This document shows, one piece after another, positions 1 through 64,000 of a stretch of DNA of 64,000 nucleotides. This DNA is from Cellvibrio sp. OA-2007 (GTDB lineage Bacteria > Pseudomonadota > Gammaproteobacteria > Pseudomonadales > Cellvibrionaceae), in assembly GCF_000953825.1 (NCBI RefSeq), contig NZ_BBUL01000093.1, positions 1 to 64,000 on the forward strand, given 5' to 3'. Position numbers and translations under genes: made by a program. The notes under the pieces are model-generated. The model was not told where the DNA came from and did no database searches. It was given only the letters and a program-made list of their open reading frames with translations. Positions within the stretch are counted from its first letter, which is position 1; each line of letters begins with the position of its first letter.

Positions 1-371
1 TTCACGCCGTTAGTGGTCATGCTGGCGGGCGTTAGAAAATATTCGCCGTTCATGGTGCTCAACACCTGCCCCATACCACGTACGCTCACCACACTGCCCT
101 GGCCGCCGCTGCGCTGGATTTGAATACCGGTAATACGCTGGAGCGAGTCGGCGATGGTGGTGTCGGGCAGTTTGCCTATATCTTCGGCGGCGACTGAATC
201 GACGATTTGTGCTGAGTTGCGTTTTACATCAATCGCTCTTTCCTGTGCGCCGCGCACACCGGTGACAACAACTTCTTCGACCGAATCGCCCTGTGCATAA
301 GCACCAGTAGCGAAGCAGGTGGTAATAAGCGTGGCGAGTAGGGTTTTATTAAAATTCGTAGACGTTTTCAT
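1..371 (-). CDS. TonB-dependent receptor, N-terminal part (runs off the window)
   Basis: Only the first 123 codons are inside the window; the gene continues beyond base 1. The start is the ATG at 369-371 and the first ~26 residues form a signal peptide ending in AYAQ. The sequence EEVVVTGVRGAQERA and then EDIGKLPD..IADSLQRITGIQIQR is the typical plug-domain entry of the large TonB-dependent receptors (TonB-Xanth-Caul type) that import oligosaccharides in Cellvibrio and Xanthomonas. It lies downstream of a mannanase gene on the same strand and has a LacI-type operator 134 bases before its start, so uptake of mannan-derived oligosaccharides is a reasonable inference. The substrate cannot be read from this part. 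Confidence 0.9.
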   Translation of the reverse strand, partial: MKTSTNFNKTLLATLITTCFATGAYAQGDSVEEVVVTGVRGAQERAIDVKRNSAQIVDSVAAEDIGKLPDTTIADSLQRITGIQIQRSGGQGSVVSVRGMGQVLSTMNGEYFLTPASMTTNGV

Positions 372-900
372 AGCCGATAGTGGGTCCTTTAGTTTTGACT
401 TCTTATGTGTGTGTTCCCTGTATTTTAAGCTTATACAGGCTCTCAGTCAGAACCTTGGCACCGCGTGGAGGCACCGTTCAATTCTGAGAGACTGGTGAAC
501 CTAGTGCAACCGTTTACATATACGAGCATGCCCCAGCGAGTTAACGATAACATATATATTTCATATATTAAAAAGATTAGGTTTTTTTATTATTAAAATT
601 GTTTGTGGTGTGCATAAAATTCATATAACACTGATTAGTAAAGACTTTAATTTATTGTGTGCCACTAGACTTGATTTTTATTAGGAAAGGATAGCGAAAA
701 AATTTAAATCTTCGTAACCTCGAAAATTTGTACACGGTTACTTTTTACATTGAGTGACCCTAGTATCAGGGGACGCAAAAGGTATACTTTCACCCTGTCG
801 TCGCACTGTTTGTGAAGCCCTCAGCATAGAACCACTGTCATCGCCTGAAGTGAAGGCAATATAGAGCACGGCACAACCAATTAATTTCTCGGAATGATAA
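372..900. promoter_or_regulatory. AT-rich upstream region of the TonB receptor gene
   Basis: No coding region is supported here. It is the 5' region of the minus-strand TonB receptor. It contains one perfect LacI-family operator match (505-518) and one weaker 12/14 match at 729-742. Confidence 0.5.
505..518. promoter_or_regulatory. LacI-family operator upstream of TonB receptor
   Basis: TGCAACCGTTTACA fits the LacI/GalR-family palindrome TGNAANCGNTTNCA at every defined position, including the central CG. It sits 134 bases upstream of the receptor ATG. The same pattern occurs before the neighbouring mannanase gene (6555-6568), suggesting a common sugar-responsive repressor encoded outside the window. 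Confidence 0.65.
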
Positions 901-940
901 AAACAAAAAGCCCCCGAGCGGCTTTAGCCGACCCGAGGGA
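901..940 (-). terminator. Rho-independent terminator of the mannanase gene
   Basis: Read on the minus strand, a GC-rich stem of eleven base pairs with one bulged T and a TAAA loop is followed by CTTTTTGTTT. It lies 35 bases past the mannanase stop codon. Confidence 0.8.
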
Positions 941-974
941 AGAGAGAGCGAGGAGAGCGCTCAGAGTTACATCA

Positions 975-3900
975 CTATTGATTTAAGCCCTGATACAGTT
1001 CCGAATACTGCTTGATGATGTCGCAGCTGGGTTTATGCCAAGTCATGTGGATGACCTTGCCTTCAACATTGTTGCCCGGTGCGCCCAGCTTGCTAAGGCT
1101 GAGCTCAGCTTCATTAATTGCGCAGTAGAACTGGAAGCCGTCATTATTAGCTGTCCAGCCACCGCTGGCTTCACCATAGGGGCCAGAACACCACTGACAA
1201 CCGCCCAGGGGCGTCATGCCATTACCCCACTCTAATCCGGACAGCTGCCAGGTAAGCATGCCGCCAATAGCATCGCGCTGGGCCCAAGCTTTGGCGTACC
1301 AGCTGGCAAAGTATTGGTCGCGCTGCTGCAGCGACACCTTCACAAAACTATCCACCAGTGCTTGATCAGTAAAGCTGGTGAGTTTTACCGTTTGCGCGCC
1401 AGTGGTGCGCTGCTCGTTAACCGGCCAACTGAACTCACCGATATAAGCTGGCTTGCCCAAATCGCGCGCCAAGTCCGCCAGCAGGTCAAAGTTGCCGAGG
1501 GTTTGGGCATCGGTTAAACCCCACCAAGTGGGATAAAGGTGAGCACTAATAGCGTCGATATTTGGGTCGCTATTGACGGCGCGCAGGTTGGCGTAAGTAT
1601 CGCCCGCCCCTGCAGCACCAAAGGACGACTCCATACCGATAGAGACCAACTGCTGTGGCGCAATGGATTTTATGTGCGCGGCAATGCTGCTCACCCAAGC
1701 GCTAAAACCGGGCAAGTCGCTGCCAATACGCGGCTCATTGGCCAACTCCCACATCATGATGGTTGGATCATTTTTGTAGGCCACACCGGTGATGCTGTTG
1801 GTGTGATTGAGCAGATTGGTGATAAAGGCCTTGTAGATCTCGCGCCCGGGCGCACTGGCATAACCACCGTAGCTGTCGATATTGCCGAAGTAGTTCCAGT
1901 GATCGCCAAGCGACAACACCAAGCGAATACCGCGCTCCTCGGCCAGAGCCACATAATTATCAAACAGTTGGAAACTGCGGTCGATAATCGCTTGCTCCTG
2001 CGCCGTGCGCTGCGCCGCTGGCTTGCTCAAAATGAACGAGCCATTGGATTTCATATTGATGCAGACGCCGTCGTGGGTTTTGGTGTCGTTGCAGAACATC
2101 CAGGTGCGCACTACATTCATTTTTAAATGGGCGGCGCGCTCAAAGAAGTCCTTAGCCATAGCCTCGGGCTTGTACATCAAGTAATACTGATTAGAGCCGT
2201 TGAAGTAGAAGGGTTTATTGCCCAACACAAACTGCGTGCCCGAGCGCTCTACAAACTGCTTATTGGCCGATGCCCCCACTTGCAAGCGCAGGCTTTGGCT
2301 TAGGCCAGTGCCCTCAACTCCGAACTGCAGGCGATAAATGCCATCGCCCTGATTGGGGATAACCAAGGGGCTAGCACCGCTATAACTCACCGGCGCTGCA
2401 CCATTGAGGCTGTAGCTCAGTTTGCCCGCACCTTGTTTAAGGTAACTGATTTGAATATTGCTACCCGAAGCCAGCTGCGCAAAGTTCGCCGGGCTTTGAA
2501 TTTGCAAGCCGCCCAACAACTCCACCTTAAGGCTATGCACAGTCATGTAGCCCCAATCACCGGCGTTCACTTGAATACCGGCGCTGTGGCTGCCCTGACT
2601 TAGCATCAGAGTACGCACACTGGTCGCTGGGGTTGCTGAATTAAAGTTAGTGGCAACACCGGCACCGTCCACCATGAGCGTATTGACCTTACTGCCGCTG
2701 GGCGTGCTCCAGGTCAGGGTCAAGCGATACTCCCCCGCCATAGGTGCATTAAATGTCCAGATGGCACCACTGCCCGCAGCTTTTAATTCCACCGCATCGC
2801 CAGATAACACTGCCGCGCCCTGCAAGCTGGCGCTATTGGCGGCGTAATTCCAAGTCATCTCCGCAGGTGCCACACTGGTGGCGACCGAGCTAGTAGTTTG
2901 CACACTGCTAGAACTGACAAGGGACGACGCAGGCTGGCTCGACGCTGCCACAGAGCTGGGCACAGATGAACTTGACGCTTGTGATGTGGCCGCTGCCGAG
3001 CTAGTCGAGCCGCCAAAATAACTCGTCGCTAAAGGTACTACCGTCGCTTTAATACCGGTTGCGGAATCGACTATATCCACCCCGTGTTGCGTCAGTGAAT
3101 AACTGTCGTAGGCGTTGGACATATCGAGCATGGTTTCACCCGCGCCATTGCCGCGCCAAGACCAGGCGATCCATCCCATAGATACGCTTTGCGCTTTTTG
3201 CATCAAGTAGAAATGATCAGTGGTTTTGCCACCCGCAGTGTGATTGCTACGCCCAAACTCGCCCACTACCACCGGCAACTGGGTATTGATTAGATACTGC
3301 ATGCGCGTATCTATCTCTGCCGTGTTTGACCACTCGTAATAGCCATGAACCGAGAAGATGGTGTTGCGCAGTGGGTCTGCCGCCAGCACGCTGGCACCAC
3401 CATCAAAGAAGTAAGGGTTGTGCCCCCAATCGCCCGCGTCTATAACCAAGGGCGCAGTGATGCCATTGTCGCGCAGGGTTTTTACCGCTTTGGCGTAGGT
3501 GTCGCGCCATACTGTTTTATCCTGACCCCATTCATTGGCGATATTAATTAGCAAGTATGGTTGGTATTTAGGGTCTTTAATCACCGCACCCCAGGTTTCC
3601 GTCCACTTACTGACGGCGTCATCGCCACCGACCACACCGTTATCAATCGCATTGGCATCGCTGCCACCAGTGATTTGATAGGTGCCGCGGCTGCCGTTCT
3701 CCCAATACATCGGCATAGCCAGCATGCGGTTGCGCACAATCTCATCGAGCGCGCTGCGCAACTGGGCGGCAGTGGTATCGGCGCGCAGTTGCAAGCGCAC
3801 CACATTGGCACCGGTTTTAGCGATTTGTGCGATGGAAGCAAACTTAACCGCCGGGTCGTCACCGTATTGCAGGTTCACCCCACGCATGACCAGCGGCGTA

Positions 3901-6332
3901 CCATCGGCTAGGTAGATAGAGCGGCCACTCACATAGATAGTTTGACGGCTGGGCGCGGAGCTGGCGGTAGAACTGCTGCTATTAGGCGCGCTGGACGCAG
4001 CGCCCATACCTGTACCATCGACGGTGTTTTTCTGGGTTTGCAGCAAATTACTGTAGGCACCGATTTTGGCGCAGACCACATCGGTGCGCGCACTGTTGCA
4101 GTAGACGGTAAACCTGTCCCAGTCGTTGTACAGGCCATCGCAAGTCCAACTGTTCAGGTTGGCGGCAGCACCCGGGTGTGACGTACGGCTGGCCTCATAC
4201 TCAGGCGCAAAACAGTATTTGGTTTTGTTGCCGTAGTCGGTTTTGCCGTTGTAAGTCCAGGGCTGCATATTGTCACGCTCCCAGTAATCTAAGCCCGACA
4301 ACAACCAGAGCATGGCGCCATCCAACTGCTTGGCATCCATAAGGTCGTACCACTCGCCATAAATGCGCTCGCGCTCAGCCTGGCTTACACCCTGACGGCC
4401 ATCCCAAAACTGATAGTCGTACATGGCCGCCTGATCAAACTCCACCATGCGCCCAAACTCACCCAAATAAACCGGCTTGCCACCGGCGCGGGCTTTATCG
4501 ATACGGCTGCTGATATAGCTTTTGGCTTCCGCTTCATTCAAGCCCCACCAATCTGGGTAGAGGTGAAAGGAGTAGGCATCAATCGCGGGATAGCTGTGAT
4601 CGGCAATGAAGTCAGTACCCTCTTTATAGGCTAAAGGAATGGCCGCTTCGGCTTGGGCGCGAGTTTGCCCCTGTGCCACTAGCTCATTGCGCTGACGCTC
4701 TTCCCAAGGATTGGACGCATCAAACCCTTCCATACCGGTAGAGACCAAATGCTTGCCATCGATAGACTTAATATAGCGTGAGGTCTCGTCGATCCAGCGG
4801 TGAAATGCAGCGCGCTGCTCTTCCGTACAACCGACGCAGCGCGGCTCGTTGGCCAGCTCCCACATCATGATGCTGGGGTCATCTTTGTACTTAATGCCAG
4901 TCAAGTGGTTGGTACGATTCAACACATAGCTGATGTATTCGCGGAACCGCTGTTGCGACCAGGCATCACCATAGAATTTCGCCGCCGCTTCAACGATGAA
5001 CTCATGGTCTTCTTTACCTTGCGGGCCATTGACTATAGCGGCGTTGTAATCTGCCACTGCCTTGTTGATACCATCCGGCGTAGTGGCGGTGAAACGCTCG
5101 GCATAACGCTGTTTGATCTCCACGCGATAGCATTGCAATGCTTCGTCGGCATCGGTGGTTTGACCATCGCCATCCACATCGATATTAGGTGACCAGGCCG
5201 CGTATTGGCACATGCCGCCAAAACCGCCCCAGTAGTTGGTCAGCGGCAAAATCGACTTGATGCCACGATCGCCCGCCTCCTTCAGCATAAAGTCCAACTG
5301 CTTAAAGCCCACTTCATTGAAGCGTGCCGCTGCGGTCACTTTATCGGGGTTGTTAGGCTGGAAGCAGTGACTATCGGACTGGGTGCCAGTGCCAAAAATC
5401 GGGTCCCAATAACCGGTGTAGTCGGTGCTGCCATAGTATTCACCATCGCAGAAACCCCAAGCACGCAAACTGGTCATGCCCAGATTTTTCATGTCACCCA
5501 AAACATCCAACACCATTTTGGGATGTTTGTAGAACATGAAGTATTGATTGGAACCGTTGGTGTAAAAGTATTTGCCATCCAGACCAAAGTGGCCATCGGG
5601 CGTGGCGTACACAAAGCCCGGGGTTTTCGGTGTGCCGATGACCGAGCTAAGGCTAGACGAGCTCACCGTACCAAGACTTGAGCTTTTCAATGAACTGGCA
5701 ACTGAACTTGTCACCGAGCTTTTTATCGAGCTGGCAACTGAGCTATTAACCGAACTTTTTATTGAGCTAGCCACCGCGCTAGAGGCGGCACCCACTACGC
5801 CATAGGGCGCGGGCTGCTCGCTACAGGTGGTGCGTGCAATACAACTTTTTTGCTCTTCCCAACCCCAGCCCGACGGCGTGGCTTTACATAAGGGATAAAG
5901 ATTGCCGTACCAATTACATTGGGCGGCAGTTGCCAACGAAGAGCCTGTGCCAGATGAGGTGGCGGCTGACGAAGGCGCTATGGATGAGGCTGCCAGGGAT
6001 GAAAGTGCTGCCGATGAAAAGGCGATAGATGAACGCACCGACGAAGACTGCGCACTTGAGGAGGGTACCAGTGAAGCTGCCGAGCTCTGGCTTGAGCTAC
6101 AAGCCTGCAGCCACTGCCACGCATCCCACTCATCGGCTTTATTGGGTGTTTTACCCGGGTTAATCCAATAGCGCGCTTTATACTCATCACCTTGATAGGT
6201 GATCACCTCGCCCCCTTTGTAGGTTGTACTGGAAGACCACACCACCGAAGTGCATTGCCCGGCTAATGCGGGAAGCGCACTCGCCATAGCAAAAACCCCG
6301 ACAATGGAGGAACACAATTGAAGTTTCTTCAT
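975..6332 (-). CDS. Secreted multimodular mannanase with three GH5 catalytic domains
   Basis: Predicted secreted endo-beta-1,4-mannanase of 1785 residues. Order: signal peptide (1-24), CBM5/12 chitin/cellulose-type binding module (about 26-78), Ser-rich linker, CBM10 (about 138-170, CNWYG..), long Ser-rich linker (180-232), GH5 domain 1 (about 236-770), short Ser linker, GH5 domain 2 (about 797-1105), Ser linker (1109-1153), CBM35-like beta-sandwich (about 1158-1274), Ig-like segment (1275-1354), GH5 domain 3 (about 1357-1785). All three domains keep both catalytic glutamates: WELANEPR E497 and GEFGR E625; IANEWG E934 and GEFGR E1025; WELANEPR E1533 and GEFSW E1633. Domains 1 and 3 resemble GH5 subfamily 7 and domain 2 resembles subfamily 8; these subfamily calls are from memory of family motifs. 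Domain 1 carries a calcium-loop-like insert (DVDGDGQTTDAD, 385-396). Usual mannanases have one catalytic domain. Confidence 0.88.
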   Translation of the reverse strand: MKKLQLCSSIVGVFAMASALPALAGQCTSVVWSSSTTYKGGEVITYQGDEYKARYWINPGKTPNKADEWDAWQWLQACSSSQSSAASLVPSSSAQSSSVRSSIAFSSAALSSLAASSIAPSSAATSSGTGSSLATAAQCNWYGNLYPLCKATPSGWGWEEQKSCIARTTCSEQPAPYGVVGAASSAVASSIKSSVNSSVASSIKSSVTSSVASSLKSSSLGTVSSSSLSSVIGTPKTPGFVYATPDGHFGLDGKYFYTNGSNQYFMFYKHPKMVLDVLGDMKNLGMTSLRAWGFCDGEYYGSTDYTGYWDPIFGTGTQSDSHCFQPNNPDKVTAAARFNEVGFKQLDFMLKEAGDRGIKSILPLTNYWGGFGGMCQYAAWSPNIDVDGDGQTTDADEALQCYRVEIKQRYAERFTATTPDGINKAVADYNAAIVNGPQGKEDHEFIVEAAAKFYGDAWSQQRFREYISYVLNRTNHLTGIKYKDDPSIMMWELANEPRCVGCTEEQRAAFHRWIDETSRYIKSIDGKHLVSTGMEGFDASNPWEERQRNELVAQGQTRAQAEAAIPLAYKEGTDFIADHSYPAIDAYSFHLYPDWWGLNEAEAKSYISSRIDKARAGGKPVYLGEFGRMVEFDQAAMYDYQFWDGRQGVSQAERERIYGEWYDLMDAKQLDGAMLWLLSGLDYWERDNMQPWTYNGKTDYGNKTKYCFAPEYEASRTSHPGAAANLNSWTCDGLYNDWDRFTVYCNSARTDVVCAKIGAYSNLLQTQKNTVDGTGMGAASSAPNSSSSTASSAPSRQTIYVSGRSIYLADGTPLVMRGVNLQYGDDPAVKFASIAQIAKTGANVVRLQLRADTTAAQLRSALDEIVRNRMLAMPMYWENGSRGTYQITGGSDANAIDNGVVGGDDAVSKWTETWGAVIKDPKYQPYLLINIANEWGQDKTVWRDTYAKAVKTLRDNGITAPLVIDAGDWGHNPYFFDGGASVLAADPLRNTIFSVHGYYEWSNTAEIDTRMQYLINTQLPVVVGEFGRSNHTAGGKTTDHFYLMQKAQSVSMGWIAWSWRGNGAGETMLDMSNAYDSYSLTQHGVDIVDSATGIKATVVPLATSYFGGSTSSAAATSQASSSSVPSSVAASSQPASSLVSSSSVQTTSSVATSVAPAEMTWNYAANSASLQGAAVLSGDAVELKAAGSGAIWTFNAPMAGEYRLTLTWSTPSGSKVNTLMVDGAGVATNFNSATPATSVRTLMLSQGSHSAGIQVNAGDWGYMTVHSLKVELLGGLQIQSPANFAQLASGSNIQISYLKQGAGKLSYSLNGAAPVSYSGASPLVIPNQGDGIYRLQFGVEGTGLSQSLRLQVGASANKQFVERSGTQFVLGNKPFYFNGSNQYYLMYKPEAMAKDFFERAAHLKMNVVRTWMFCNDTKTHDGVCINMKSNGSFILSKPAAQRTAQEQAIIDRSFQLFDNYVALAEERGIRLVLSLGDHWNYFGNIDSYGGYASAPGREIYKAFITNLLNHTNSITGVAYKNDPTIMMWELANEPRIGSDLPGFSAWVSSIAAHIKSIAPQQLVSIGMESSFGAAGAGDTYANLRAVNSDPNIDAISAHLYPTWWGLTDAQTLGNFDLLADLARDLGKPAYIGEFSWPVNEQRTTGAQTVKLTSFTDQALVDSFVKVSLQQRDQYFASWYAKAWAQRDAIGGMLTWQLSGLEWGNGMTPLGGCQWCSGPYGEASGGWTANNDGFQFYCAINEAELSLSKLGAPGNNVEGKVIHMTWHKPSCDIIKQYSELYQGLNQ

Positions 6333-6954
6333 AAGAATGCCTGCTAGTTGATTTTAGAATTATCGTTACCAGCGCAAGTACTGCCCTAACACAACCCAGC
6401 CCACGCCCTAAAGCACGAGCCGCATAATTGTTATGTATTAACTTGCTTTCTCTCTTAAGCGCACTTCCTAAGCGCAATATTATGTTTCCCTTGAAGACCA
6501 ACTCACCTGATTGAGAAGGGAGAGCTGAATGCAATGCTGCGATTAAAGAGTACATGTAATCGATTACACTAACAACAGGAATAAGCAGAATTGAATCTCA
6601 AAAATAGCGTTAACATTAGTATGATGTATCGCAAAACACCTTTTTATGTAGGAAGATAAAACAATCAAGTAACCAATTACATCGCACCTCATCAAAAAGA
6701 CAACGCTCGCGTGGCGCAATCATCGTTCTAACCCTAGCAATGAGATTCAGGTTTGCAGCAGTAGTGCAACAACTGCGATTGATAACATGCAGATACTCAA
6801 GTCAGTAAGTGTAGATTTAAGTCGCATCGAACCGATAGATGCCAAAGACGGCGTGCCGCCGCTGGACTTAGATCATCGATTGGGCCCTTTTTGCTTTACT
6901 AATACGAGGGTGCAATGAACAAATGGAAGCGGAGAATGTTTCGCTGAGGCACGC
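6333..6954. promoter_or_regulatory. Upstream region of the mannanase gene
   Basis: AT-rich intergenic region with no supported gene. It contains the perfect LacI-type palindrome at 6555-6568 and a weaker 12/14 match at 6668-6681. The part from about 6720 onward shows nothing recognisable before the hemN remnant begins. Confidence 0.4.
6555..6568. promoter_or_regulatory. LacI-family operator upstream of mannanase
   Basis: TGTAATCGATTACA is a perfect 14-base palindrome and fits TGNAANCGNTTNCA at every position. It lies 222 bases upstream of the mannanase start codon. It pairs with the operator before the adjacent TonB receptor. Confidence 0.7.
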
Positions 6955-8031
6955 ATAGCGCCAAGCTAACCTACCTTAAAGGCCCACGCATTAACTTTGG
7001 AACAATTAGGGAGCAGATCCGATGCCATCAATTTATGATCAATACACTTGAACATTCGTTATAATTTAAGTCTGCTCGGTACTTTGTTGATTTGAATAAA
7101 AGAAAATCGCTTAGAAGAGGCGTAGATGTATACCAAAAATTGTGCTTAATGTAGGAAAAAAATCGAGTAAGCCTTTATGCTTGGCCAGTGGGTGTGCAGG
7201 ATTTTGATTCCCAAGTTCAAAAAGCAGTAAATCGTTATAACAGTGTTGAAGATGTAAGCACCTTGGTAAAAGCACTACGTCAACAAGACTATCGCTCGAT
7301 CAGTATGGATTTAATTTATGGCCTGCCAATGCAAACTTTGAGCAGTGTCGGTGAAACATTAAATAGAGTGATAGAACTTTCCCCCGACCGCTTGTCATTA
7401 TTTAATTAGGCCCATATGCCGCATCTTTTTAAGAGCCAGCAATTAATTAGCGAGCGTGATCTCCCCCTCAGCAGAGCAAAAACTTGAACTCCTGTATATG
7501 GCGATAGAGCGGTTACAGGGCGCTGGATATGTTTATGTTGGCATGGATCATTTCGCAAAACCGGATGATAGTTTGGTACAAGCACAAAGAGCAGGAAAGT
7601 TACAACGAAATTTTCAGGGCTACCCCACTCATGGCGATTGCGATTTGCTCTCTTTTGGAGCTTCTGAGATTGGCGCATTCGGCAATGTCTATATACAAAA
7701 TGCTAAGCGCGTTGAACATTATCAAAAATCGATTGACTCGGGTGCAATTCCTTTTAATAAAGGTATTGAATTAACCAGCGAAGATCTTTTGCGGCGGTTT
7801 GTAATTAATCAGTTAATTTGTCATTTCAATTTGAATTTTGCTGCTGTTGATAGTGCATTTTGCCGGGATATGCGCACTCATTTTGCTAAAGAATTATCGC
7901 AACTAAAGCTAATGATTGATGATGGAATTGACGTTCTCAATGCGGGGCGGTTGCTTATTCGGAGAATTTGTATGGTGGTTGATGAGTATCTTAATAATGC
8001 ATCATCAATTCGTTACTCCAAGGTAATGTAG
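6955..8031 (+). pseudogene. hemN: Degraded hemN (oxygen-independent coproporphyrinogen III oxidase) remnant
   Basis: The readable C-terminal two thirds match HemN, the radical SAM enzyme of anaerobic haem synthesis: GVQDFDSQVQKAVNR, SMDLIYGLPMQT, LSPDRLSLFN, YVGMDHFAKPDD, RNFQGYPTHGDCDL, QLICHFNLNF and LLIRRICMVVDEYL. The gene is broken. The Tyr codon after LSLFN has become TAG (7407-7409), and about 45 bases later a C run in ATCTCCCCCTC carries a frameshift before SAEQKLELLYMAIERL. A 15-base insertion (YAWPV) splits SL from GVQDF. Before 7160 only fragments such as TYLK..LTLEQL survive. The N-terminal radical SAM CxxxCxxC region is absent, so no function is expected. Confidence 0.82.
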
Positions 8032-8087
8032 TCGGTAATTTTTTGGGGTAGATTTTGAGCAGGTAGTGTAATAGTGATTGGATTGCA

Positions 8088-8384
8088 CTACCCGCTCAAG
8101 GTTGTTGACTTAGGTGTGTCCACTAGAGTTTGGAAGTCCACGTTTAATTTGGAATGGCTTTGATATTGCGCAATCCGCACTGAAGACACAGTTTCAGTAA
8201 CGTCATGCGGCAGCAAAGTTTCTGCGGCAATGTTAAATACATACTGCGGGGTCAGTTCATCGGTTAAACGTAACTTCAACTGAAATACCAAATCATGCCG
8301 TAATACTCTACGTAACGCATTTTTAGACGAAGACACTATTGCCATTGCTGCATCAATATATTTCTTTGGATCGGATCTCTTCAA
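8088..8384 (-). CDS. Hypothetical short ORF, possibly frameshifted
   Basis: A 98-codon open frame starting only with TTG, in the decayed stretch between the hemN remnant and srkA. I do not recognise it. An ATG at 8401-8403 in another frame opens MKLRWDLEEIRSK and then hits a stop. Skipping one base near the A run at about 8367 would join it to the KYIDAAMAIVSSSKNALRR frame. This suggests a frameshifted remnant rather than a working gene. Low confidence that any protein is made. Confidence 0.3.
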   Translation of the reverse strand: MKRSDPKKYIDAAMAIVSSSKNALRRVLRHDLVFQLKLRLTDELTPQYVFNIAAETLLPHDVTETVSSVRIAQYQSHSKLNVDFQTLVDTPKSTTLSG

Positions 8385-8403
8385 GATCCCAGCGTAATTT
8401 CAT

Positions 8404-8743
8404 ATGCTGGCAAAATCGGGGTAACGCATCTCTCGCTTGGGTATAGCATTACAGATTATTGTAAAAAATCGGAATCTTGCATAATACTGTCACTCATGGC
8501 GCTTAATGGCTCATGAGTGGCTTTTGCGGTTACATTTTTTGAGGCTTATTCAGATTTTATCGCGTTTGTTTGGCGCCAACTCATTAGCAATCTCCCCCCC
8601 CAGCCCAAATTTGTACACATCTGCCCTGAATAGTTATGTATACATATGCTACTTTTTGTTTAACTAAACACTTTAATTAACAATTAGTTACAGATGTACA
8701 TGTATGATAGCGTTAAGGTTAGTCAGAGAACCGCGTCTACCAA
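8404..8743. other. Gene-free junction before srkA with one hairpin
   Basis: No coding region is supported. At 8491-8519 an 8-base stem (CACTCATG/CATGAGTG) is followed by GCTTTTGCGG, a terminator-like hairpin on the plus strand whose gene is not evident. The last ~25 bases are the damaged 5' part of srkA (codons for ENRVYQ preceded by an in-frame TAG at 8720-8722). Confidence 0.4.
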
Positions 8744-9601
8744 GTGGGGATTGAGGGGGCGAACCCGCTGATTGCCAAGTTTTATCGCCCCGAGCGCTGG
8801 AGCGATGCGCAGATCATTGAAGAACATGAATTCACCCAAGCGCTAAAAGACTTGGAGATTTCGGTAGTGCCTCCTATGGCCGATGACGCGGGCAAAACCC
8901 TGCGCGAATTTCAGGGTTTTCGCTTTGCGCTCTATGCGCGTCAGGGCGGCCATGCGCCCAACTTGGATGACTTTGATGCGCTGCTATCGCTCGGGCGCAC
9001 CCTCGGACGTATCCACGCGCTGGGGCAAGCCCGCCCCTTTGCCCATCGCCCGGCACTAGATATCCAAACCTTTGGCCGCGACAGTTACGATTTTTTAATG
9101 GCGAATGATTTTATCCCCGCCAGTTTGCGCGAGTCTTATCGCACCCTCGGCGCGGATTTGCTCGCTCGCTGCGAAACCCTGTTTAGCCGCGTGGATTACA
9201 CCCCCATCCGCCTGCATGGCGATTGCCATCCGGGCAATATTTTATGGCGCGAAGAGGTGCCGCATTTTGTCGATTTTGACGATGCGCGCATGGGGCCGGC
9301 GATTCAGGATTTGTGGATGCTACTGTCGGGCGAGCGCGAGCAGCAGACGCTGCAACTCGCCGAAGTGCTCGAAGGCTACCGCGAATTTTGCGATTTTGAT
9401 TTGGCCGAGCTGGCGCTGATCGAGGCGCTGCGCAGCCTGCGTATCATGCACTACAGTGCGTGGCTGGCGCGGCGTTGGAACGACCCCGCCTTTCCGCGTC
9501 ACTTCCCCTGGTTTAATACCGAGCGCTATTGGGGCGAACATATTCTGGAGTTACGCGAGCAGCTGGCCGCGCTGAACGAGCCGCCGCTGGTCATTTATTG
9601 A
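8744..9601 (+). CDS. srkA: Stress response kinase A-like (SrkA/YihE), N-terminally truncated
   Basis: Kinase-fold protein of the SrkA/YihE family (APH-like Ser/Thr kinase acting in cell-envelope stress). The catalytic loop HGDCHPGNILW and the metal-binding DFDDARMGP segment are intact, as is the FYRPERW signature near the start. The open frame from a GTG has 285 codons against about 325-330 in the family. Codons immediately upstream still read ENRVYQ, a conserved N-terminal loop, but an in-frame TAG at 8720-8722 ends the homology. About 40 N-terminal residues, including nucleotide-contacting strands, are therefore missing. It is either a pseudogene or a truncated protein. cysE follows 78 bases after the stop. 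Confidence 0.75.
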   Translation: MGIEGANPLIAKFYRPERWSDAQIIEEHEFTQALKDLEISVVPPMADDAGKTLREFQGFRFALYARQGGHAPNLDDFDALLSLGRTLGRIHALGQARPFAHRPALDIQTFGRDSYDFLMANDFIPASLRESYRTLGADLLARCETLFSRVDYTPIRLHGDCHPGNILWREEVPHFVDFDDARMGPAIQDLWMLLSGEREQQTLQLAEVLEGYREFCDFDLAELALIEALRSLRIMHYSAWLARRWNDPAFPRHFPWFNTERYWGEHILELREQLAALNEPPLVIY

Positions 9602-9679
9602 GGAAATATGGTTGGAAAACCGTCATTAACCCCCAATAATGCCTCACACCCTTTTTATTTACCGAGTAAGGATCTGGCC

Positions 9680-10489
9680 ATGAACGCCACCGTTACCGCT
9701 ACCAACACCGCACTTGTTGTCGATAGCCTATGGGAATCCATTCGCCTGCAAACCCGCAAGCAAGCTGAGACTGAACCGGTACTGGCCAGCTTCCTCTACT
9801 CCACCATCCTCAATCACGACACTCTGGAGGCCGCGCTGAGCTTCCATCTCGCCAATAAACTCGACAGCCCGGCACTGCCGGCCATGTCGATCCGCGAGGT
9901 AATTGAAGAGGCACTTAGCGCAGATAAAACGATTATTGAATCCGTGCGCGCCGACTTGATGGCGGTGAGCGAGCGCGATTCCGCCTGCTGCTCGCTGGTA
10001 ACGCCCCTGCTCTTCTTCAAGGGCTTCCACGCGCTACAGGCCTATCGTGTTGCGCACTGGCTGTGGAACCAAGGCCGCAATTCACTGGCGCTGTTTTTAC
10101 AAAATCGCATTTCAGGAGTGTTTGCGGTGGATATACACCCGGCCGCGCGGATCGGCAGAGGCATTATGTTCGACCATGCCACCGGTATTGTGATTGGCGA
10201 AACCGCGGTGATTGAAGATATGGTGTCGATCATGCAATCCGTCACCCTCGGTGGCACTGGCAAAGAAGCGGGTGACCGCCACCCGAAAGTGCGCAAAGGT
10301 GTGTTAATCGGTGCCGGCGCGAAGATTCTCGGCAACATCACCATAGGTGAGTGCGCCAAAATTGGTGCAGGTAGCGTGGTACTCAAAGACGTTCCACCGC
10401 GCGCCGCCGTAGCGGGCGTACCAGCCCAGATCATCGGCGAAACCCAGTGCAATCAACCGGCGCGGGAAATGGATCACTCCATCCGCTAG
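9680..10489 (+). CDS. cysE: Serine O-acetyltransferase
   Basis: Cytoplasmic enzyme that acetylates L-serine with acetyl-CoA to O-acetylserine, the first committed step of cysteine synthesis. 269 residues, close to the 273 of E. coli CysE. The N-terminal helical domain is followed by a left-handed beta-helix of hexapeptide repeats: DIHPAARIGRGI, DHATGIVIGETA, SVTLGGTGKEAGDRHPKV, IGAGAKILGNI and IGAGSVVLKDVPP. The catalytic His of DHATG is present. The ATG at 9680 was chosen because homology begins there and AAGGA lies upstream; an in-frame ATG at 9608 with GAGGA upstream would add 24 residues without family similarity. A terminator follows. Confidence 0.95.
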   Translation: MNATVTATNTALVVDSLWESIRLQTRKQAETEPVLASFLYSTILNHDTLEAALSFHLANKLDSPALPAMSIREVIEEALSADKTIIESVRADLMAVSERDSACCSLVTPLLFFKGFHALQAYRVAHWLWNQGRNSLALFLQNRISGVFAVDIHPAARIGRGIMFDHATGIVIGETAVIEDMVSIMQSVTLGGTGKEAGDRHPKVRKGVLIGAGAKILGNITIGECAKIGAGSVVLKDVPPRAAVAGVPAQIIGETQCNQPAREMDHSIR

Positions 10490-10504
10490 TAATTTCCACC
10501 ACGG

Positions 10505-10534
10505 CGGCGCCCTCTGGCTCAAGGCGCCGTTTTG
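10505..10534 (+). terminator. Terminator after cysE
   Basis: Stem CGGCGCC/GGCGCCG (10505-10511 with 10523-10529) with an 11-base loop, followed by TTTTGAA. Confidence 0.7.
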
Positions 10535-10690
10535 AAACTTGAACGACAATCTGCCCCAAAATAAAATCTCTGCACCAAAAAAATCTCCCTGTTTGCTTCA
10601 TTACCGTTCGAAATATGGCGATATAACCCTTATTCCGCTTTTGGTCTGATATTTGCTCAGTTTGGTATTCAAAACCGAGGAGAGCCCAGC

Positions 10691-11110
10691 ATGCAATACA
10701 CTAAGCCCATGATCGATCTGGTGTACGAAATTCGCCGCCGCGTAGATGCTGACATGAAGCCAAGCGTAAAAATGGCGAACCCGGAACTGCTGACGGAATT
10801 AGCGGACTATCACCACCGCACCAAAGACACCATCACCAAAACCCTGATCAAAGAGCTGCTGTTTATGGCCGGGGATCAATGGCCACAGCTACTAGAACCC
10901 GCCACCACCGAGGCACCTAAAGCAGCGGAGATTCCAAAGCAGGTAGTCAAGGTCTACCGTGGTCAAACCATTTTGGAGGACGCCCCTCAAAGTGCGGATG
11001 CCAGCCATCCCGAAGAAGGCACAGCCCTGCGCAAAGAGATGCTGATCAATAGCATTCCACCCACCGCCGCCAAACCGGTGCGCATGTACCGCGGCCACCC
11101 AATTTTATAG
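10691..11110 (+). CDS. Conserved-looking hypothetical protein with repeated YRG motif
   Basis: 139 residues with a good upstream site (GAGGAGAG, 8 bases before ATG) and no signal peptide or membrane segment, so probably cytoplasmic. I do not recognise a named family. The N-terminal half is helical and charged (LVYEIRRRVDADMK, TKDTITKTLIKELLF). The C-terminal half carries a short motif twice: KVYRGQTIL (about 87-95) and RMYRGHPIL at the extreme C-terminus. YRG motifs of this sort occur in small DUF4278-like proteins; the link is only suggestive. It stands alone between cysE and a periplasmic-protein gene. Confidence 0.75.
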   Translation: MQYTKPMIDLVYEIRRRVDADMKPSVKMANPELLTELADYHHRTKDTITKTLIKELLFMAGDQWPQLLEPATTEAPKAAEIPKQVVKVYRGQTILEDAPQSADASHPEEGTALRKEMLINSIPPTAAKPVRMYRGHPIL

Positions 11111-11249
11111 CCCACATTTATTGAGCCAAAAGAAACTTCATGCGCCAAGTCAGGATCGGCCAGCTAAACTATAGTAATAAAGAAGTCACCTGATCGCCGC
11201 TGTGCAGCAGGCTGACACTCGGTGTTAAAGCTTGTAGCGAGTGCATTTC

Positions 11250-12155
11250 ATGCTGGTAAAAATTCAAATTGCACTGTGTGCGCTCTGTTGGCTGTTAGTT
11301 GCGGTTCCGGCCATGCTCTGGGCCGATGACAGCGAGCAGGCGCCCATTGGCCTGCTACCCGATATCAAACATGATTACTTGTTATTTTTGGCCAACCGCG
11401 TGCCAGAAGAGATTACTTTTTTTGGCGGACCCCACGCGCGCCGCGATGTAGCCGAATTGATTTTGTTACAACAGGCACTCGCGTTGGGCGGGTTTAAACG
11501 GCAGATCAACTTTATTAACGAAGAGAATTATTTCCGCAGCATCCGCAATGTTGTCGAGGGAAAAACACTGAGTATTAGCGGCACAATTTGGCTGCAGGAT
11601 CTGGATCAGGTTAAAGACCAGGTATTTATTTCTCCCGCCACCGTGCGCGACGGTGAGTTCATTGTCGGCCTCTATACCTCGCCCAATAATCAACGGGCTC
11701 TGGGCAGCCACACCCTTGCCGAACTGACCCAGCTGCGAGCGGTGAGCAGCCGCCAATGGAAACCCGACTTGCGGGCACTGCAAACACTCGGCTTCCACCA
11801 AATTATGTACACTCCGAACTGGATCAATATGGCGCGTATGCTCAATGTCGGACGAGTTGATCTGACGCTTGCCCCGTTTGGCATGTCACCGGATTTACAC
11901 ATTCGAGTGGACGGCATAGAACTGGTGCCCATCCCCGAAGTGAAAGTCATTATTGCCGGTTCGCGCCACTGGCCAATCAGTCAAAAACACCCCTATGGAG
12001 TCGAGTTTTATCAGGCCCTAACCAAAGGCATGGCGCTGTTACGCGCGCAGGGCACTATTGAACAAGCCTATCGCGAGAGCGGTTTCTTCCACCCTGCGGT
12101 CGCGGACTGGACGCTACTTAATGCAGGAACTCATCAACAGAAAACAGGGGATTAA
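11250..12155 (+). CDS. Periplasmic substrate-binding-protein-like protein
   Basis: 301 residues from the ATG at 11250 (a GTG at 11241 is an alternative). A signal peptide covers about residues 1-27 (ALCALCWLLVAVPAMLWA). The remainder has the pattern of a type II periplasmic-binding fold (SBP_bac_3-like), for example LLQQALALGGF..INF, TLAELTQLRAVSS and a C-terminal ALTKGMALLRAQGTIEQAYRESGF. There is no transporter or sensor gene next to it, so it may act alone or with distant partners; the ligand is unknown. A bidirectional terminator follows its stop at once. Confidence 0.7.
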   Translation: MLVKIQIALCALCWLLVAVPAMLWADDSEQAPIGLLPDIKHDYLLFLANRVPEEITFFGGPHARRDVAELILLQQALALGGFKRQINFINEENYFRSIRNVVEGKTLSISGTIWLQDLDQVKDQVFISPATVRDGEFIVGLYTSPNNQRALGSHTLAELTQLRAVSSRQWKPDLRALQTLGFHQIMYTPNWINMARMLNVGRVDLTLAPFGMSPDLHIRVDGIELVPIPEVKVIIAGSRHWPISQKHPYGVEFYQALTKGMALLRAQGTIEQAYRESGFFHPAVADWTLLNAGTHQQKTGD

Positions 12156-12160
12156 TAATA

Positions 12161-12189
12161 AAAACGCGACAGAGATGTCGCGTTTTTTA
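12161..12189. terminator. Bidirectional terminator
   Basis: Perfect stem ACGCGACA/TGTCGCGT with a GAGA loop, flanked by A4 on one side and T6 on the other. It separates the convergent binding-protein gene and mscL. Confidence 0.9.
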
Positions 12190-12210
12190 TGCAGTAAAAT
12201 GTCCGCAGAT

Positions 12211-12621
12211 TTATTGTTTCTGTTTTAACAAATCGCGAATTTCTGTAAGCAACAATTCCTCTTTAGAGGGAACCGGCTCTGCCGCAGGTGGCGGTGCTGC
12301 CTCTTCTTTGCGCTTGATGCGGTTAATGCCTTTAATCACCATAAAAATAGCAAACGCAACGATAGTAAAATCCAAAACGGTTTGGATAAATTTACCATAG
12401 GCGATCAACACTGGCTCACGGCCTTCAATCAACGCGGGCAGAGTAACCGCGAGGTCACTAAAATCCACACCACCAATTAACCAACCAATCGGCGGCATAA
12501 AGACATCGGCAACCAAAGAGCTGACAATTTTTCCGAACGCAGCACCGATCACAATCCCCACCGCCATATCAACTACATTGCCGCGCACGGCAAACTCTTT
12601 AAACTCTTTTGCAAAACTCAT
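12211..12621 (-). CDS. mscL: Large-conductance mechanosensitive channel MscL
   Basis: Inner-membrane pentameric channel that releases solutes on hypo-osmotic shock. 136 residues, the usual length. The N-terminal [33 protein letters not shown] (amphipathic helix and first membrane helix) is diagnostic. The second helix is [23 protein letters not shown], and the cytoplasmic C-terminal helix bundle is [15 protein letters not shown] after a Pro/Ala-rich stretch. It fits the osmotic-stress theme of opgGH and ectABC elsewhere in the window. Confidence 0.97.
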
Positions 12622-12716
12622 ATCAATTCCTCTTTGCTAATTTAAAATCACACAGCTGAAAATAATACCGATGTTTTATAACCTATTCATCGCACCAAAC
12701 CAAGCCGCAGATACAG

Positions 12717-12908
12717 CTACTCATCTTCACGTTGTGCATAGACTTCAGGCATACCCTCTTGATCGACACTAATGTGCAGCAGCATGGGTTGGCAGCAGAC
12801 CTGACAATCCTCAATATAAGTTTGCTGCTCGCAAGAACAATCGACCAATACACTGATCGGCTCACCACAATAAGGGCAGTCGAGAAAACATTCTTCTTGC
12901 AAATGCAT
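12717..12908 (-). CDS. CPXCG-motif cysteine-rich protein
   Basis: 63-residue zinc-ribbon-like protein with CPYCGEP near the N-terminus and a second pair CQVCCQP, the pattern of the small CPXCG cysteine-rich family (Pfam PF14255-like). Function is unknown. The ATG at 12906-12908 is preceded by GGAG at 7 bases, so the upstream TTG start is not needed. It lies 29 bases downstream of ubiD on the same strand and is probably cotranscribed. Confidence 0.85.
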   Translation of the reverse strand: MHLQEECFLDCPYCGEPISVLVDCSCEQQTYIEDCQVCCQPMLLHISVDQEGMPEVYAQREDE

Positions 12909-12937
12909 TGCCAACTCCAGTCATTATCAACTACGAA

Positions 12938-14419
12938 TTAATAAGCGGCGGGCACATCTATACCCAGCTCGTCCCACAATTGATCGACACGATCTTTTAC
13001 TGCCTGGTCCATCACAATCGGGGTACCCCACTCGCGGGTAGTTTCGCCCGGCCATTTATTGGTTGCATCAAAACCAATTTTGGAACCTAAGCCAGAAACG
13101 GGTGAGGCAAAGTCGAGATAATCAATTGGGGTGTTTTCGATCATCACCGTATCACGCGCTGGATCCATACGTGTGGTCATCGCCCAGATCACATCGTTCC
13201 AATCCCGCGCGTTGACATCATCGTCAGTGACTATGACAAATTTGGTGTACATAAATTGCCGCAGAAAACTCCACACCCCCATCATCACCCGCTTGGCGTG
13301 ACCGGGGTACTGTTTTTTCATAGTGACCACCGCCATGCGGTAGGAGCAACCTTCCGGCGGCAAATAGAAATCCACAATCTCGGGAAATTGCTTTTGCAAG
13401 ATCGGCACAAACACTTCGTTGAGTGCGACACCGAGAATCGCAGGCTCATCTGGCGGACGGCCAGTGTAGGTGCTGTGATAAATCGGGTCGCGGCGATGGG
13501 TGATGCGCTCCACAGTAAATACCGGAAACTTATCGACCTCATTGTAGTAACCGGTGTGGTCGCCAAACGGGCCTTCGGGCGCTAAGTCATTCGGCGCAAT
13601 ATAACCTTCCAAAATAAACTCAGCGGATGCGGGCACCTGTAAATCATTGCCGATACATTTCACCACTTCGGTTTTATCGCCGCGCAATAATCCGGCAAAA
13701 CCGTATTCCGACAGTGTATCGGGAACTGGTGTGACTGCACCGAGAATGGTCGCAGGGTCAGCACCCAGCGCCACCGCAACAGGGTAATTTTTACCTGGAT
13801 TTTGAAGTTGAAATTCACGGAAATCCAACGCGCCGCCGCGATGGGAAAGCCAGCGCATAATCAACCGGTTTTTACCGATTTTTTGCATGCGGTAGATGCC
13901 GAGATTTTGCCGCTCTTTATGCGGCCCGCGGGTAACCACTAACGGCCAAGTCACTAAAGGGCCTGCATCACCCGGCCAGCAGGTTTGAATTGGCAGCAGA
14001 TCCAAATTTACCGCATCGCCTTCCAGCACCACATCCTGACACTGGGCTTTGCTCAACACCTTGGGAGCCAAATTCAAAACTTGTTTGAAAATCGGCAATT
14101 TATCCCAGGCATCTTTAAAACCCTTAGGCGGCTCCGGCTCTTTTAAAAACGCGAGCAACTTGCCAACCTCACGTAAAGCACTGACCGATTCCTGCCCCAT
14201 TCCCAATGCGACACGTTCGGTTGTGCCGAATAAATTGGCGAGTACGGGAATGTCATAACCTTTGGGATTTTCAAACAACAACGCGGGGCCACCGGCGCGC
14301 AAGGTGCGGTCGCAAATTTCTGTCATTTCCAGATTGGGATCAATTTCTTGTGTGATGCGCTTTAACAAACCGCGACTTTCAAGCAGGGCGATAAAATCGC
14401 GCAGGTCTTTATATTTCAT
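12938..14419 (-). CDS. ubiD: UbiD 4-hydroxy-3-polyprenylbenzoate decarboxylase
   Basis: Prenylated-FMN-dependent decarboxylase of ubiquinone synthesis. 493 residues, matching E. coli UbiD (497). Family features run throughout: [110 protein letters not shown] (with the catalytic acidic residues) and a C-terminal [11 protein letters not shown]. It requires prFMN made by UbiX, which is not in the window. It follows rho on the same strand across a 173-base gap that holds an inverted repeat. Confidence 0.97.
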
Positions 14420-14465
14420 TTTTTAGAAAACCAAAGAGTAAAAACCGAAGTTATAAAAAAGAAAA

Positions 14466-14529
14466 CCCGTATGGAGTACAGCAAACTACGGGATTTTAAT
14501 TTCCCGCATTATGCTGTGCTCCATACGGG
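14466..14529. repeat. Imperfect inverted repeat between rho and ubiD
   Basis: Arms 14466-14483 and 14512-14529 pair at 17 of 18 positions (CCCGTATGGAGTACAGCA and its complement with one change). The 28-base loop contains a smaller CGGGA/TCCCG pair. There is no T-run, so a dispersed repeat or mRNA processing structure is more likely than a terminator. Confidence 0.6.
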
Positions 14530-14592
14530 CTACAAGCTTTTCTATCCCTCCCTTTGAAACGGGGCGCGTAGCTAAGGGAGGCTAGGGAGAGA

Positions 14593-15852
14593 TTACTTGC
14601 GTTTCATCGACATAAAGAATTCATCATTGGTTTTGAAGTCTTTAAGCTTGTCGAGCAAAAACTCGGTTGCCGCAACATCTTCCATATCGTTTAACAAACG
14701 ACGCAGAATCCACGCGCGTTGCAACTCGTCTTCACGCATTAACAACTCTTCGCGGCGAGTACCAGAGCGGCGCACGTTGATCGCTGGGTAAATACGCTTT
14801 TCAGCAATTTTGCGATCAAGATGCAATTCGAGGTTACCGGTGCCTTTAAATTCTTCGTAAATAACTTCGTCCATTTTGGAGCCGGTATCTACCAGTGCGG
14901 TGGCGATAATACTCAGGCTGCCGCCCTCTTCGATATTACGTGCAGCACCAAAGAAACGCTTGGGGCGCTCCAGTGCATGAGCATCCACACCACCGGTCAA
15001 GACTTTACCGGATGAAGGAATAACAGTGTTGTACGCACGCGCCAAACGGGTGATGGAGTCGAGCAAAATCACTACGTCTTTTTTGTGCTCAACCAAACGC
15101 TTGGCTTTTTCGATCACCATGTCGGCCACTTGTACGTGACGCGCGGGCGGCTCATCGAAGGTAGAGGCAACCACTTCACCGCGCACCGAGCGCTGCATTT
15201 CGGTTACTTCTTCTGGGCGCTCGTCGATCAGCAATACAATCAAGTGACATTCAGGATTATTGCGCGTAATGGCCTGCGCAATATTTTGCATCATGATGGT
15301 TTTACCCGCTTTGGGCGGCGCCACAATCAAACCGCGCTGGCCTTTACCTATGGGAGCAATCAAATCGATGATACGACCAGTAAGGTCTTCGGTAGAACCG
15401 TTACCGGCTTCAAGGGGCAAACGAACATTGGGAAATAGCGGCGTGAGGTTTTCAAACAGAATTTTGTTGCGCGAACTTTCCGGTTTATCAAAGTTAATAT
15501 CATTAACTTTTAACAGCGCAAAATAGCGTTCACCTTCTTTTGGCGGGCGAATTTTACCGGAGATGGTATCGCCCGTGCGCAAGTTGAAGCGGCGAATCTG
15601 ACTGGGTGAAACATAAATATCGTCAGGGCCTGCAAGATAAGAACTATCGGCTGAACGCAAAAAACCGAATCCATCCACCAAAATTTCCAGTACACCGTCG
15701 CCGTAAATATCTTCTCCGCCTTTGGCATGACGCTTGAGGATATTAAAGATAATGTCCTGTTTGCGCGAGCGGGCGATATTTTCCAAACCCATTTCGTGGG
15801 CGATATCAATTAATTCTTCAATCGGTTTCTTTTTAAGGTCGGTTAAATTCAT
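14593..15852 (-). CDS. rho: Transcription termination factor Rho
   Basis: Hexameric RNA-dependent ATPase that terminates transcription. 419 residues, same as E. coli. It begins [18 protein letters not shown]. The RNA-binding cold-shock-like domain is followed by the ATPase core with Walker [13 protein letters not shown] (about 174-185), Walker [17 protein letters not shown] and the Q/R-loop region [17 protein letters not shown]. It is in the classical trxA-rho order with a 380-base leader, which in enterobacteria is used for autoregulation. Confidence 0.99.
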
Positions 15853-16195
15853 AGGAGAGACTTTATGGATGGATGTGAGTTGTTGCAGATTAGTAGCCGC
15901 AGGGCCTGTGTTGATTTTAAAAAATAGGGTTGCGTTTTTTTGCTGTTATTAAGCCGCTTATTTTAAGATTGCTGGCTTAACGCCTGCGTTTAATTACCCT
16001 ATCAGTATTGTTTGTGCTAATTGATTGGTTGCTTGGCTGATTTGGTTATTCAGATAACGACTTATCAGGTACCGGGGCAAAAACAACAGCAGGGAAATTA
16101 GGGTTTGTTCGTCTGGTTATGGGAATCGAGAAGGTGATTCAGGGAGGAACAAACATCAGATGTGACTGAGTATAGCGGCAATTATCACACAGTGC
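15853..16195 (-). promoter_or_regulatory. rho 5' leader region
   Basis: Non-coding stretch between the trxA terminator and the rho start. By analogy with E. coli it may host autoregulatory termination sites. I see no strong hairpin or short leader ORF that I would call. Confidence 0.4.
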
Positions 16196-16226
16196 AAAAA
16201 CAAATTAGGCCATCTTGCGATGGCCT
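16196..16226 (-). terminator. Terminator after trxA
   Basis: On the minus strand, perfect stem AGGCCATC/GATGGCCT with GCAA loop (16207-16226) followed by AATTTGTTTTTG. It lies 8 bases past the trxA stop. Confidence 0.85.
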
Positions 16227-16233
16227 GCATCAA

Positions 16234-16563
16234 TTAGATTGCCGAGTTAATAAAATCGATCAACTGCGGTTTGCTGACAGCACCTACTTTAGTTGCGTGT
16301 GCTGCGCCGTTCTTGAAGATAATCAGCGTGGGAATGCCGCGCACATTAAACTTGGCCGCAGTCTCTTTATGGTCATCCACATTGAGTTTGGTAACTTTTA
16401 ATTTACCCTCAAACTGCTCTGCCAAGTCGTCCAGTATAGGTGCAATCATCTTACATGGGCCGCACCAAGGCGCCCAAAAATCTACCAAAACCGGCAAATC
16501 AGCACCGATTACTTCCTGCTCAAAACTGGCATCACTCACGTGCACAATGGCATCACTACTCAT
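16234..16563 (-). CDS. trxA: Thioredoxin
   Basis: Cytoplasmic disulfide reductase, 109 residues as in E. coli TrxA. The active site WCGPC lies in VDFWAPWCGPCKMIAP, and the cis-Pro loop is GIPTLIIFKNG. The ATG at 16561-16563 has GGAG 6 bases upstream; an in-frame TTG four codons earlier is unlikely. It is followed by its own terminator and then rho. Confidence 0.98.
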   Translation of the reverse strand: MSSDAIVHVSDASFEQEVIGADLPVLVDFWAPWCGPCKMIAPILDDLAEQFEGKLKVTKLNVDDHKETAAKFNVRGIPTLIIFKNGAAHATKVGAVSKPQLIDFINSAI

Positions 16564-16708
16564 AATTAACTCCAAACCTGACGGTCATTTAGTGGCGGGA
16601 AGCATCCCAATTAGATGCGATCATCATAAGGATTGCCTCTGATGCAGGCAAGGAGAAAAAACTAATCATTACTATAGGGGAACGCTATGTGCGCGCAGCG
16701 GGCAAAGC

Positions 16709-19120
16709 TCAATTAGGGGAATTTTCCCGCTCAACCAACCCCGCCGCTTCAAATGCCAAATACAGATTATTGAAGGTAATAGGCTTGGAGAGGTAGTAGT
16801 TCATGCCACTGGCGAACACAGCATCGCGATGCTCCTGAAGCGCATGAGCAGTGAGCGCGATAATAGGTGTTGCAGGCAAACCCTCACGTCGCTCGTAGTC
16901 GCGAATGCTGCGCGTGGCTTCAAATCCATCCATTTCCGGCATTTCACAATCCATCAAGATCAGATTAAAACTCTCACTCGCCTCCTGTACTGCATCGCAG
17001 GCTTCAACGCCATTTTCAGCAAAGACTGGCGCTATACCCAACTTGCCCAACAGCCCCTTAATGACCATGCGATTGACCGGATTATCTTCTGCCACCAGCA
17101 CCCGCAGGTGCGAAAACTTATCGAGATCGCGCACCGGCTTCTCAGCAGCCATCTGCGGTAATGGCTCGTGCCCCAACAACGCGATTAATTCTTGCTGTAA
17201 CAATTTCATCGATACGGGTTTGCGCAAAATCGCATGAATTCCCAAACTGCGCATTTGGCCTTGATCGTGATAGACATCGCCCGCGCTAAACATAAATAGG
17301 GGCAGCTCACGAAATTCAGGTAGCGCCCTTAGCCATTGCGCAAACTCAAAACCAGCGGCATCTGGCAGCGCATGATCAAAACCGACAAAATCATAGGGCT
17401 CACCGGAATGCAGCGCATGTTTAAGTTGCGTTAACGCTGCTTTTGCCGATGCGACTGACTCCAAAGTGACGCCCCATGCGGTGCAATGCAACGCGATAAA
17501 TTCTGTCAGATGAGCACTGGACTCAACTAATAGCAATTTTTTTCCGGGCAACAAATCATTGCTGGATTCCAACGGCGAGCGATTCCAATCGCACACTGAC
17601 TCATGATGCAAACGCGCAGTAAACCAAAAAGTGGAGCCCTGACCTTTTACACTATCAACACCAATTTCACCGCCCATTAACTCTGCAAGACTTTTACAAA
17701 TTGCCAAGCCCAAACCTGTGCCGCCATATTTGCGCGTAGTGGATGCATCGGCTTGATTAAAAGAATCAAATAAATCCCCCGTGCGGCTCATCTCTATACC
17801 AATCCCGCTATCCTGAACGATAAAGCGCAACTCGACATGATCGCCCGGCAGTACCGCACTGCACTGTACTTGCAAAGAGACAAAACCCTCACTGGTAAAC
17901 TTAAATGCATTGCCGAGTAAATTAATAATGATCTGACGCAAGCGAGTGGGGTCACCTTTAACCCACTTAGGCGCGCTGGGATCCAGCCCGCCAAATAATT
18001 CGATGTGGCGTTTGTTCGCAGTAGCGCCAAATAATTGCACGCAGCTCTCGATCATTTCATCCAGTTCAAAGGTGGTTTCCTCAAGGCGCATTTTTCCCGC
18101 CTCGATTTTAGAGTAATCGAGAATGTCGTTGATGATAGCGAGCAGGGTTTCACCCGAGCGATGTATGACATCGATGTAATGTTTTTGATTGTCATCGAGC
18201 GGAGTATCGCGCAGCATTTCCAACATGCCGATCACACCGTTCATCGGCGTGCGGATTTCATGGCTCATGGTGGCAAGAAATTGGCTTTTTGCGCGGCTGG
18301 CATCTTCGGCTGCATTTTTTTGTCGCCGAGTTTCCAGCTTTTCCTCTTTTTCGCTCAATAGTGCCATTTCGATGGCATGGCGCTGTTCGATATCGTCGAG
18401 CAGGGTCTCGCGCATGTGATTGATCGCATTGACCACATTATCCAATTCGTCGGAAGCCGAATCGACTTTCAAGCGCTTGAGCTTGAGCGGTTTGGTCAGT
18501 GTTTCCAGATTGAGGTTGCGCGCATAATTAGCAACCGTTTTCATATGGCGAGTCAACAAGGTATGCACCAGCCACACGATAAACAAGGCGATAACCAATG
18601 TTTTGGTGCCCTGCACCAAGGCAATAAAAAACGCGCGCTCCCACAATTTGTCATAAATGCTGCTGAGGCTGGCAGTCACCGTGAGGGTGCCCAATTGCTG
18701 TTCCGGCGTGCTGGCATCTTCATACACCAGCGGATAGCTGCGCACTAAAAACTGACTGCGTTTGTTTTCCAGATCTTTGGGGTCATAGGCTTGATTGCTG
18801 GCCACTAGCGTCTGTTCGGTGTTGTTCCAATCGTGCCAGACCACTTTCACCTGCACCACATCATCCACTGCCAGCACACTGTTGATCTGGATATTCAATT
18901 GCTCCTGATCAAAACCCCACAAGCTTTTGGTGATACTCGCAAGCGTGCTGATGCGCACCTGATCGAGGCGTTTTTCAAGCGCGGCTATATCGTCATTAAA
19001 ATTGCTGTGTAGCTGCAACAAGATTGCAACCAAGGTGATGATCGAACTACTAATGATAATCAACCCCAATAGCCGCGCCGCTATAGGGTTGTCACGCATG
19101 TAACTTCTTATGTTGGGCAT
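16709..19120 (-). CDS. Hybrid sensor histidine kinase with two receiver domains
   Basis: Membrane-bound hybrid kinase, 803 residues from the ATG at 19120. Two membrane segments (about 13-37 and 161-187) enclose a periplasmic sensor loop. A HAMP-like linker and coiled coil follow, then HisKA with [13 protein letters not shown] (phospho-His about 287), HATPase with LLGNAFKFT and DSGIGI / GGTGLGLAI, a first receiver (FVGFDHALP, phospho-Asp about 582, one residue of the usual acidic pair replaced: LLLVESS) and a second canonical receiver ([16 protein letters not shown], Asp about 724, Lys in LSKPI). There is no Hpt domain, so phosphate probably passes to a separate phosphotransfer protein. The signal is unknown. 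An alternative in-frame ATG at 19189 would add 23 residues with no ribosome site. Confidence 0.88.
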
Positions 19121-19231
19121 CTCAACCAACCGCAGCAAGAACAGAGAGGGATGCCCTTGAGTGTAGCAGCAAAAAGCGCTTGTCCCCATGATCAAACACG
19201 AGAGAGGGCGATCGGCCAGACAAGTTTTCGC

Positions 19232-19525
19232 TTAGCTTACATAACCGGACTGGAGATGTAGCAACAAACGCTCGGCGCGCTCGGTAAAATCGTTGCGCAC
19301 TGCAGGCTCCTCCAGCTGCACGCCCAATGCGTAGACATAGTGACGCAAACCCGATGGCCCGGTTTTACCCGCTCGCAACCATTGATTAAAAACATCGTCC
19401 ACTAGCCCCTTGCCCAGCAAGCCGAAATGATCGATAAAAAGCTGGTTTAATTGTTCGATAACGCGCCGTACAACAGGCAATAAATTGGGTTGGGCATGAC
19501 GGGTTTGTATAGCTGGATTGCTCAT
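19232..19525 (-). CDS. Hypothetical small helical protein
   Basis: 97 residues with a strong ribosome site (AAGGAG) before the ATG at 19523-19525. No signal peptide or membrane segment. Predicted mainly helical (LLPVVRRVIEQLNQLFIDHFGLLGKGLVDDVFNQWLRAG). I do not recognise a family. It lies 111 bases upstream of the hybrid kinase on the same strand, so a shared transcript is possible, but nothing in the sequence shows a phosphotransfer His motif that I would trust. Confidence 0.65.
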   Translation of the reverse strand: MSNPAIQTRHAQPNLLPVVRRVIEQLNQLFIDHFGLLGKGLVDDVFNQWLRAGKTGPSGLRHYVYALGVQLEEPAVRNDFTERAERLLLHLQSGYVS

Positions 19526-19875
19526 AGTGAATCTCCTTGAGTACTACTCTTGAGTTAAGCTGATACCCGTTTAATCGCAAAGACTGTTTGGGAATAACCT
19601 AATTGTTTGAAACATCTGGAACATTAGATGACACTTTGCAAAGAAGCGTAAAAAAAAGACTGGCTTGCCCTACCGCTCCCGCTATTTTTCAGCAACAGAT
19701 AGTTTACAATGCGCGCCAGTTCTCAATCTTTGCACTCTGGGAGCAGGCATCCCGCCCACCACAAACTCCATTCCGAACTTCAGAATAATCACCGCTGTCA
19801 TCGGGTGTGGTTGTGTGTGCATAAATCATTTTTTTAATTAACTGATCTGAATAATTCGACGCGGAGAAAGAGTGG
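19526..19875. promoter_or_regulatory. Divergent promoter region before opgG
   Basis: Gene-free region between the minus-strand small protein and opgG. AT-rich with T and A runs. The opgG ribosome site GGAGAAAG is at its right end. No operator that I can name. Confidence 0.4.
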
Positions 19876-21501
19876 ATGAGCATGTTGTTTAACAACAAAG
19901 TTGGTAGTCGATTATTTACCCGTACCGGTTTAACTGCGCTGGCAATCAGCTGCGCATTAAATGTCGGGCTGAGCGGACTTGCCCATGCGCAATCGCAACC
20001 TGCAGTTGCACCTGCAGCGGCGACCGAAATCGCTCAACCCGCACTGTTTGATGCCATAGCCTCGCGCGCAAAGCTACTTGCGCGCCGCGAATACAAACCG
20101 CTGCAAGCCAACATCCCCGAAGCGCTCGCGAAAATGGATTACGACCAATATCGCTCCATTCGCTTCCGCCCTGAAGCATCGCTCTGGCACAACGAAGCAT
20201 TGTTCGAGCTGCAACTATTCCACCCTGGTTTTTTGTATCGCGAACCGGTAACCCTGCATATGGCGACCGATGGCCCAGATGCTTTTGTACAATTCAAACA
20301 GGAATACTTTAACTACGACGGCCCTGCTGCGCCGCTCGCTGGCGTCGCACCGGGCAATATTGGTTTTGCCGGTTTCCGCATTCACTACCCGCTCAATAGC
20401 AACGACTACAAAGATGAATTTATCGTCTTTCAGGGCGCCTCTTATTTCCGCATGGTTGGCCCGGGCTTGGCTTACGGTTTATCGGCGCGCGGTTTGGCAA
20501 TCGACACCGCCGAACCCAAAGGTGAAGAGTTCCCCGTATTTCGCGAATTCTGGCTGGTTAAACCCGGCCCGAGCGATACTCGCATGGTGATGTACGCCCT
20601 GCTCGACAGCCCATCGATTACCGGTGCCTATCGCTTTGAAATAATTCCCGGCGCGCCGACCGAAATGGCGGTAGAAGCGCGTTTGTTCGCCCGTAAAGAC
20701 ATCCAAAAAGTTGGCGTAGCGCCGCTTACCAGCATGTATATGTGGGGCGAAAACCACACCCGTTTTGTCGATGACTTCCGCCCCGAAGTGCACGACTCAG
20801 ACGGTCTGCTGATGGCCGCATCCAACGGCGAGTGGATCTGGCGCCCGATCAGCAACCACCGCCAACTGCGCGTGTCATCTATGTCCGATGAAAACCCGCG
20901 CGGTTTTGGCTTGCTGCAGCGCGACCGCGATTTTGATCACTATATGGATATGGAAGCGCGTTACGAAAAGCGCCCGAGTATGTGGATTATCCCCGAAGGT
21001 AACTGGGGCAAAGGCCGCGCGGAGTTGGTGGAGATTCCGAGCGATAGCGAAACTAACGACAATATAGTCGCCTACTGGGTGCCCGCAGAAGCGATGAAAG
21101 CTGGCAGCACCGCTACCTTTAAATATCGCCTGCGCACCTTCGATGATCACCTGCCCGAAAATACCGGCGCCAAAGTCATTCGCACCCGCATTGGCTGGGG
21201 CGCAAACCCCGGCCAGGCCAACCCACCACCACGCAGCAAACGCAAATTTGTGATTGATTTCCGCGGCGGCGAGCTGGATAACCTCTCGGCCGATGCACCA
21301 CTGGTCGCCGAAATGCAAAAAAATGCCGGTACTGTGAGCGAATTAGCAGTGCGCCAACTGCCCGATGGCCGCACCTGGCGCGCTTCGTTTAAGTTGGAAC
21401 CCGAGGGGGACAAGGTGGCCGATATGCGCCTTTACCTGAAGTTGCGCGACCAGCGTTTAAGTGAAGTCTGGAGCTATGTCTGGTACCCCGATGCAATCTA
21501 A
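19876..21501 (+). CDS. opgG: Periplasmic glucan biosynthesis protein OpgG
   Basis: Periplasmic beta-sandwich protein that completes branching of osmoregulated periplasmic glucans. 541 residues with a signal peptide (to about residue 39, LAHAQ). Family blocks: LFDAIASRAKLLARREYKP, DYDQYRSIRFRPEASLW, FHPGFLYREPVTLHM, YFRMVGPGLAYGLSARGLAIDTA, PEGNWGKGRAELVEIPSDSETNDNIVAYW. E. coli OpgG has 511 residues. The stop codon overlaps the start region of opgH, so the two are translationally coupled. Confidence 0.96.
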   Translation: MSMLFNNKVGSRLFTRTGLTALAISCALNVGLSGLAHAQSQPAVAPAAATEIAQPALFDAIASRAKLLARREYKPLQANIPEALAKMDYDQYRSIRFRPEASLWHNEALFELQLFHPGFLYREPVTLHMATDGPDAFVQFKQEYFNYDGPAAPLAGVAPGNIGFAGFRIHYPLNSNDYKDEFIVFQGASYFRMVGPGLAYGLSARGLAIDTAEPKGEEFPVFREFWLVKPGPSDTRMVMYALLDSPSITGAYRFEIIPGAPTEMAVEARLFARKDIQKVGVAPLTSMYMWGENHTRFVDDFRPEVHDSDGLLMAASNGEWIWRPISNHRQLRVSSMSDENPRGFGLLQRDRDFDHYMDMEARYEKRPSMWIIPEGNWGKGRAELVEIPSDSETNDNIVAYWVPAEAMKAGSTATFKYRLRTFDDHLPENTGAKVIRTRIGWGANPGQANPPPRSKRKFVIDFRGGELDNLSADAPLVAEMQKNAGTVSELAVRQLPDGRTWRASFKLEPEGDKVADMRLYLKLRDQRLSEVWSYVWYPDAI

Positions 21502-23431
21502 TATGAACCAGGAATTCCGCGCCCCTGCCGATTTAACCCAACTGCCTGCGGATGCGATCAGCATCCCGGGCAAATCATTGCGCCGCTATGTGTATGTGAT
21601 CCTGAGTGTGCTCACCGCCATCAGCGGCGTGTACATCATGTTCGATATCTTGCGCGCCAATGACCTGACCACACTGGAAGCCGTCATTCTGCTGCTGTTT
21701 GGCATCAGCTTTACCTGGCTTGCACTCGCCTTTTGGAGCGGCCTGTTCGGTTTCATCTTGCAGATGTTGCGCATTGATCCGCTGACACTGAAATCCACCA
21801 AAAACCTACTGACCGACACATCGCCCATCACCTGCCGCACCGCAGTGGTGATGCCGGTGTACAACGAAGATACCCACCGCGTGATCGCCGGTTTTGAGGC
21901 GACCTTGCGCTCACTGGAGCAAACCGGCGAGCTCGCCCAGTTCGATTTCTTTTTGCTCAGCGATACCACCAACCTGACCATCGCTCAAGCCGAGCGCGAT
22001 GCTTGGCAGCAATTGCAGGGGCGTCTGGGTGAGTTGGGCAAGCAGGCGTTTTATCGCCGTCGCGAAAAAAATATCGCGCGCAAAGTGGGCAACATTGCCG
22101 AGTTTTGCCAGCGCTGGGGCGCCAATTACGAACATATGATTGTGCTGGACGCAGACAGTATTATGACCGGTGAGTGCCTAGTAAAAATGGTGCGCGCCAT
22201 GCAGGCCAATCCGCGCACCGGGCTGATTCAAACCATTCCGATTCCGGTGCGCCAAACCACTTTTTTTGGCCGCTTTGTACAGTTCGCCGCCGTGCTCTAC
22301 AGCCCCATGCTCGCCACCGGCCTCGCCTTTTGGCAGACCGATGCCGCCAACTACTGGGGGCACAACGCCATCATTCGTATGCGCGCTTTTATCGATCACT
22401 GCGGCCTGCCGACTTTACCCGGCAAAGCGCCCTTTGGCGGCGATATTCTCAGCCACGATTTTGTTGAAGCCGCGATGCTGCGCCGCGCCGGTTGGGATGT
22501 GTTTCTGCTCAGTGATTTGGAGGGCAGTTATGAAGAAGTGCCGTGCAATATTATCGATTACGCCACCCGCGACCGCCGCTGGGTGCAAGGCAATATTCAG
22601 CACTTGGGCATAGTCGATACCAAAGATTTACACCCCATCAGCCGCATGCATTTTTTATTAGGTGCGATTGCCTATATCACCTCGCTGATTTGGCTGCTGA
22701 TGCTAGTGCTCAGCACCGCAGATGCCGTAGTGCGCGCGATCAACTCCAATGTGTATTTCACCGAGGTTTACCAGTTGTACCCCAACTGGCCGATTGCCAA
22801 AACCGAATTGATCGTAGCCTTGATTCTGCTCACCACCACACTCTTGATGGGGCCAAAATTCCTCGGCGTAGTGGTCGCGCTGGTGCATCGCCGTAAACAA
22901 TTTGGCGGCGCGAAAGCGATTATCAACGGCGCATTTATTGAAACCATTTTTGCGGTACTGATTGCACCGATCATGATGGTCTACCACGCCTATTTTGTGA
23001 TTTCGGTTTTGCTCGGTTTTAAAGTCAATTGGGATTCACAAGATCGCGAAGGCCGCCTCTTACCTTGGGGGGAATGCATTGCGCGCACCTCTAAAATGAC
23101 CATCGCCGCGCTGGTCTGGGGCGCAATGACCTACACCTATGCCCCGATATTTTTTTGGTGGTTAACACCGGTCATCACCGGGTTGATTTTGGCATCGGCC
23201 CTGGTGCGCTACTCCAGTAGTTTGGATTGGGGGCGCAGCACCCGCGAACATAAAATCTTTTTAAGCCCGAGTGAAGCAATTGCCGATCCGGTACTGGTGC
23301 ATTTGGATGAATTGCTGGCAATAGAACATCCACCTCTGGCGACACCGGCTCCTATTCCCGAATTGCCCGCCGACAACTGGACTGATATGCCCCATCGCGA
23401 AATAGATGATTATGTGAGCGTTAAACGCTGA
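21491..23431 (+). CDS. opgH: Glucans biosynthesis glucosyltransferase OpgH (short form)
   Basis: Inner-membrane processive family 2 glucosyltransferase that makes the linear beta-glucan backbone of periplasmic glucans from UDP-glucose. 646 residues from the ATG at 21491, which overlaps opgG by 11 bases; an ATG at 21503 just after the opgG stop is also possible. Motifs: VVMPVYNED, DADS, HNAIIR and RRWVQGN (the R/QxxRW motif). About eight hydrophobic segments follow or flank the catalytic domain. E. coli OpgH has about 847 residues; this one lacks most of the long cytoplasmic N-terminus, like the shorter Xanthomonas form (HrpM). Confidence 0.95.
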   Translation: MQSNMNQEFRAPADLTQLPADAISIPGKSLRRYVYVILSVLTAISGVYIMFDILRANDLTTLEAVILLLFGISFTWLALAFWSGLFGFILQMLRIDPLTLKSTKNLLTDTSPITCRTAVVMPVYNEDTHRVIAGFEATLRSLEQTGELAQFDFFLLSDTTNLTIAQAERDAWQQLQGRLGELGKQAFYRRREKNIARKVGNIAEFCQRWGANYEHMIVLDADSIMTGECLVKMVRAMQANPRTGLIQTIPIPVRQTTFFGRFVQFAAVLYSPMLATGLAFWQTDAANYWGHNAIIRMRAFIDHCGLPTLPGKAPFGGDILSHDFVEAAMLRRAGWDVFLLSDLEGSYEEVPCNIIDYATRDRRWVQGNIQHLGIVDTKDLHPISRMHFLLGAIAYITSLIWLLMLVLSTADAVVRAINSNVYFTEVYQLYPNWPIAKTELIVALILLTTTLLMGPKFLGVVVALVHRRKQFGGAKAIINGAFIETIFAVLIAPIMMVYHAYFVISVLLGFKVNWDSQDREGRLLPWGECIARTSKMTIAALVWGAMTYTYAPIFFWWLTPVITGLILASALVRYSSSLDWGRSTREHKIFLSPSEAIADPVLVHLDELLAIEHPPLATPAPIPELPADNWTDMPHREIDDYVSVKR

Positions 23432-23435
23432 GCAA

Positions 23436-24740
23436 TTATTTGCTCAGCCCCAACCACTGATTCACCGAATTGATACGCCGCAACACTAAAAACTCAAGCG
23501 CTAACAGCACCACCAGTGAAATTGCTAATAACGGTAGAAATACCGCCAAGCCAAGGGTAATCGCCACCACCGCAACACCAACCCGGGCTGGCATTGCCGG
23601 TGGCGCACCCAATACCGAATCGGGTTTGCGTTTACGCCAGAGAATAAAGCCGCTGACGCTCATCAAAATTAACCCTGCACAGGTGAGCACGCCGAGCAGC
23701 AGATTAAACCACCCGAACAAATAACCTTCGTGCGCGGCAACGCCTATTCCAATAGCGCGATCCAATAATTTTTTCTCAGCAAAACCACTTTGTTTTTCGA
23801 TGCTGCCATCACTCGCCAACCAGACATCGGCGCGCGCGGGGCGATTTTGACTTTGCGATGAGGCTTTCCAGCTATTGTGATGCGCATTGCTAATACTTAG
23901 TTCAACCGGTGGCGCCAGTTGGATTGTTTCCGCAGCCGTTAAAATTGCCGGTGTTAAATCAAATACTTCACTGGCTTGTGCGCGCCAGTGTTGATGTTCT
24001 TCTGCACGGCTTTGCGTCCAATCTTGCTGTGCGGAAAAATCGATTGCGCGCACTTCTTTTAAGGCGGCGCCCCATACAGTCGCCCAAGGTAACCCCGTCA
24101 CTAATAAAAATAACGCGAGTGCGGAAATCCAAATACCAGTAACCGCGTGAATATCTCGCCAGAATGTTCTACTGCCATCGCGCAGGCGCGGATACAAAAC
24201 ACCCTCCACACCTTTTGCGTTGCGCGGCCACCACAAATACAAACCGGTCATCAGCAACACAATTGCCCAGCAAGCCGCCAGCTCAACCAAAATAGAACCG
24301 ACATTGCCGATCAGTAATTCGCCGTGAATGGTTTTGACAATATTCATTAATTGCCAGCTGGTTTCTTGTTTGCCAACCACTTCAGCCGTATAAGGGTTTA
24401 CAAAAACCTGCCAATTGGATTCCGCTTGCACCTTAATCAGCACCGACTCAGTAGAGTTTTGTGGCAGGCGATAGCTGAGAAATTTTCCACCGGGGATTGC
24501 ATCCAGCGCCGCTTGAATTTGTTGGTTAGCTGGCAAGCGTTCAGCTGTTGAATTTATCTGGTGAAACTGACTTTCTTGCCAGCTTTCGTAATAGGGTTTA
24601 AATAAATAAATTGCGCCGGTGAGCGCCAGAATGATTACAAACGGGATACAAAAAATGCCTGCGTAAAAATGCCAGCGCCAAATGGTGCGGTAGAGAGCTT
24701 TATTATTTGTTTGAATATTAATGGTGTGATTGGAATTCAT
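23436..24740 (-). CDS. PepSY-associated inner-membrane protein (iron-regulated type)
   Basis: 434 residues from the ATG at 24738-24740. Begins with WRWHFYAGIFCIPFVIILALTGAIYLF, the hallmark first helix of the PepSY_TM family. A PepSY-like periplasmic domain, a second helix pair (VELAACWAIVLLMTGLYLWWP) and two further C-terminal helices follow. Such proteins usually accompany siderophore or haem receptors and are thought to help ferric reduction or release in the periplasm. It lies just downstream of a TonB receptor on the same strand, separated by a REP-like hairpin pair. The functional role is inferred from family and context. Confidence 0.85.
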   Translation of the reverse strand: MNSNHTINIQTNNKALYRTIWRWHFYAGIFCIPFVIILALTGAIYLFKPYYESWQESQFHQINSTAERLPANQQIQAALDAIPGGKFLSYRLPQNSTESVLIKVQAESNWQVFVNPYTAEVVGKQETSWQLMNIVKTIHGELLIGNVGSILVELAACWAIVLLMTGLYLWWPRNAKGVEGVLYPRLRDGSRTFWRDIHAVTGIWISALALFLLVTGLPWATVWGAALKEVRAIDFSAQQDWTQSRAEEHQHWRAQASEVFDLTPAILTAAETIQLAPPVELSISNAHHNSWKASSQSQNRPARADVWLASDGSIEKQSGFAEKKLLDRAIGIGVAAHEGYLFGWFNLLLGVLTCAGLILMSVSGFILWRKRKPDSVLGAPPAMPARVGVAVVAITLGLAVFLPLLAISLVVLLALEFLVLRRINSVNQWLGLSK

Positions 24741-24763
24741 GGCAAAGCTCGCTAAGGGCAAGC

Positions 24764-24826
24764 CGTCATTCCCCGCAGGGGAATCCATGTTATTAAAAAG
24801 CTGGATTCCCGCAAGCGGGAATGACG
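24764..24826. repeat. REP-like pair of hairpins
   Basis: Two facing units, CGTCATTCCCCGCAGGGGAA.. at 24764 and its near complement ending GGGAATGACG at 24826. Each is itself a hairpin (ATTCCC..GGGAAT type). The form matches the widespread ATTCCCN(6-8)GGGAAT intergenic repeats. It lies between the TonB receptor and PepSY genes. Confidence 0.7.
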
Positions 24827-24848
24827 ACTCCCGACTAAATTAAATAAA

Positions 24849-27185
24849 TTACATATCGTAAGAAAGACTTAAATAATAACTTCTGCCCGGCCAAGGGTGA
24901 GCGACATAACTGATCTCATCAGTGACGTTATCGATACCAAAACCCAACTCCAGATTATCGCGCAGATCGTAGGTGGTTTTTACGCCGATGCGGGTGTAAC
25001 CATCTTGCGCGCCCATCACGTTTTCAGCCGTGTCATCGTTCTGCAGGCGACCAAAACTTTTATCCGCGTATTGCAGGTTTGCACTCAGATTCCAACGATC
25101 ACTCGCGTGATAAGTCGCCATTAGATTACCGCGCCAGCGGGGCATACGCGGGTAGTCATTGCCTTCAATACTGATGACATTGGGATTGGTATCTTCAATG
25201 GTACTGTTATCGGTAATAATCGATTTGGTGTAAGCGATATTGAAGCGAATATCCAACTCGGGCACTAACACGCCGTAGCGATTTAAAATTAATTCCACGC
25301 CATCGGTTTTCACTTCATCGACAGCCGAAAAAGTAGTGATTGATGGAACTGCCGAGCCACTCGGCAGAAGTGTGGTTTGCGATTCAATCGCATCCTGAAT
25401 GGTTTCAGTGAAAAAGTTAATTCGCGCGTAACCGGATTCGAATTGTTTTTCCAGCATCAAGTTGTGATGCAAACCGTTTTCTGGTTTTAAATCCGGGCGC
25501 GCTTCTACCGCATTTGAATAAGATGCACTCTGGGCAAAGAGTTCTTCCACAATAGGAAAGCGATAAGCCTTTGCCAGGGAGTAGCGTACCAACCAGGATT
25601 CTGCTGGCACGTAACCGAGAGAAAACTTGGGCGAAAATTGATTGCTGGATGCTTCAACTACATCGACCAAATCGAATTCAGGCGTTGCTGCAATATCTTT
25701 GCTGTAATAACCGTCTTCACTTTGCCAGCGCTCGTAACGGCCACCCAAAGCCAGATCCCAACGCGGGTTGATATCCCAATTCATTTGCACAAAAGCGGCG
25801 CTGATATGGGTTTTGCCACCGCTGCGGCCAGTAAAACCAGCGAAATCACCACTGGTCCAAGCGGCAGAATTATAAGTATCCAAATTTAATTCATAGGCTT
25901 CATAACGCGCGCCGGTGATTACTTCCAGGCCATCAACCCCCACTTCAGAAAAGGTAAATTTTCCTTCCAGTGTTTGCCAGCCGGTATCTTCATAATTTGT
26001 GGTTAAACCACGCCCTTGAAATAAAGGGTCTTGCAACGCATGGCTGGAGGCGCGGCTGTTATCTTCCAAAATACGGAAGTCGCTCATATTCGCTTCAAAA
26101 TGCGTGCTCTCAGTTAATTCACCTTTAATGCGCAAACCAGTGGATAAACTGCGGCGATCCAATTCGCTCGCACCCAAACGCGAAGCGGGGACAGTGATTG
26201 CAATTCCATCCTGGATAAAATTGCCCGACCACACACTATCGCCCGCAGCATTGGTTAAATAGGAATTGGCCGAATCGCGCAATGTATTGCGATTTTCGTA
26301 AGCGATATTTAATAAACTCGACCAATTTTCAACATCGTAACCGAGTTTGATTTTGAAATTATCGGTAACCGCTTGCTCAACACCCGTATCGCCAAAATAG
26401 TAAGCGGCATTGCCGTACACATCGGTATCGGTAATTAATCCGGTTACCGGCGTTGCATTATTGAGCGTGCGTTTGCTATCAAAATAATAAGACTGCGGCT
26501 GGCTGTTATTTTCCAAACGGTTGTAGGAGAGATACACACTTAAATCGTCAAATTTTTCGCCATAAGAGACAAAGGTTTTGTAACCTTCAAGCGTGTCATT
26601 AAAACCGTAGGCAGAAAAATCCTGTACAAAATAATCCAGATCCACATGCACTTTGCGCTCTTGTGGAATCGCGGTTTCAATCAGGATCACACCGCCCATG
26701 GAATTGCCGCTGTACTCTGCCGAAAAAGGCCCATACAGAATTTCAACCTGCGCAATTTCACTCGCACTCACCATGGTCCAACGGGGCGCGCCGCTCCAGC
26801 GGGTTTGCAGCAAATAATGGAGGGGCACACCGTCGGCAAATACCATCGAGCGCGGAGTGGCAAACATATTGGAGCCGCGCAACCCGAGGGTGCCGTTGGA
26901 ATCACCAATGTAGCGTTTGCGAATGACGATGCTGGGCTCGTACTTGACCAGATCTTCGGTAGTGGTGGCGTTAATGCTGACCATATCTTCCTGCGTCAAC
27001 ACACTGGTGGGATTGGTATAGCCGGAGCTTGCACTGTCGCGCGCCTCGCCCCAGACTTTTACCTCTTCAACTTGTTGCGGATTTTTACTGCGCTTTTTTT
27101 TCAGCACATCGTCGTGCGCATGCACCATACCGGCTGCACTCACACTGGCGATGGCAATCGCCAGCAAGGATTTCAGATTTCTCAC
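24849..27185 (-). CDS. TonB-dependent receptor, probably for an iron chelate
   Basis: Outer-membrane receptor of 778 residues with signal peptide (about 1-23, ending VHAHD). The TonB-box-like region EEVKVWGEA is followed by the plug domain (EDMVSINATTTEDLVKYEPSIVIRKR, SNGTLGLRGSN, VEILYGPFSAEYSGNSMGGVI) and a 22-strand barrel ending SYYLSLSYDM. The plug and barrel resemble siderophore-type receptors, and the downstream PepSY protein supports iron uptake; the ligand is not determined. A cluster of Lys/Arg (LKKKRSKN) directly after the signal peptide is unusual. I saw no convincing Fur box upstream. Confidence 0.88.
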   Translation of the reverse strand: MRNLKSLLAIAIASVSAAGMVHAHDDVLKKKRSKNPQQVEEVKVWGEARDSASSGYTNPTSVLTQEDMVSINATTTEDLVKYEPSIVIRKRYIGDSNGTLGLRGSNMFATPRSMVFADGVPLHYLLQTRWSGAPRWTMVSASEIAQVEILYGPFSAEYSGNSMGGVILIETAIPQERKVHVDLDYFVQDFSAYGFNDTLEGYKTFVSYGEKFDDLSVYLSYNRLENNSQPQSYYFDSKRTLNNATPVTGLITDTDVYGNAAYYFGDTGVEQAVTDNFKIKLGYDVENWSSLLNIAYENRNTLRDSANSYLTNAAGDSVWSGNFIQDGIAITVPASRLGASELDRRSLSTGLRIKGELTESTHFEANMSDFRILEDNSRASSHALQDPLFQGRGLTTNYEDTGWQTLEGKFTFSEVGVDGLEVITGARYEAYELNLDTYNSAAWTSGDFAGFTGRSGGKTHISAAFVQMNWDINPRWDLALGGRYERWQSEDGYYSKDIAATPEFDLVDVVEASSNQFSPKFSLGYVPAESWLVRYSLAKAYRFPIVEELFAQSASYSNAVEARPDLKPENGLHHNLMLEKQFESGYARINFFTETIQDAIESQTTLLPSGSAVPSITTFSAVDEVKTDGVELILNRYGVLVPELDIRFNIAYTKSIITDNSTIEDTNPNVISIEGNDYPRMPRWRGNLMATYHASDRWNLSANLQYADKSFGRLQNDDTAENVMGAQDGYTRIGVKTTYDLRDNLELGFGIDNVTDEISYVAHPWPGRSYYLSLSYDM

Positions 27186-27237
27186 TCACTCCACCCACTT
27201 ATGATTTTAATTTAGGGGTGGAACCTTAAGTGTTTTA

Positions 27238-27276
27238 GCGCAACCCGCACAGTGACAAATTGTCGCAGGGTTGCGC
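27238..27276. repeat. Inverted repeat upstream of the TonB receptor
   Basis: Arms GCGCAACCC (27238-27246) and GGGTTGCGC (27268-27276) pair perfectly, with an inner GACA/TGTC pair. There is no T-run on either strand. It lies between the second ectA gene and the receptor; it could be an operator or a weak transcript barrier. Confidence 0.5.
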
Positions 27277-27314
27277 TCTGTTGTCGCTATAGTGGAATCG
27301 TTGCGCGGCAAAGA

Positions 27315-27908
27315 TCAATCCAACCAGCGTCGCATCGCCGAGATATGGGAGCCGCTGGTTTTGAGATGGTCGAGTGAATTACTGACCGCTTGTTGGCTGC
27401 GATTGGGTAGCGGGGCAATGCGCAGCAGGTATTCCTCTGGCTGCTGTGCTGGTGATGAGGTGATAGGGGTGACAAAGGATTTAATCGGCAGCGCGCCTAT
27501 GTCGCGGGCAAAACCGTCAAACATCGACCAGGAGATGGAATTTTTAATCCCTATCGCGGTGACTAAACGCAGGGCTTGGGCGCAGGCGGGTTGATCGACT
27601 AACCAGTGCAACATGGTTTTGCCCAGCCCTAAATGGCGCACCTCTTGTGCAACCACCACTTGCCAGACAAACAAAGTCTGGGGTTCGGTGGGCGGATAAT
27701 AAGCGGAGACAAAACCGACCAATTGCCCCTGCCAAAATGCGGCGACCGAGGTTTTGGCAAAGTGACCGCACTGCAATAGTGTGCACTGCACTGAGTTGCC
27801 ATCGAGTACGGGGGTGGTTGCGAGCAGGGCTTGCAGGGCATCGCCATCACTGGTGAGCGGATGGCGAAATTGGATGTTGTCGAGCAAAAGATCGTTTCTG
27901 GCGTTCAT
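27315..27908 (-). CDS. EctA paralogue (diverged diaminobutyrate acetyltransferase-like GNAT)
   Basis: 197-residue GNAT protein clearly duplicated from ectA at 32352-32945: same length, same start (MN.RNDL), same end (RRWLD), and NSV.C.LLQC.HF, TLF.WQVVV and EYLLR.(A/S)PLPNR shared. The acetyl-CoA loop is kept (RHLGLG, residues 91-96). Substrate-side positions have changed: Tyr41 of EctA is Gln here, the TPDN motif (about 120-123) is GIKN, and the QHDDE segment (156-160) with His157 is replaced by QQPEE. It may act on another amine or be non-catalytic. It ends the ectoine cluster, 175 bases after the SSS symporter gene. Its leader (GGAGGTTTAGATG) is also duplicated. Confidence 0.85.
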   Translation of the reverse strand: MNARNDLLLDNIQFRHPLTSDGDALQALLATTPVLDGNSVQCTLLQCGHFAKTSVAAFWQGQLVGFVSAYYPPTEPQTLFVWQVVVAQEVRHLGLGKTMLHWLVDQPACAQALRLVTAIGIKNSISWSMFDGFARDIGALPIKSFVTPITSSPAQQPEEYLLRIAPLPNRSQQAVSNSLDHLKTSGSHISAMRRWLD

Positions 27909-28083
27909 CTAAACCTCCATATCGCATCTTTCCTGCATCCGGGCAGAGCTGCCAATCAGCAGGAGCCATTCAAAATTGAATTCTGGTTAACTCCGACTCC
28001 CCAAACTCTGCCAAGGTTCCCAATTCTATCTTCTCCAATAGATTGAATTGCTATAGCCACTCACACGCAAATTGCCATTACCT

Positions 28084-29526
28084 TTACGATTGCTCAGTCA
28101 CTTCCGGTTGGTGATGCGCTAACCGCCGCCACAGGAGCAAAACAACAATGAATAGCAGACACAGGAGCAACGCCGGTAACCCCTTGTAGACATCGCCGCC
28201 GTTCAAGGCCAAATCAGCACCAAAGAAACGCCAGAACAATACACTGCCCGCACCGAGCAGCATCAGCATTAAGGCTTGCAAGGTAGAGATGCGAATACGC
28301 CAGAGCAGGAGCAGAATCAATGGCACAAAACAGGCGCCCAGTACCGACCATGAGAAAATCACCAGTGCAAATACCGATTGGCGATTGAGCAGCGCCCAGC
28401 CCAAGGCCACCAAAGTGACTAGCGCCGTGGCGATTTTGATGCCGTAGCGCGAGGCAAATTGGCGCGGGAATAAATCCTGACTCAAGAAGGATGAACAGCT
28501 CAGCAACAGGGAGTCGGCAGTGGAGATAGTCGCGGCAAAAATACCCGCCAGCACCAGCCCGACCACAACCGGCGGCAGCAATTCCATGGCGATACTGGGC
28601 AGCGCTAGTTCACCGTCAAAGCCCGCGGTATTGGGCAGATACAGCCGCGCCAGCATACCGACTGCGGTGGCCATGCAATAAAACACAATAAACCAAAAGT
28701 AGTACCAACAGCGGGTACGCACCAAACCGCCTTCGCTGTCCAGCGCCATAAACCGCACCATAATGTGCGGCTGGGCGACCACCGAGAAACCAGCGACCAG
28801 CCAGCCGATAAAAAATAAGGCCACGCCGCCATAACCGGTGATTAACACCTCTGCCGGTGCGAGAGATAGAAAGCCGGGAATATCCGCCCAGGCCGCCATA
28901 ATCACCTCGGTTCCACCCAGCTCCGGCACCAGGCTAAACAGCATCACCGCCATGGCCACAATCATCACCAACGACTGGGCGGCATCGGTCCAGATGGAGG
29001 CGCGAATGCCACCGGCCAGGCAATAGGCCAGCACCAGCACCGCCCCCAGAATTGCACCCGACCAAGTGGGCCAGTGCAGCAATACTTGCAGCGCCTTACT
29101 GCCCGCCACTAATTGTGCGGCGGCGTAGGCCAGTAAAAAAATCAGCGCCATCAGCGCCGCTATTTTGCGGAAGCGGTTATCGCCAAAACCCGCCCACTGG
29201 TGCAACACACCGAGGTAACTCGATTCTTTATATTGCAGGGCGACGCGGCGCAATTGTTTGTGCACCCAGAGCGATGCGAGAAAATCCCCCAGAATCCAGC
29301 CGACCATTAATAACCCGGCCGACAAACCCACCGCATAGGTGTAGCCGATCACACCGATAAACATGTAGCCACTGTTGTTAGTTGCCACCGCCGATAGCCC
29401 CACCAACCAGGGCGGAACACTGCGGCTGGCGAGGTAATAATCCTGCGGGTTATTGCGCTGTAAACGGCTGGAAGCTAAACCCACCAGCAAAAATAACAAC
29501 AGGCAAATAACAAAACTAATCAACAT
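28084..29526 (-). CDS. Sodium:solute symporter (SSS family), candidate ectoine/compatible-solute transporter
   Basis: 480 residues, about 13 hydrophobic helices. SSS-family features: DYYLASRSVPPWLVGLSAVATNNSGYMFIG at the N-terminus, and AYCLAGGIRASIWTDAAQSLVMI, the PutP-type signature, in the middle. Placement directly after ectC and a TPR membrane protein, with a 2-base gap from the latter, suggests Na+-driven uptake or recapture of ectoine or a related solute. Substrate is inference from context; the family also carries proline, pantothenate and sugars. Confidence 0.82.
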   Translation of the reverse strand: MLISFVICLLLFLLVGLASSRLQRNNPQDYYLASRSVPPWLVGLSAVATNNSGYMFIGVIGYTYAVGLSAGLLMVGWILGDFLASLWVHKQLRRVALQYKESSYLGVLHQWAGFGDNRFRKIAALMALIFLLAYAAAQLVAGSKALQVLLHWPTWSGAILGAVLVLAYCLAGGIRASIWTDAAQSLVMIVAMAVMLFSLVPELGGTEVIMAAWADIPGFLSLAPAEVLITGYGGVALFFIGWLVAGFSVVAQPHIMVRFMALDSEGGLVRTRCWYYFWFIVFYCMATAVGMLARLYLPNTAGFDGELALPSIAMELLPPVVVGLVLAGIFAATISTADSLLLSCSSFLSQDLFPRQFASRYGIKIATALVTLVALGWALLNRQSVFALVIFSWSVLGACFVPLILLLLWRIRISTLQALMLMLLGAGSVLFWRFFGADLALNGGDVYKGLPALLLCLLFIVVLLLWRRLAHHQPEVTEQS

Positions 29527-29528
29527 AA

Positions 29529-30479
29529 TTAATTATGCGGCCTAACGGTTTTGGCCATGGTTTCATCCAACAACTGCTTAAACGCTGGCAGCGGATGCAG
29601 CGGCTGCAGCGCGGGGTCTTCGGCAAAATCATCCAGCCGCGCATCACCCTTAATCAGCGCCTGCGTAAGAAACTTTATCGCATCATCAAAATGCCCCAGT
29701 GTGGTATGGGCGCAAGCGAGCTGATAAAACGCATGGGCATTGGCAGAGTCGAGCTGCAGTGCGCGCTGGCATAAATTGATCGCCCATTGCGGCTCATTGG
29801 TTTCCAGTGCGGCATCCGCTTTGTAGGTGATGGCTTCGCAGTCTTGCGGATTAAGCGCGAGGATTTGATCGTAAATCGCAATTTTATTGGCGGGACTATT
29901 TTCTTGCGCGGCGCGCAACCAGAGCGCGTGAATATCTTTGGTGCGTTCGATTGCCTCGCGGTTTTCATCGATATTGGTGGATTTTTCTTGCAGCTGTTGC
30001 TCAATTTCGCGCAGGCGATATTCATAGGCGCCAATTAATTTGCGCAATTCTTTATCGGCCAGGGTGCCCATTTTTTCTTTCATTTCGCGAATCGATGTCC
30101 AACCGACAATCACTAATACCGAACTCACCGCCGCAATGATGTAGAAAAAATTGGATACTGTATTAGTCGCATAACTGACACTGCGATCTACTGCTTCAAT
30201 TTGGCGATCCGTTATCTGTTGAATAAACTCCACGCGTTGCGCGGCCATATCCACCCGCAGCGCTTTTAATTCATCCAACACATAACGTTCAGTAAACGCA
30301 CTGTAAAGCGGCGCTTGCAACTGCTCCACCTGTTGTTGCGCACGCTCGGCAGCAGCTGCTTTAGTTTCTTCGCTTTGCGCTGCAACGGGCTGAGCTTGAA
30401 TGCCCGCCGCAAATAACAGGGGTAACAATACAATCAGCAATAAAATAAATGCCCGCTTAAAAGCGGAGTCTTGCCTCAT
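29529..30479 (-). CDS. Membrane protein with coiled coil and TPR repeats
   Basis: 316 residues. An N-terminal signal or membrane helix (about 9-29) is followed by a helical periplasmic-facing region, a second membrane helix (about 111-127, FFYIIAAVSSVLVIVGW), a coiled coil (about 140-180) and C-terminal TPR-like repeats (about 185-290, for example NAHAFYQLACAHTTLGHFDDAIKFL). Its ATG overlaps the ectC stop by 4 bases (ATGA) and its own stop is 2 bases from the symporter start. This coupling points to a shared role with ectoine synthesis or transport. I do not know a named family; it could be a regulatory or assembly partner of the symporter. Confidence 0.75.
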   Translation of the reverse strand: MRQDSAFKRAFILLLIVLLPLLFAAGIQAQPVAAQSEETKAAAAERAQQQVEQLQAPLYSAFTERYVLDELKALRVDMAAQRVEFIQQITDRQIEAVDRSVSYATNTVSNFFYIIAAVSSVLVIVGWTSIREMKEKMGTLADKELRKLIGAYEYRLREIEQQLQEKSTNIDENREAIERTKDIHALWLRAAQENSPANKIAIYDQILALNPQDCEAITYKADAALETNEPQWAINLCQRALQLDSANAHAFYQLACAHTTLGHFDDAIKFLTQALIKGDARLDDFAEDPALQPLHPLPAFKQLLDETMAKTVRPHN

Positions 30480-30871
30480 GCTATCTCTTCCGCAGTTAAT
30501 TCATAAGCGCCTTCAGCGTTGTGCACTTCGCGCCCATTCAGCGGCGGATTGAATACACAGGCCAATTGCAACTCTTCAAACGCGCGCAAAATATGCTTGT
30601 CGTGTTGATCCAGCACATAAAGCGTGCCCGGTTTGATTTCATGGGTTTCATTTTTTGCGATGTCGAGTATTTCACCTACACCGCTGATGCAGTACACCGC
30701 TTCAATATGGTGTTGGTAATGCAGCGCCAACTCGGCATCTTTTACTATGCGGGTGATATGAAATGAAAAACCGGCATTATCACTTTTTAATAACAGGCGA
30801 TTACTTTCCCAACCTGGCGCACTAATACTGCGTCCTTGCAGCGGAGCATCCGCTAAACGTCTAATCAACAT
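30476..30871 (-). CDS. ectC: L-ectoine synthase
   Basis: Cytoplasmic cupin that cyclises N-gamma-acetyl-2,4-diaminobutyrate to ectoine. 131 residues, normal length. Recognised by MLIRRL..A, the cupin metal site region HYQHHIEAVYCISGVGEI and PGTLYVLDQHDKHILRA, and CVFNPPLNGREVHNAEGAY near the C-terminus. Overlaps the following TPR gene by 4 bases. Confidence 0.97.
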   Translation of the reverse strand: MLIRRLADAPLQGRSISAPGWESNRLLLKSDNAGFSFHITRIVKDAELALHYQHHIEAVYCISGVGEILDIAKNETHEIKPGTLYVLDQHDKHILRAFEELQLACVFNPPLNGREVHNAEGAYELTAEEIA

Positions 30872-30988
30872 AGGTACACTTACCTCTTCTTGTTTTTCAG
30901 TGACTCGCGCGTTTTGTCTTTTTACAACACGCGCGCCTTCTCACTACCAACATTCAGCTCTGAAAATCTTTCCGGCAGATTATTATTG

Positions 30989-32263
30989 TTATGCGCTTTT
31001 CAGCGATGGATATTCCTGCAGTGCGGCCTTAAAAGAGCGACCTAAAATATTCAACCCTTTGAGCAAATCATCTTCGCTAATCGTCAGCGGGCAAAAACAT
31101 TTCACCACTTGCCCTTGATTACCTGCGGTTTCAATAATCATGCCGCGCTCAAATGCATGCTGGGAAATCGAATCGGCAATCTCACCGCTGGAGCATTCAA
31201 TACCCTGCATAAAACCACGCCCGCGCACCATTCTCGCCAGCGGCTTATTGGCATCGACTATGGCTTGCAAACTGCGGGTAATAATCTCGGCTTTATGTTT
31301 AATATCCTGCTGAAAACGCTCGTCACTCCAGTAGGTTTTTAACGCTGCGGTTGCAGTAACAAATGCATGGTTATTGCCACGGAAAGTACCGTTATGCTCA
31401 CCCGGCTTCCACACATCCAGCGCCGGGCTTAACAACACCAGCGAAAAAGGCAGACCAAAACCGCTGAGTGATTTAGACAAGGTCACTATGTCGGGTTTGA
31501 TACCACTGGATTCAAAACTGAAAAAGCTACCAGTACGGCCGCAGCCCGCTTGAATGTCATCGACGATTAACAGCATGTCGTGTTTGCGACACAGTTTTTG
31601 CAAACTTTGCAGCCAGCTATCGCCTGCGACATTTAAGCCGCCCTCACCCTGCACTACTTCAACAATAACCGCTGCTGGCAAATCCACACCGCTGGATGGA
31701 TCGCTCAATAACTTGTCCATCATCTTGACCGTATCAACATCGCGACCGTGGTAACCACAAAAAGGCATGCGCTCAATATTGCCGAGTGAAACACCAGCGC
31801 CATTGCGATGATGCTCATTGCCGGTTGCCGCTACCGCGCCTAGCGATACACCGTGAAAACCATTAGTGAAGGCGATAATTTTTTCGCGGCCTTTTACTTT
31901 GCGCGCAATTTTCATTGCCGCTTCAACCGCATTGGTGCCGGTAGGGCCGGTAAATTGCACGCGGTAATCCAGATCACGCGGCTGCAAAATCACATCGCGC
32001 AGCACTTCCAAAAATTCTTGCTTGGCGCCGGTGTGCATATCCAAACCGTGGGCAACACCATCGGCTTCAATGTAATCCAGCAAGGCTTTTTTCAGCAGTG
32101 GATTATTGTGGCCGTAGTTCAATGAACCTGCACCGGCTAAAAAATCCAGATAAGGTTTATCTTGTTGGTCGAACAGGTAACTGCCGCGAGCACGTTGAAA
32201 TACAATCGGAAAATTGCGTGAATAAGACCTTACTGCAGACTCCATCTGTTGGAAAACTTGCAT
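30989..32263 (-). CDS. ectB: Diaminobutyrate--2-oxoglutarate transaminase
   Basis: PLP-dependent class III aminotransferase that makes L-2,4-diaminobutyrate from aspartate semialdehyde and glutamate, the first step of ectoine synthesis. 424 residues from the ATG at 32261-32263, which has AGGAG 8 bases upstream. Motifs: [72 protein letters not shown] and [13 protein letters not shown] with the PLP lysine. Lies between ectA and ectC. Confidence 0.97.
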
Positions 32264-32351
32264 AGTCCAGCTCCTCATTTTGGTTAAAAGTGTCCCGTGA
32301 GCAGGCTTGAGAGCCTGCTCGATAGGAAAATGTAATGGGTTAGTGAGTTAC

Positions 32352-32945
32352 TTAGTCCAACCAGCGTCTACTAGGCGACAGGCCCAAGCTATTGCGCAGA
32401 TCGGAATAGGAATGCGCGAGCGATTCCTGCGGGCGGTTAGGCAGAGGGGAAACGCGAAGCAGGTACTCGTCGTCATGCTGGTTAGCAAAATGACGCTCGC
32501 GCTCAAAGAACACATCCTTTGCCATTAGCGCTTGCCAATCCCGCGCCAGACCTTCAAATAACTTCCAAGAGGCGCCGTTGTCAGGCGTGATGGTGGTAAT
32601 CAAATGGCGTGCATTTTCCGTTGTACTTTGCGCAACCAACCAATTGAGCATACGTTTGGCCAAGCCGTGGCCACGGAATTTAGCATCGACCACTACCTGC
32701 CAGATAAACAGCGTCTCAGGGTCGTTTGGTACTAGATAGCCAGAGATAAAACCGATGATTTTGCCATCGATCACAGCGGCGACAGAGGTATCGGCAAAAT
32801 GCTGGCACTGGAGTAAATTGCAGTAAACCGAGTTAGTATCCAGTGGCGGGCTAGCAGCTACTAATTGATTGAGATGAAAACCGTCGGTGGCACGGGGATG
32901 ACGCAACTCCAACTTGTCCTCAAAAAGATCGTTTCTGGTGTTCAT
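32352..32945 (-). CDS. ectA: L-2,4-diaminobutyrate acetyltransferase
   Basis: GNAT enzyme that acetylates L-2,4-diaminobutyrate with acetyl-CoA to N-gamma-acetyl-diaminobutyrate. 197 residues from the ATG at 32943-32945, preceded by GGAGG. Family features are all present: NSVYCNLLQC (Tyr41), FADTSVAAV, TLFIWQVVV, acetyl-CoA loop RGHGLA (91-96), TITPDNGAS and HDDEYLLRVSPLPNR. It is the first gene of the ectABC operon and faces ectR across a 297-base promoter region. A diverged copy lies at the other end of the cluster. Confidence 0.96.
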   Translation of the reverse strand: MNTRNDLFEDKLELRHPRATDGFHLNQLVAASPPLDTNSVYCNLLQCQHFADTSVAAVIDGKIIGFISGYLVPNDPETLFIWQVVVDAKFRGHGLAKRMLNWLVAQSTTENARHLITTITPDNGASWKLFEGLARDWQALMAKDVFFERERHFANQHDDEYLLRVSPLPNRPQESLAHSYSDLRNSLGLSPSRRWLD

Positions 32946-33242
32946 TAAACCTCCATAGCGCGTCTTTATTAAATGCATCATGCTGTAGGCATTTTTATTA
33001 CAACACTAACCATTAAAATACCCAGTTAAACAGGGTGATGTTTAGAGCCCCCAGCAACACGGGGTAGGGGCTCATCAGCGGCAACTTTTATTGCCTCGAT
33101 GCAAGTTATTTCATTAGTATACTAAGTATTTCATGAAAAGTCCATGACAGGACAATGACGATAAAGTGACAAGACACGCAAGAACGGGCATGCTGTCGCC
33201 TTATCCAACCCCCATATTACGTGACAATCCGCAGAATCCTTC
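32946..33242. promoter_or_regulatory. Divergent ectA/ectR promoter region
   Basis: Non-coding region between the divergent ectA and ectR starts. It contains the EctR-like palindrome at 33114-33125. The ~35 bases next to the ectA start are repeated, with a few changes, before the ectA paralogue at 27909-27945. Confidence 0.65.
33114..33125. promoter_or_regulatory. Putative EctR operator
   Basis: TTAGTATACTAA is a perfect 12-base palindrome in the ectA/ectR intergenic region. It agrees with the TTAGT-N2-ACTA core reported for EctR1 of Methylomicrobium (from memory). It contains TATACT on both strands, which could be the -10 hexamer of a repressed promoter. Confidence 0.65.
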
Positions 33243-33728
33243 ATGAGCCAGATAGATCAAGTACTTACCAGCCTTCGTCGCGTAATACGCGCAATTGATT
33301 TGCACTCAAAGCAATTAGTAAAAACTGTCAGTGTCACCGGGCCACAATTGCGCTTGTTGCAACTGATCCGCCGCGAAGGCGATGCCACCGCCAGCGAACT
33401 GTCTGAAGCCATGAGCCTGAGCCAGGCCACAGTGACCAGCATTTTGGATCGACTGGAGGATCGCGGCCTGCTGGAACGCATTCGCTCGCAGACCGATAAG
33501 CGCAAAATCCATCCGCGCCTGACCGAGACCGGCTCCCGCTTGCTCGACCAAGCCCCCACCCCACTGCAAGATAGCTTTGTGCGCAAGTTCGACCAGCTGC
33601 AGAGCTGGGAGCAACACATGATTATCGCCTCACTACAGCGACTGGCCGAAATGATGGACGCCGAAGATATAGATGCATCGCCCTACCTGGATTTGGGCTC
33701 ACTGGATCGCACCATTGAAAAAGAATAA
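33243..33728 (+). CDS. ectR: MarR-family regulator of the ectoine cluster
   Basis: 161-residue winged-helix repressor. MarR pattern: LIRREGDATASELSEAMSLSQATVTSILDRLEDRGLLERIRSQTDKRKIHPRLTETG, with the recognition helix in SLSQATVTSILDRL and the wing in QTDKRKIHPRL. Divergent placement from ectABC and similarity in size and position to EctR of halophilic methylotrophs make control of ectoine synthesis by osmolarity the likely role. It probably also represses itself through the palindrome at 33114-33125. Confidence 0.88.
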   Translation: MSQIDQVLTSLRRVIRAIDLHSKQLVKTVSVTGPQLRLLQLIRREGDATASELSEAMSLSQATVTSILDRLEDRGLLERIRSQTDKRKIHPRLTETGSRLLDQAPTPLQDSFVRKFDQLQSWEQHMIIASLQRLAEMMDAEDIDASPYLDLGSLDRTIEKE

Positions 33729-33877
33729 AAAGAAAAAGGCTGCAATTGCGAAACAGGAAACCGAACGTCATCAAATCATCACCAAACCGTCCTCTTAACG
33801 CCACAGCTCCGTAACAAAGACTCCCTAAGCTGCGTTCCGATCATCCATATCGGAACCATCCGCTCAGGGAGCCAATC

Positions 33878-36379
33878 ATGAAGTTTTTCCACACATCACT
33901 CGCACTTACCATTAGCTGCCTATGCGCATTGCCCGCCAGTGCCAACGTGTATTTTTCCGAATACATCGAAGGCAGCAGCAATAACAAAGCACTGGAAATT
34001 TACAACAGCGGCGACAACGCAATTAATTTAAGCGGCCACAAAGTTGAGATGTATTTCAACGGTAGCAACAGCGCCGGACTGACCATCAACCTGAGCGGCA
34101 CTATTCCCGCCCAAGGCGTGTTTGTACTGGCGCACGGCAGCGCCAATGGGACCATTCTGGCGGTCGCCAATCAAACCAGCAGCGCCAGCTGGTTTAACGG
34201 CAACGATGCCATAGTGTTAAAAAACGGCAGCACTATTTTGGATAGCATCGGCCAAGTTGGTAACAACCCCGGCAGCGAATGGGGCACAGGCCTCACCAGC
34301 ACTGCCGACAACACCCTGCGCCGCAAAACCTCCATCACCAGCGGCGACACCATCATCAACGACAGCTTTGATCCAGCACTGGAATGGGAAGGTTACGCGC
34401 AAGACACCTTTGACCACTTGGGCACCTATCAAGGCAGCACCAATGGTGGCGGCAACAATGGTGGCAGCACTAATGGCCAATGTGGTGAAAGCGCCACGCG
34501 GATCGCCAGCGTTCAAGGCGCAGGCAGCGCGAGCCCACTCGTTGGCAATAACGTCACTATCGAAGCAATCGTGGTCGCCGACTTTCAAAATACCAATCAA
34601 CTCGGCGGATTTTTTATTCAGGAAGAAGATGCAGATAGTGATAGCAATCCTGCAACATCGGAAGGTATTTATATCGCCAGCACTACGCCGGTCGCAGTGG
34701 GGGATCGCGTACGCGTAAACGGAACGGTTGCAGAAACATTTGAGCTAACCCAACTCAACACCGCTACAGTCACAGTGTGCGCCAGCAATCAACCGCTTCC
34801 AACGCCAACCACTATTTCATTGCCCGTCACATCACTGAATGTATTTGAAAGCATCGAAGGTATGTCAGTGGCGATTGCACAAACACTTACGGTAAATGAA
34901 ACCTATCAGCTGGGCCGCTACGGACAACTGCTGCTGGCCAATGGCCGCTTGCAACAACCCACCAATGTGGTCGAACCAGGCGCTGCCGCCAACGCCCTGC
35001 AAGCGCAAAACAATTTAAATAAATTGATGATGGATGATGGGAGCAATCTGCAAAATCCTGATCCGGTTATTTTCCCGGCACCGGGTTTATCGGCTGAAAA
35101 TACTCTGCGCAGCGGCGATACACTGGCCAATTTGCGCGGTGTGATCACTTACGATTTTGGCAGCTATCGCATTCTGCCAACGGTCGCACCGGAATTTATT
35201 CACAGCAACCCACGCCCCTTAGCCCCTATTGCTGATTCCGCTGCGAATTTAAAAATCGCCAGTTTTAATGTACTGAACTTTTTTAATGGTAACGGCACCG
35301 GCGGCGGCTTCCCCACCTCACGCGGCGCAAACAACACAACAGAATTCGCCCGCCAAAAAACCAAAATCGTCAGTGCACTGGTTGGTTTAAATGCTGACGT
35401 GATCGGCCTGATCGAAATTGAAAACGATGGCTACAGCAATACCAGTGCGATTGCAGAATTGGCCGCCGCATTAAATACAGCGACCAATACCAACGTGTGG
35501 AAATTTATTAACCCAGGCGTAAACAAAATCGGCACCGATGAAATTGCCGTTGGTTTTATTTATCGCAGCGATAAAACCACCGCCATTGGCCAAACAGCGA
35601 TTCTGGATTCCAGTGTGGATGCACAATTTATCGATACCAAAAACCGCCCGGCACTGGCACAAAGTTTCCGCGTGAATAGCAACCGCGCCATTGCTACTGC
35701 CGTAGTCAACCATTTCAAATCCAAAGGTTCGGATTGTAATGATCTGGGTGATGCAGACATCGGCGATGGTCAAGGCAATTGCAATATCACTCGCACCCAA
35801 GCCGCCACTGCGCTAGTGAATTGGCTGAGCACTCACCCTACCGGCGTGAATGATTCCGACTACTTAATCATCGGCGATTTAAATGCTTACGCCAAAGAAG
35901 ATCCTATCCGCCAGATTCTTAACGCGGGCTACAGCGATTTGATCAATTTGTTTGGCGGCAGCGGCGCTTACTCTTATGTGTTTGATGGCCAAGCGGGCTA
36001 TTTGGATCACGGCCTCGCCAGCAATTCACTCACTCCGCAGGTATTGTTCGCATCTGATTGGCATATCAACGCTGACGAACCCATCAGCCTTGACTACAAC
36101 ACCGAATTTAAATCCCCTGCGCAGATTAATAATTTTTACGCGCCTGATGCCTATCGTTCATCGGATCACGACCCGCTGTTGATATCGCTGAAATTAGTAA
36201 TCGATTTGGATGGCGATGGCGATGTGGATAAAAACGATGTGCAAATCATCACCAGCGCCCGCGGAGCCACACCAACAGCATTTGATCAGCGCGACGTAAA
36301 TGGCGATGGCGTTATCAATGCACTTGATGCCCGCGCACTCACGCTGCAATGCACTCGCCCCGGCTGCGCCACTAACTAA
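33878..36379 (+). CDS. Secreted ExeM/NucH-type nuclease with C-terminal dockerin-like domain
   Basis: 833 residues. Signal peptide (1-22); lamin-tail domain (about 23-185, VYFSEYIEGSSNNKALEIYN); Gly/Asn linker; OB-fold segment (about 205-300); endonuclease/exonuclease/phosphatase domain (about 455-770) with SFNVLNF (Asn464), IEIEN (Glu513), GDLNAY (Asp667, Asn669) and SSDHDP (Asp763, His764). The tail (776-833) has two dockerin-type calcium loops, DLDGDGDVDKND (776-787) and DVNGDGVINALD (806-817), then CTRPGC. It probably degrades extracellular DNA. Many ExeM relatives end in a GlyGly-CTERM anchor; here a dockerin-like tail takes that place, and the next gene encodes a cohesin-like, PEP-CTERM-anchored protein 27 bases downstream. 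Confidence 0.88.
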   Translation: MKFFHTSLALTISCLCALPASANVYFSEYIEGSSNNKALEIYNSGDNAINLSGHKVEMYFNGSNSAGLTINLSGTIPAQGVFVLAHGSANGTILAVANQTSSASWFNGNDAIVLKNGSTILDSIGQVGNNPGSEWGTGLTSTADNTLRRKTSITSGDTIINDSFDPALEWEGYAQDTFDHLGTYQGSTNGGGNNGGSTNGQCGESATRIASVQGAGSASPLVGNNVTIEAIVVADFQNTNQLGGFFIQEEDADSDSNPATSEGIYIASTTPVAVGDRVRVNGTVAETFELTQLNTATVTVCASNQPLPTPTTISLPVTSLNVFESIEGMSVAIAQTLTVNETYQLGRYGQLLLANGRLQQPTNVVEPGAAANALQAQNNLNKLMMDDGSNLQNPDPVIFPAPGLSAENTLRSGDTLANLRGVITYDFGSYRILPTVAPEFIHSNPRPLAPIADSAANLKIASFNVLNFFNGNGTGGGFPTSRGANNTTEFARQKTKIVSALVGLNADVIGLIEIENDGYSNTSAIAELAAALNTATNTNVWKFINPGVNKIGTDEIAVGFIYRSDKTTAIGQTAILDSSVDAQFIDTKNRPALAQSFRVNSNRAIATAVVNHFKSKGSDCNDLGDADIGDGQGNCNITRTQAATALVNWLSTHPTGVNDSDYLIIGDLNAYAKEDPIRQILNAGYSDLINLFGGSGAYSYVFDGQAGYLDHGLASNSLTPQVLFASDWHINADEPISLDYNTEFKSPAQINNFYAPDAYRSSDHDPLLISLKLVIDLDGDGDVDKNDVQIITSARGATPTAFDQRDVNGDGVINALDARALTLQCTRPGCATN

Positions 36380-36406
36380 TCACCACACCAGATTAAGGAG
36401 ATAACA

Positions 36407-37006
36407 ATGAAAACCCTGTTACGCGTATTTTCAATAGTCTGCATTGCAGCATCATTCAACGCCAATGCAATCAGCATCGATTTAATTGCCGACAACAATG
36501 CCATCAACCTTGGCGACAGCGTTGAAGTTCAAGTCCGCATCAGCGGCTTGGATGGCAGCACTGCACTGGGTGTTTACGATGTGAATTTTAACTACGATGC
36601 AAGCCTGTTTAGCCTTGGCAATATCAGCTGGGGCGATTCACTGCAAGGCAATCAATTGGACCTGCTTGGCTTTGGCAGCCTGCAAGACAGCATCAGCGGC
36701 AGCGGTTGGTTAAACCTATTTGAATTATCGTTTGATGCGGTGACGGATTTGGAAAACTACCAAGCAGGAGAATTTACCCTGTTCAGCATCCTGCTAAACG
36801 CCATTGCTATAGGCAGCGGCGATTTTTCCCTAACCGCCAACGCCCTGGGTGACGCCTACGGCAACAATGTAGCGCTCGATAGCATCAATGGCACCCGCAT
36901 TAATATCAACACTATTTCAGTACCGGAACCATCGAGTTTGTTATTGTTAATTGGCATGTTGGCTATTTTGGTTTTACGTACGAGATTGTCGCAGTCACAA
37001 AAGTAA
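36407..37006 (+). CDS. Cohesin-like protein with PEP-CTERM sorting signal
   Basis: 199 residues. Signal peptide (1-21, ending NANA); a beta-sandwich domain (about 22-168) with cohesin-like pattern: ISIDLIADNNAINLGDSVEVQVRISGL, then YDVNFNYDASLFSL, then LFELSFDAV; then VPEPSS (172-176) with a hydrophobic helix (177-190) and a basic end RTRLSQSQK, the PEP-CTERM signal processed by exosortase. Excellent ribosome site (AAGGAG). It follows the dockerin-ended nuclease directly and is closed by a terminator, so the two form an operon. Likely role: surface or matrix anchor that binds the nuclease. The exosortase is not in the window. Confidence 0.8.
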   Translation: MKTLLRVFSIVCIAASFNANAISIDLIADNNAINLGDSVEVQVRISGLDGSTALGVYDVNFNYDASLFSLGNISWGDSLQGNQLDLLGFGSLQDSISGSGWLNLFELSFDAVTDLENYQAGEFTLFSILLNAIAIGSGDFSLTANALGDAYGNNVALDSINGTRININTISVPEPSSLLLLIGMLAILVLRTRLSQSQK

Positions 37007-37020
37007 AAGCACAAGAATAA

Positions 37021-37055
37021 AAAAGCCCGGCGACTTAGCGGTCGCCGGGCTTTTT
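37021..37055. terminator. Bidirectional terminator between PEP-CTERM gene and proB
   Basis: Stem AAAAGCCCGGCGAC/GTCGCCGGGCTTTT with loop TTAGCG and T-runs in both directions. Confidence 0.95.
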
Positions 37056-37070
37056 GTAGCAAAAAATAAC

Positions 37071-38195
37071 TTAACTCAATACCAAATTATCGCGATGAAT
37101 TAATTCGTTATCGTCTTCATAACCCAAAATTTCGAAAATTTGACTACTGGGTTTGCCGATAATTTTGCGTGCCTCATCGGCGTGATAATTAATTAATCCG
37201 CGCGCGATTTCTTTGCCGGTTAAATCTTCACAGATCACCATATCGCCGCGAGTAAAATCACCGCGAACGGCTTTAACACCGACTGGCAAAATACTTTTGC
37301 CCTGCTCGCGCACTACGCGCACTGCGCCGTCGTCCAACACTATGGTGCCGCGGGTTTGCAATTGACCGGAGATCCAGCGTTTGCGTGCCGCTTGTGGCTG
37401 CTGTTCAGCCCACAAAAAAGTACCGAGGTTTTCGCCTGCGGCAATTCGCAGCAAGGCATTTTCAATGCGACCGCCAACAATCACCGTATCGGCACCGGAA
37501 CGCGCAGCAACTCGCGCAGCGCGCACTTTGGTAATCATGCCGCCACGACCCAATGCACCGCCAGTGCCACCCGCCATTTGTTCGAGGCGCGAATCACCGG
37601 CAGCAATTTCGCTGAGCAATTGTGCGTTGGGGTTGTTGCGCGGGTCGCTGTCGTACATGCCTTTTTGATCGGTGAGAATCACCAACAAATCGGCCTCTAA
37701 TAAATTCGCAACCAGTGCACCGAGCGTATCGTTATCGCCAAAACGGATTTCTTCGGTAGTAACCGTATCGTTTTCGTTAATGACAGGAATCACATTAAAA
37801 CCAATCAAGGTTTTCAAAGTAGAGCGCGCATTTAAATAGCGCTGGCGCGATGAAAGGTCGTCGTGATCCAGCAGCACTTGCGCAGTGAGCAATCCGTAGC
37901 GCTGGAATTCAACTTCATAATTTTGAATCAAACTCATCTGCCCCACTGCAGCAGCAGCTTGCAGTTGATGAATTTCCGTTGGGCGCGCAGCCCAACCTAA
38001 ACGGCGCATACCTGCGGCAACCGCACCGGACGAGACCAATACCAATTCAATACCGCGCAGACGCAACTCGGCCATTTGTTTGACCCAACCGGCAATAGCT
38101 TCTGCATCCAGCCCTTTGCCATCATTGGTCAACAGTGCGCTGCCGATTTTTACCACCCAGCGTTTTGCTTGGGGAATAATGTCTCTTTTATTCAT
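37071..38195 (-). CDS. proB: Glutamate 5-kinase
   Basis: Cytoplasmic enzyme phosphorylating L-glutamate, first step of proline synthesis. 374 residues: amino-acid kinase domain (about 8-260; [93 protein letters not shown]) and a C-terminal PUA domain (about 280-370). Proline can also serve in osmoprotection. Last gene of the rplU-rpmA-obgE-proB series. Confidence 0.97.
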
Positions 38196-38287
38196 GTCTC
38201 GTTACTCACGTCTCTTTTCTTTTTCTTGCGAGAAGTTGCTGCTCGATAATTCGCGATTTTTTGCAAAACTCTTGGCTCTTAATGCAA

Positions 38288-38313
38288 CACGCCCGGAGCA
38301 TGGGCCGGGCGTG
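38288..38313 (-). terminator. Hairpin between obgE and proB
   Basis: Perfect 9-base stem CACGCCCGG/CCGGGCGTG with an 8-base loop, but without a T-run on the minus strand. It may be a processing site or weak attenuator rather than a full terminator. Confidence 0.35.
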
Positions 38314-38352
38314 AGGTTACACTATTTTGCGCTTGACGCTAATCGACTTGTA

Positions 38353-39632
<1,280 letters not shown>

Positions 39633-39689
39633 ATTGTTCTTCATTTGCCCACTGCAAGCAGTAAGCTTGGCTATTACTTTAGCGCAATA

Positions 39690-39950
39690 TTAAGCAGCAG
39701 GAATGATGCTTACGTATTGACGGCCAAAAGCGCCTTTAATTTCGAACTTAACGGTACCGTCTACTTTCGCAAACAAAGTATGGTCTTTACCCAGACCTAC
39801 GTTTACGCCAGCGTGGAACTTGGTGCCGCGTTGACGAACAATAATGCTGCCGCCAGAAATCAACTCGCCGCCGTAGGCTTTAACACCAAGGCGTTTCGCT
39901 TCTGAATCGCGACCGTTACGAGAACTACCAACCCCTTTCTTGTGAGCCAT
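39690..39950 (-). CDS. rpmA: 50S ribosomal protein L27
   Basis: 86 residues (E. coli 85). Begins [29 protein letters not shown], with [28 protein letters not shown] in the middle. Located near the peptidyl-transferase centre. 16 bases after rplU. Confidence 0.99.
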
Positions 39951-39966
39951 TTTCTAGCCTCCTCAA

Positions 39967-40284
39967 TTAACCTTTGATAGCAGTGATTTTCACTTCGGTG
40001 AACCACTGACGATGACCTTGACGCTTCATGTGGTGCTTACGACGACGGAATTTGATGATCTTCACTTTGTCGGCACGGCCATGAGCAACCACTTCAGCAG
40101 TAACAGTTGCACCTTCAACAACAGGAGCGCCAATCTTGACGTCTGCGCCGTTGGCAACCAGATACACTTTGTTGAATTCAACAACGCCACCAGTGGTGAA
40201 ATCGATTTTTTCGAGTTTGAGGGTTTCACCCACAACTACGCGATGTTGCTTGCCACCGCTTTCAAAAATTGCGTATGCACTCAT
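39967..40284 (-). CDS. rplU: 50S ribosomal protein L21
   Basis: 105 residues (E. coli 103). [27 protein letters not shown] start and the basic [27 protein letters not shown] end are typical. First gene of the rplU-rpmA-obgE-proB series; the 144-base gap upstream should hold its promoter and leader. Confidence 0.99.
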
Positions 40285-40428
40285 TTTTTACCTTGCTCCA
40301 ATAAACACATGGACGACACGAAGTAGCTTGGCGACATGCCTGGGCGTTTGGGACTAGCGTCGTATACCGGTTTTCAGGGGCGGCGATTGTATGCCAAATG
40401 GCCAATGGATCGCAAGCAAAAGCGACAC

Positions 40429-42465
40429 TCACCTCGATAGTAAATTAGGTGCAGACAACCAATCTGCAACGCTACCAGCTGCAATAGGACGGGATATAAG
40501 GTAGCCCTGTAAATAATCCCCCCCCATGGCTACCAGCAGATTTCGCTGCTGCTCGGTTTCGACCCCTTCAACCACAATACGAAACCCCAGTCCGCGCGCC
40601 ATACCGACAATCGCCAACAACAACTTGCGCGCATCATGATCGAGATCGGCAATAAAACTGCGGTCAACTTTGATGATATTGACCGGCAGCTTTCGCAAAT
40701 ACGCCAGCGATGAATATCCCGTACCAAAATCATCGATAGCCAAACTGACGCCAAGTGTGCGGATTCGCTCGAGCACCGAGCACACCAGACCAATATCATG
40801 AGAGAAAACGCTCTCCGTAATTTCGATCTCCAGCCGTTCGGGCGCCAACCCAGATATCGCCAATGCAGCTTTGACATCAGCCAACAAATCACCTCCCAGG
40901 ATCTGGTGAATTGAGACATTGACGCTCACTACTGTCCCGCCAGGCCAGTGCGCCGCCGCTTTGCAAGCAGACACAAGAACCCAGCGCCCAAGCGGCACAA
41001 TCAAGCCACTCTCTTCTGCCACCGGGATAAATAGAAGAGGCGAGATGGTTCCCAGCTCGGGCTCATCCCAGCGCAACAGTGCCTCCATCTTTCGCGCTAC
41101 TGAGTAACCACATGGTTCAATAGGCTGAAACACCAAGGATAACTCGTCAGCCTCTAACGCTGAGTGCAAAGAGCGACGCAAACGCTGGCGCTGCTGAATA
41201 CCTACATCCAATGCCAAATCGAAAAGCTTAACGCCTCCTGTACCCTGCTGACGTAAACTGTGGCGAGCAATGGAGGTCTGATAAAGCAGCTGTTCAGCAT
41301 CGCGTGCCTCACCGGGAAACACGGAGACCCCAATCATGACATCAATGCGCATAACACCCGCACCAGTTTCAATCGGCTGCTGAAACACCCCGCGCAAGAG
41401 CGCCGCCTCCTGCGCCCATTTGCGACCTTGGCTGGTCATGGTGACAGCGAACTCGGAACCACCCCAGCGGGCAATTAGACTACCGGGAGGCATGACGCTT
41501 TTCAGCCGCTCTGCCAACACCAACAAAATCTGCTCGCTAACGACAGCCCCCTGAAGCTCAATAACATCAAAGCGCAGCACCTCGATCGCAAACACCCCCA
41601 CGCATCCACGGTTGGTGCGAGCCACCTCAATCTGCTGGCACAACTCCCGCTCAAAGGAGCTGCGATTCAGCAATCCAGTCAGTGGATCGGACGATGCCAC
41701 CCTCGCCAGCTCCTGCGCATAGCGCTCCTTGAGAGCGATTTCAAATTCCAGCGTTTCTATTTGCTCCGCAAGACGCAACTCCAGATTATCTTTGGCGCGC
41801 GCCAGCTCTTCATAATTACCAGCAGCGTCGGCCGTTATGCGATCTTTATCACGCGCAGCAACAAATAGATGAAAAGCAGTATCGCGCGACACGCGGGCGA
41901 AACCACTAAGACCAATGAACAGTGCAAGACCTAAACCAGCCACGACCAAATCACTCATCGCTCCAGTGGTGGCAAACAGTATTACCAAGGGTCCGATAAG
42001 CATGATCATGAAGAGGCGGCTCACCCAAGGAACCAGCGCTAAAACATTTATACTGCCCGCAGCGATAGTTGCCATCACCAATGCAATCACCAATCGCTGG
42101 GGGGTTGTTGCATCGTGAAAATAGGCGATCGAAAAGGCTGCCCACCCCACACCGGACACGAGCGATCCAATCATAAATAGCCGGACCATCTGCGCAGGAT
42201 TTTGACGCTGCTGACGCGATGTTCGATGCCACCACCATAAACTGCCAAGGCGCAATACATTCACTAGCTGCATCCCACCCCACCAAAGAAATAGCGACAA
42301 CTGACTCGCAGCACCTTGAAAATAGAGCGCTAAAGCAGAGGCGGCGACAAAAGTAAAAATTAATACGTTGGGAAGCTGGCGATACATTGCCGAGGCTTTT
42401 TCGCAGATTAAATGCTGCGCAACCTCAACCGAATGCTGGTGAGCCAAAAAGCTATCACGTGTCAT
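40429..42465 (-). CDS. Membrane GGDEF/EAL protein, probable c-di-GMP phosphodiesterase
   Basis: 678 residues. About six hydrophobic helices (about 32-190), a coiled coil (215-255), a GGDEF domain (about 258-418) and an EAL domain (about 430-670). The cyclase motif is GGSEF (335-339): the catalytic acidic residue is Ser, so diguanylate synthesis is unlikely, although the SSDPLTGLLNR entry is normal. The EAL side is complete: EALLRW (461-466), NVS, EITES, DDFGTGYSSLAYL, KVDRSF and VEGVET. The protein is therefore expected to hydrolyse c-di-GMP, perhaps with GTP bound at the degenerate domain. A PilZ gene at 56752 shows that c-di-GMP signalling is used in this genome. Confidence 0.9.
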   Translation of the reverse strand: MTRDSFLAHQHSVEVAQHLICEKASAMYRQLPNVLIFTFVAASALALYFQGAASQLSLFLWWGGMQLVNVLRLGSLWWWHRTSRQQRQNPAQMVRLFMIGSLVSGVGWAAFSIAYFHDATTPQRLVIALVMATIAAGSINVLALVPWVSRLFMIMLIGPLVILFATTGAMSDLVVAGLGLALFIGLSGFARVSRDTAFHLFVAARDKDRITADAAGNYEELARAKDNLELRLAEQIETLEFEIALKERYAQELARVASSDPLTGLLNRSSFERELCQQIEVARTNRGCVGVFAIEVLRFDVIELQGAVVSEQILLVLAERLKSVMPPGSLIARWGGSEFAVTMTSQGRKWAQEAALLRGVFQQPIETGAGVMRIDVMIGVSVFPGEARDAEQLLYQTSIARHSLRQQGTGGVKLFDLALDVGIQQRQRLRRSLHSALEADELSLVFQPIEPCGYSVARKMEALLRWDEPELGTISPLLFIPVAEESGLIVPLGRWVLVSACKAAAHWPGGTVVSVNVSIHQILGGDLLADVKAALAISGLAPERLEIEITESVFSHDIGLVCSVLERIRTLGVSLAIDDFGTGYSSLAYLRKLPVNIIKVDRSFIADLDHDARKLLLAIVGMARGLGFRIVVEGVETEQQRNLLVAMGGDYLQGYLISRPIAAGSVADWLSAPNLLSR

Positions 42466-42521
42466 TATCGAAAGCCTCCAAACGGATCTCGCGTATATTC
42501 CTTCCGCTAATCATCATTTAG

Positions 42522-43442
42522 TCACTGAATCCAGTTGTTTTGCTTTAGCCACCACTCAAGAGCACCTGGCCATTCCGATACACTGCCCTGCCCCTGAATC
42601 ATGCCCACGCCGTGAATTCCAGTTTGGTAAATATGTAGCTCAGACTGCTTATTATGCTTTTGCACCTCGGCAAAAAACGCGAGGCTGTTGCCGACCGGCA
42701 CCGACTGGTCGCCAATACCATGCAGCATAAATACCGGCGGGATGTTCGCCTTCACCTGATATTGCAGCGAGTTTTCATGCAGCTTGTTAGGTTCGGGATG
42801 CTCACCAAAGAGCGCTTTGCGCGACCCAGCATGAGCATCAGGCCCATAAAGTGCGATGACCGGATAACCCAAAATCGCAAAATCAGGATGCGCACTGATG
42901 TCGCCAAGCGGATCGTCCAATGCAAACGTAAAATCGGAGCGGGTTGCAACACTCGCCGCCAAATGCCCGCCCGCCGAAAACCCAATCACCCCCACTTTGG
43001 CAGGATCAATTCCCCATTCATCTGCATGTTTGCGCACCTGACGCACCGCACGCAGACCGTCTAGCAATGGCGCGGGAAAGCCGTACTCTTGCATCCGATA
43101 CTTGACCACAAAGGCCGCTACGCCGCGCGCGGCGAACCACTTGGCGATATCGTGCCCCTCGTGATTAATCGCCAAACGCACATAACCGCCGCCGGGGAAA
43201 ATCACCACTGCAGTGCCATTGGCCTTATCGGCCTCAGGCCAATAGGGAATCATGGCGGGATTATCCACCGCGTAAACACGCTGATCTTTTATATGTTCGC
43301 GGTCAGGGCTGACCAAAGGCTTTTCATCCCACAAATAGATAGGATCGATAGGTAATTCACTCACAGGCTGGGCAACTCCAACAATCGGCAAGCAAAAGAA
43401 CAGAGCAAGCACACCCAAAGTGCGACCCGGAGATAAATACAT
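42522..43442 (-). CDS. Secreted alpha/beta-hydrolase esterase
   Basis: 306 residues with a signal peptide (about 1-24, ending VGVAQ). Alpha/beta-hydrolase fold: oxyanion region VVIFPGGGYVRLAINHEG, nucleophile GFSAGGHLA, acidic residue in HGIGDQSVPV, and His in TGIHGVGM. This is the BD-FAE / acetyl-xylan-esterase-like pattern seen in hemicellulose degraders. The substrate is inferred: acetylated or feruloylated plant polysaccharide. Its neighbours do not form an obvious operon. Confidence 0.82.
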   Translation of the reverse strand: MYLSPGRTLGVLALFFCLPIVGVAQPVSELPIDPIYLWDEKPLVSPDREHIKDQRVYAVDNPAMIPYWPEADKANGTAVVIFPGGGYVRLAINHEGHDIAKWFAARGVAAFVVKYRMQEYGFPAPLLDGLRAVRQVRKHADEWGIDPAKVGVIGFSAGGHLAASVATRSDFTFALDDPLGDISAHPDFAILGYPVIALYGPDAHAGSRKALFGEHPEPNKLHENSLQYQVKANIPPVFMLHGIGDQSVPVGNSLAFFAEVQKHNKQSELHIYQTGIHGVGMIQGQGSVSEWPGALEWWLKQNNWIQ

Positions 43443-43521
43443 GGCAATGTCACTCGCTCTCGCTAGTTATAAAACGCGCACGAGTCTAGCATGTTAGTAA
43501 TATAAATAAACACGCCAAGCA

Positions 43522-43887
43522 TCAGTGACGAAACTGCGACTCCTCATCGCCCCACCAGTGATGCAACTGCCAATCGACGCGGGTGGGGTCTGCGGCACTT
43601 AATAACCACTTGCCTGTAATCAGCTCCCACTGGGAAAGCCCACCACTTATCTCCGCCCAAACACCGTGGATATCGTCATTTATATAGGCCTTAGCCAGAT
43701 CAACTTCCTCACCCAGCATTTGCTCGGCGGTAAGTTCAAGTTTGACCAGGTCATCCACCTCGTGCTCAAGCCCCTCCTTGAGGGTGCCAAATGCACTTGG
43801 GCTATCACCTACCAAAGAGGAGGTAGCCTTGGATGTGTGAAAAGGGTTAGCAGCAGACTGGCTGCCTGAATCGTCAGATAGCTTCAT
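43522..43887 (-). CDS. YbeL-like (DUF1451) protein lacking the zinc ribbon
   Basis: 121 residues. The middle and end (ELTAEQMLGEEVDLAKAYINDD, LSQWELITGKWLLSAADPTRVDWQ) resemble the helical part of YbeL/DUF1451 proteins. The four-Cys zinc ribbon that ends those proteins is absent. It is divergent from leuS, just as ybeL is in E. coli, which supports the identification. Function unknown. Confidence 0.6.
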   Translation of the reverse strand: MKLSDDSGSQSAANPFHTSKATSSLVGDSPSAFGTLKEGLEHEVDDLVKLELTAEQMLGEEVDLAKAYINDDIHGVWAEISGGLSQWELITGKWLLSAADPTRVDWQLHHWWGDEESQFRH

Positions 43888-44024
43888 AGAATTTAGCTCC
43901 AGCTCGTGTTTTAGATATTTATACCCACACAGGCAGTACAGCCTCTATAATCACCGCCTTTCGCAACTTTTTACTTGGTAACCTTTACGCCCAGTAAAAA
44001 CTCCACCTTTAGTATAGGCCTTAG

Positions 44025-46508
<2,484 letters not shown>

Positions 46509-46516
46509 TCATCAAT

Positions 46517-46540
46517 GGCGGGTTGCTAGGCGAACCCGCC
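46517..46540. repeat. GGCGGGTT hairpin repeat between leuS and lptE
   Basis: Stem GGCGGGTT/AACCCGCC with an 8-base loop, followed by CTAC. On the minus strand it reads GTAGGGCGGGTT..., a common intergenic repeat form in gammaproteobacteria. No T-run, so it is probably not a terminator. Confidence 0.6.
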
Positions 46541-46554
46541 CTACGGATTTAGTT

Positions 46555-47082
46555 ATGAAAAAAATTATCGTCAGTTTATTAGTGCTTAGCCTCTCCGCCT
46601 GCGGCTGGCATTTGCGCGGCTCCGCAACCGGCGAAGATAAACTGGCGATGACTAGCCCGCTAGACTTAGTGATCGCCACCAAAGACGATCACAGCCCACT
46701 GATCAATGCGCTGCGCCAATCCCTGCCCGGCTATAAAATCAATGAATTAACCAGCGCAACAGCCAATACACTTACGCTGAACTTAAGCCGCGAAGTGTTG
46801 GATAAACGCACCGCCGGTGTCGGCAGCGACGCACTCACCAGCGCCTATGAAATTATCCTGCGCGTGGATTACAGCGTCAGCAATGCACAGGGCGTCATCA
46901 CCCCGCGCGACACCAATGCACGCATCTCGCGCACCTACAATTACAACGTCAACAATGCCAACGGTGCCGCGCAAGAAGAAGAATTAGTGCTGCGCGAAAT
47001 GCGCCGCGAACTGGCCAACAGCATTTTGCGCCGAGTTAAAAACCTCAGCGTAAAAGCCCCAGCAACCTCAGCGGCACCATAA
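46555..47082 (+). CDS. lptE: LPS-assembly lipoprotein LptE
   Basis: Outer-membrane lipoprotein that plugs the LptD barrel in lipopolysaccharide insertion. 175 residues with lipobox LSAC (Cys18; VLSLSACGWHLRG is the typical start) and the family pattern through to NSILRRVKNL. The ATG at 46555 follows a hairpin after leuS; holA starts 1 base after its stop. Confidence 0.93.
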   Translation: MKKIIVSLLVLSLSACGWHLRGSATGEDKLAMTSPLDLVIATKDDHSPLINALRQSLPGYKINELTSATANTLTLNLSREVLDKRTAGVGSDALTSAYEIILRVDYSVSNAQGVITPRDTNARISRTYNYNVNNANGAAQEEELVLREMRRELANSILRRVKNLSVKAPATSAAP

Positions 47083-47083
47083 G

Positions 47084-48133
47084 ATGCCCAAGCTACGCGC
47101 CGAGCAACTCAGTGCCGCACTCAACAAGCAACTGGCACCTATTTATTTAGTCTCAGGCGATGAGCCACTGCTGATTCAAGAGTGCTGCGACCAGATTCGC
47201 GCCGCCGCGCGCAAAAATGGTTTTAGCGAGCGCGAGCTGTACCACATAGATACAAGTTTTGATTGGAACCAACTGCTCGCCTCCGCCAACAGTCTCTCGC
47301 TGTTTGCCGAGAAAAAAATTATTGAAGTGCGCATGCCCAGCGGCAAACCCGGCGATAAAGGCGGCAAAGCTTTACAGGAATATGCGCAGTCACCCGCCCC
47401 CGATAATTTGCTGTTAATCGTCACCGAAAAACTCGACGGCGCCACACAAAAAAGCAAATGGTTTAAAGCCATTGAAGATGCCGGCCAACATATCCAAATC
47501 TGGCCGATTGCCCCCGCGCAATTGCCGCGCTGGATTGGCGTGCGCTTGCAACAATCCGGTTTACACGCCGATAGTGATGCCATCGATTTACTCGCCTCAC
47601 GCATCGAAGGCAATTTGCTCGCCGCCGCCCAGGAAATCGAAAAATTAAAATTGCTCGCCACTGACAACCGCATCAGCTATGAGTTGATGGCGTCGGTGGT
47701 TGCCGACAGCGCCCGCTACGATGTATTTGGCCTCACCGATAAAGCCCTGCACGGCGACGCCCGCGCCGCTGTGCGCACACTGCAAGGTTTAAAAACCGAA
47801 GGCACCGAACCGATTAACATCCTCTGGGCGGTGACCCGCGAAATTCGCGCGCTGGTGCAAATCTCCCAAGCCGTGGCGCAGGGCAAACATTTTGAATGGG
47901 CCGCAAAACAAGCCGGTGTGTGGGACAAACGTCAACCGCTCATGCAAACCGCACTGCGCCGCTTAAAACCCGCACAACTGCAGCAATTGCTGCGCAAAGC
48001 TAACGGCATAGATAAAGCAGTAAAAGGCATGCGCAATGCCGAACCCTGGGATGAGTTGCTAGATTTGATTTTAAATATCGCCGGAGTGCAAAGTTTGAAT
48101 CTGCACAATGAGCGACTAAGCTTGAAAAACTAA
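47084..48133 (+). CDS. holA: DNA polymerase III subunit delta
   Basis: Clamp-loader subunit that opens the beta clamp. 349 residues (E. coli 343). LRAEQLSAALNKQLAPIYLVSGDEPLLIQE and IWPIAPAQLPRWIGVRLQQSGL are typical, as is the leuS-lptE-holA order. One base separates it from lptE. A small hairpin (GCGCAC/GTGCGC) follows the stop but without a T-run. Confidence 0.95.
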   Translation: MPKLRAEQLSAALNKQLAPIYLVSGDEPLLIQECCDQIRAAARKNGFSERELYHIDTSFDWNQLLASANSLSLFAEKKIIEVRMPSGKPGDKGGKALQEYAQSPAPDNLLLIVTEKLDGATQKSKWFKAIEDAGQHIQIWPIAPAQLPRWIGVRLQQSGLHADSDAIDLLASRIEGNLLAAAQEIEKLKLLATDNRISYELMASVVADSARYDVFGLTDKALHGDARAAVRTLQGLKTEGTEPINILWAVTREIRALVQISQAVAQGKHFEWAAKQAGVWDKRQPLMQTALRRLKPAQLQQLLRKANGIDKAVKGMRNAEPWDELLDLILNIAGVQSLNLHNERLSLKN

Positions 48134-48271
48134 TAATAAGCGCACCAATGTGCGCAACCTAAGTAAACGAAAAAACACACAGCCTGCAATACAGTTCTGC
48201 CAATAATCATTTTTTGCAATGAGTAGCCATGGCAGATATTTTTCAACCGCTATTGAGCAGGAATACCCTCT

Positions 48272-49018
48272 ATGATTCAGGCTAAAAAAATACTTATCCA
48301 ATCCTGTGCAGCACTCACTCTTACTGCGCTCTGTCAATTTGCTAGCGCCCTATCCCCAACGCCTCCCTCCGGCACCAGCCCCAGCAAACGCACTATCGAA
48401 TACGATTGGATGCCTGTTGCCGCTTGGGACAAAATGCACGCAGAAGATAAGGTCATCGCCGAGTATGAAGACGTCAACGTATTATTTCTCGGCGATTCGA
48501 TTACGGCAGGTTGGGATTGGCAAATCTGGGAGAAAAACTTCAAACCCTTGAAGGCTGCCAATTTCGGCATCGGTGGCGACCACACCGCCAATGTACTCTG
48601 GCGTTTACAACACGGCGCCATCGGCAATATGCAACCCAAAGTGATTGTGCTGCTGATCGGCGTAAATAATTTTGGTCACCTTCACGAAACGCCCGAGCAA
48701 GTCGCCGCCGGCGTTACCAACGTAGTTGCGCAGCTACAACTGGCCTGGCCAAGCAGCAAAATATTGCTTAATGGCGTATTTCCCTTTGATGAACAAGCGA
48801 CATCAGTAAGTCGCCAGCAGGTGAAAAAAGTAAATCAAATTATCGCGCAGCTCGATAACCGCAAAACCATTTTTTATAAAGATTACGGCCCCTTACTGCT
48901 GCAAAAAAACGGCAATATTTCGCCCGCAATCATGAAAGACTTTTTACACCCCACATCCAAGGGCTATCAAATTTGGGCCGATGCCATGCTGCCCGACATT
49001 CAACAATTATTGAAATAA
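48272..49018 (+). CDS. Secreted SGNH/GDSL hydrolase
   Basis: 248 residues with a signal peptide (about 1-27). SGNH blocks: FLGDSITAGW (catalytic Ser), GIGGDHTANVLWRL, LLIGVNNFGH (Asn) and DFLHPTSKGY (Asp/His). Similar to bacterial acetylhydrolases and PAF-acetylhydrolase-like esterases that remove acetyl groups from polysaccharides. Precedes a CE2 esterase by 12 bases, probably the same transcript. Confidence 0.85.
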   Translation: MIQAKKILIQSCAALTLTALCQFASALSPTPPSGTSPSKRTIEYDWMPVAAWDKMHAEDKVIAEYEDVNVLFLGDSITAGWDWQIWEKNFKPLKAANFGIGGDHTANVLWRLQHGAIGNMQPKVIVLLIGVNNFGHLHETPEQVAAGVTNVVAQLQLAWPSSKILLNGVFPFDEQATSVSRQQVKKVNQIIAQLDNRKTIFYKDYGPLLLQKNGNISPAIMKDFLHPTSKGYQIWADAMLPDIQQLLK

Positions 49019-49030
49019 ACAGGTGAAACC

Positions 49031-50089
49031 ATGAATAAGATATTTGTTTCACTCAGTGTATTGATCGCAGCCATATTAATGAGCAATAGCCTGTGCGCGG
49101 AATCGGTAACCGCCAATGATTCACGCATTAGCCTGATGGGGCGCGCGCAACAACAGGGCGATGGCAGCCTGCGTTTTGCCTACCCAGGTGTCAGCCTGTT
49201 TTTAAATGTGGAAGGCGCAAGCTTGCAAATGTCCGGGCACAGCAATTCCGGCAACGGCTGGATTGATGTCATTGTGGATGACGCAGCACCCAAGCGGATT
49301 CAATTAACATCGGCACCCCAAACCTATGAATTATTTCGTTTTTCTGAAGCGGGAAAACACAAAGTGCGCATCACCAACCGCACTGAAACCTGGCAGGGTA
49401 TAAACACTATCAGCGGGTTTATTGCCGATAAAGGCCAACTGCTTGGCGCATCGCCCTTACCCAAACGAAAATTATTATTTTTGGGCGATTCGGTAACCTG
49501 TGCTGAAATGATTGATCGCATCCCAGGCGAAAAAGCCAATCCCAGTTGGTCTAATGCGCGCGAGTCATACGGCATGCTGACCGCCGCCGCACTCAATGCA
49601 CAAGTTCAGCTAGTCTGTTACGGTGGCCGGGGTTTGGTGCGCAGCTGGAACGGTAAAACCGACGAATTAAATCTGCCGGATTTTTATCCGTTAACCATTG
49701 CCGATCAAGCGGCGCCAGTTAGTTGGGACAAATCGGCCTACCAACCTGATTTAATTATCAGCGCCATAGGCACGAATGATTTCAGCCAGGGAATTCCCGC
49801 ACGCGAACACTATGTCAGCACTTACGTTAGGTTAGTGAATAAATTATTAACAGATTACCCGCAAGCGCATATCGCACTCACCGAGGGTGCCATTTTAAAT
49901 GGCGACAAAAAGGCGGCACTCATTGACTACATTCGCGAAACCATTTCGCGCGTCAACGGCACTCGAGTGCATCAAGTAACCTCGCCACATTATCCTGGGG
50001 ATGCGCAGGACGCTCATCCAACCAAAGCGCAACATGCTGCTATGGCAGAGGATTTAACACCGCAATTAAAAGCATTGATGGATTGGTAA
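49031..50089 (+). CDS. CE2-family acetyl esterase
   Basis: 352 residues. Signal peptide (about 1-23), N-terminal jelly-roll domain (about 24-140) and C-terminal SGNH domain with FLGDSVTCAEM (Ser), GGRGLVRSWNG, AIGTNDFSQG (Asn) and DAHPTKAQH (Asp/His). This two-domain form is typical of carbohydrate esterase family 2, which deacetylates plant polysaccharides such as acetylated mannan or xylan. It fits with the mannanase elsewhere in the window. A strong terminator follows. Confidence 0.88.
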   Translation: MNKIFVSLSVLIAAILMSNSLCAESVTANDSRISLMGRAQQQGDGSLRFAYPGVSLFLNVEGASLQMSGHSNSGNGWIDVIVDDAAPKRIQLTSAPQTYELFRFSEAGKHKVRITNRTETWQGINTISGFIADKGQLLGASPLPKRKLLFLGDSVTCAEMIDRIPGEKANPSWSNARESYGMLTAAALNAQVQLVCYGGRGLVRSWNGKTDELNLPDFYPLTIADQAAPVSWDKSAYQPDLIISAIGTNDFSQGIPAREHYVSTYVRLVNKLLTDYPQAHIALTEGAILNGDKKAALIDYIRETISRVNGTRVHQVTSPHYPGDAQDAHPTKAQHAAMAEDLTPQLKALMDW

Positions 50090-50100
50090 GGCCATTACCG

Positions 50101-50140
50101 AAAAAACAAAAGGGCGCAAAAAATGCGCCCTTTTGTTTTT
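50101..50140. terminator. Bidirectional terminator after CE2 gene
   Basis: AAAAACAAAAGGGCGCA pairs with TGCGCCCTTTTGTTTTT across an A4 loop. Separates the CE2 esterase and the RND exporter, which converge. Confidence 0.95.
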
Positions 50141-50168
50141 CTGTCACCGACAACGGCTCAGCAAAGAA

Positions 50169-52754
50169 TTACTTTCCTTCGCCAAATGGCTTCAACATTA
50201 AAATCAATTTTGGCAAAAGAGTTAATGAGCCCATTACCGCCATCAGCATCGCAAATGCAGTGAGTGCGCCAAAATAAATTGATGGGATAAATTGTGACAG
50301 CATCAAAATTGAGAAGCCCACAATAATAGTGACTGAGGTGTAATACATGGCGCGCCCGATGGATGCATGAGAGCGGTGCATTGCTGCAACGTAATTCTGA
50401 TCTTGAGCAAACTCAATACGGAAGCGATAAAAATATTGAATCGCCTGATCCACACCTACGCCCACCACAATTGCAGCGATGGTAGTGGTCATCATATCGA
50501 GCGGAATCCCTACCAAGCCCATAGCACCAAGCACCGTACCGGCCGCCAGAATATTCGGCAAAATGGCAATCAGCGCAATTTTTACTGAGCGGAACAAAAT
50601 CATCATCATCAGCATAATGGAGATAAACACCACACCAATTGTTGAGATTTGCGAGGCAAATAAACTCTGCAACATATTGTTATAGAGCACCAACATGCCG
50701 GTGAAATTAACCTGCTCTGGCTTAAATCCGACATCGGCAAGCGCGTAGTGACGAATTTTTTCCACCAGCTCTGCGCGTTTTAAATTGGGCGTAGTTTCAA
50801 TTACACGCAAGGTGATACGAGTTTGCTGTGCCTCATCTACCAAATAAGGTGTGATCAAAAAGTTTTTGATGTCATCGGACAGCATATTGCGCAGCACATT
50901 CAACTCAAAATCATTCAACTTGCCTTTGTTGATATCGTGCGCCAATTGATACACAGTGGCGAGCGATTGCACCTTGCCCACTTCCGGCAAGGATTCCAAA
51001 TAGTTGTGCAGTTGTTTGATTTGATCCAGACCCGCCACACTAAACCAATAGCTAGGTGCGTTTTTGGCGGCACTAGAATTATCAGCAAATGGGTCTTCGT
51101 CACCAGCTTCCGCAAAGGGATCTTCGTCGTCGGCTACAAACGCATCTTCTGCAGACGGATCTTCATCTTCCGCGAAGGGATCTTCTTCATCGCTCGCTTC
51201 TGCATCAACAATATCGATGGTATTTTTATCAGCATCCAGAATTATATCGAGCGTTACTGTACCGCCAAGCTGGCGATCGATCACACTCAGACCCTGATGG
51301 ATTTCGCTGTCGCTTTTAAAATAATCGACAAAACGATTCTCCACTTCCAGCCGACTAATCCCCCACACACTGATAGCAGTAATGAATAACGCGAACAATA
51401 AAATCTTGCTGCCATGAAGCTCAGCTAACTTGGAAAAACGCACGGTGAGTGCGGCAGAATTATCGCCGCGATCTTTTGCTTCACCCTTAGGCAGAATCAT
51501 CAAACCTGCGGGCAGCACTATAAACACCAGTACAAAACCGACCATCAAACCAATCGTCATCATCCAACCGAAATCAATCACCGGGCGTATACCACTCATC
51601 ACCAGCGACATAAACGCCACTATGGTGGTCAATGCAGAATACAAACAGGGCACTGCCATATCGCGCACTGTTTGCAACACTATGTCGGCCTGCTCCATGG
51701 CGGGATTGAGGGCATGAATTTCGCGATAGCGCACCACCACATAAATGGTGAATGCAAATACCATAATTAATAACAGCGCAACAAAATTAGAGGAGATAAC
51801 CGTAAGCCGCCAATCAATCCAACTCAACCAGCCGAGCATTAAAGTGACCGACATCAAACACACCGCGAGCGGCAATACCACAAAGCGCCACTGCCGAAAT
51901 AAAAATGCCAACATAAATACAATAAACGCCAGCAGTGCACTGCCAAATACCACTAGATCACTTTTGATATAGGCGATCATGTCGGTGGTGATCATGCTCA
52001 CGCCGCCGAGAAAAATTTGCGCGCGATCGCGGTACTTGGCCGCTATTTCGCGCACAATTTCTACACGCGCGGCATCCTGCGCTGCGGTTTTAGTACGGTA
52101 ATCCAAAAACTCGGCGGACACTTGCAGCAACTCTTGCTGCTCGCTTTCCGTCAGGCCTTCTTTGTCGCGCTTCATCCGCAGTGCATCGCGCTGACGCGCC
52201 AATTGGATATAGTGATTATTTACTTTTAAATTGAGCAGGATTGCCGAGGTAGTTCCATCGGGGCTCAACAACATATCGCGATAAATCGGGCTAGTTAAAA
52301 ATTCCTGTTTGACCATTGCGCGATCTACTCCGGGCGTGAGCAGTGTGCGTGTCGATTCTTTTTGCTCCGCGAGTGGGCGCATGGGGCTATAGAGCAGCGG
52401 TACATCAATCATGGAGTAGACACTCGCCACACCATCAACACTCGCTAACTCATCGCGCAGCTGTTTAAGGGTATTGATCGATTCATCGGAAAACATCTCC
52501 GCTTTCGGCGCGTAGGTAAGCACCAAAAAATCGCCACTTTGGTAACGCTTGGAAATTTCACGTAGATAGTCGATCGAGGTATCGTGCTCCAGCGTGAGGG
52601 AATCGGCCGAGGCATCCAACTTGAAGTTGGTCATTCCCGCTACAGCCAGCAAAGTGAGCAGTGCCAATGCTGTCAGCACATGATAGGGACGACGAATAAT
52701 AAGCGCGCGATAAAGACGATTAAGCGACGAATAAAAACGTAAAAATAGCTGCAT
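50169..52754 (-). CDS. RND/MMPL-family exporter with acidic repeat insert
   Basis: 861 residues from the ATG at 52752-52754 (an upstream TTG would add 11). Two repeats of one plus five membrane helices with large periplasmic loops, as in MMPL/RND exporters: LTALALLTLLAVAGM, then SDLVVFGSALLAFIVFMLAFLFRQW.., then ISTIGVVFISIMLMMMILF, and GVGVDQAIQYFYRFR. The second periplasmic loop contains an acidic insert (about 515-560) with repeated EDPFAE units, interrupted by DEDPSAED and VADDEDP. Relatives export lipids or hopanoids, but the substrate is unknown. Stands alone. Confidence 0.87.
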   Translation of the reverse strand: MQLFLRFYSSLNRLYRALIIRRPYHVLTALALLTLLAVAGMTNFKLDASADSLTLEHDTSIDYLREISKRYQSGDFLVLTYAPKAEMFSDESINTLKQLRDELASVDGVASVYSMIDVPLLYSPMRPLAEQKESTRTLLTPGVDRAMVKQEFLTSPIYRDMLLSPDGTTSAILLNLKVNNHYIQLARQRDALRMKRDKEGLTESEQQELLQVSAEFLDYRTKTAAQDAARVEIVREIAAKYRDRAQIFLGGVSMITTDMIAYIKSDLVVFGSALLAFIVFMLAFLFRQWRFVVLPLAVCLMSVTLMLGWLSWIDWRLTVISSNFVALLLIMVFAFTIYVVVRYREIHALNPAMEQADIVLQTVRDMAVPCLYSALTTIVAFMSLVMSGIRPVIDFGWMMTIGLMVGFVLVFIVLPAGLMILPKGEAKDRGDNSAALTVRFSKLAELHGSKILLFALFITAISVWGISRLEVENRFVDYFKSDSEIHQGLSVIDRQLGGTVTLDIILDADKNTIDIVDAEASDEEDPFAEDEDPSAEDAFVADDEDPFAEAGDEDPFADNSSAAKNAPSYWFSVAGLDQIKQLHNYLESLPEVGKVQSLATVYQLAHDINKGKLNDFELNVLRNMLSDDIKNFLITPYLVDEAQQTRITLRVIETTPNLKRAELVEKIRHYALADVGFKPEQVNFTGMLVLYNNMLQSLFASQISTIGVVFISIMLMMMILFRSVKIALIAILPNILAAGTVLGAMGLVGIPLDMMTTTIAAIVVGVGVDQAIQYFYRFRIEFAQDQNYVAAMHRSHASIGRAMYYTSVTIIVGFSILMLSQFIPSIYFGALTAFAMLMAVMGSLTLLPKLILMLKPFGEGK

Positions 52755-52926
52755 GAAAAAATCCGGTTGGTGAATTTCCCTGAACAAAAAAGACTGGGTG
52801 ACAAAGCCGCACTCGGGATCCGCCAGTAGTGCATCGGCCAGAGGGCAGCCATTATGCCAGCCACCCTTGGGTAAAACAGTAAAAAGCCCATCAACTCAGG
52901 GCGGCAGAAACGATTTGTTACAAAAG

Positions 52927-53247
52927 TCAGCCTTTCTTGCTGTGCCCATCGCTATGGCCAAGCGAACGCTCCGGGCAAAGGAGATCGCGTACCCGCTGTT
53001 TTAGTTCTTTGGCCTCGGGAAAGCCGCCATCGCTAACCCTATCCCAAATCAATTCGTTATTGAGCCAGACGTGAAAAACGCCACCTGTACCCGGGTGCAG
53101 CGCCACCTCATCCAACTCGCCATCGAAGGTGCTGAGCAGCTCCTGCGCCAACCAAGCCGAGCGCAACATCCAACGGCACATATTGCAGTAATGAATAACT
53201 ACTTTATTTTTTGCTTGTGGAAGCGAATACTCAGTAATATCAGTCAT
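52927..53247 (-). CDS. SelT/SelW/SelH (Rdx) family thioredoxin-like protein
   Basis: 106 residues. Redox motif CNMC at about 21-24 (VVIHYCNMCRWMLRSAWLAQELL), then VALHPGTGGVFHVWLN and GGFPEAKELKQRVRDLL, the full pattern of the selenoprotein W-like family with Cys in place of Sec. Likely a small thiol-redox protein; partner unknown. About 125 bases lie between it and the divergent FHA gene. Confidence 0.9.
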   Translation of the reverse strand: MTDITEYSLPQAKNKVVIHYCNMCRWMLRSAWLAQELLSTFDGELDEVALHPGTGGVFHVWLNNELIWDRVSDGGFPEAKELKQRVRDLLCPERSLGHSDGHSKKG

Positions 53248-53385
53248 TTGATTGCCCTTTGGGGTATGAGTTAATAGAATTCGATGATAAGGTCATTCAG
53301 ATCACAGGATCGGCGCCAAAATAGGCAATTTCAGGGTAGATAACGGCAAAAAAAGATTATTTATACGACAAAAATGGAATCTGCC

Positions 53386-54216
53386 ATGCTCAAACTTCAC
53401 TTTAAGGACAACCGACGCCCACCCCTGTGGGTTGTTGAAAAACTGTTCTCAATTGGCAGATCGGCAGACAATCATCTAGTGATCGATGAAGCAGGCGTAG
53501 ATCCGGCACACGCCAAAGTCGTTCAAGAAGGCACCAAATATTTTCTCAAAGACAACAACAGCACCAGCGGCTGTTTTATCAACGGCCAGCGCATCACCCA
53601 AAAAGAAATTTTCCCCGGCGATATTATCAAAATTGGCAGCTGTGAAATTATCGTACTTGATCCACGCAGTTTGCCCGATAAAACCAAAGATACCTACACT
53701 GCGCCCTGGCGCTTGGTTTCCGACAGCAGCTGGCTGGCGGGTAAACATTTTATTCTGCTGCCCGAGCGCGGCACCGTGATTGGGCGCGGCAACCAGTGCG
53801 ACATAGTTATCCCGGGCACCCATTTGTCGCGCCGCCACACCGAGATTAGCGTCGAAGGCAATCATCTGCGTATCAAAGACCTTGGCTCGGCCAACGGCAC
53901 TTTCCTCAACGAGCTGCGCATTGATAATGCCACCGCTAATAACGGTGACCGTTTGCGCCTGGACGTGTACACCTTTCGCATAGTGGCACCGGACCTGGAA
54001 GAAAATAAGACCCGCATTCGCAAACCCATCGATGAGCTCAGCAAGCCGGTTGAGCGCAAACTGCCCAGCAGCGAGCCCAAACGCTGGAAAACTCGCCCCA
54101 CCTCACCTGGCAATCGTATTGAACCCAATTTAAACAGCGGTCGCCGCAACGCATGGCTGGCGCTGATCGCCGCCGCCTTACTGGCCACTGCTATCGCCGC
54201 CTTTTTGTTGTGGTAG
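53386..54216 (+). CDS. Tail-anchored protein with two FHA domains
   Basis: 276 residues from the ATG at 53386 (GGAA upstream; an ATG at 53374 is also possible). FHA domain 1 (about 12-95): FSIGRSADNHLVI, NSTSGCFINGQRI; FHA domain 2 (about 115-205): GTVIGRGNQCDIVIPGTHLSRRHTEI, DLGSANGTFLNELRI, a textbook phosphothreonine-binding site. A basic, Pro-rich linker and a C-terminal membrane helix (LALIAAALLATAIAAFLLW) follow, so both FHA domains face the cytoplasm. It presumably docks phosphorylated proteins at the membrane; no Ser/Thr kinase gene is adjacent. Confidence 0.85.
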   Translation: MLKLHFKDNRRPPLWVVEKLFSIGRSADNHLVIDEAGVDPAHAKVVQEGTKYFLKDNNSTSGCFINGQRITQKEIFPGDIIKIGSCEIIVLDPRSLPDKTKDTYTAPWRLVSDSSWLAGKHFILLPERGTVIGRGNQCDIVIPGTHLSRRHTEISVEGNHLRIKDLGSANGTFLNELRIDNATANNGDRLRLDVYTFRIVAPDLEENKTRIRKPIDELSKPVERKLPSSEPKRWKTRPTSPGNRIEPNLNSGRRNAWLALIAAALLATAIAAFLLW

Positions 54217-54319
54217 AATCCGCCGCCTATTAGCTCAAAGAATGCGTGCTTCACCCACTTTGAAACCATTAGCTGCAACTACCCTTTAATTTTTAATCCA
54301 TAGACGTCAGGAACACACC

Positions 54320-54850
54320 ATGAGTTTTGAACTTGTCCCTGCGGGCAAAAGCCTGCCCGATGACTTTAACGTGGTTATCGAAATCCCCATGAATTCCGGT
54401 ATCAAGTACGAGATCGACAAAGACAGCAATGCGCTATTTGTTGACCGTTTGGTAAGCACGGCCATGTACTACCCCTGCAACTATGGTTACATTCCCAACA
54501 CCCTGTGCGGTGATGGCGATGCCGCTGACGTATTGGTAGTGTTCCCGCAACCAGTGCAAGCGGGCTCCGTGATTCGCTGTCGCCCACTGGGTGTACTGAA
54601 GATGACCGATGAAGCCGGTGAAGATACAAAAATTGTTGCAGTTCCACACGACAAACTGACTACGCTTTACAGCAATGTAAAAAGCCTGCAAGACTTGCCG
54701 GAAATTACCCTCAAGCAAATTGAACATTTCTTTGAGCACTACAAAGATCTGGAAAAAGGCAAGTGGGTAAAAGTAGCTGGTTGGGGTGATCTGGAAGAAG
54801 CGCGCGCAGAAATTGTGAAAGCCGCTGAAACCTATAACGCCGGCAAATAA
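54320..54850 (+). CDS. ppa: Inorganic pyrophosphatase
   Basis: Cytoplasmic enzyme hydrolysing pyrophosphate. 176 residues as in E. coli. Signature region [11 protein letters not shown] with the metal-binding aspartates, preceded by [13 protein letters not shown], and followed by [17 protein letters not shown] perfect 11-base hairpin lies about 80 bases after the stop. Confidence 0.98.
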
Positions 54851-54930
54851 TTGTAAAAAAGCCGCATAGACGGCAGACAATAACAATACCGAAAAAGCAG
54901 TATCAACCGCTTGATCAGGTGAGAGAGATC

Positions 54931-54959
54931 ACAGGGGCTAGCTCAACACTAGCCCCTGT
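54931..54959 (+). terminator. Hairpin after ppa
   Basis: Perfect 11-base stem ACAGGGGCTAG/CTAGCCCCTGT with a 7-base loop. Only TT follows, so it may stop or stabilise the ppa transcript without being a classical T-run terminator. Confidence 0.5.
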
Positions 54960-55080
54960 TCCAAAAGCAGTTAAAAAACCAGATTGACTTACGTCATCGC
55001 AGGGAAGTGCATCAGAATACAACCAGTTATCCATCATAAAAACCATTCTGAGCAGAACAACAACACGAGGTTTTAAGACC

Positions 55081-56649
55081 ATGCAGGAATCCACTCACAA
55101 ACTCTCGCTACGAGAGAAAATTGGTTATTCAATGGGTGATGCCGCTGCCAACTTTGTCTGGCGCAGCGGATTTTTTATCCCGGTGTTTTACACCGACACT
55201 TTCGGCTTGGCCGCCGCCCATGCCACTATTTTGATTTTGCTGGTGCGCTTGTCAGATGGCATTACCGATATCATGATGGGCTCCATCGCCGACCGCACCA
55301 ATACCAAACAGGGTAAATTTCGCCCCTGGATTTTATGGTCTACACCCGTTCTCGCGGTATTTCTCGCGCTCATTTTTACCACGCCCGATTTCAGTTACAC
55401 CGGCAAACTTATTTACGCCTTTGTCATTTATTTCTGCTTAACCCTCGCTTACACCGCCAACAATGTGCCCTACGGTGCACTCATGGGCGTGATGACTGAC
55501 AGCGTAAAAGAGCGCGCAAGTTTATCCAGCTTCCGTTTTATCGGCGCATTTTCCGGTGGATTGTTGGTGATGAGCACCCTGCCCTTTTTGGTAGACAAGC
55601 TGGGTAATGGCAGCGAAGCGGTAGGCTACCAACGCACCATGTGGATTTTTGCTGTCTTGCTGGTGATTTTCCTGCTAATCACCTACAAAACCACCAAAGA
55701 GCGCATCACCCCGCCAGTCCAAGTAAATAAAAGTTTCGGCGAGGAAATGAAAGATCTGTTCTGCAATCTGCCGGTTATTTTGATTCCGGTTTTTGGGATA
55801 AGTATTTTTATTATCAGCCTCGCAATGGAAGGCTGGAGTGCGACGGTTAAAATCGCCGCCGCAATGTTTATGCTGGGCTGCTTTGCCTTTACGGTTTTCC
55901 TGCGCAACCGATTAATTAATCGTCCGATTGAAACACTTACCAACGCGCAAAAAGATTTAGCAGACCTGCTAACCAATAAGCCGTGGCTCATTTTACTTGC
56001 CGTTGGCATTATGTTTGGTTTGTTTACGGTAGTTCGCCCGAGTGCCGCTAGTTACTATTTCAAATACTACCTGAATCGCCCGGACCTAATCGGCTACTAC
56101 TTTGCCATCACCTTGATTGCCTCACTTGCCGCCGCTGTTGCCACCGGCTGGTTATCGAGCCGCTTCAATAAACGCACACTGATGATTGCCGCCTTTTCGC
56201 TCGGCGCCATTTTTAACGGCGCGATTTATTTTGTGAGCCCGCAAGATGTCACCGCGATGATGGTACTAGCAACTATCGGTGAGTTTTTCGCAGGCATGAT
56301 GCCGGTACTTTTCTTCAGCATGCTGGGCGATACCGTAGATTATTCCGAGTGGAAAAATGGCCGTCGCGCTACCGGTTTGATTTACTCAGCAGGAACCTTC
56401 ATCAACAAAACCGGCCACGGCTTTGCGGGTGCGATGGTATTAATTGTATTGACGCTCTATGGCTACCAAGCGGGCGTTCAAGAGGCGATTACCGGCTCCC
56501 TTGACGGCATGGTACTGTTAATGAGTGGTATTCCAGCGCTGATTGGCGTGCTCGGAACACTGTTTGTGCTCTGGTATCCACTCAACGATAAAACCATGAA
56601 AAATATTGAAAGCGATCTCATTAATCGTCGCTTGCAAAATCCGCAGTAA
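55081..56649 (+). CDS. GPH-family sugar:cation symporter
   Basis: 522 residues, about 12 membrane helices. Glycoside-pentoside-hexuronide family pattern: KIGYSMGDAAANFVWRSGFFIPVFYTD at the N-terminus, SDGITDIMMGSIADRTNTKQGKFRPWILW in the first loop, and DTVDYSEWKNGRRATGLIYSAGTFINK in the second half. Related symporters take up disaccharides such as mannobiose or xylobiose in Cellvibrio; the substrate here is inferred. An unusually long linker follows helix 6. The strong terminator downstream includes an IS-like sequence. Confidence 0.88.
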   Translation: MQESTHKLSLREKIGYSMGDAAANFVWRSGFFIPVFYTDTFGLAAAHATILILLVRLSDGITDIMMGSIADRTNTKQGKFRPWILWSTPVLAVFLALIFTTPDFSYTGKLIYAFVIYFCLTLAYTANNVPYGALMGVMTDSVKERASLSSFRFIGAFSGGLLVMSTLPFLVDKLGNGSEAVGYQRTMWIFAVLLVIFLLITYKTTKERITPPVQVNKSFGEEMKDLFCNLPVILIPVFGISIFIISLAMEGWSATVKIAAAMFMLGCFAFTVFLRNRLINRPIETLTNAQKDLADLLTNKPWLILLAVGIMFGLFTVVRPSAASYYFKYYLNRPDLIGYYFAITLIASLAAAVATGWLSSRFNKRTLMIAAFSLGAIFNGAIYFVSPQDVTAMMVLATIGEFFAGMMPVLFFSMLGDTVDYSEWKNGRRATGLIYSAGTFINKTGHGFAGAMVLIVLTLYGYQAGVQEAITGSLDGMVLLMSGIPALIGVLGTLFVLWYPLNDKTMKNIESDLINRRLQNPQ

Positions 56650-56653
56650 GCTC

Positions 56654-56725
56654 TGAACTGCACCCCAAAAGTTGGACACTCCGCCCAACTGAGTAAGGTG
56701 CAGCTCACTAGGCGGAGATTTTTTT
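56654..56725. mobile_element. IS3-family-like end forming a terminator
   Basis: TGAACTGCACCCCAAAAGTT at 56654-56673 matches the terminal repeat style of IS3/IS150-group elements. A near-complement GGTGCAGCTCA is at 56697-56707 (10 of 11). No transposase frame is present. Within it, CTCCGCC/GGCGGAG (56679-56685 with 56711-56717) followed by ATTTTTTT makes a rho-independent terminator for the upstream symporter gene. Confidence 0.5.
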
Positions 56726-56751
56726 ATCTGCATTTCTTCATGCAATAACTG

Positions 56752-57168
56752 CTAGTGCTGCGCCGTGCCATCAAAGCTTGCCGAATAGCGTTCAATCCAC
56801 TCCAGCGCCGCCTCTTCACTGCTCAACTGTCGCCCCTTTAGTGCCAATCGCTGGCGATAATCCTCAATTTGGCAGACCTGCTCCACCATGCGCGTGCGAA
56901 AAAATTCATCATCACTGGTAAAGCGTACACCCACCTCATAGGATTTGGACGACTGCTCGCGGCGCCACACTATCACCCCACGCCCGTGATAATCAGGATT
57001 GATGACAGGAATATCAAACTCCACCAAGGTGCCCACCTTTACCGGTCTATCAGTGATAAAACACAGCCCGCCTGCGCTTAAATTGCGCACCCGTACACGC
57101 GAATCTTCATCGCCACCGGCGCAGACTTGAATGGGAATAGATGTGGGGTGACGAATATAAGTGCGCAT
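56752..57168 (-). CDS. PilZ-domain c-di-GMP binding protein
   Basis: 138 residues from the ATG at 57166-57168. The PilZ domain (about 2-105) has the N-terminal Arg-rich motif MRTYIRHPTSIPIQV and NLSAGGLCF, the (D/N)xSxxG motif, required for c-di-GMP binding. The C-terminal ~35 residues are helical. A hairpin is located just upstream of the ribosome site. Confidence 0.85.
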   Translation of the reverse strand: MRTYIRHPTSIPIQVCAGGDEDSRVRVRNLSAGGLCFITDRPVKVGTLVEFDIPVINPDYHGRGVIVWRREQSSKSYEVGVRFTSDDEFFRTRMVEQVCQIEDYRQRLALKGRQLSSEEAALEWIERYSASFDGTAQH

Positions 57169-57187
57169 AGCCAATAACTCTCCGCAG

Positions 57188-57220
57188 TTGCTGGATCACA
57201 TTCAAAGTGTAATCCAGCAA
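57188..57220 (-). other. Hairpin in the 5' region of the PilZ gene
   Basis: TTGCTGGAT pairs with ATCCAGCAA, with inner ACA/TGT. It ends about 4 bases before the GGAG ribosome site of the PilZ gene (minus strand). It may terminate upstream transcription or influence translation. Confidence 0.4.
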
Positions 57221-57302
57221 TCTCATCAAGCACGGAAGCAATTGTTATGAAGAAGCTGTTTGTTTAGACCTAAAAAGAGCTTAACAGAATCAATAGTTAA
57301 GA

Positions 57303-57794
57303 CTATTGCTCAGCAGTCTCTGTTGCATCGGTGAGATTGCCACGCATTTTAACTTGCAGACCCTTGAGAAAATTGCGTAACACTTGCGATTGGCACTCGC
57401 GATAATTGTTGTGACCCGGCTTGCGGAAAAATGCGCTCAATTCGTGCTTGCTTAACGGAAACCCGGCCAATTCCATCATCTCCAGGATTTGCTCATCTTT
57501 AAAATCCAGCGCAATTTTTAATTTGCGCAAAATAATATTGTTGTTGAGTTTTTTTTCCGGCTCAGGCTGTTCGCCTTCGCGCTTGCCGCGTTTTTTATTG
57601 ATTAAACCATTCAAAAATATCGCCAGTTGCACATCGCGCAACTCTTTGAACTCGGGCTTATCATCCGACTTTAACCAATCGCTCACCTGCTCGCGCGATG
57701 CATTAAAACCACCCGACGCAAACAGTGCCATCATTTGCGCATCGCCAAAATCAAAAATAAAGCGCACCCGGCGGAGAATGTCGTTATTGGTCAT
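57303..57794 (-). CDS. DUF1456 (YehS-like) protein
   Basis: 163 residues with two copies of the DUF1456 unit: MTNNDILRRVRFIFDFGDAQMMALFASGG... (about 1-68) and NNNIILRKLKIALDFKDEQILEMMELAGF... (about 84-150). Matches E. coli YehS in size and design. Function unknown. Single gene with its own promoter region upstream. Confidence 0.92.
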   Translation of the reverse strand: MTNNDILRRVRFIFDFGDAQMMALFASGGFNASREQVSDWLKSDDKPEFKELRDVQLAIFLNGLINKKRGKREGEQPEPEKKLNNNIILRKLKIALDFKDEQILEMMELAGFPLSKHELSAFFRKPGHNNYRECQSQVLRNFLKGLQVKMRGNLTDATETAEQ

Positions 57795-58147
57795 GGGAAT
57801 AAATCCAGAAGTTAAAGTTCACCGGGAAGCAAAACAGGTGTCCAAAGCGCACACCCGCACCTATTTTTACCGCAACGCGGCACCTTACTGCACTTTCTCT
57901 TATATATCAATAAGTTAGCAAAGCATCCAACACAACCCGATCATCGTGTCATATAAATCATCAACAATTGTTCAGACAAAAACATAATACCCAACCTGTT
58001 ACTTTTTTGGATGTCAATATTACCTATATACACACTTTTGGTATTACCAATAATAATTTTGGATAGAATACTTGGTAAAGTACGTTCATGTGCTATGTTG
58101 TTTATGCGGTCAAAAACTTAACTATAAAAGTTCCTGGGGATGAAATC
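57795..58147. promoter_or_regulatory. Divergent upstream region of the complete TonB receptor
   Basis: Gene-free, AT-rich stretch between DUF1456 and the TonB receptor. It contains the 13-base palindrome at 58038-58050 and the ribosome site GGGGATG before the receptor ATG at 58148. An upstream ATG at 58088 is in frame but precedes no signal peptide. Confidence 0.5.
58038..58050. promoter_or_regulatory. Palindrome TTGGTATTACCAA before TonB receptor
   Basis: A perfect 13-base palindrome (odd centre) 98 bases upstream of the receptor start. The TTGGTA..TACCAA form is like sites of GntR-family sugar-acid or amino-sugar regulators (UxuR/ExuR type). The cognate regulator is not in the window. Confidence 0.5.
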
Positions 58148-61126
58148 ATGACGAAATTACGTACAAAGGTTTGCAGTTTGTCACTTGCAATTTCCGCAGT
58201 GTCATCTATGGCATATGCACAAGAGCCAGCAAGTGCGGTAGAAGAGGTGATGGTTACCGGTATCCGTGCCTCCTTGCAAAGTGCGATTGAAGAAAAGCGA
58301 GCTGCCAGCAACCTGATTGAAGTAATTCAATCAGAAGATATTGGTAAGTTACCTGACCAAAATCTGGCAGAAGTACTGGAAAACATTACCGGCGTGCAGA
58401 TCACCCGCGAGGGTGGTGTAGGTGTAGGCGTTCAAATTCGCGGTACAGATGCTAACCGTACAGAAATCAATGGCGTATCAACTGTAGGCTCTGGCTCTGG
58501 TCGTACCGGTATCAGCTTTGACGATGTATCTGCAGCCATGATTGCAGCAGTTGAAGTAACCAAAGCGCCTGAAGCAAAAACAATTGAAGGCTCCGTAGGT
58601 GGCACCATCAACCTGCGCACTATTCGCCCACTTGAGTTAAAAGAAACCTTAGGCTCGGTACGCGTGCAAGGCGAGCAAAGCGACCTTTCCGCTGATGGCG
58701 GCTTGACTCCAAGGTTATCAGGCACCTATGGCGACAACTGGTCTACCGGCGCTGGTGAGTTCGGCGTAGTAGTCAGCGCAAGCTACGCCGAGATGGACGT
58801 TACTGACTTCCGTCCTCGCGTCGATCGCGACAATTTGGTTGCAGCAGGCGTGAACCCTTCACTGCCACAAGCACACTTGCCTATCCAATTTTTGCAGCAA
58901 GACTATGACAACTATGAATACGAAACCAAAAACGTTTCTGCTTCATTTGAGTGGGCACCCAATGACGATACCAAACTCTTTTTTGATGCGGTAATGAATG
59001 ATCAGGAGCGCCACCAAGAGAGCTACCGTTTGCAGGCTTCAGGGGTCAGCGCAAATGCCGTTAAAGACAAAGCGCTGGTAACTGACTATGAAATGATTGA
59101 TTTTGGTACTGTCGATAGCGCGATAGGCAAACAAGAAATTGGCAGCATTGCCGCCGTGACCAAAGGCGTTCTTTTGCCAATGCAAAATGGCTCACTGGAT
59201 CCAAACCTGCGCAACTCAACAGATACCAACGCACGCGTCACCGACAGCAATATTTTCCGCTTGGGCGGCGAATGGAGTGGCGACAAACTATTAGTGCGCG
59301 TAGAAGCGTCCACCTCAACATCAGAGAGCAATACGCCCAACTTCAGTACTACACTGAACTTTCTCAACCCAAACTCTTTTAAAACCGCAACCAGCATAGA
59401 TAACGGCGTACCGTTTGAATTTGACCTGACCGGTGGCTCACTGTCTTTTGGTATAGCGCAAGGTTTAGCAACAACCCCAACCAAAGAGCAACTGCTTGAT
59501 CCTGCGAACTATAAACTAGCGTCTGTTAACCAAAGCAATAACTCCACCGAGAACCAAGAAGACGCTTTCCGTGTTGACTTCAATTATGCCTTGGATATGG
59601 CAGGGATCACGTCAATCGACGTGGGCTATCGTTTCAATGAAAGCTCTAGTATTAAAGATGTTCAAGGCCAAAATAATACATTCTCATATGTTAATAAGCC
59701 TAACAGTGACCCAGCTAAAGATCAGCGCTATTTCTCTCCGAGCGGTAACCTCTTTGCAGAGATTCTTTCTCCGGGCGCAAGCAACTTTAACGATGCCGAT
59801 GGCAGAAAACTGTACATCAAAGACTTCCTATTGGTAGATCCGGCAATATCCTTCGCCAATCCACAACATGTCAGAGATGTGTTGAACGCAGCAATTATTG
59901 CTGATAACGCTGCAAATAATCGCAACACTCCTACCATTGCGAACCCAACATCAACAGCCGCTTCGTATTTTGATATTTCGGAAGAAACCAACTCACTTTA
60001 TGCACAAGCAAATTTTGAGTACGGCATTTTCCGCGGCAATGCAGGTTTGCGCTATTTGGAAACTAAAGTTGATTCACTGGGCTTTAGCGTAGTAAACAAT
60101 GTAGCCACCCCTAGCGTGAAGACAGGTAGCTATGACTTCTTGTTACCGCGTCTTAATCTGGTAGCAGATTTGAGAGAAGATTTAGTTCTGCGCGCTGGCT
60201 GGGGCAAAGATATTCGTCGCCCAGACTTTGACGACCTTTCAACCTCCTATGCGTTTCAAACCACAGAGAACTCTGCAGTTGCTATCGGCAATCCAAATTT
60301 AGCACCTGAAGAAGTAACTTCATTTGACCTGTCTACTGAGTGGTATTTTGCCCCCTCAAGCGTATTGAGCGCAGGCATATTCCACAAAGTGCGCACCGGT
60401 TTACACGTAGACCAAACTTACAGTGCTGCGATTGATGCAAATGGATACCGTGAAATTGATCCAGCATGTAAAGGTGGCGGCCTGTGGAACCCGATTGCTG
60501 TGCGCAACAGATTAAGACCAGATTCAGAGCAAAATATTCAAGGTCTTTGTGTAGACACTACCGCCAAAGTTAATGGCTCAGGTGAAACCACCCAAAAAGG
60601 TATTGAACTCGCATTTCAATATGACCTGACCGAATTTGAAGACACTCTCGGCTGGGCATCTGGTTTTGGTTTCGTGACTAACTACACCTACCAACAATAC
60701 GAGGGTGGCGACACATTCAAAGAACCCGTTAGCCGTGCAGACCAAGTGTTTACTTCATTGGGTCACCCGGATGTTAGCATTCGCGCTGCATTGCTCAACC
60801 TGTCAGAGAACGCGTACAACATCACGGCTTACTATGAAAAATACGATGTATCTGCCCGTGTGCGCTACACCTGGCGCGATGCGTTCAGCACCAATAATTA
60901 CGGTAGTGGTGGCGACCCATGGGGCTTCTACGCAGTTCAAGAAGCCAGAGGCCAGCTCAACGCCAGCGTAAATTATGATGTGACTGAACAGTTGAACATT
61001 GGTATCGAAGCGATCAACTTGTTGCGCGAAGATACTCGTCAATACTGTGTTAACGATGGCGCATTGCTGTGCTATCAAGGTCTTACCGACCGCCGCATCA
61101 CCCTTGGTGCAAGCTATAAGTTCTAA
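58148..61126 (+). CDS. TonB-dependent receptor (TonB-Xanth-Caul type)
   Basis: Outer-membrane receptor of 992 residues from the ATG at 58148, with signal peptide (about 1-24, ending AYAQ). TonB-box-like EEVMVTGIRASLQSAIEEKR, plug domain (SEDIGKLPDQNLAEVLENITGVQITREGG, IRGTDANRTEINGV, VTKAPEAKTIEGSVGGTINLRT) and barrel ending GASYKF. This is the large family that imports oligosaccharides in Cellvibrio and Xanthomonas. It is followed by a secreted esterase and preceded, two genes away, by a GPH sugar symporter, so carbohydrate uptake is likely; ligand unknown. Confidence 0.93.
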   Translation: MTKLRTKVCSLSLAISAVSSMAYAQEPASAVEEVMVTGIRASLQSAIEEKRAASNLIEVIQSEDIGKLPDQNLAEVLENITGVQITREGGVGVGVQIRGTDANRTEINGVSTVGSGSGRTGISFDDVSAAMIAAVEVTKAPEAKTIEGSVGGTINLRTIRPLELKETLGSVRVQGEQSDLSADGGLTPRLSGTYGDNWSTGAGEFGVVVSASYAEMDVTDFRPRVDRDNLVAAGVNPSLPQAHLPIQFLQQDYDNYEYETKNVSASFEWAPNDDTKLFFDAVMNDQERHQESYRLQASGVSANAVKDKALVTDYEMIDFGTVDSAIGKQEIGSIAAVTKGVLLPMQNGSLDPNLRNSTDTNARVTDSNIFRLGGEWSGDKLLVRVEASTSTSESNTPNFSTTLNFLNPNSFKTATSIDNGVPFEFDLTGGSLSFGIAQGLATTPTKEQLLDPANYKLASVNQSNNSTENQEDAFRVDFNYALDMAGITSIDVGYRFNESSSIKDVQGQNNTFSYVNKPNSDPAKDQRYFSPSGNLFAEILSPGASNFNDADGRKLYIKDFLLVDPAISFANPQHVRDVLNAAIIADNAANNRNTPTIANPTSTAASYFDISEETNSLYAQANFEYGIFRGNAGLRYLETKVDSLGFSVVNNVATPSVKTGSYDFLLPRLNLVADLREDLVLRAGWGKDIRRPDFDDLSTSYAFQTTENSAVAIGNPNLAPEEVTSFDLSTEWYFAPSSVLSAGIFHKVRTGLHVDQTYSAAIDANGYREIDPACKGGGLWNPIAVRNRLRPDSEQNIQGLCVDTTAKVNGSGETTQKGIELAFQYDLTEFEDTLGWASGFGFVTNYTYQQYEGGDTFKEPVSRADQVFTSLGHPDVSIRAALLNLSENAYNITAYYEKYDVSARVRYTWRDAFSTNNYGSGGDPWGFYAVQEARGQLNASVNYDVTEQLNIGIEAINLLREDTRQYCVNDGALLCYQGLTDRRITLGASYKF

Positions 61127-61158
61127 TTCATTACGAGAACTTAATAGCAATACCATCG

Positions 61159-61188
61159 AAAAGCCGGGAATTTATTCCCGGCTTTTTT
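61159..61188 (+). terminator. Terminator after TonB receptor
   Basis: AAAGCCGGGAA/TTCCCGGCTTT with a TTTA loop and a T6 tail. Confidence 0.92.
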
Positions 61189-61215
61189 ATTGTTAATTGG
61201 CTCGTGGAGTGAGCT

Positions 61216-62454
61216 ATGCCAAAAGCAATCGCCGTCTGGATATTGTGCTGTATCGCCTGTAATAGTTTGGCCACTAGCGCGAGCGAAGCATTGGTTTCCG
61301 CTTATTGGGAAAGCGATGATTCAACCTACACACAAACGAAGAACCAACTGATAAGTGCCGCCGGCGGTGATGTACTTAAACTCTATCAATGGCTTAAACG
61401 AGGACCAGGTTATCGCACAGATGCCCCACGTGGCATTCTTGAGCAGCAGCGCATCGCAGACGACGGAGCTCGGTTTCCTTACATAGTTGTAGTACCGGAA
61501 ACTTATAACGCGCAGCGACCTATTGCCGTAGAGTTTATGTTGCACGGCGCCGTTAATCGGCCACGCTGGGGTGCCGGAGGCAAATGGTGGAACAAAGGGA
61601 AAAAATATGAAGCCTATTTGCAACGCGACCAAATAACCGTATTTCCCGCAGCCTGGCGCAATGCAGTCTGGTGGAGCGATGCACAAGCCGATAATCTCTC
61701 CAGCATATTGCGCAGGCTAAAATCGACCTACAACATCGATGACAACAGAGTTTATCTCTCAGGCGTTTCTGACGGCGGCACAGGCGCTTATTTTTTTGCG
61801 TTTAAACAACCGTCCGAATGGGCCGCATTTTTGCCCTATATCGGCCATATGGGAGTGCTTACACTTAAAAGCGAGCAGCAGACAGGCAGGATAGATATTG
61901 AAAACTTAGTTAACTCCGCACTCTTTATTGTCAACGGCGAAAACGATCCCGTATACCCAGCCAAATCTGTTGCCCCCTTCATACACATTCTGGAAAAAGC
62001 AAAAATAAATCACACCTTTACGCTGATAAAAAAGGGCAAGCACGACATGAAATGGTTCGATGCAGAGCAGTCGAACATTTCAGTATTTAAAGAGCAGCAC
62101 CTGCGCGACCCACTACCAGAAAAAGCCAGATGGATAACTGATCGCGTAGACCGCTACGCACGCATTCATTGGTTAAAAATAGATGAACTCAGCAACAGCA
62201 TAAACCCCGGGTGGATTTCGGCGCGCAGAAATGGCAATGCCTTTACGGTATTAACTCAGGACGTCTCGCGCTTCACACTACTACTCAACCCCGACATGAT
62301 CGACTTCAATCAACCCGTCGCCGTTACCTTGAACGGCAAGCCTGTTTTTAACGGACTCGTAGCACAAGACGCAGAAATATTATTTCGATGGGCGAGCAAT
62401 AGAGATAGGGCACAATTATTTACCACGGAATTGACACTGGAATTAGCGAAATAA
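61216..62454 (+). CDS. Secreted alpha/beta-hydrolase (PHB-depolymerase/esterase-like)
   Basis: 412 residues with a signal peptide (about 1-22). Alpha/beta-hydrolase pattern: VEFMLHGAVNRPRWG (oxyanion region), YLSGVSDGGTGAYFFAF (nucleophile Ser), VNGENDPVYPA (Asp) and KKGKHDMKWF (His). Resembles PHB-depolymerase or LpqC-like esterases and some prolyl oligopeptidase-type hydrolases. The C-terminal ~100 residues form a beta-rich domain, possibly for substrate binding. Substrate unknown. The terminator after it is shared with a tRNA fragment. Confidence 0.78.
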   Translation: MPKAIAVWILCCIACNSLATSASEALVSAYWESDDSTYTQTKNQLISAAGGDVLKLYQWLKRGPGYRTDAPRGILEQQRIADDGARFPYIVVVPETYNAQRPIAVEFMLHGAVNRPRWGAGGKWWNKGKKYEAYLQRDQITVFPAAWRNAVWWSDAQADNLSSILRRLKSTYNIDDNRVYLSGVSDGGTGAYFFAFKQPSEWAAFLPYIGHMGVLTLKSEQQTGRIDIENLVNSALFIVNGENDPVYPAKSVAPFIHILEKAKINHTFTLIKKGKHDMKWFDAEQSNISVFKEQHLRDPLPEKARWITDRVDRYARIHWLKIDELSNSINPGWISARRNGNAFTVLTQDVSRFTLLLNPDMIDFNQPVAVTLNGKPVFNGLVAQDAEILFRWASNRDRAQLFTTELTLELAK

Positions 62455-62491
62455 AGGATAAATTTCGGGCGCAGATTACCAACACCCAAAC

Positions 62492-62519
62492 AAAAAACCC
62501 CGCAATTACGCGGGGTTTT
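62492..62519. terminator. Bidirectional terminator at the tRNA-Phe remnant
   Basis: AAACCCCGC/GCGGGGTTT with an AATTAC loop. The T-run is longer on the minus strand (T6), consistent with it having been the terminator of the minus-strand tRNA gene. Confidence 0.85.
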
Positions 62520-62550
62520 GGACCAATTAAGACTACATTGGATTTTAATA

Positions 62551-62600
62551 TGGTGCCCAGACCCGGAATCGAACCAGGGACACGAGGATTTTCAATCCTT
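62551..62600 (-). other. 3' fragment of tRNA-Phe (attachment-site remnant)
   Basis: On the minus strand the last ~50 bases of a tRNA-Phe are present: GGATTGAAAATCC (anticodon arm, GAA), GGTTCGATTCC T-arm, and GGGCACCA at the 3' end. The 5' half (acceptor strand and D-arm) is missing, and sequence before the anticodon stem is unrelated. Such 3' fragments are left by integrases that insert at tRNA 3' ends. The orientation places the inserted DNA at higher coordinates. Not a functional tRNA. Confidence 0.8.
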
Positions 62601-63035
62601 ACCCGAGGTAACACAATAACACACATTGAAGCACTTTTTCTTTATTTTCAATATGTTAGAGATAAGAAAACAGCACTATTAACCACATTTCAACACTACT
62701 ATGTAGACAAGATGTAGGCATACATTCGACAGCAGATAAAGCAACAGGAAAAAATGAAAAACCTCAAGAGGACTCCCCCATTTACTACGTTAATCACCAT
62801 TTTCCATATTCAGCACGGCAATGTTTTTGGGGAGCCCAGTGGTTAGTGTCCTGTATTCATGCAGATGCTTTAAACAGTGGTAGGATTATAGGAAAAATTG
62901 CATTCGACACGTAAAACCTATCGCAAATGGAAAGGATTGTGAGGAAAGAAATTGGTAAATGAGGAAATGCCATCCTTAGATACTGTGGCAGTGCCACAGT
63001 ATCGAAAAATACCAATAATCTGAAGGCTCAAAAAA
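62601..63035. other. Gene-free start of the putative island
   Basis: AT-rich, no supported gene and no integrase. Contains the palindrome at 62979-63003, directly upstream of the HigA-like gene, which presumably lies in its promoter. Confidence 0.45.
62979..63003. promoter_or_regulatory. 25-base palindrome, putative antitoxin operator (copy 1)
   Basis: Perfect inverted repeat with 12-base arms (GATACTGTGGCA and its complement) around a central G. It ends 32 bases before the HigA-like start. HigA-type antitoxins bind palindromes in their own promoters. A 17-base core is repeated at 63453-63469. Confidence 0.6.
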
Positions 63036-63299
63036 ATGCATCAACATAACTCACCACATCCTGGCGGATTTATTAAACGGGTATACCTACAACCGCTAAA
63101 TCTCGCACCCGATGACATCGCAGAAAAACTTCAGATAAGACCTGCCAACCTAGATAGTTTGATAAATGAGAAAATAGACGTGACACCAGCAATAGCGCAA
63201 AAACTTTCTCAAATTCTTGGGCGCAGTGCTGAGAGCTGGCTCTTAATGCAAAAAAATTTCAACGATTGGAAGGTGAAATCAAATGGGCAAAAAAAATGA
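63036..63299 (+). CDS. HigA-family antitoxin-like transcriptional regulator
   Basis: 87 residues with the HigA pattern: HPGGFIKRVYLQPLNLAPDDIAEKLQI, then a helix-turn-helix (RPANLDSLINEKIDVTPAIAQKLSQIL) and GRSAESWLLMQKNFNDWK. In toxin-antitoxin loci HigA follows a HigB RNase gene; none is found upstream here, so this is an orphan or has an unusual partner. It overlaps the next gene by 17 bases. Confidence 0.85.
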   Translation: MHQHNSPHPGGFIKRVYLQPLNLAPDDIAEKLQIRPANLDSLINEKIDVTPAIAQKLSQILGRSAESWLLMQKNFNDWKVKSNGQKK

Positions 63300-63516
63300 C
63301 GAATTCGGAGAATTATTAGCACGTACTAGGTCGCCGAAAACGAGGGCAGCTGGTGATGCCTTAATACATATGACGGATGACGAGCTGGCTGAGGCGATAG
63401 CTCATGCATTTCGACACCATCAATCGGAAAAATACCTCGGAAACCTAATCAGCTGTGGCAGTGCCACAGCTAGCAGTAGGAATCCAAAACAAACGTACGA
63501 TAGTGATAATGAATGA
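63283..63516 (+). CDS. Small protein coupled to the HigA-like gene
   Basis: 77 residues; its ATG lies inside the end of the HigA-like gene with GGAAGG 7-8 bases upstream. Charged and helical (NDEFGELLARTRSPKTRAAGDALIHMTDDELAEAIAHAFRHH). No similarity to HigB or another toxin that I recognise. The palindrome copy at 63451-63471 lies in its 3' part, and its end overlaps the convergent MFS gene by 97 bases. Confidence 0.6.
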   Translation: MGKKNDEFGELLARTRSPKTRAAGDALIHMTDDELAEAIAHAFRHHQSEKYLGNLISCGSATASSRNPKQTYDSDNE

Positions 63517-64000
63517 GACATAGAAGAACAAAAACCTGAGCGCTGAAAAAACTCAGCGAACCAGGGAGCACATACAAATGCCGCTGTAGACCCCCCTCCA
63601 ACAATCGCATCTCGTGCCCCAAAAACTCTGCCCTGAATCCCAACGGGAACGGATTCCAACCAAACTGCATTAGCGGTTCCCGCCAAAATTGGGGTTAGTG
63701 AAAAGAGAAAAAAAACTGAAACACCAACAACCAACAGGTTGTGTGAAACACCTATAAAAATAATAAAAACGGCGCATAGAGCGACAGAAGTAGTACAAAT
63801 TTTATAACGAGTAATAATAGGTCTAGGAATAATTAATTTAGAAATTAAAAGCGCGCCTAAACCAATTCCAATACCAGCAATCGAACGCAAAACCCCCAAA
63901 TCCGATTCAGATCCTATTGATAAAATCAGCGGGGTAAAAACTACAACTGCAGCACTGCGTGCGAAATTAAAAAACCCATGAAGATACAATAATTTATATA
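63420..64000 (-). CDS. MFS transporter, partial (runs off the window)
   Basis: C-terminal ~190 residues of a major-facilitator protein with about five to six membrane helices (SAAVVVFTPLILSIG, GIGIGLGALLISKLI, VALCAVFIIFIGV, LLVVGVSVFFLFSLTPILAG, LSYVCFGFLLLAVALPQ). QGRVFGARDAIVGGGS is an exporter-like loop. The frame stays open to base 64000, so the N-terminus lies outside. Its 3' end overlaps the small antitoxin-linked gene. Substrate unknown. Confidence 0.75.
   Translation of the reverse strand, partial: YKLLYLHGFFNFARSAAVVVFTPLILSIGSESDLGVLRSIAGIGIGLGALLISKLIIPRPIITRYKICTTSVALCAVFIIFIGVSHNLLVVGVSVFFLFSLTPILAGTANAVWLESVPVGIQGRVFGARDAIVGGGSTAAFVCAPWFAEFFQRSGFCSSMSHSLSLSYVCFGFLLLAVALPQLIRFPRYFSD
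63451..63471. repeat. 21-base palindrome (copy 2)
   Basis: Perfect inverted repeat with 10-base arms (AGCTGTGGCA and complement) around a central G. Shares the core CTGTGGCAGTGCCACAG with copy 1 at 62983-62999. It falls within the coding overlap of the small gene and the MFS gene. Confidence 0.6.

Follow-up and report, generated by a model that had tools for sequence, protein, structure and literature searches.

A probable three-module GH5 mannan enzyme encoded at the end of an island that splits srkA in two Cellvibrio species

What does a single chain with three GH5 catalytic modules do, and how did its gene come to lie where it does? We address this question in the window, by which we mean the whole stretch of 64,000 nucleotides analysed here (Cellvibrio sp. 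OA-2007, contig NZ_BBUL01000093.1, positions 1 to 64,000). Our reading, which we hold with high confidence, is that the chain is an exported mannan enzyme with three engines, two GH5_7-type modules flanking a GH5_8-type one, and that its gene lies on a site-specific island that splits srkA. The location of the gene at an island end falls outside what the first-pass annotation of this DNA had considered, and the island is more surprising than the enzyme. The gene and the units of its product are as follows.

975..6332, minus strand: gene of the three-module GH5 protein, 1785 aa, ATG start, open frame without internal stop
6261..6332, minus strand: putative signal peptide, residues 1-24, judged by eye
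6117..6239, minus strand: CBM5/12, residues 32-72, Pfam PF02839
5838..5921, minus strand: CBM10, residues 138-165, Pfam PF02013
4005..5624, minus strand: GH5 module 1, apparent GH5_7 type, residues 237-776, E496/E625
3012..3950, minus strand: GH5 module 2, apparent GH5_8 type, residues 795-1107, E934/E1025
2508..2870, minus strand: CBM35, residues 1155-1275, from Pfam and the nearest solved relative, 2bgo
2226..2507, minus strand: Ig-like beta-sandwich unit, residues 1276-1369, ends placed by eye
978..2240, minus strand: GH5 module 3, apparent GH5_7 type, residues 1365-1785, E1533/E1633

Within this single frame, Pfam places three separate stretches of PF00150 above cut-off, and both GH5 catalytic glutamates are present in every module; domain search and residue check thus agree with the first-pass annotation, which had described three GH5 domains with intact glutamates. 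Its positions were correct for five of the six glutamates (E625, E934/E1025 and E1533/E1633) and off by one for the first, residue 497 being a proline and the glutamate E496. An Arg, a His and a Trp are expected close to the GH5 active site, and each of the three modules has them in comparable positions; in modules 1 and 3, the Arg, the Asn-Glu, the His and the second Glu are invariant across an alignment of 14 rows. One module could nevertheless have ceased to be catalytic and now serve for binding, and inactive GH5 modules are known (PMC3526467, excerpted text). Such a loss is, however, improbable here, as all three modules retain the two glutamates together with the three further residues looked for, and each is probably a working engine.

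Besides the catalytic modules, CBM5/12, CBM10 and CBM35-like modules had been proposed, and all three exceed their Pfam cut-offs. The CBM_35 match (residues 1161-1273) scores 77.1 bits against a cut-off of 28 and the CBM_10 match (138-165) 26.2 bits against 23, while the CBM_5_12 match (32-72) is barely above threshold because it scores 26.6 bits against 26.2. The nearest solved relative of the CBM35, 2bgo, is labelled endo-b1,4-mannanase 5C. The Ig-like unit has no Pfam match at residues 1276-1369; it is 39-64% conserved among relatives, and its strands appear in the structure model. We thus count seven folded units, in the order CBM5/12, CBM10, GH5, GH5, CBM35, Ig-like and GH5, close to the eight or so first suggested. 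NCBIfam names no mannanase in the 1785-aa protein and gives one weak beta-glucuronidase match. A search of the window genome's own contigs returned 18 PF00150 matches, 16 of them above cut-off, with three lying within the 1785-aa frame.

Ser-rich stretches occur at residues 79-104, 106-138, 178-239, 777-799 and 1107-1157, and an assembly error could have fused separate mannanase genes across such repeats, particularly in a draft genome of 97 contigs and for a gene 975 bases off a contig end. The one-contig genome of a second species (G014), on the other hand, has one open frame for a 1785-aa protein that is identical, the gene DNA differing by a single silent base (window 1056). An assembly error, which the first-pass annotation had itself put forward as a concern, is excluded because a complete second-species genome encodes the identical protein, and we give it next to no probability.

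What the three modules may act upon is indicated by their solved relatives. Module 1 has 17 PDB matches, led by 8gf3, 3pz9, 6tn6, 9m20, 4qp0 and 1rh9; 16 are GH5 mannanases or mannosidases and the weakest is GH158, one match carrying the label mannosyl-oligosaccharide glucosidase / Man5A. Module 3 likewise has 17 matches of the same kinds, with a beta-glucuronidase as the weakest. Module 2 has 10, six of which are labelled mannanase (1wky, 3jug, 2whj, 2whl, 1bqc and 3wsu); 4y7e and 4fk9 are labelled endoglucanase and cellulose-binding family II, and both are titled mannanase, while 4xzb and 6kdd (CelA and an endoglucanase) match weakly at E 0.0016. The best matches are mannan-active enzymes rather than the cellulases or xylanases that would have refuted the first reading, although these last two are weak cellulase matches. 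In the excerpted text of PMC3526467, GH5_7 is mannan-cleaving and represented by 1RH9, and GH5_8 consists of mannanases and is represented by 2WHL. The nearest solved relatives of modules 1 and 3 (8gf3, 3pz9, 1rh9 and others) are GH5_7 enzymes and those of module 2 (1wky, 3jug, 2whj, 2whl and 1bqc) are GH5_8 enzymes. Based on nearest solved structures, rather than on the CAZy subfamily tree, modules 1 and 3 therefore appear to match GH5_7 best and module 2 GH5_8, in keeping with the earlier view of an outer pair of one subfamily type around an inner domain of another.

Fold searches are led by 8gf3, 1uuq and 1rh9 for the module 1 model and by 1wky, 8gf3 and 1rh9 for the module 2-3 model, both models being of middling quality (mean pLDDT 65.8 and 72.7, respectively; pTM 0.50 for module 2-3, and part of the module 1 model poor). 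The fold neighbours of module 1 include the exo-mannosidases 1uuq and 4lyp, which brings up the alternative that this module is an exo-acting mannosidase or an oligosaccharide trimmer and that endo and exo action are combined in the chain. 1uuq is its second-best fold neighbour, and the long insertions that distinguish it from module 3 could close the cleft; however, these insertions are poorly modelled, the mannanase 8gf3 is the best neighbour by sequence as well as by fold, and 1uuq ranks 13th by sequence. Exo action thus seems unlikely to us, though with a real chance of being right, and we continue to read module 1 as a GH5_7-type mannanase module. As a separate observation, one long insertion of module 1 contains DVDGDGQTTDADEA (window 5139-5180, minus strand, residues 385-398), which has the look of a loop for calcium binding and is missing in module 3.

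Few proteins contain more than one GH5 engine. In one survey, 7885 proteins held 7908 GH5 domains between them, and 23 GH5 proteins had a second such domain (PMC4928363, excerpted text), which agrees with the rarity that had been claimed for a three-domain chain. The literature on three-domain or multicatalytic GH5 mannanases, represented largely by titles and abstracts, gave no description of this chain. Among the matches listed, the full chain occurs in two of 21 genus genomes, the window genome (G000) and G014, and a paralogue lacking modules 1 and 2 in three (these two and G002). At E 1e-20, module 1 matches seven of 144 family genomes: the two identical copies, a strong match in G072, a partial one at 45% in G137 and partial ones at 33-36% in three genus genomes. 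In a sample of 390 order genomes, the window genome is the sole match for module 1 (E 1e-30) and likewise for module 2 (E 1e-50), G014 not being among the genomes shown.

How the chain was put together can be approached through relatives of its modules. That module 3 is a recent copy of module 1, a question for which the first-pass annotation had suggested a comparison, is rejected; the two are 31% identical and therefore not recent duplicates, and each has closer relatives elsewhere. Module 2 aligns with modules 1 and 3 over short stretches only. A scan of genome contigs with module 3 found 11 loci, six at 30-32% and five at 64-70% (two Catenovulum, Aliagarivorans, Neiella and Colwellia), the nearest relative, in Catenovulum, being up to 70% identical. 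Neiella and Colwellia hold GH5_8-GH5_7 pairs and the two Catenovulum GH26 together with CBM35 and GH5_7, while Pfam finds no second catalytic domain in the Aliagarivorans relative. In G072, a relative of module 1 (50% over 547 columns) is part of a 1253-aa chain, whose gene adjoins that of a 1115-aa protein with a relative of module 3 (61%). Most likely, the chain arose by a GH5_7 module joining an older core of GH5_8, CBM35, Ig-like unit and GH5_7; the simplest history, as far as sequence comparison can suggest the order of events, would be that a GH5_8-GH5_7 core gained module 1. A plasmid source for module 3 was considered and rejected, as all 34 matching plasmid records are below 60% identity and the 20 listed are at about 25-30%. 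Elsewhere on the island, a 496-aa protein (L060:2518-4005, plus strand) is 31% like module 3 and is possibly another GH5; Pfam gives no match for it.

We turn to the surroundings of the gene. Window positions 1 to about 8727 are, by comparison between genomes, the right end of an island of about 101.4 kb inside srkA, with the following features.

1..8727: island right end, its end fixed by comparison with intact srkA
3..371, minus strand: beginning of a gene for a TonB-dependent receptor, truncated at the window edge; the G014 protein has 1003 aa, Pfam Plug
8711..8721: right end repeat, CGTTAAGGTTA, an imperfect inverse of the left end TACCCTTAACG
8728..9601, plus strand: host srkA 3' fragment, residues 55-345 of the intact srkA of G003, APH family
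L147 6499-13502, L161 10087-17077 and L158 4925-11921: trio and replacement srkA at the island left ends of G000, G005 and G009; present in G014 too

First of all, the island is nearly identical in two species. It occupies 3188671-3290096 of contig C1 in G014 (101,426 bases). Window positions 1-8736 show two base differences from G014, and beyond them identity is about 78%. Outside the island, the two genomes agree at 67-88% where they match, or at 74-88% for pieces above 1 kb, one of these pieces taking in 228 island bases. Inside it, 29.3 kb of contig C31 match at 99.99%, 30.4 kb of C30 at 99.96%, 3.5 kb of C48 at 99.8% and, as the lowest value, the initial 3.0 kb of C44 at 98.4%, while C14 up to position 13550 has zero differences. 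In total, about 88 kb were compared and are 98.4-100% identical, the remainder consisting of draft-assembly gaps or the unfetched part of C44. Such a block is extreme for species otherwise 67-88% alike and might reflect mixed DNA in the draft genome. Against this, both block ends join backbone that diverges from G014 within single contigs (C5 near 8728 and C14 near 13550), the stated contamination of the window genome is 0.63%, and diverged islands occupy the same codon in G005 and G009; we consider mixing very improbable and treat the shared island as genuine. Left of the island, G000:C14:25876-49126 matches G014:C1:3342114-3307847, which lies to its right in G014, and the flank has therefore been rearranged in one genome.

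Second, the site is fixed. srkA is intact in the two genomes examined for this, G002 and G003, where TACGA is followed directly by GAA, and it is split between TACGA and GAA in G014, G000, G005 and G009. The island ends in these four genomes read (T/C)ACCCTTAAC on the left and GTTAAGG(T/G)TA on the right. All four islands bring a full replacement srkA, 90-100% like the copy on the G000 island; likeness to the host fragments is about 56-58%. NCBIfam recognizes the island copy as a serine/threonine protein kinase, PRK11768, for which we take srkA to be the gene name. An insertion at a tRNA gene was rejected, ARAGORN finding no tRNA gene in the window and ten other loci.

Third, all four islands contain a gene trio, a tyrosine recombinase of 500-505 aa with frames of 662-680 and 701-740 aa. 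Pfam finds PF00589 in the 504-aa trio protein, while the 680- and 703-aa ones have no match in Pfam or NCBIfam. Relative to G000, the three are 75, 65 and 64% identical in G005 and 74, 59 and 62% identical in G009. At E 1e-30, the recombinase occurs in five of 144 family genomes, the four with islands plus G006 at 34%. On plasmids, relatives of the three trio proteins appear in 8, 133 and 347 records; these were set aside, all being below 60% identity, as was a phage source of the 703-aa protein, with a single weak match. Our literature searches found nothing on a recombinase together with yihE and a genomic island, and among the matches listed for srkA and defence the term 'srkA' was absent. 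The trio presumably inserts the island at srkA. Alternatively, the block may have spread through homologous recombination of its flanks, which are homologous in G000 and G014. Yet the identity stops at both island borders or within a few bases of them, and exactly the same site is occupied by four islands that carry three different cargoes; flank recombination is thus rather unlikely, and insertion by the trio remains our preferred explanation.

The cargo differs between islands. On the island shared by G014 and G000, Pfam was run on 17 of 48 listed ORFs, mostly picked as sugar- or mobility-like. Its matches comprise GH26 with CBM31, GH26 with CBM35, GH43, GH130, a 2-epimerase, an 864-aa frame with CBM10, CBM35 and GH5, an MFS_2 symporter, a TonB receptor plug and a tryptophan halogenase; a 199-aa protein has no Pfam match. 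By eye, a second GH26-CBM31 gene, more TonB receptors and halogenases, and LacI-type regulators can be added. PADLOC was applied to proteins picked by eye, and its outcomes are model matches rather than proven systems. In the G005 island, eight of nine scanned proteins match (20 ORFs listed), including DruE, type I restriction-modification, MkoA and AbiH, and in the G009 island four of seven (22 ORFs listed), including Avs3a and Dsr1; the five proteins scanned in the G000 island yield a helicase only, with weak matches, so that defence genes may be present among its other proteins. Several further observations concern this cargo. L060 11177-13564 and 15913-19998 have near-identical first halves, the first being GH26-type by Pfam, and contigs C31, C48 and C44 break at this gene pair. 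A 2810-aa frame with internal repeats (G014:C1:3199792-3208221, minus strand) is broken between C14 and C30 in G000. In the window, two short frames within low-GC DNA at 7188-7409 and 7456-8031 (plus strand) are, by eye, candidate pieces of a broken HemN-like gene (oxygen-independent coproporphyrinogen oxidase).

Taken together, these data suggest how the system may work. The chain would be exported and bind plant cell wall material through its CBM5/12, CBM10 and mannan-type CBM35. Its three tethered engines, two different GH5_7-type modules around a GH5_8-type one, would cut beta-1,4-mannan, possibly in synergy, and the oligosaccharide products would be taken up through the neighbouring TonB-dependent receptors. 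The 2-epimerase and the GH130 phosphorylase of the same locus, with roles assigned by family, would then finish the products. For the host, the srkA carried by the island would compensate the loss of the split gene. We also think it probable that the srkA-splitting islands of this genus, which bear putative phage-defence genes in two other genomes, took up a large mannan-use locus with the three-engine chain and that about 101 kb moved whole between species recently, which would make this island the metabolic equivalent of a defence island. An entire polysaccharide-use trait seems to move at once, entering a defined site and bringing its replacement gene along, which makes transfer and benefit measurable. 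Furthermore, the chain permits a direct test of two tethered GH5_7 types plus GH5_8 against the free modules.

The enzyme can be compared with three kinds of known chain. The mannanase 5C type, to which the CBM35 structure 2bgo belongs and which we take to come from Cellvibrio japonicus, has homologues in the genus as open frames of 864 aa (G000 and G014) and 869 aa (G002). These share with the 1785-aa chain the C-terminal half of CBM35, Ig-like unit and GH5_7 (52-53%, 60-64% and 68% identity) as well as N-terminal CBM-like pieces, but contain one catalytic module and lack modules 1 and 2; a single GH5_7 module behind CBM35 marks the 5C type, whereas the present chain has three GH5 modules. 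In Neiella (1333 aa) and Colwellia (1912 aa), the GH5_8-GH5_7 chains are 64-67% identical in modules 2 and 3, with an Ig-like unit between, but have two engines, other CBMs and an N-terminus without a relative of module 1. Catenovulum has GH26-CBM35-Ig-GH5_7 chains (1339 and 1484 aa) that share CBM5/12, CBM10, CBM35, the Ig-like unit and, at 68-70%, module 3, but again have two engines, with GH26 first. For the island, the nearest comparison is with the Gamma-Mobile-Trio (GMT) islands of Mahata et al. 2024, which reportedly are marked by three neighbouring genes, one of them for a tyrosine recombinase, and by a fixed site. Three conserved adjacent genes, one encoding a tyrosine recombinase, are likewise found in G000, G014, G005 and G009, and so is a fixed site. 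One paper describes GMT islands as mobile armouries that hold T6SS toxins and antiphage systems (PMC12039261, excerpted text). The islands of G005 and G009 may resemble them in their cargo, which includes proteins matching defence models, whereas the island of G000 and G014 differs in bearing a mannan-use locus.
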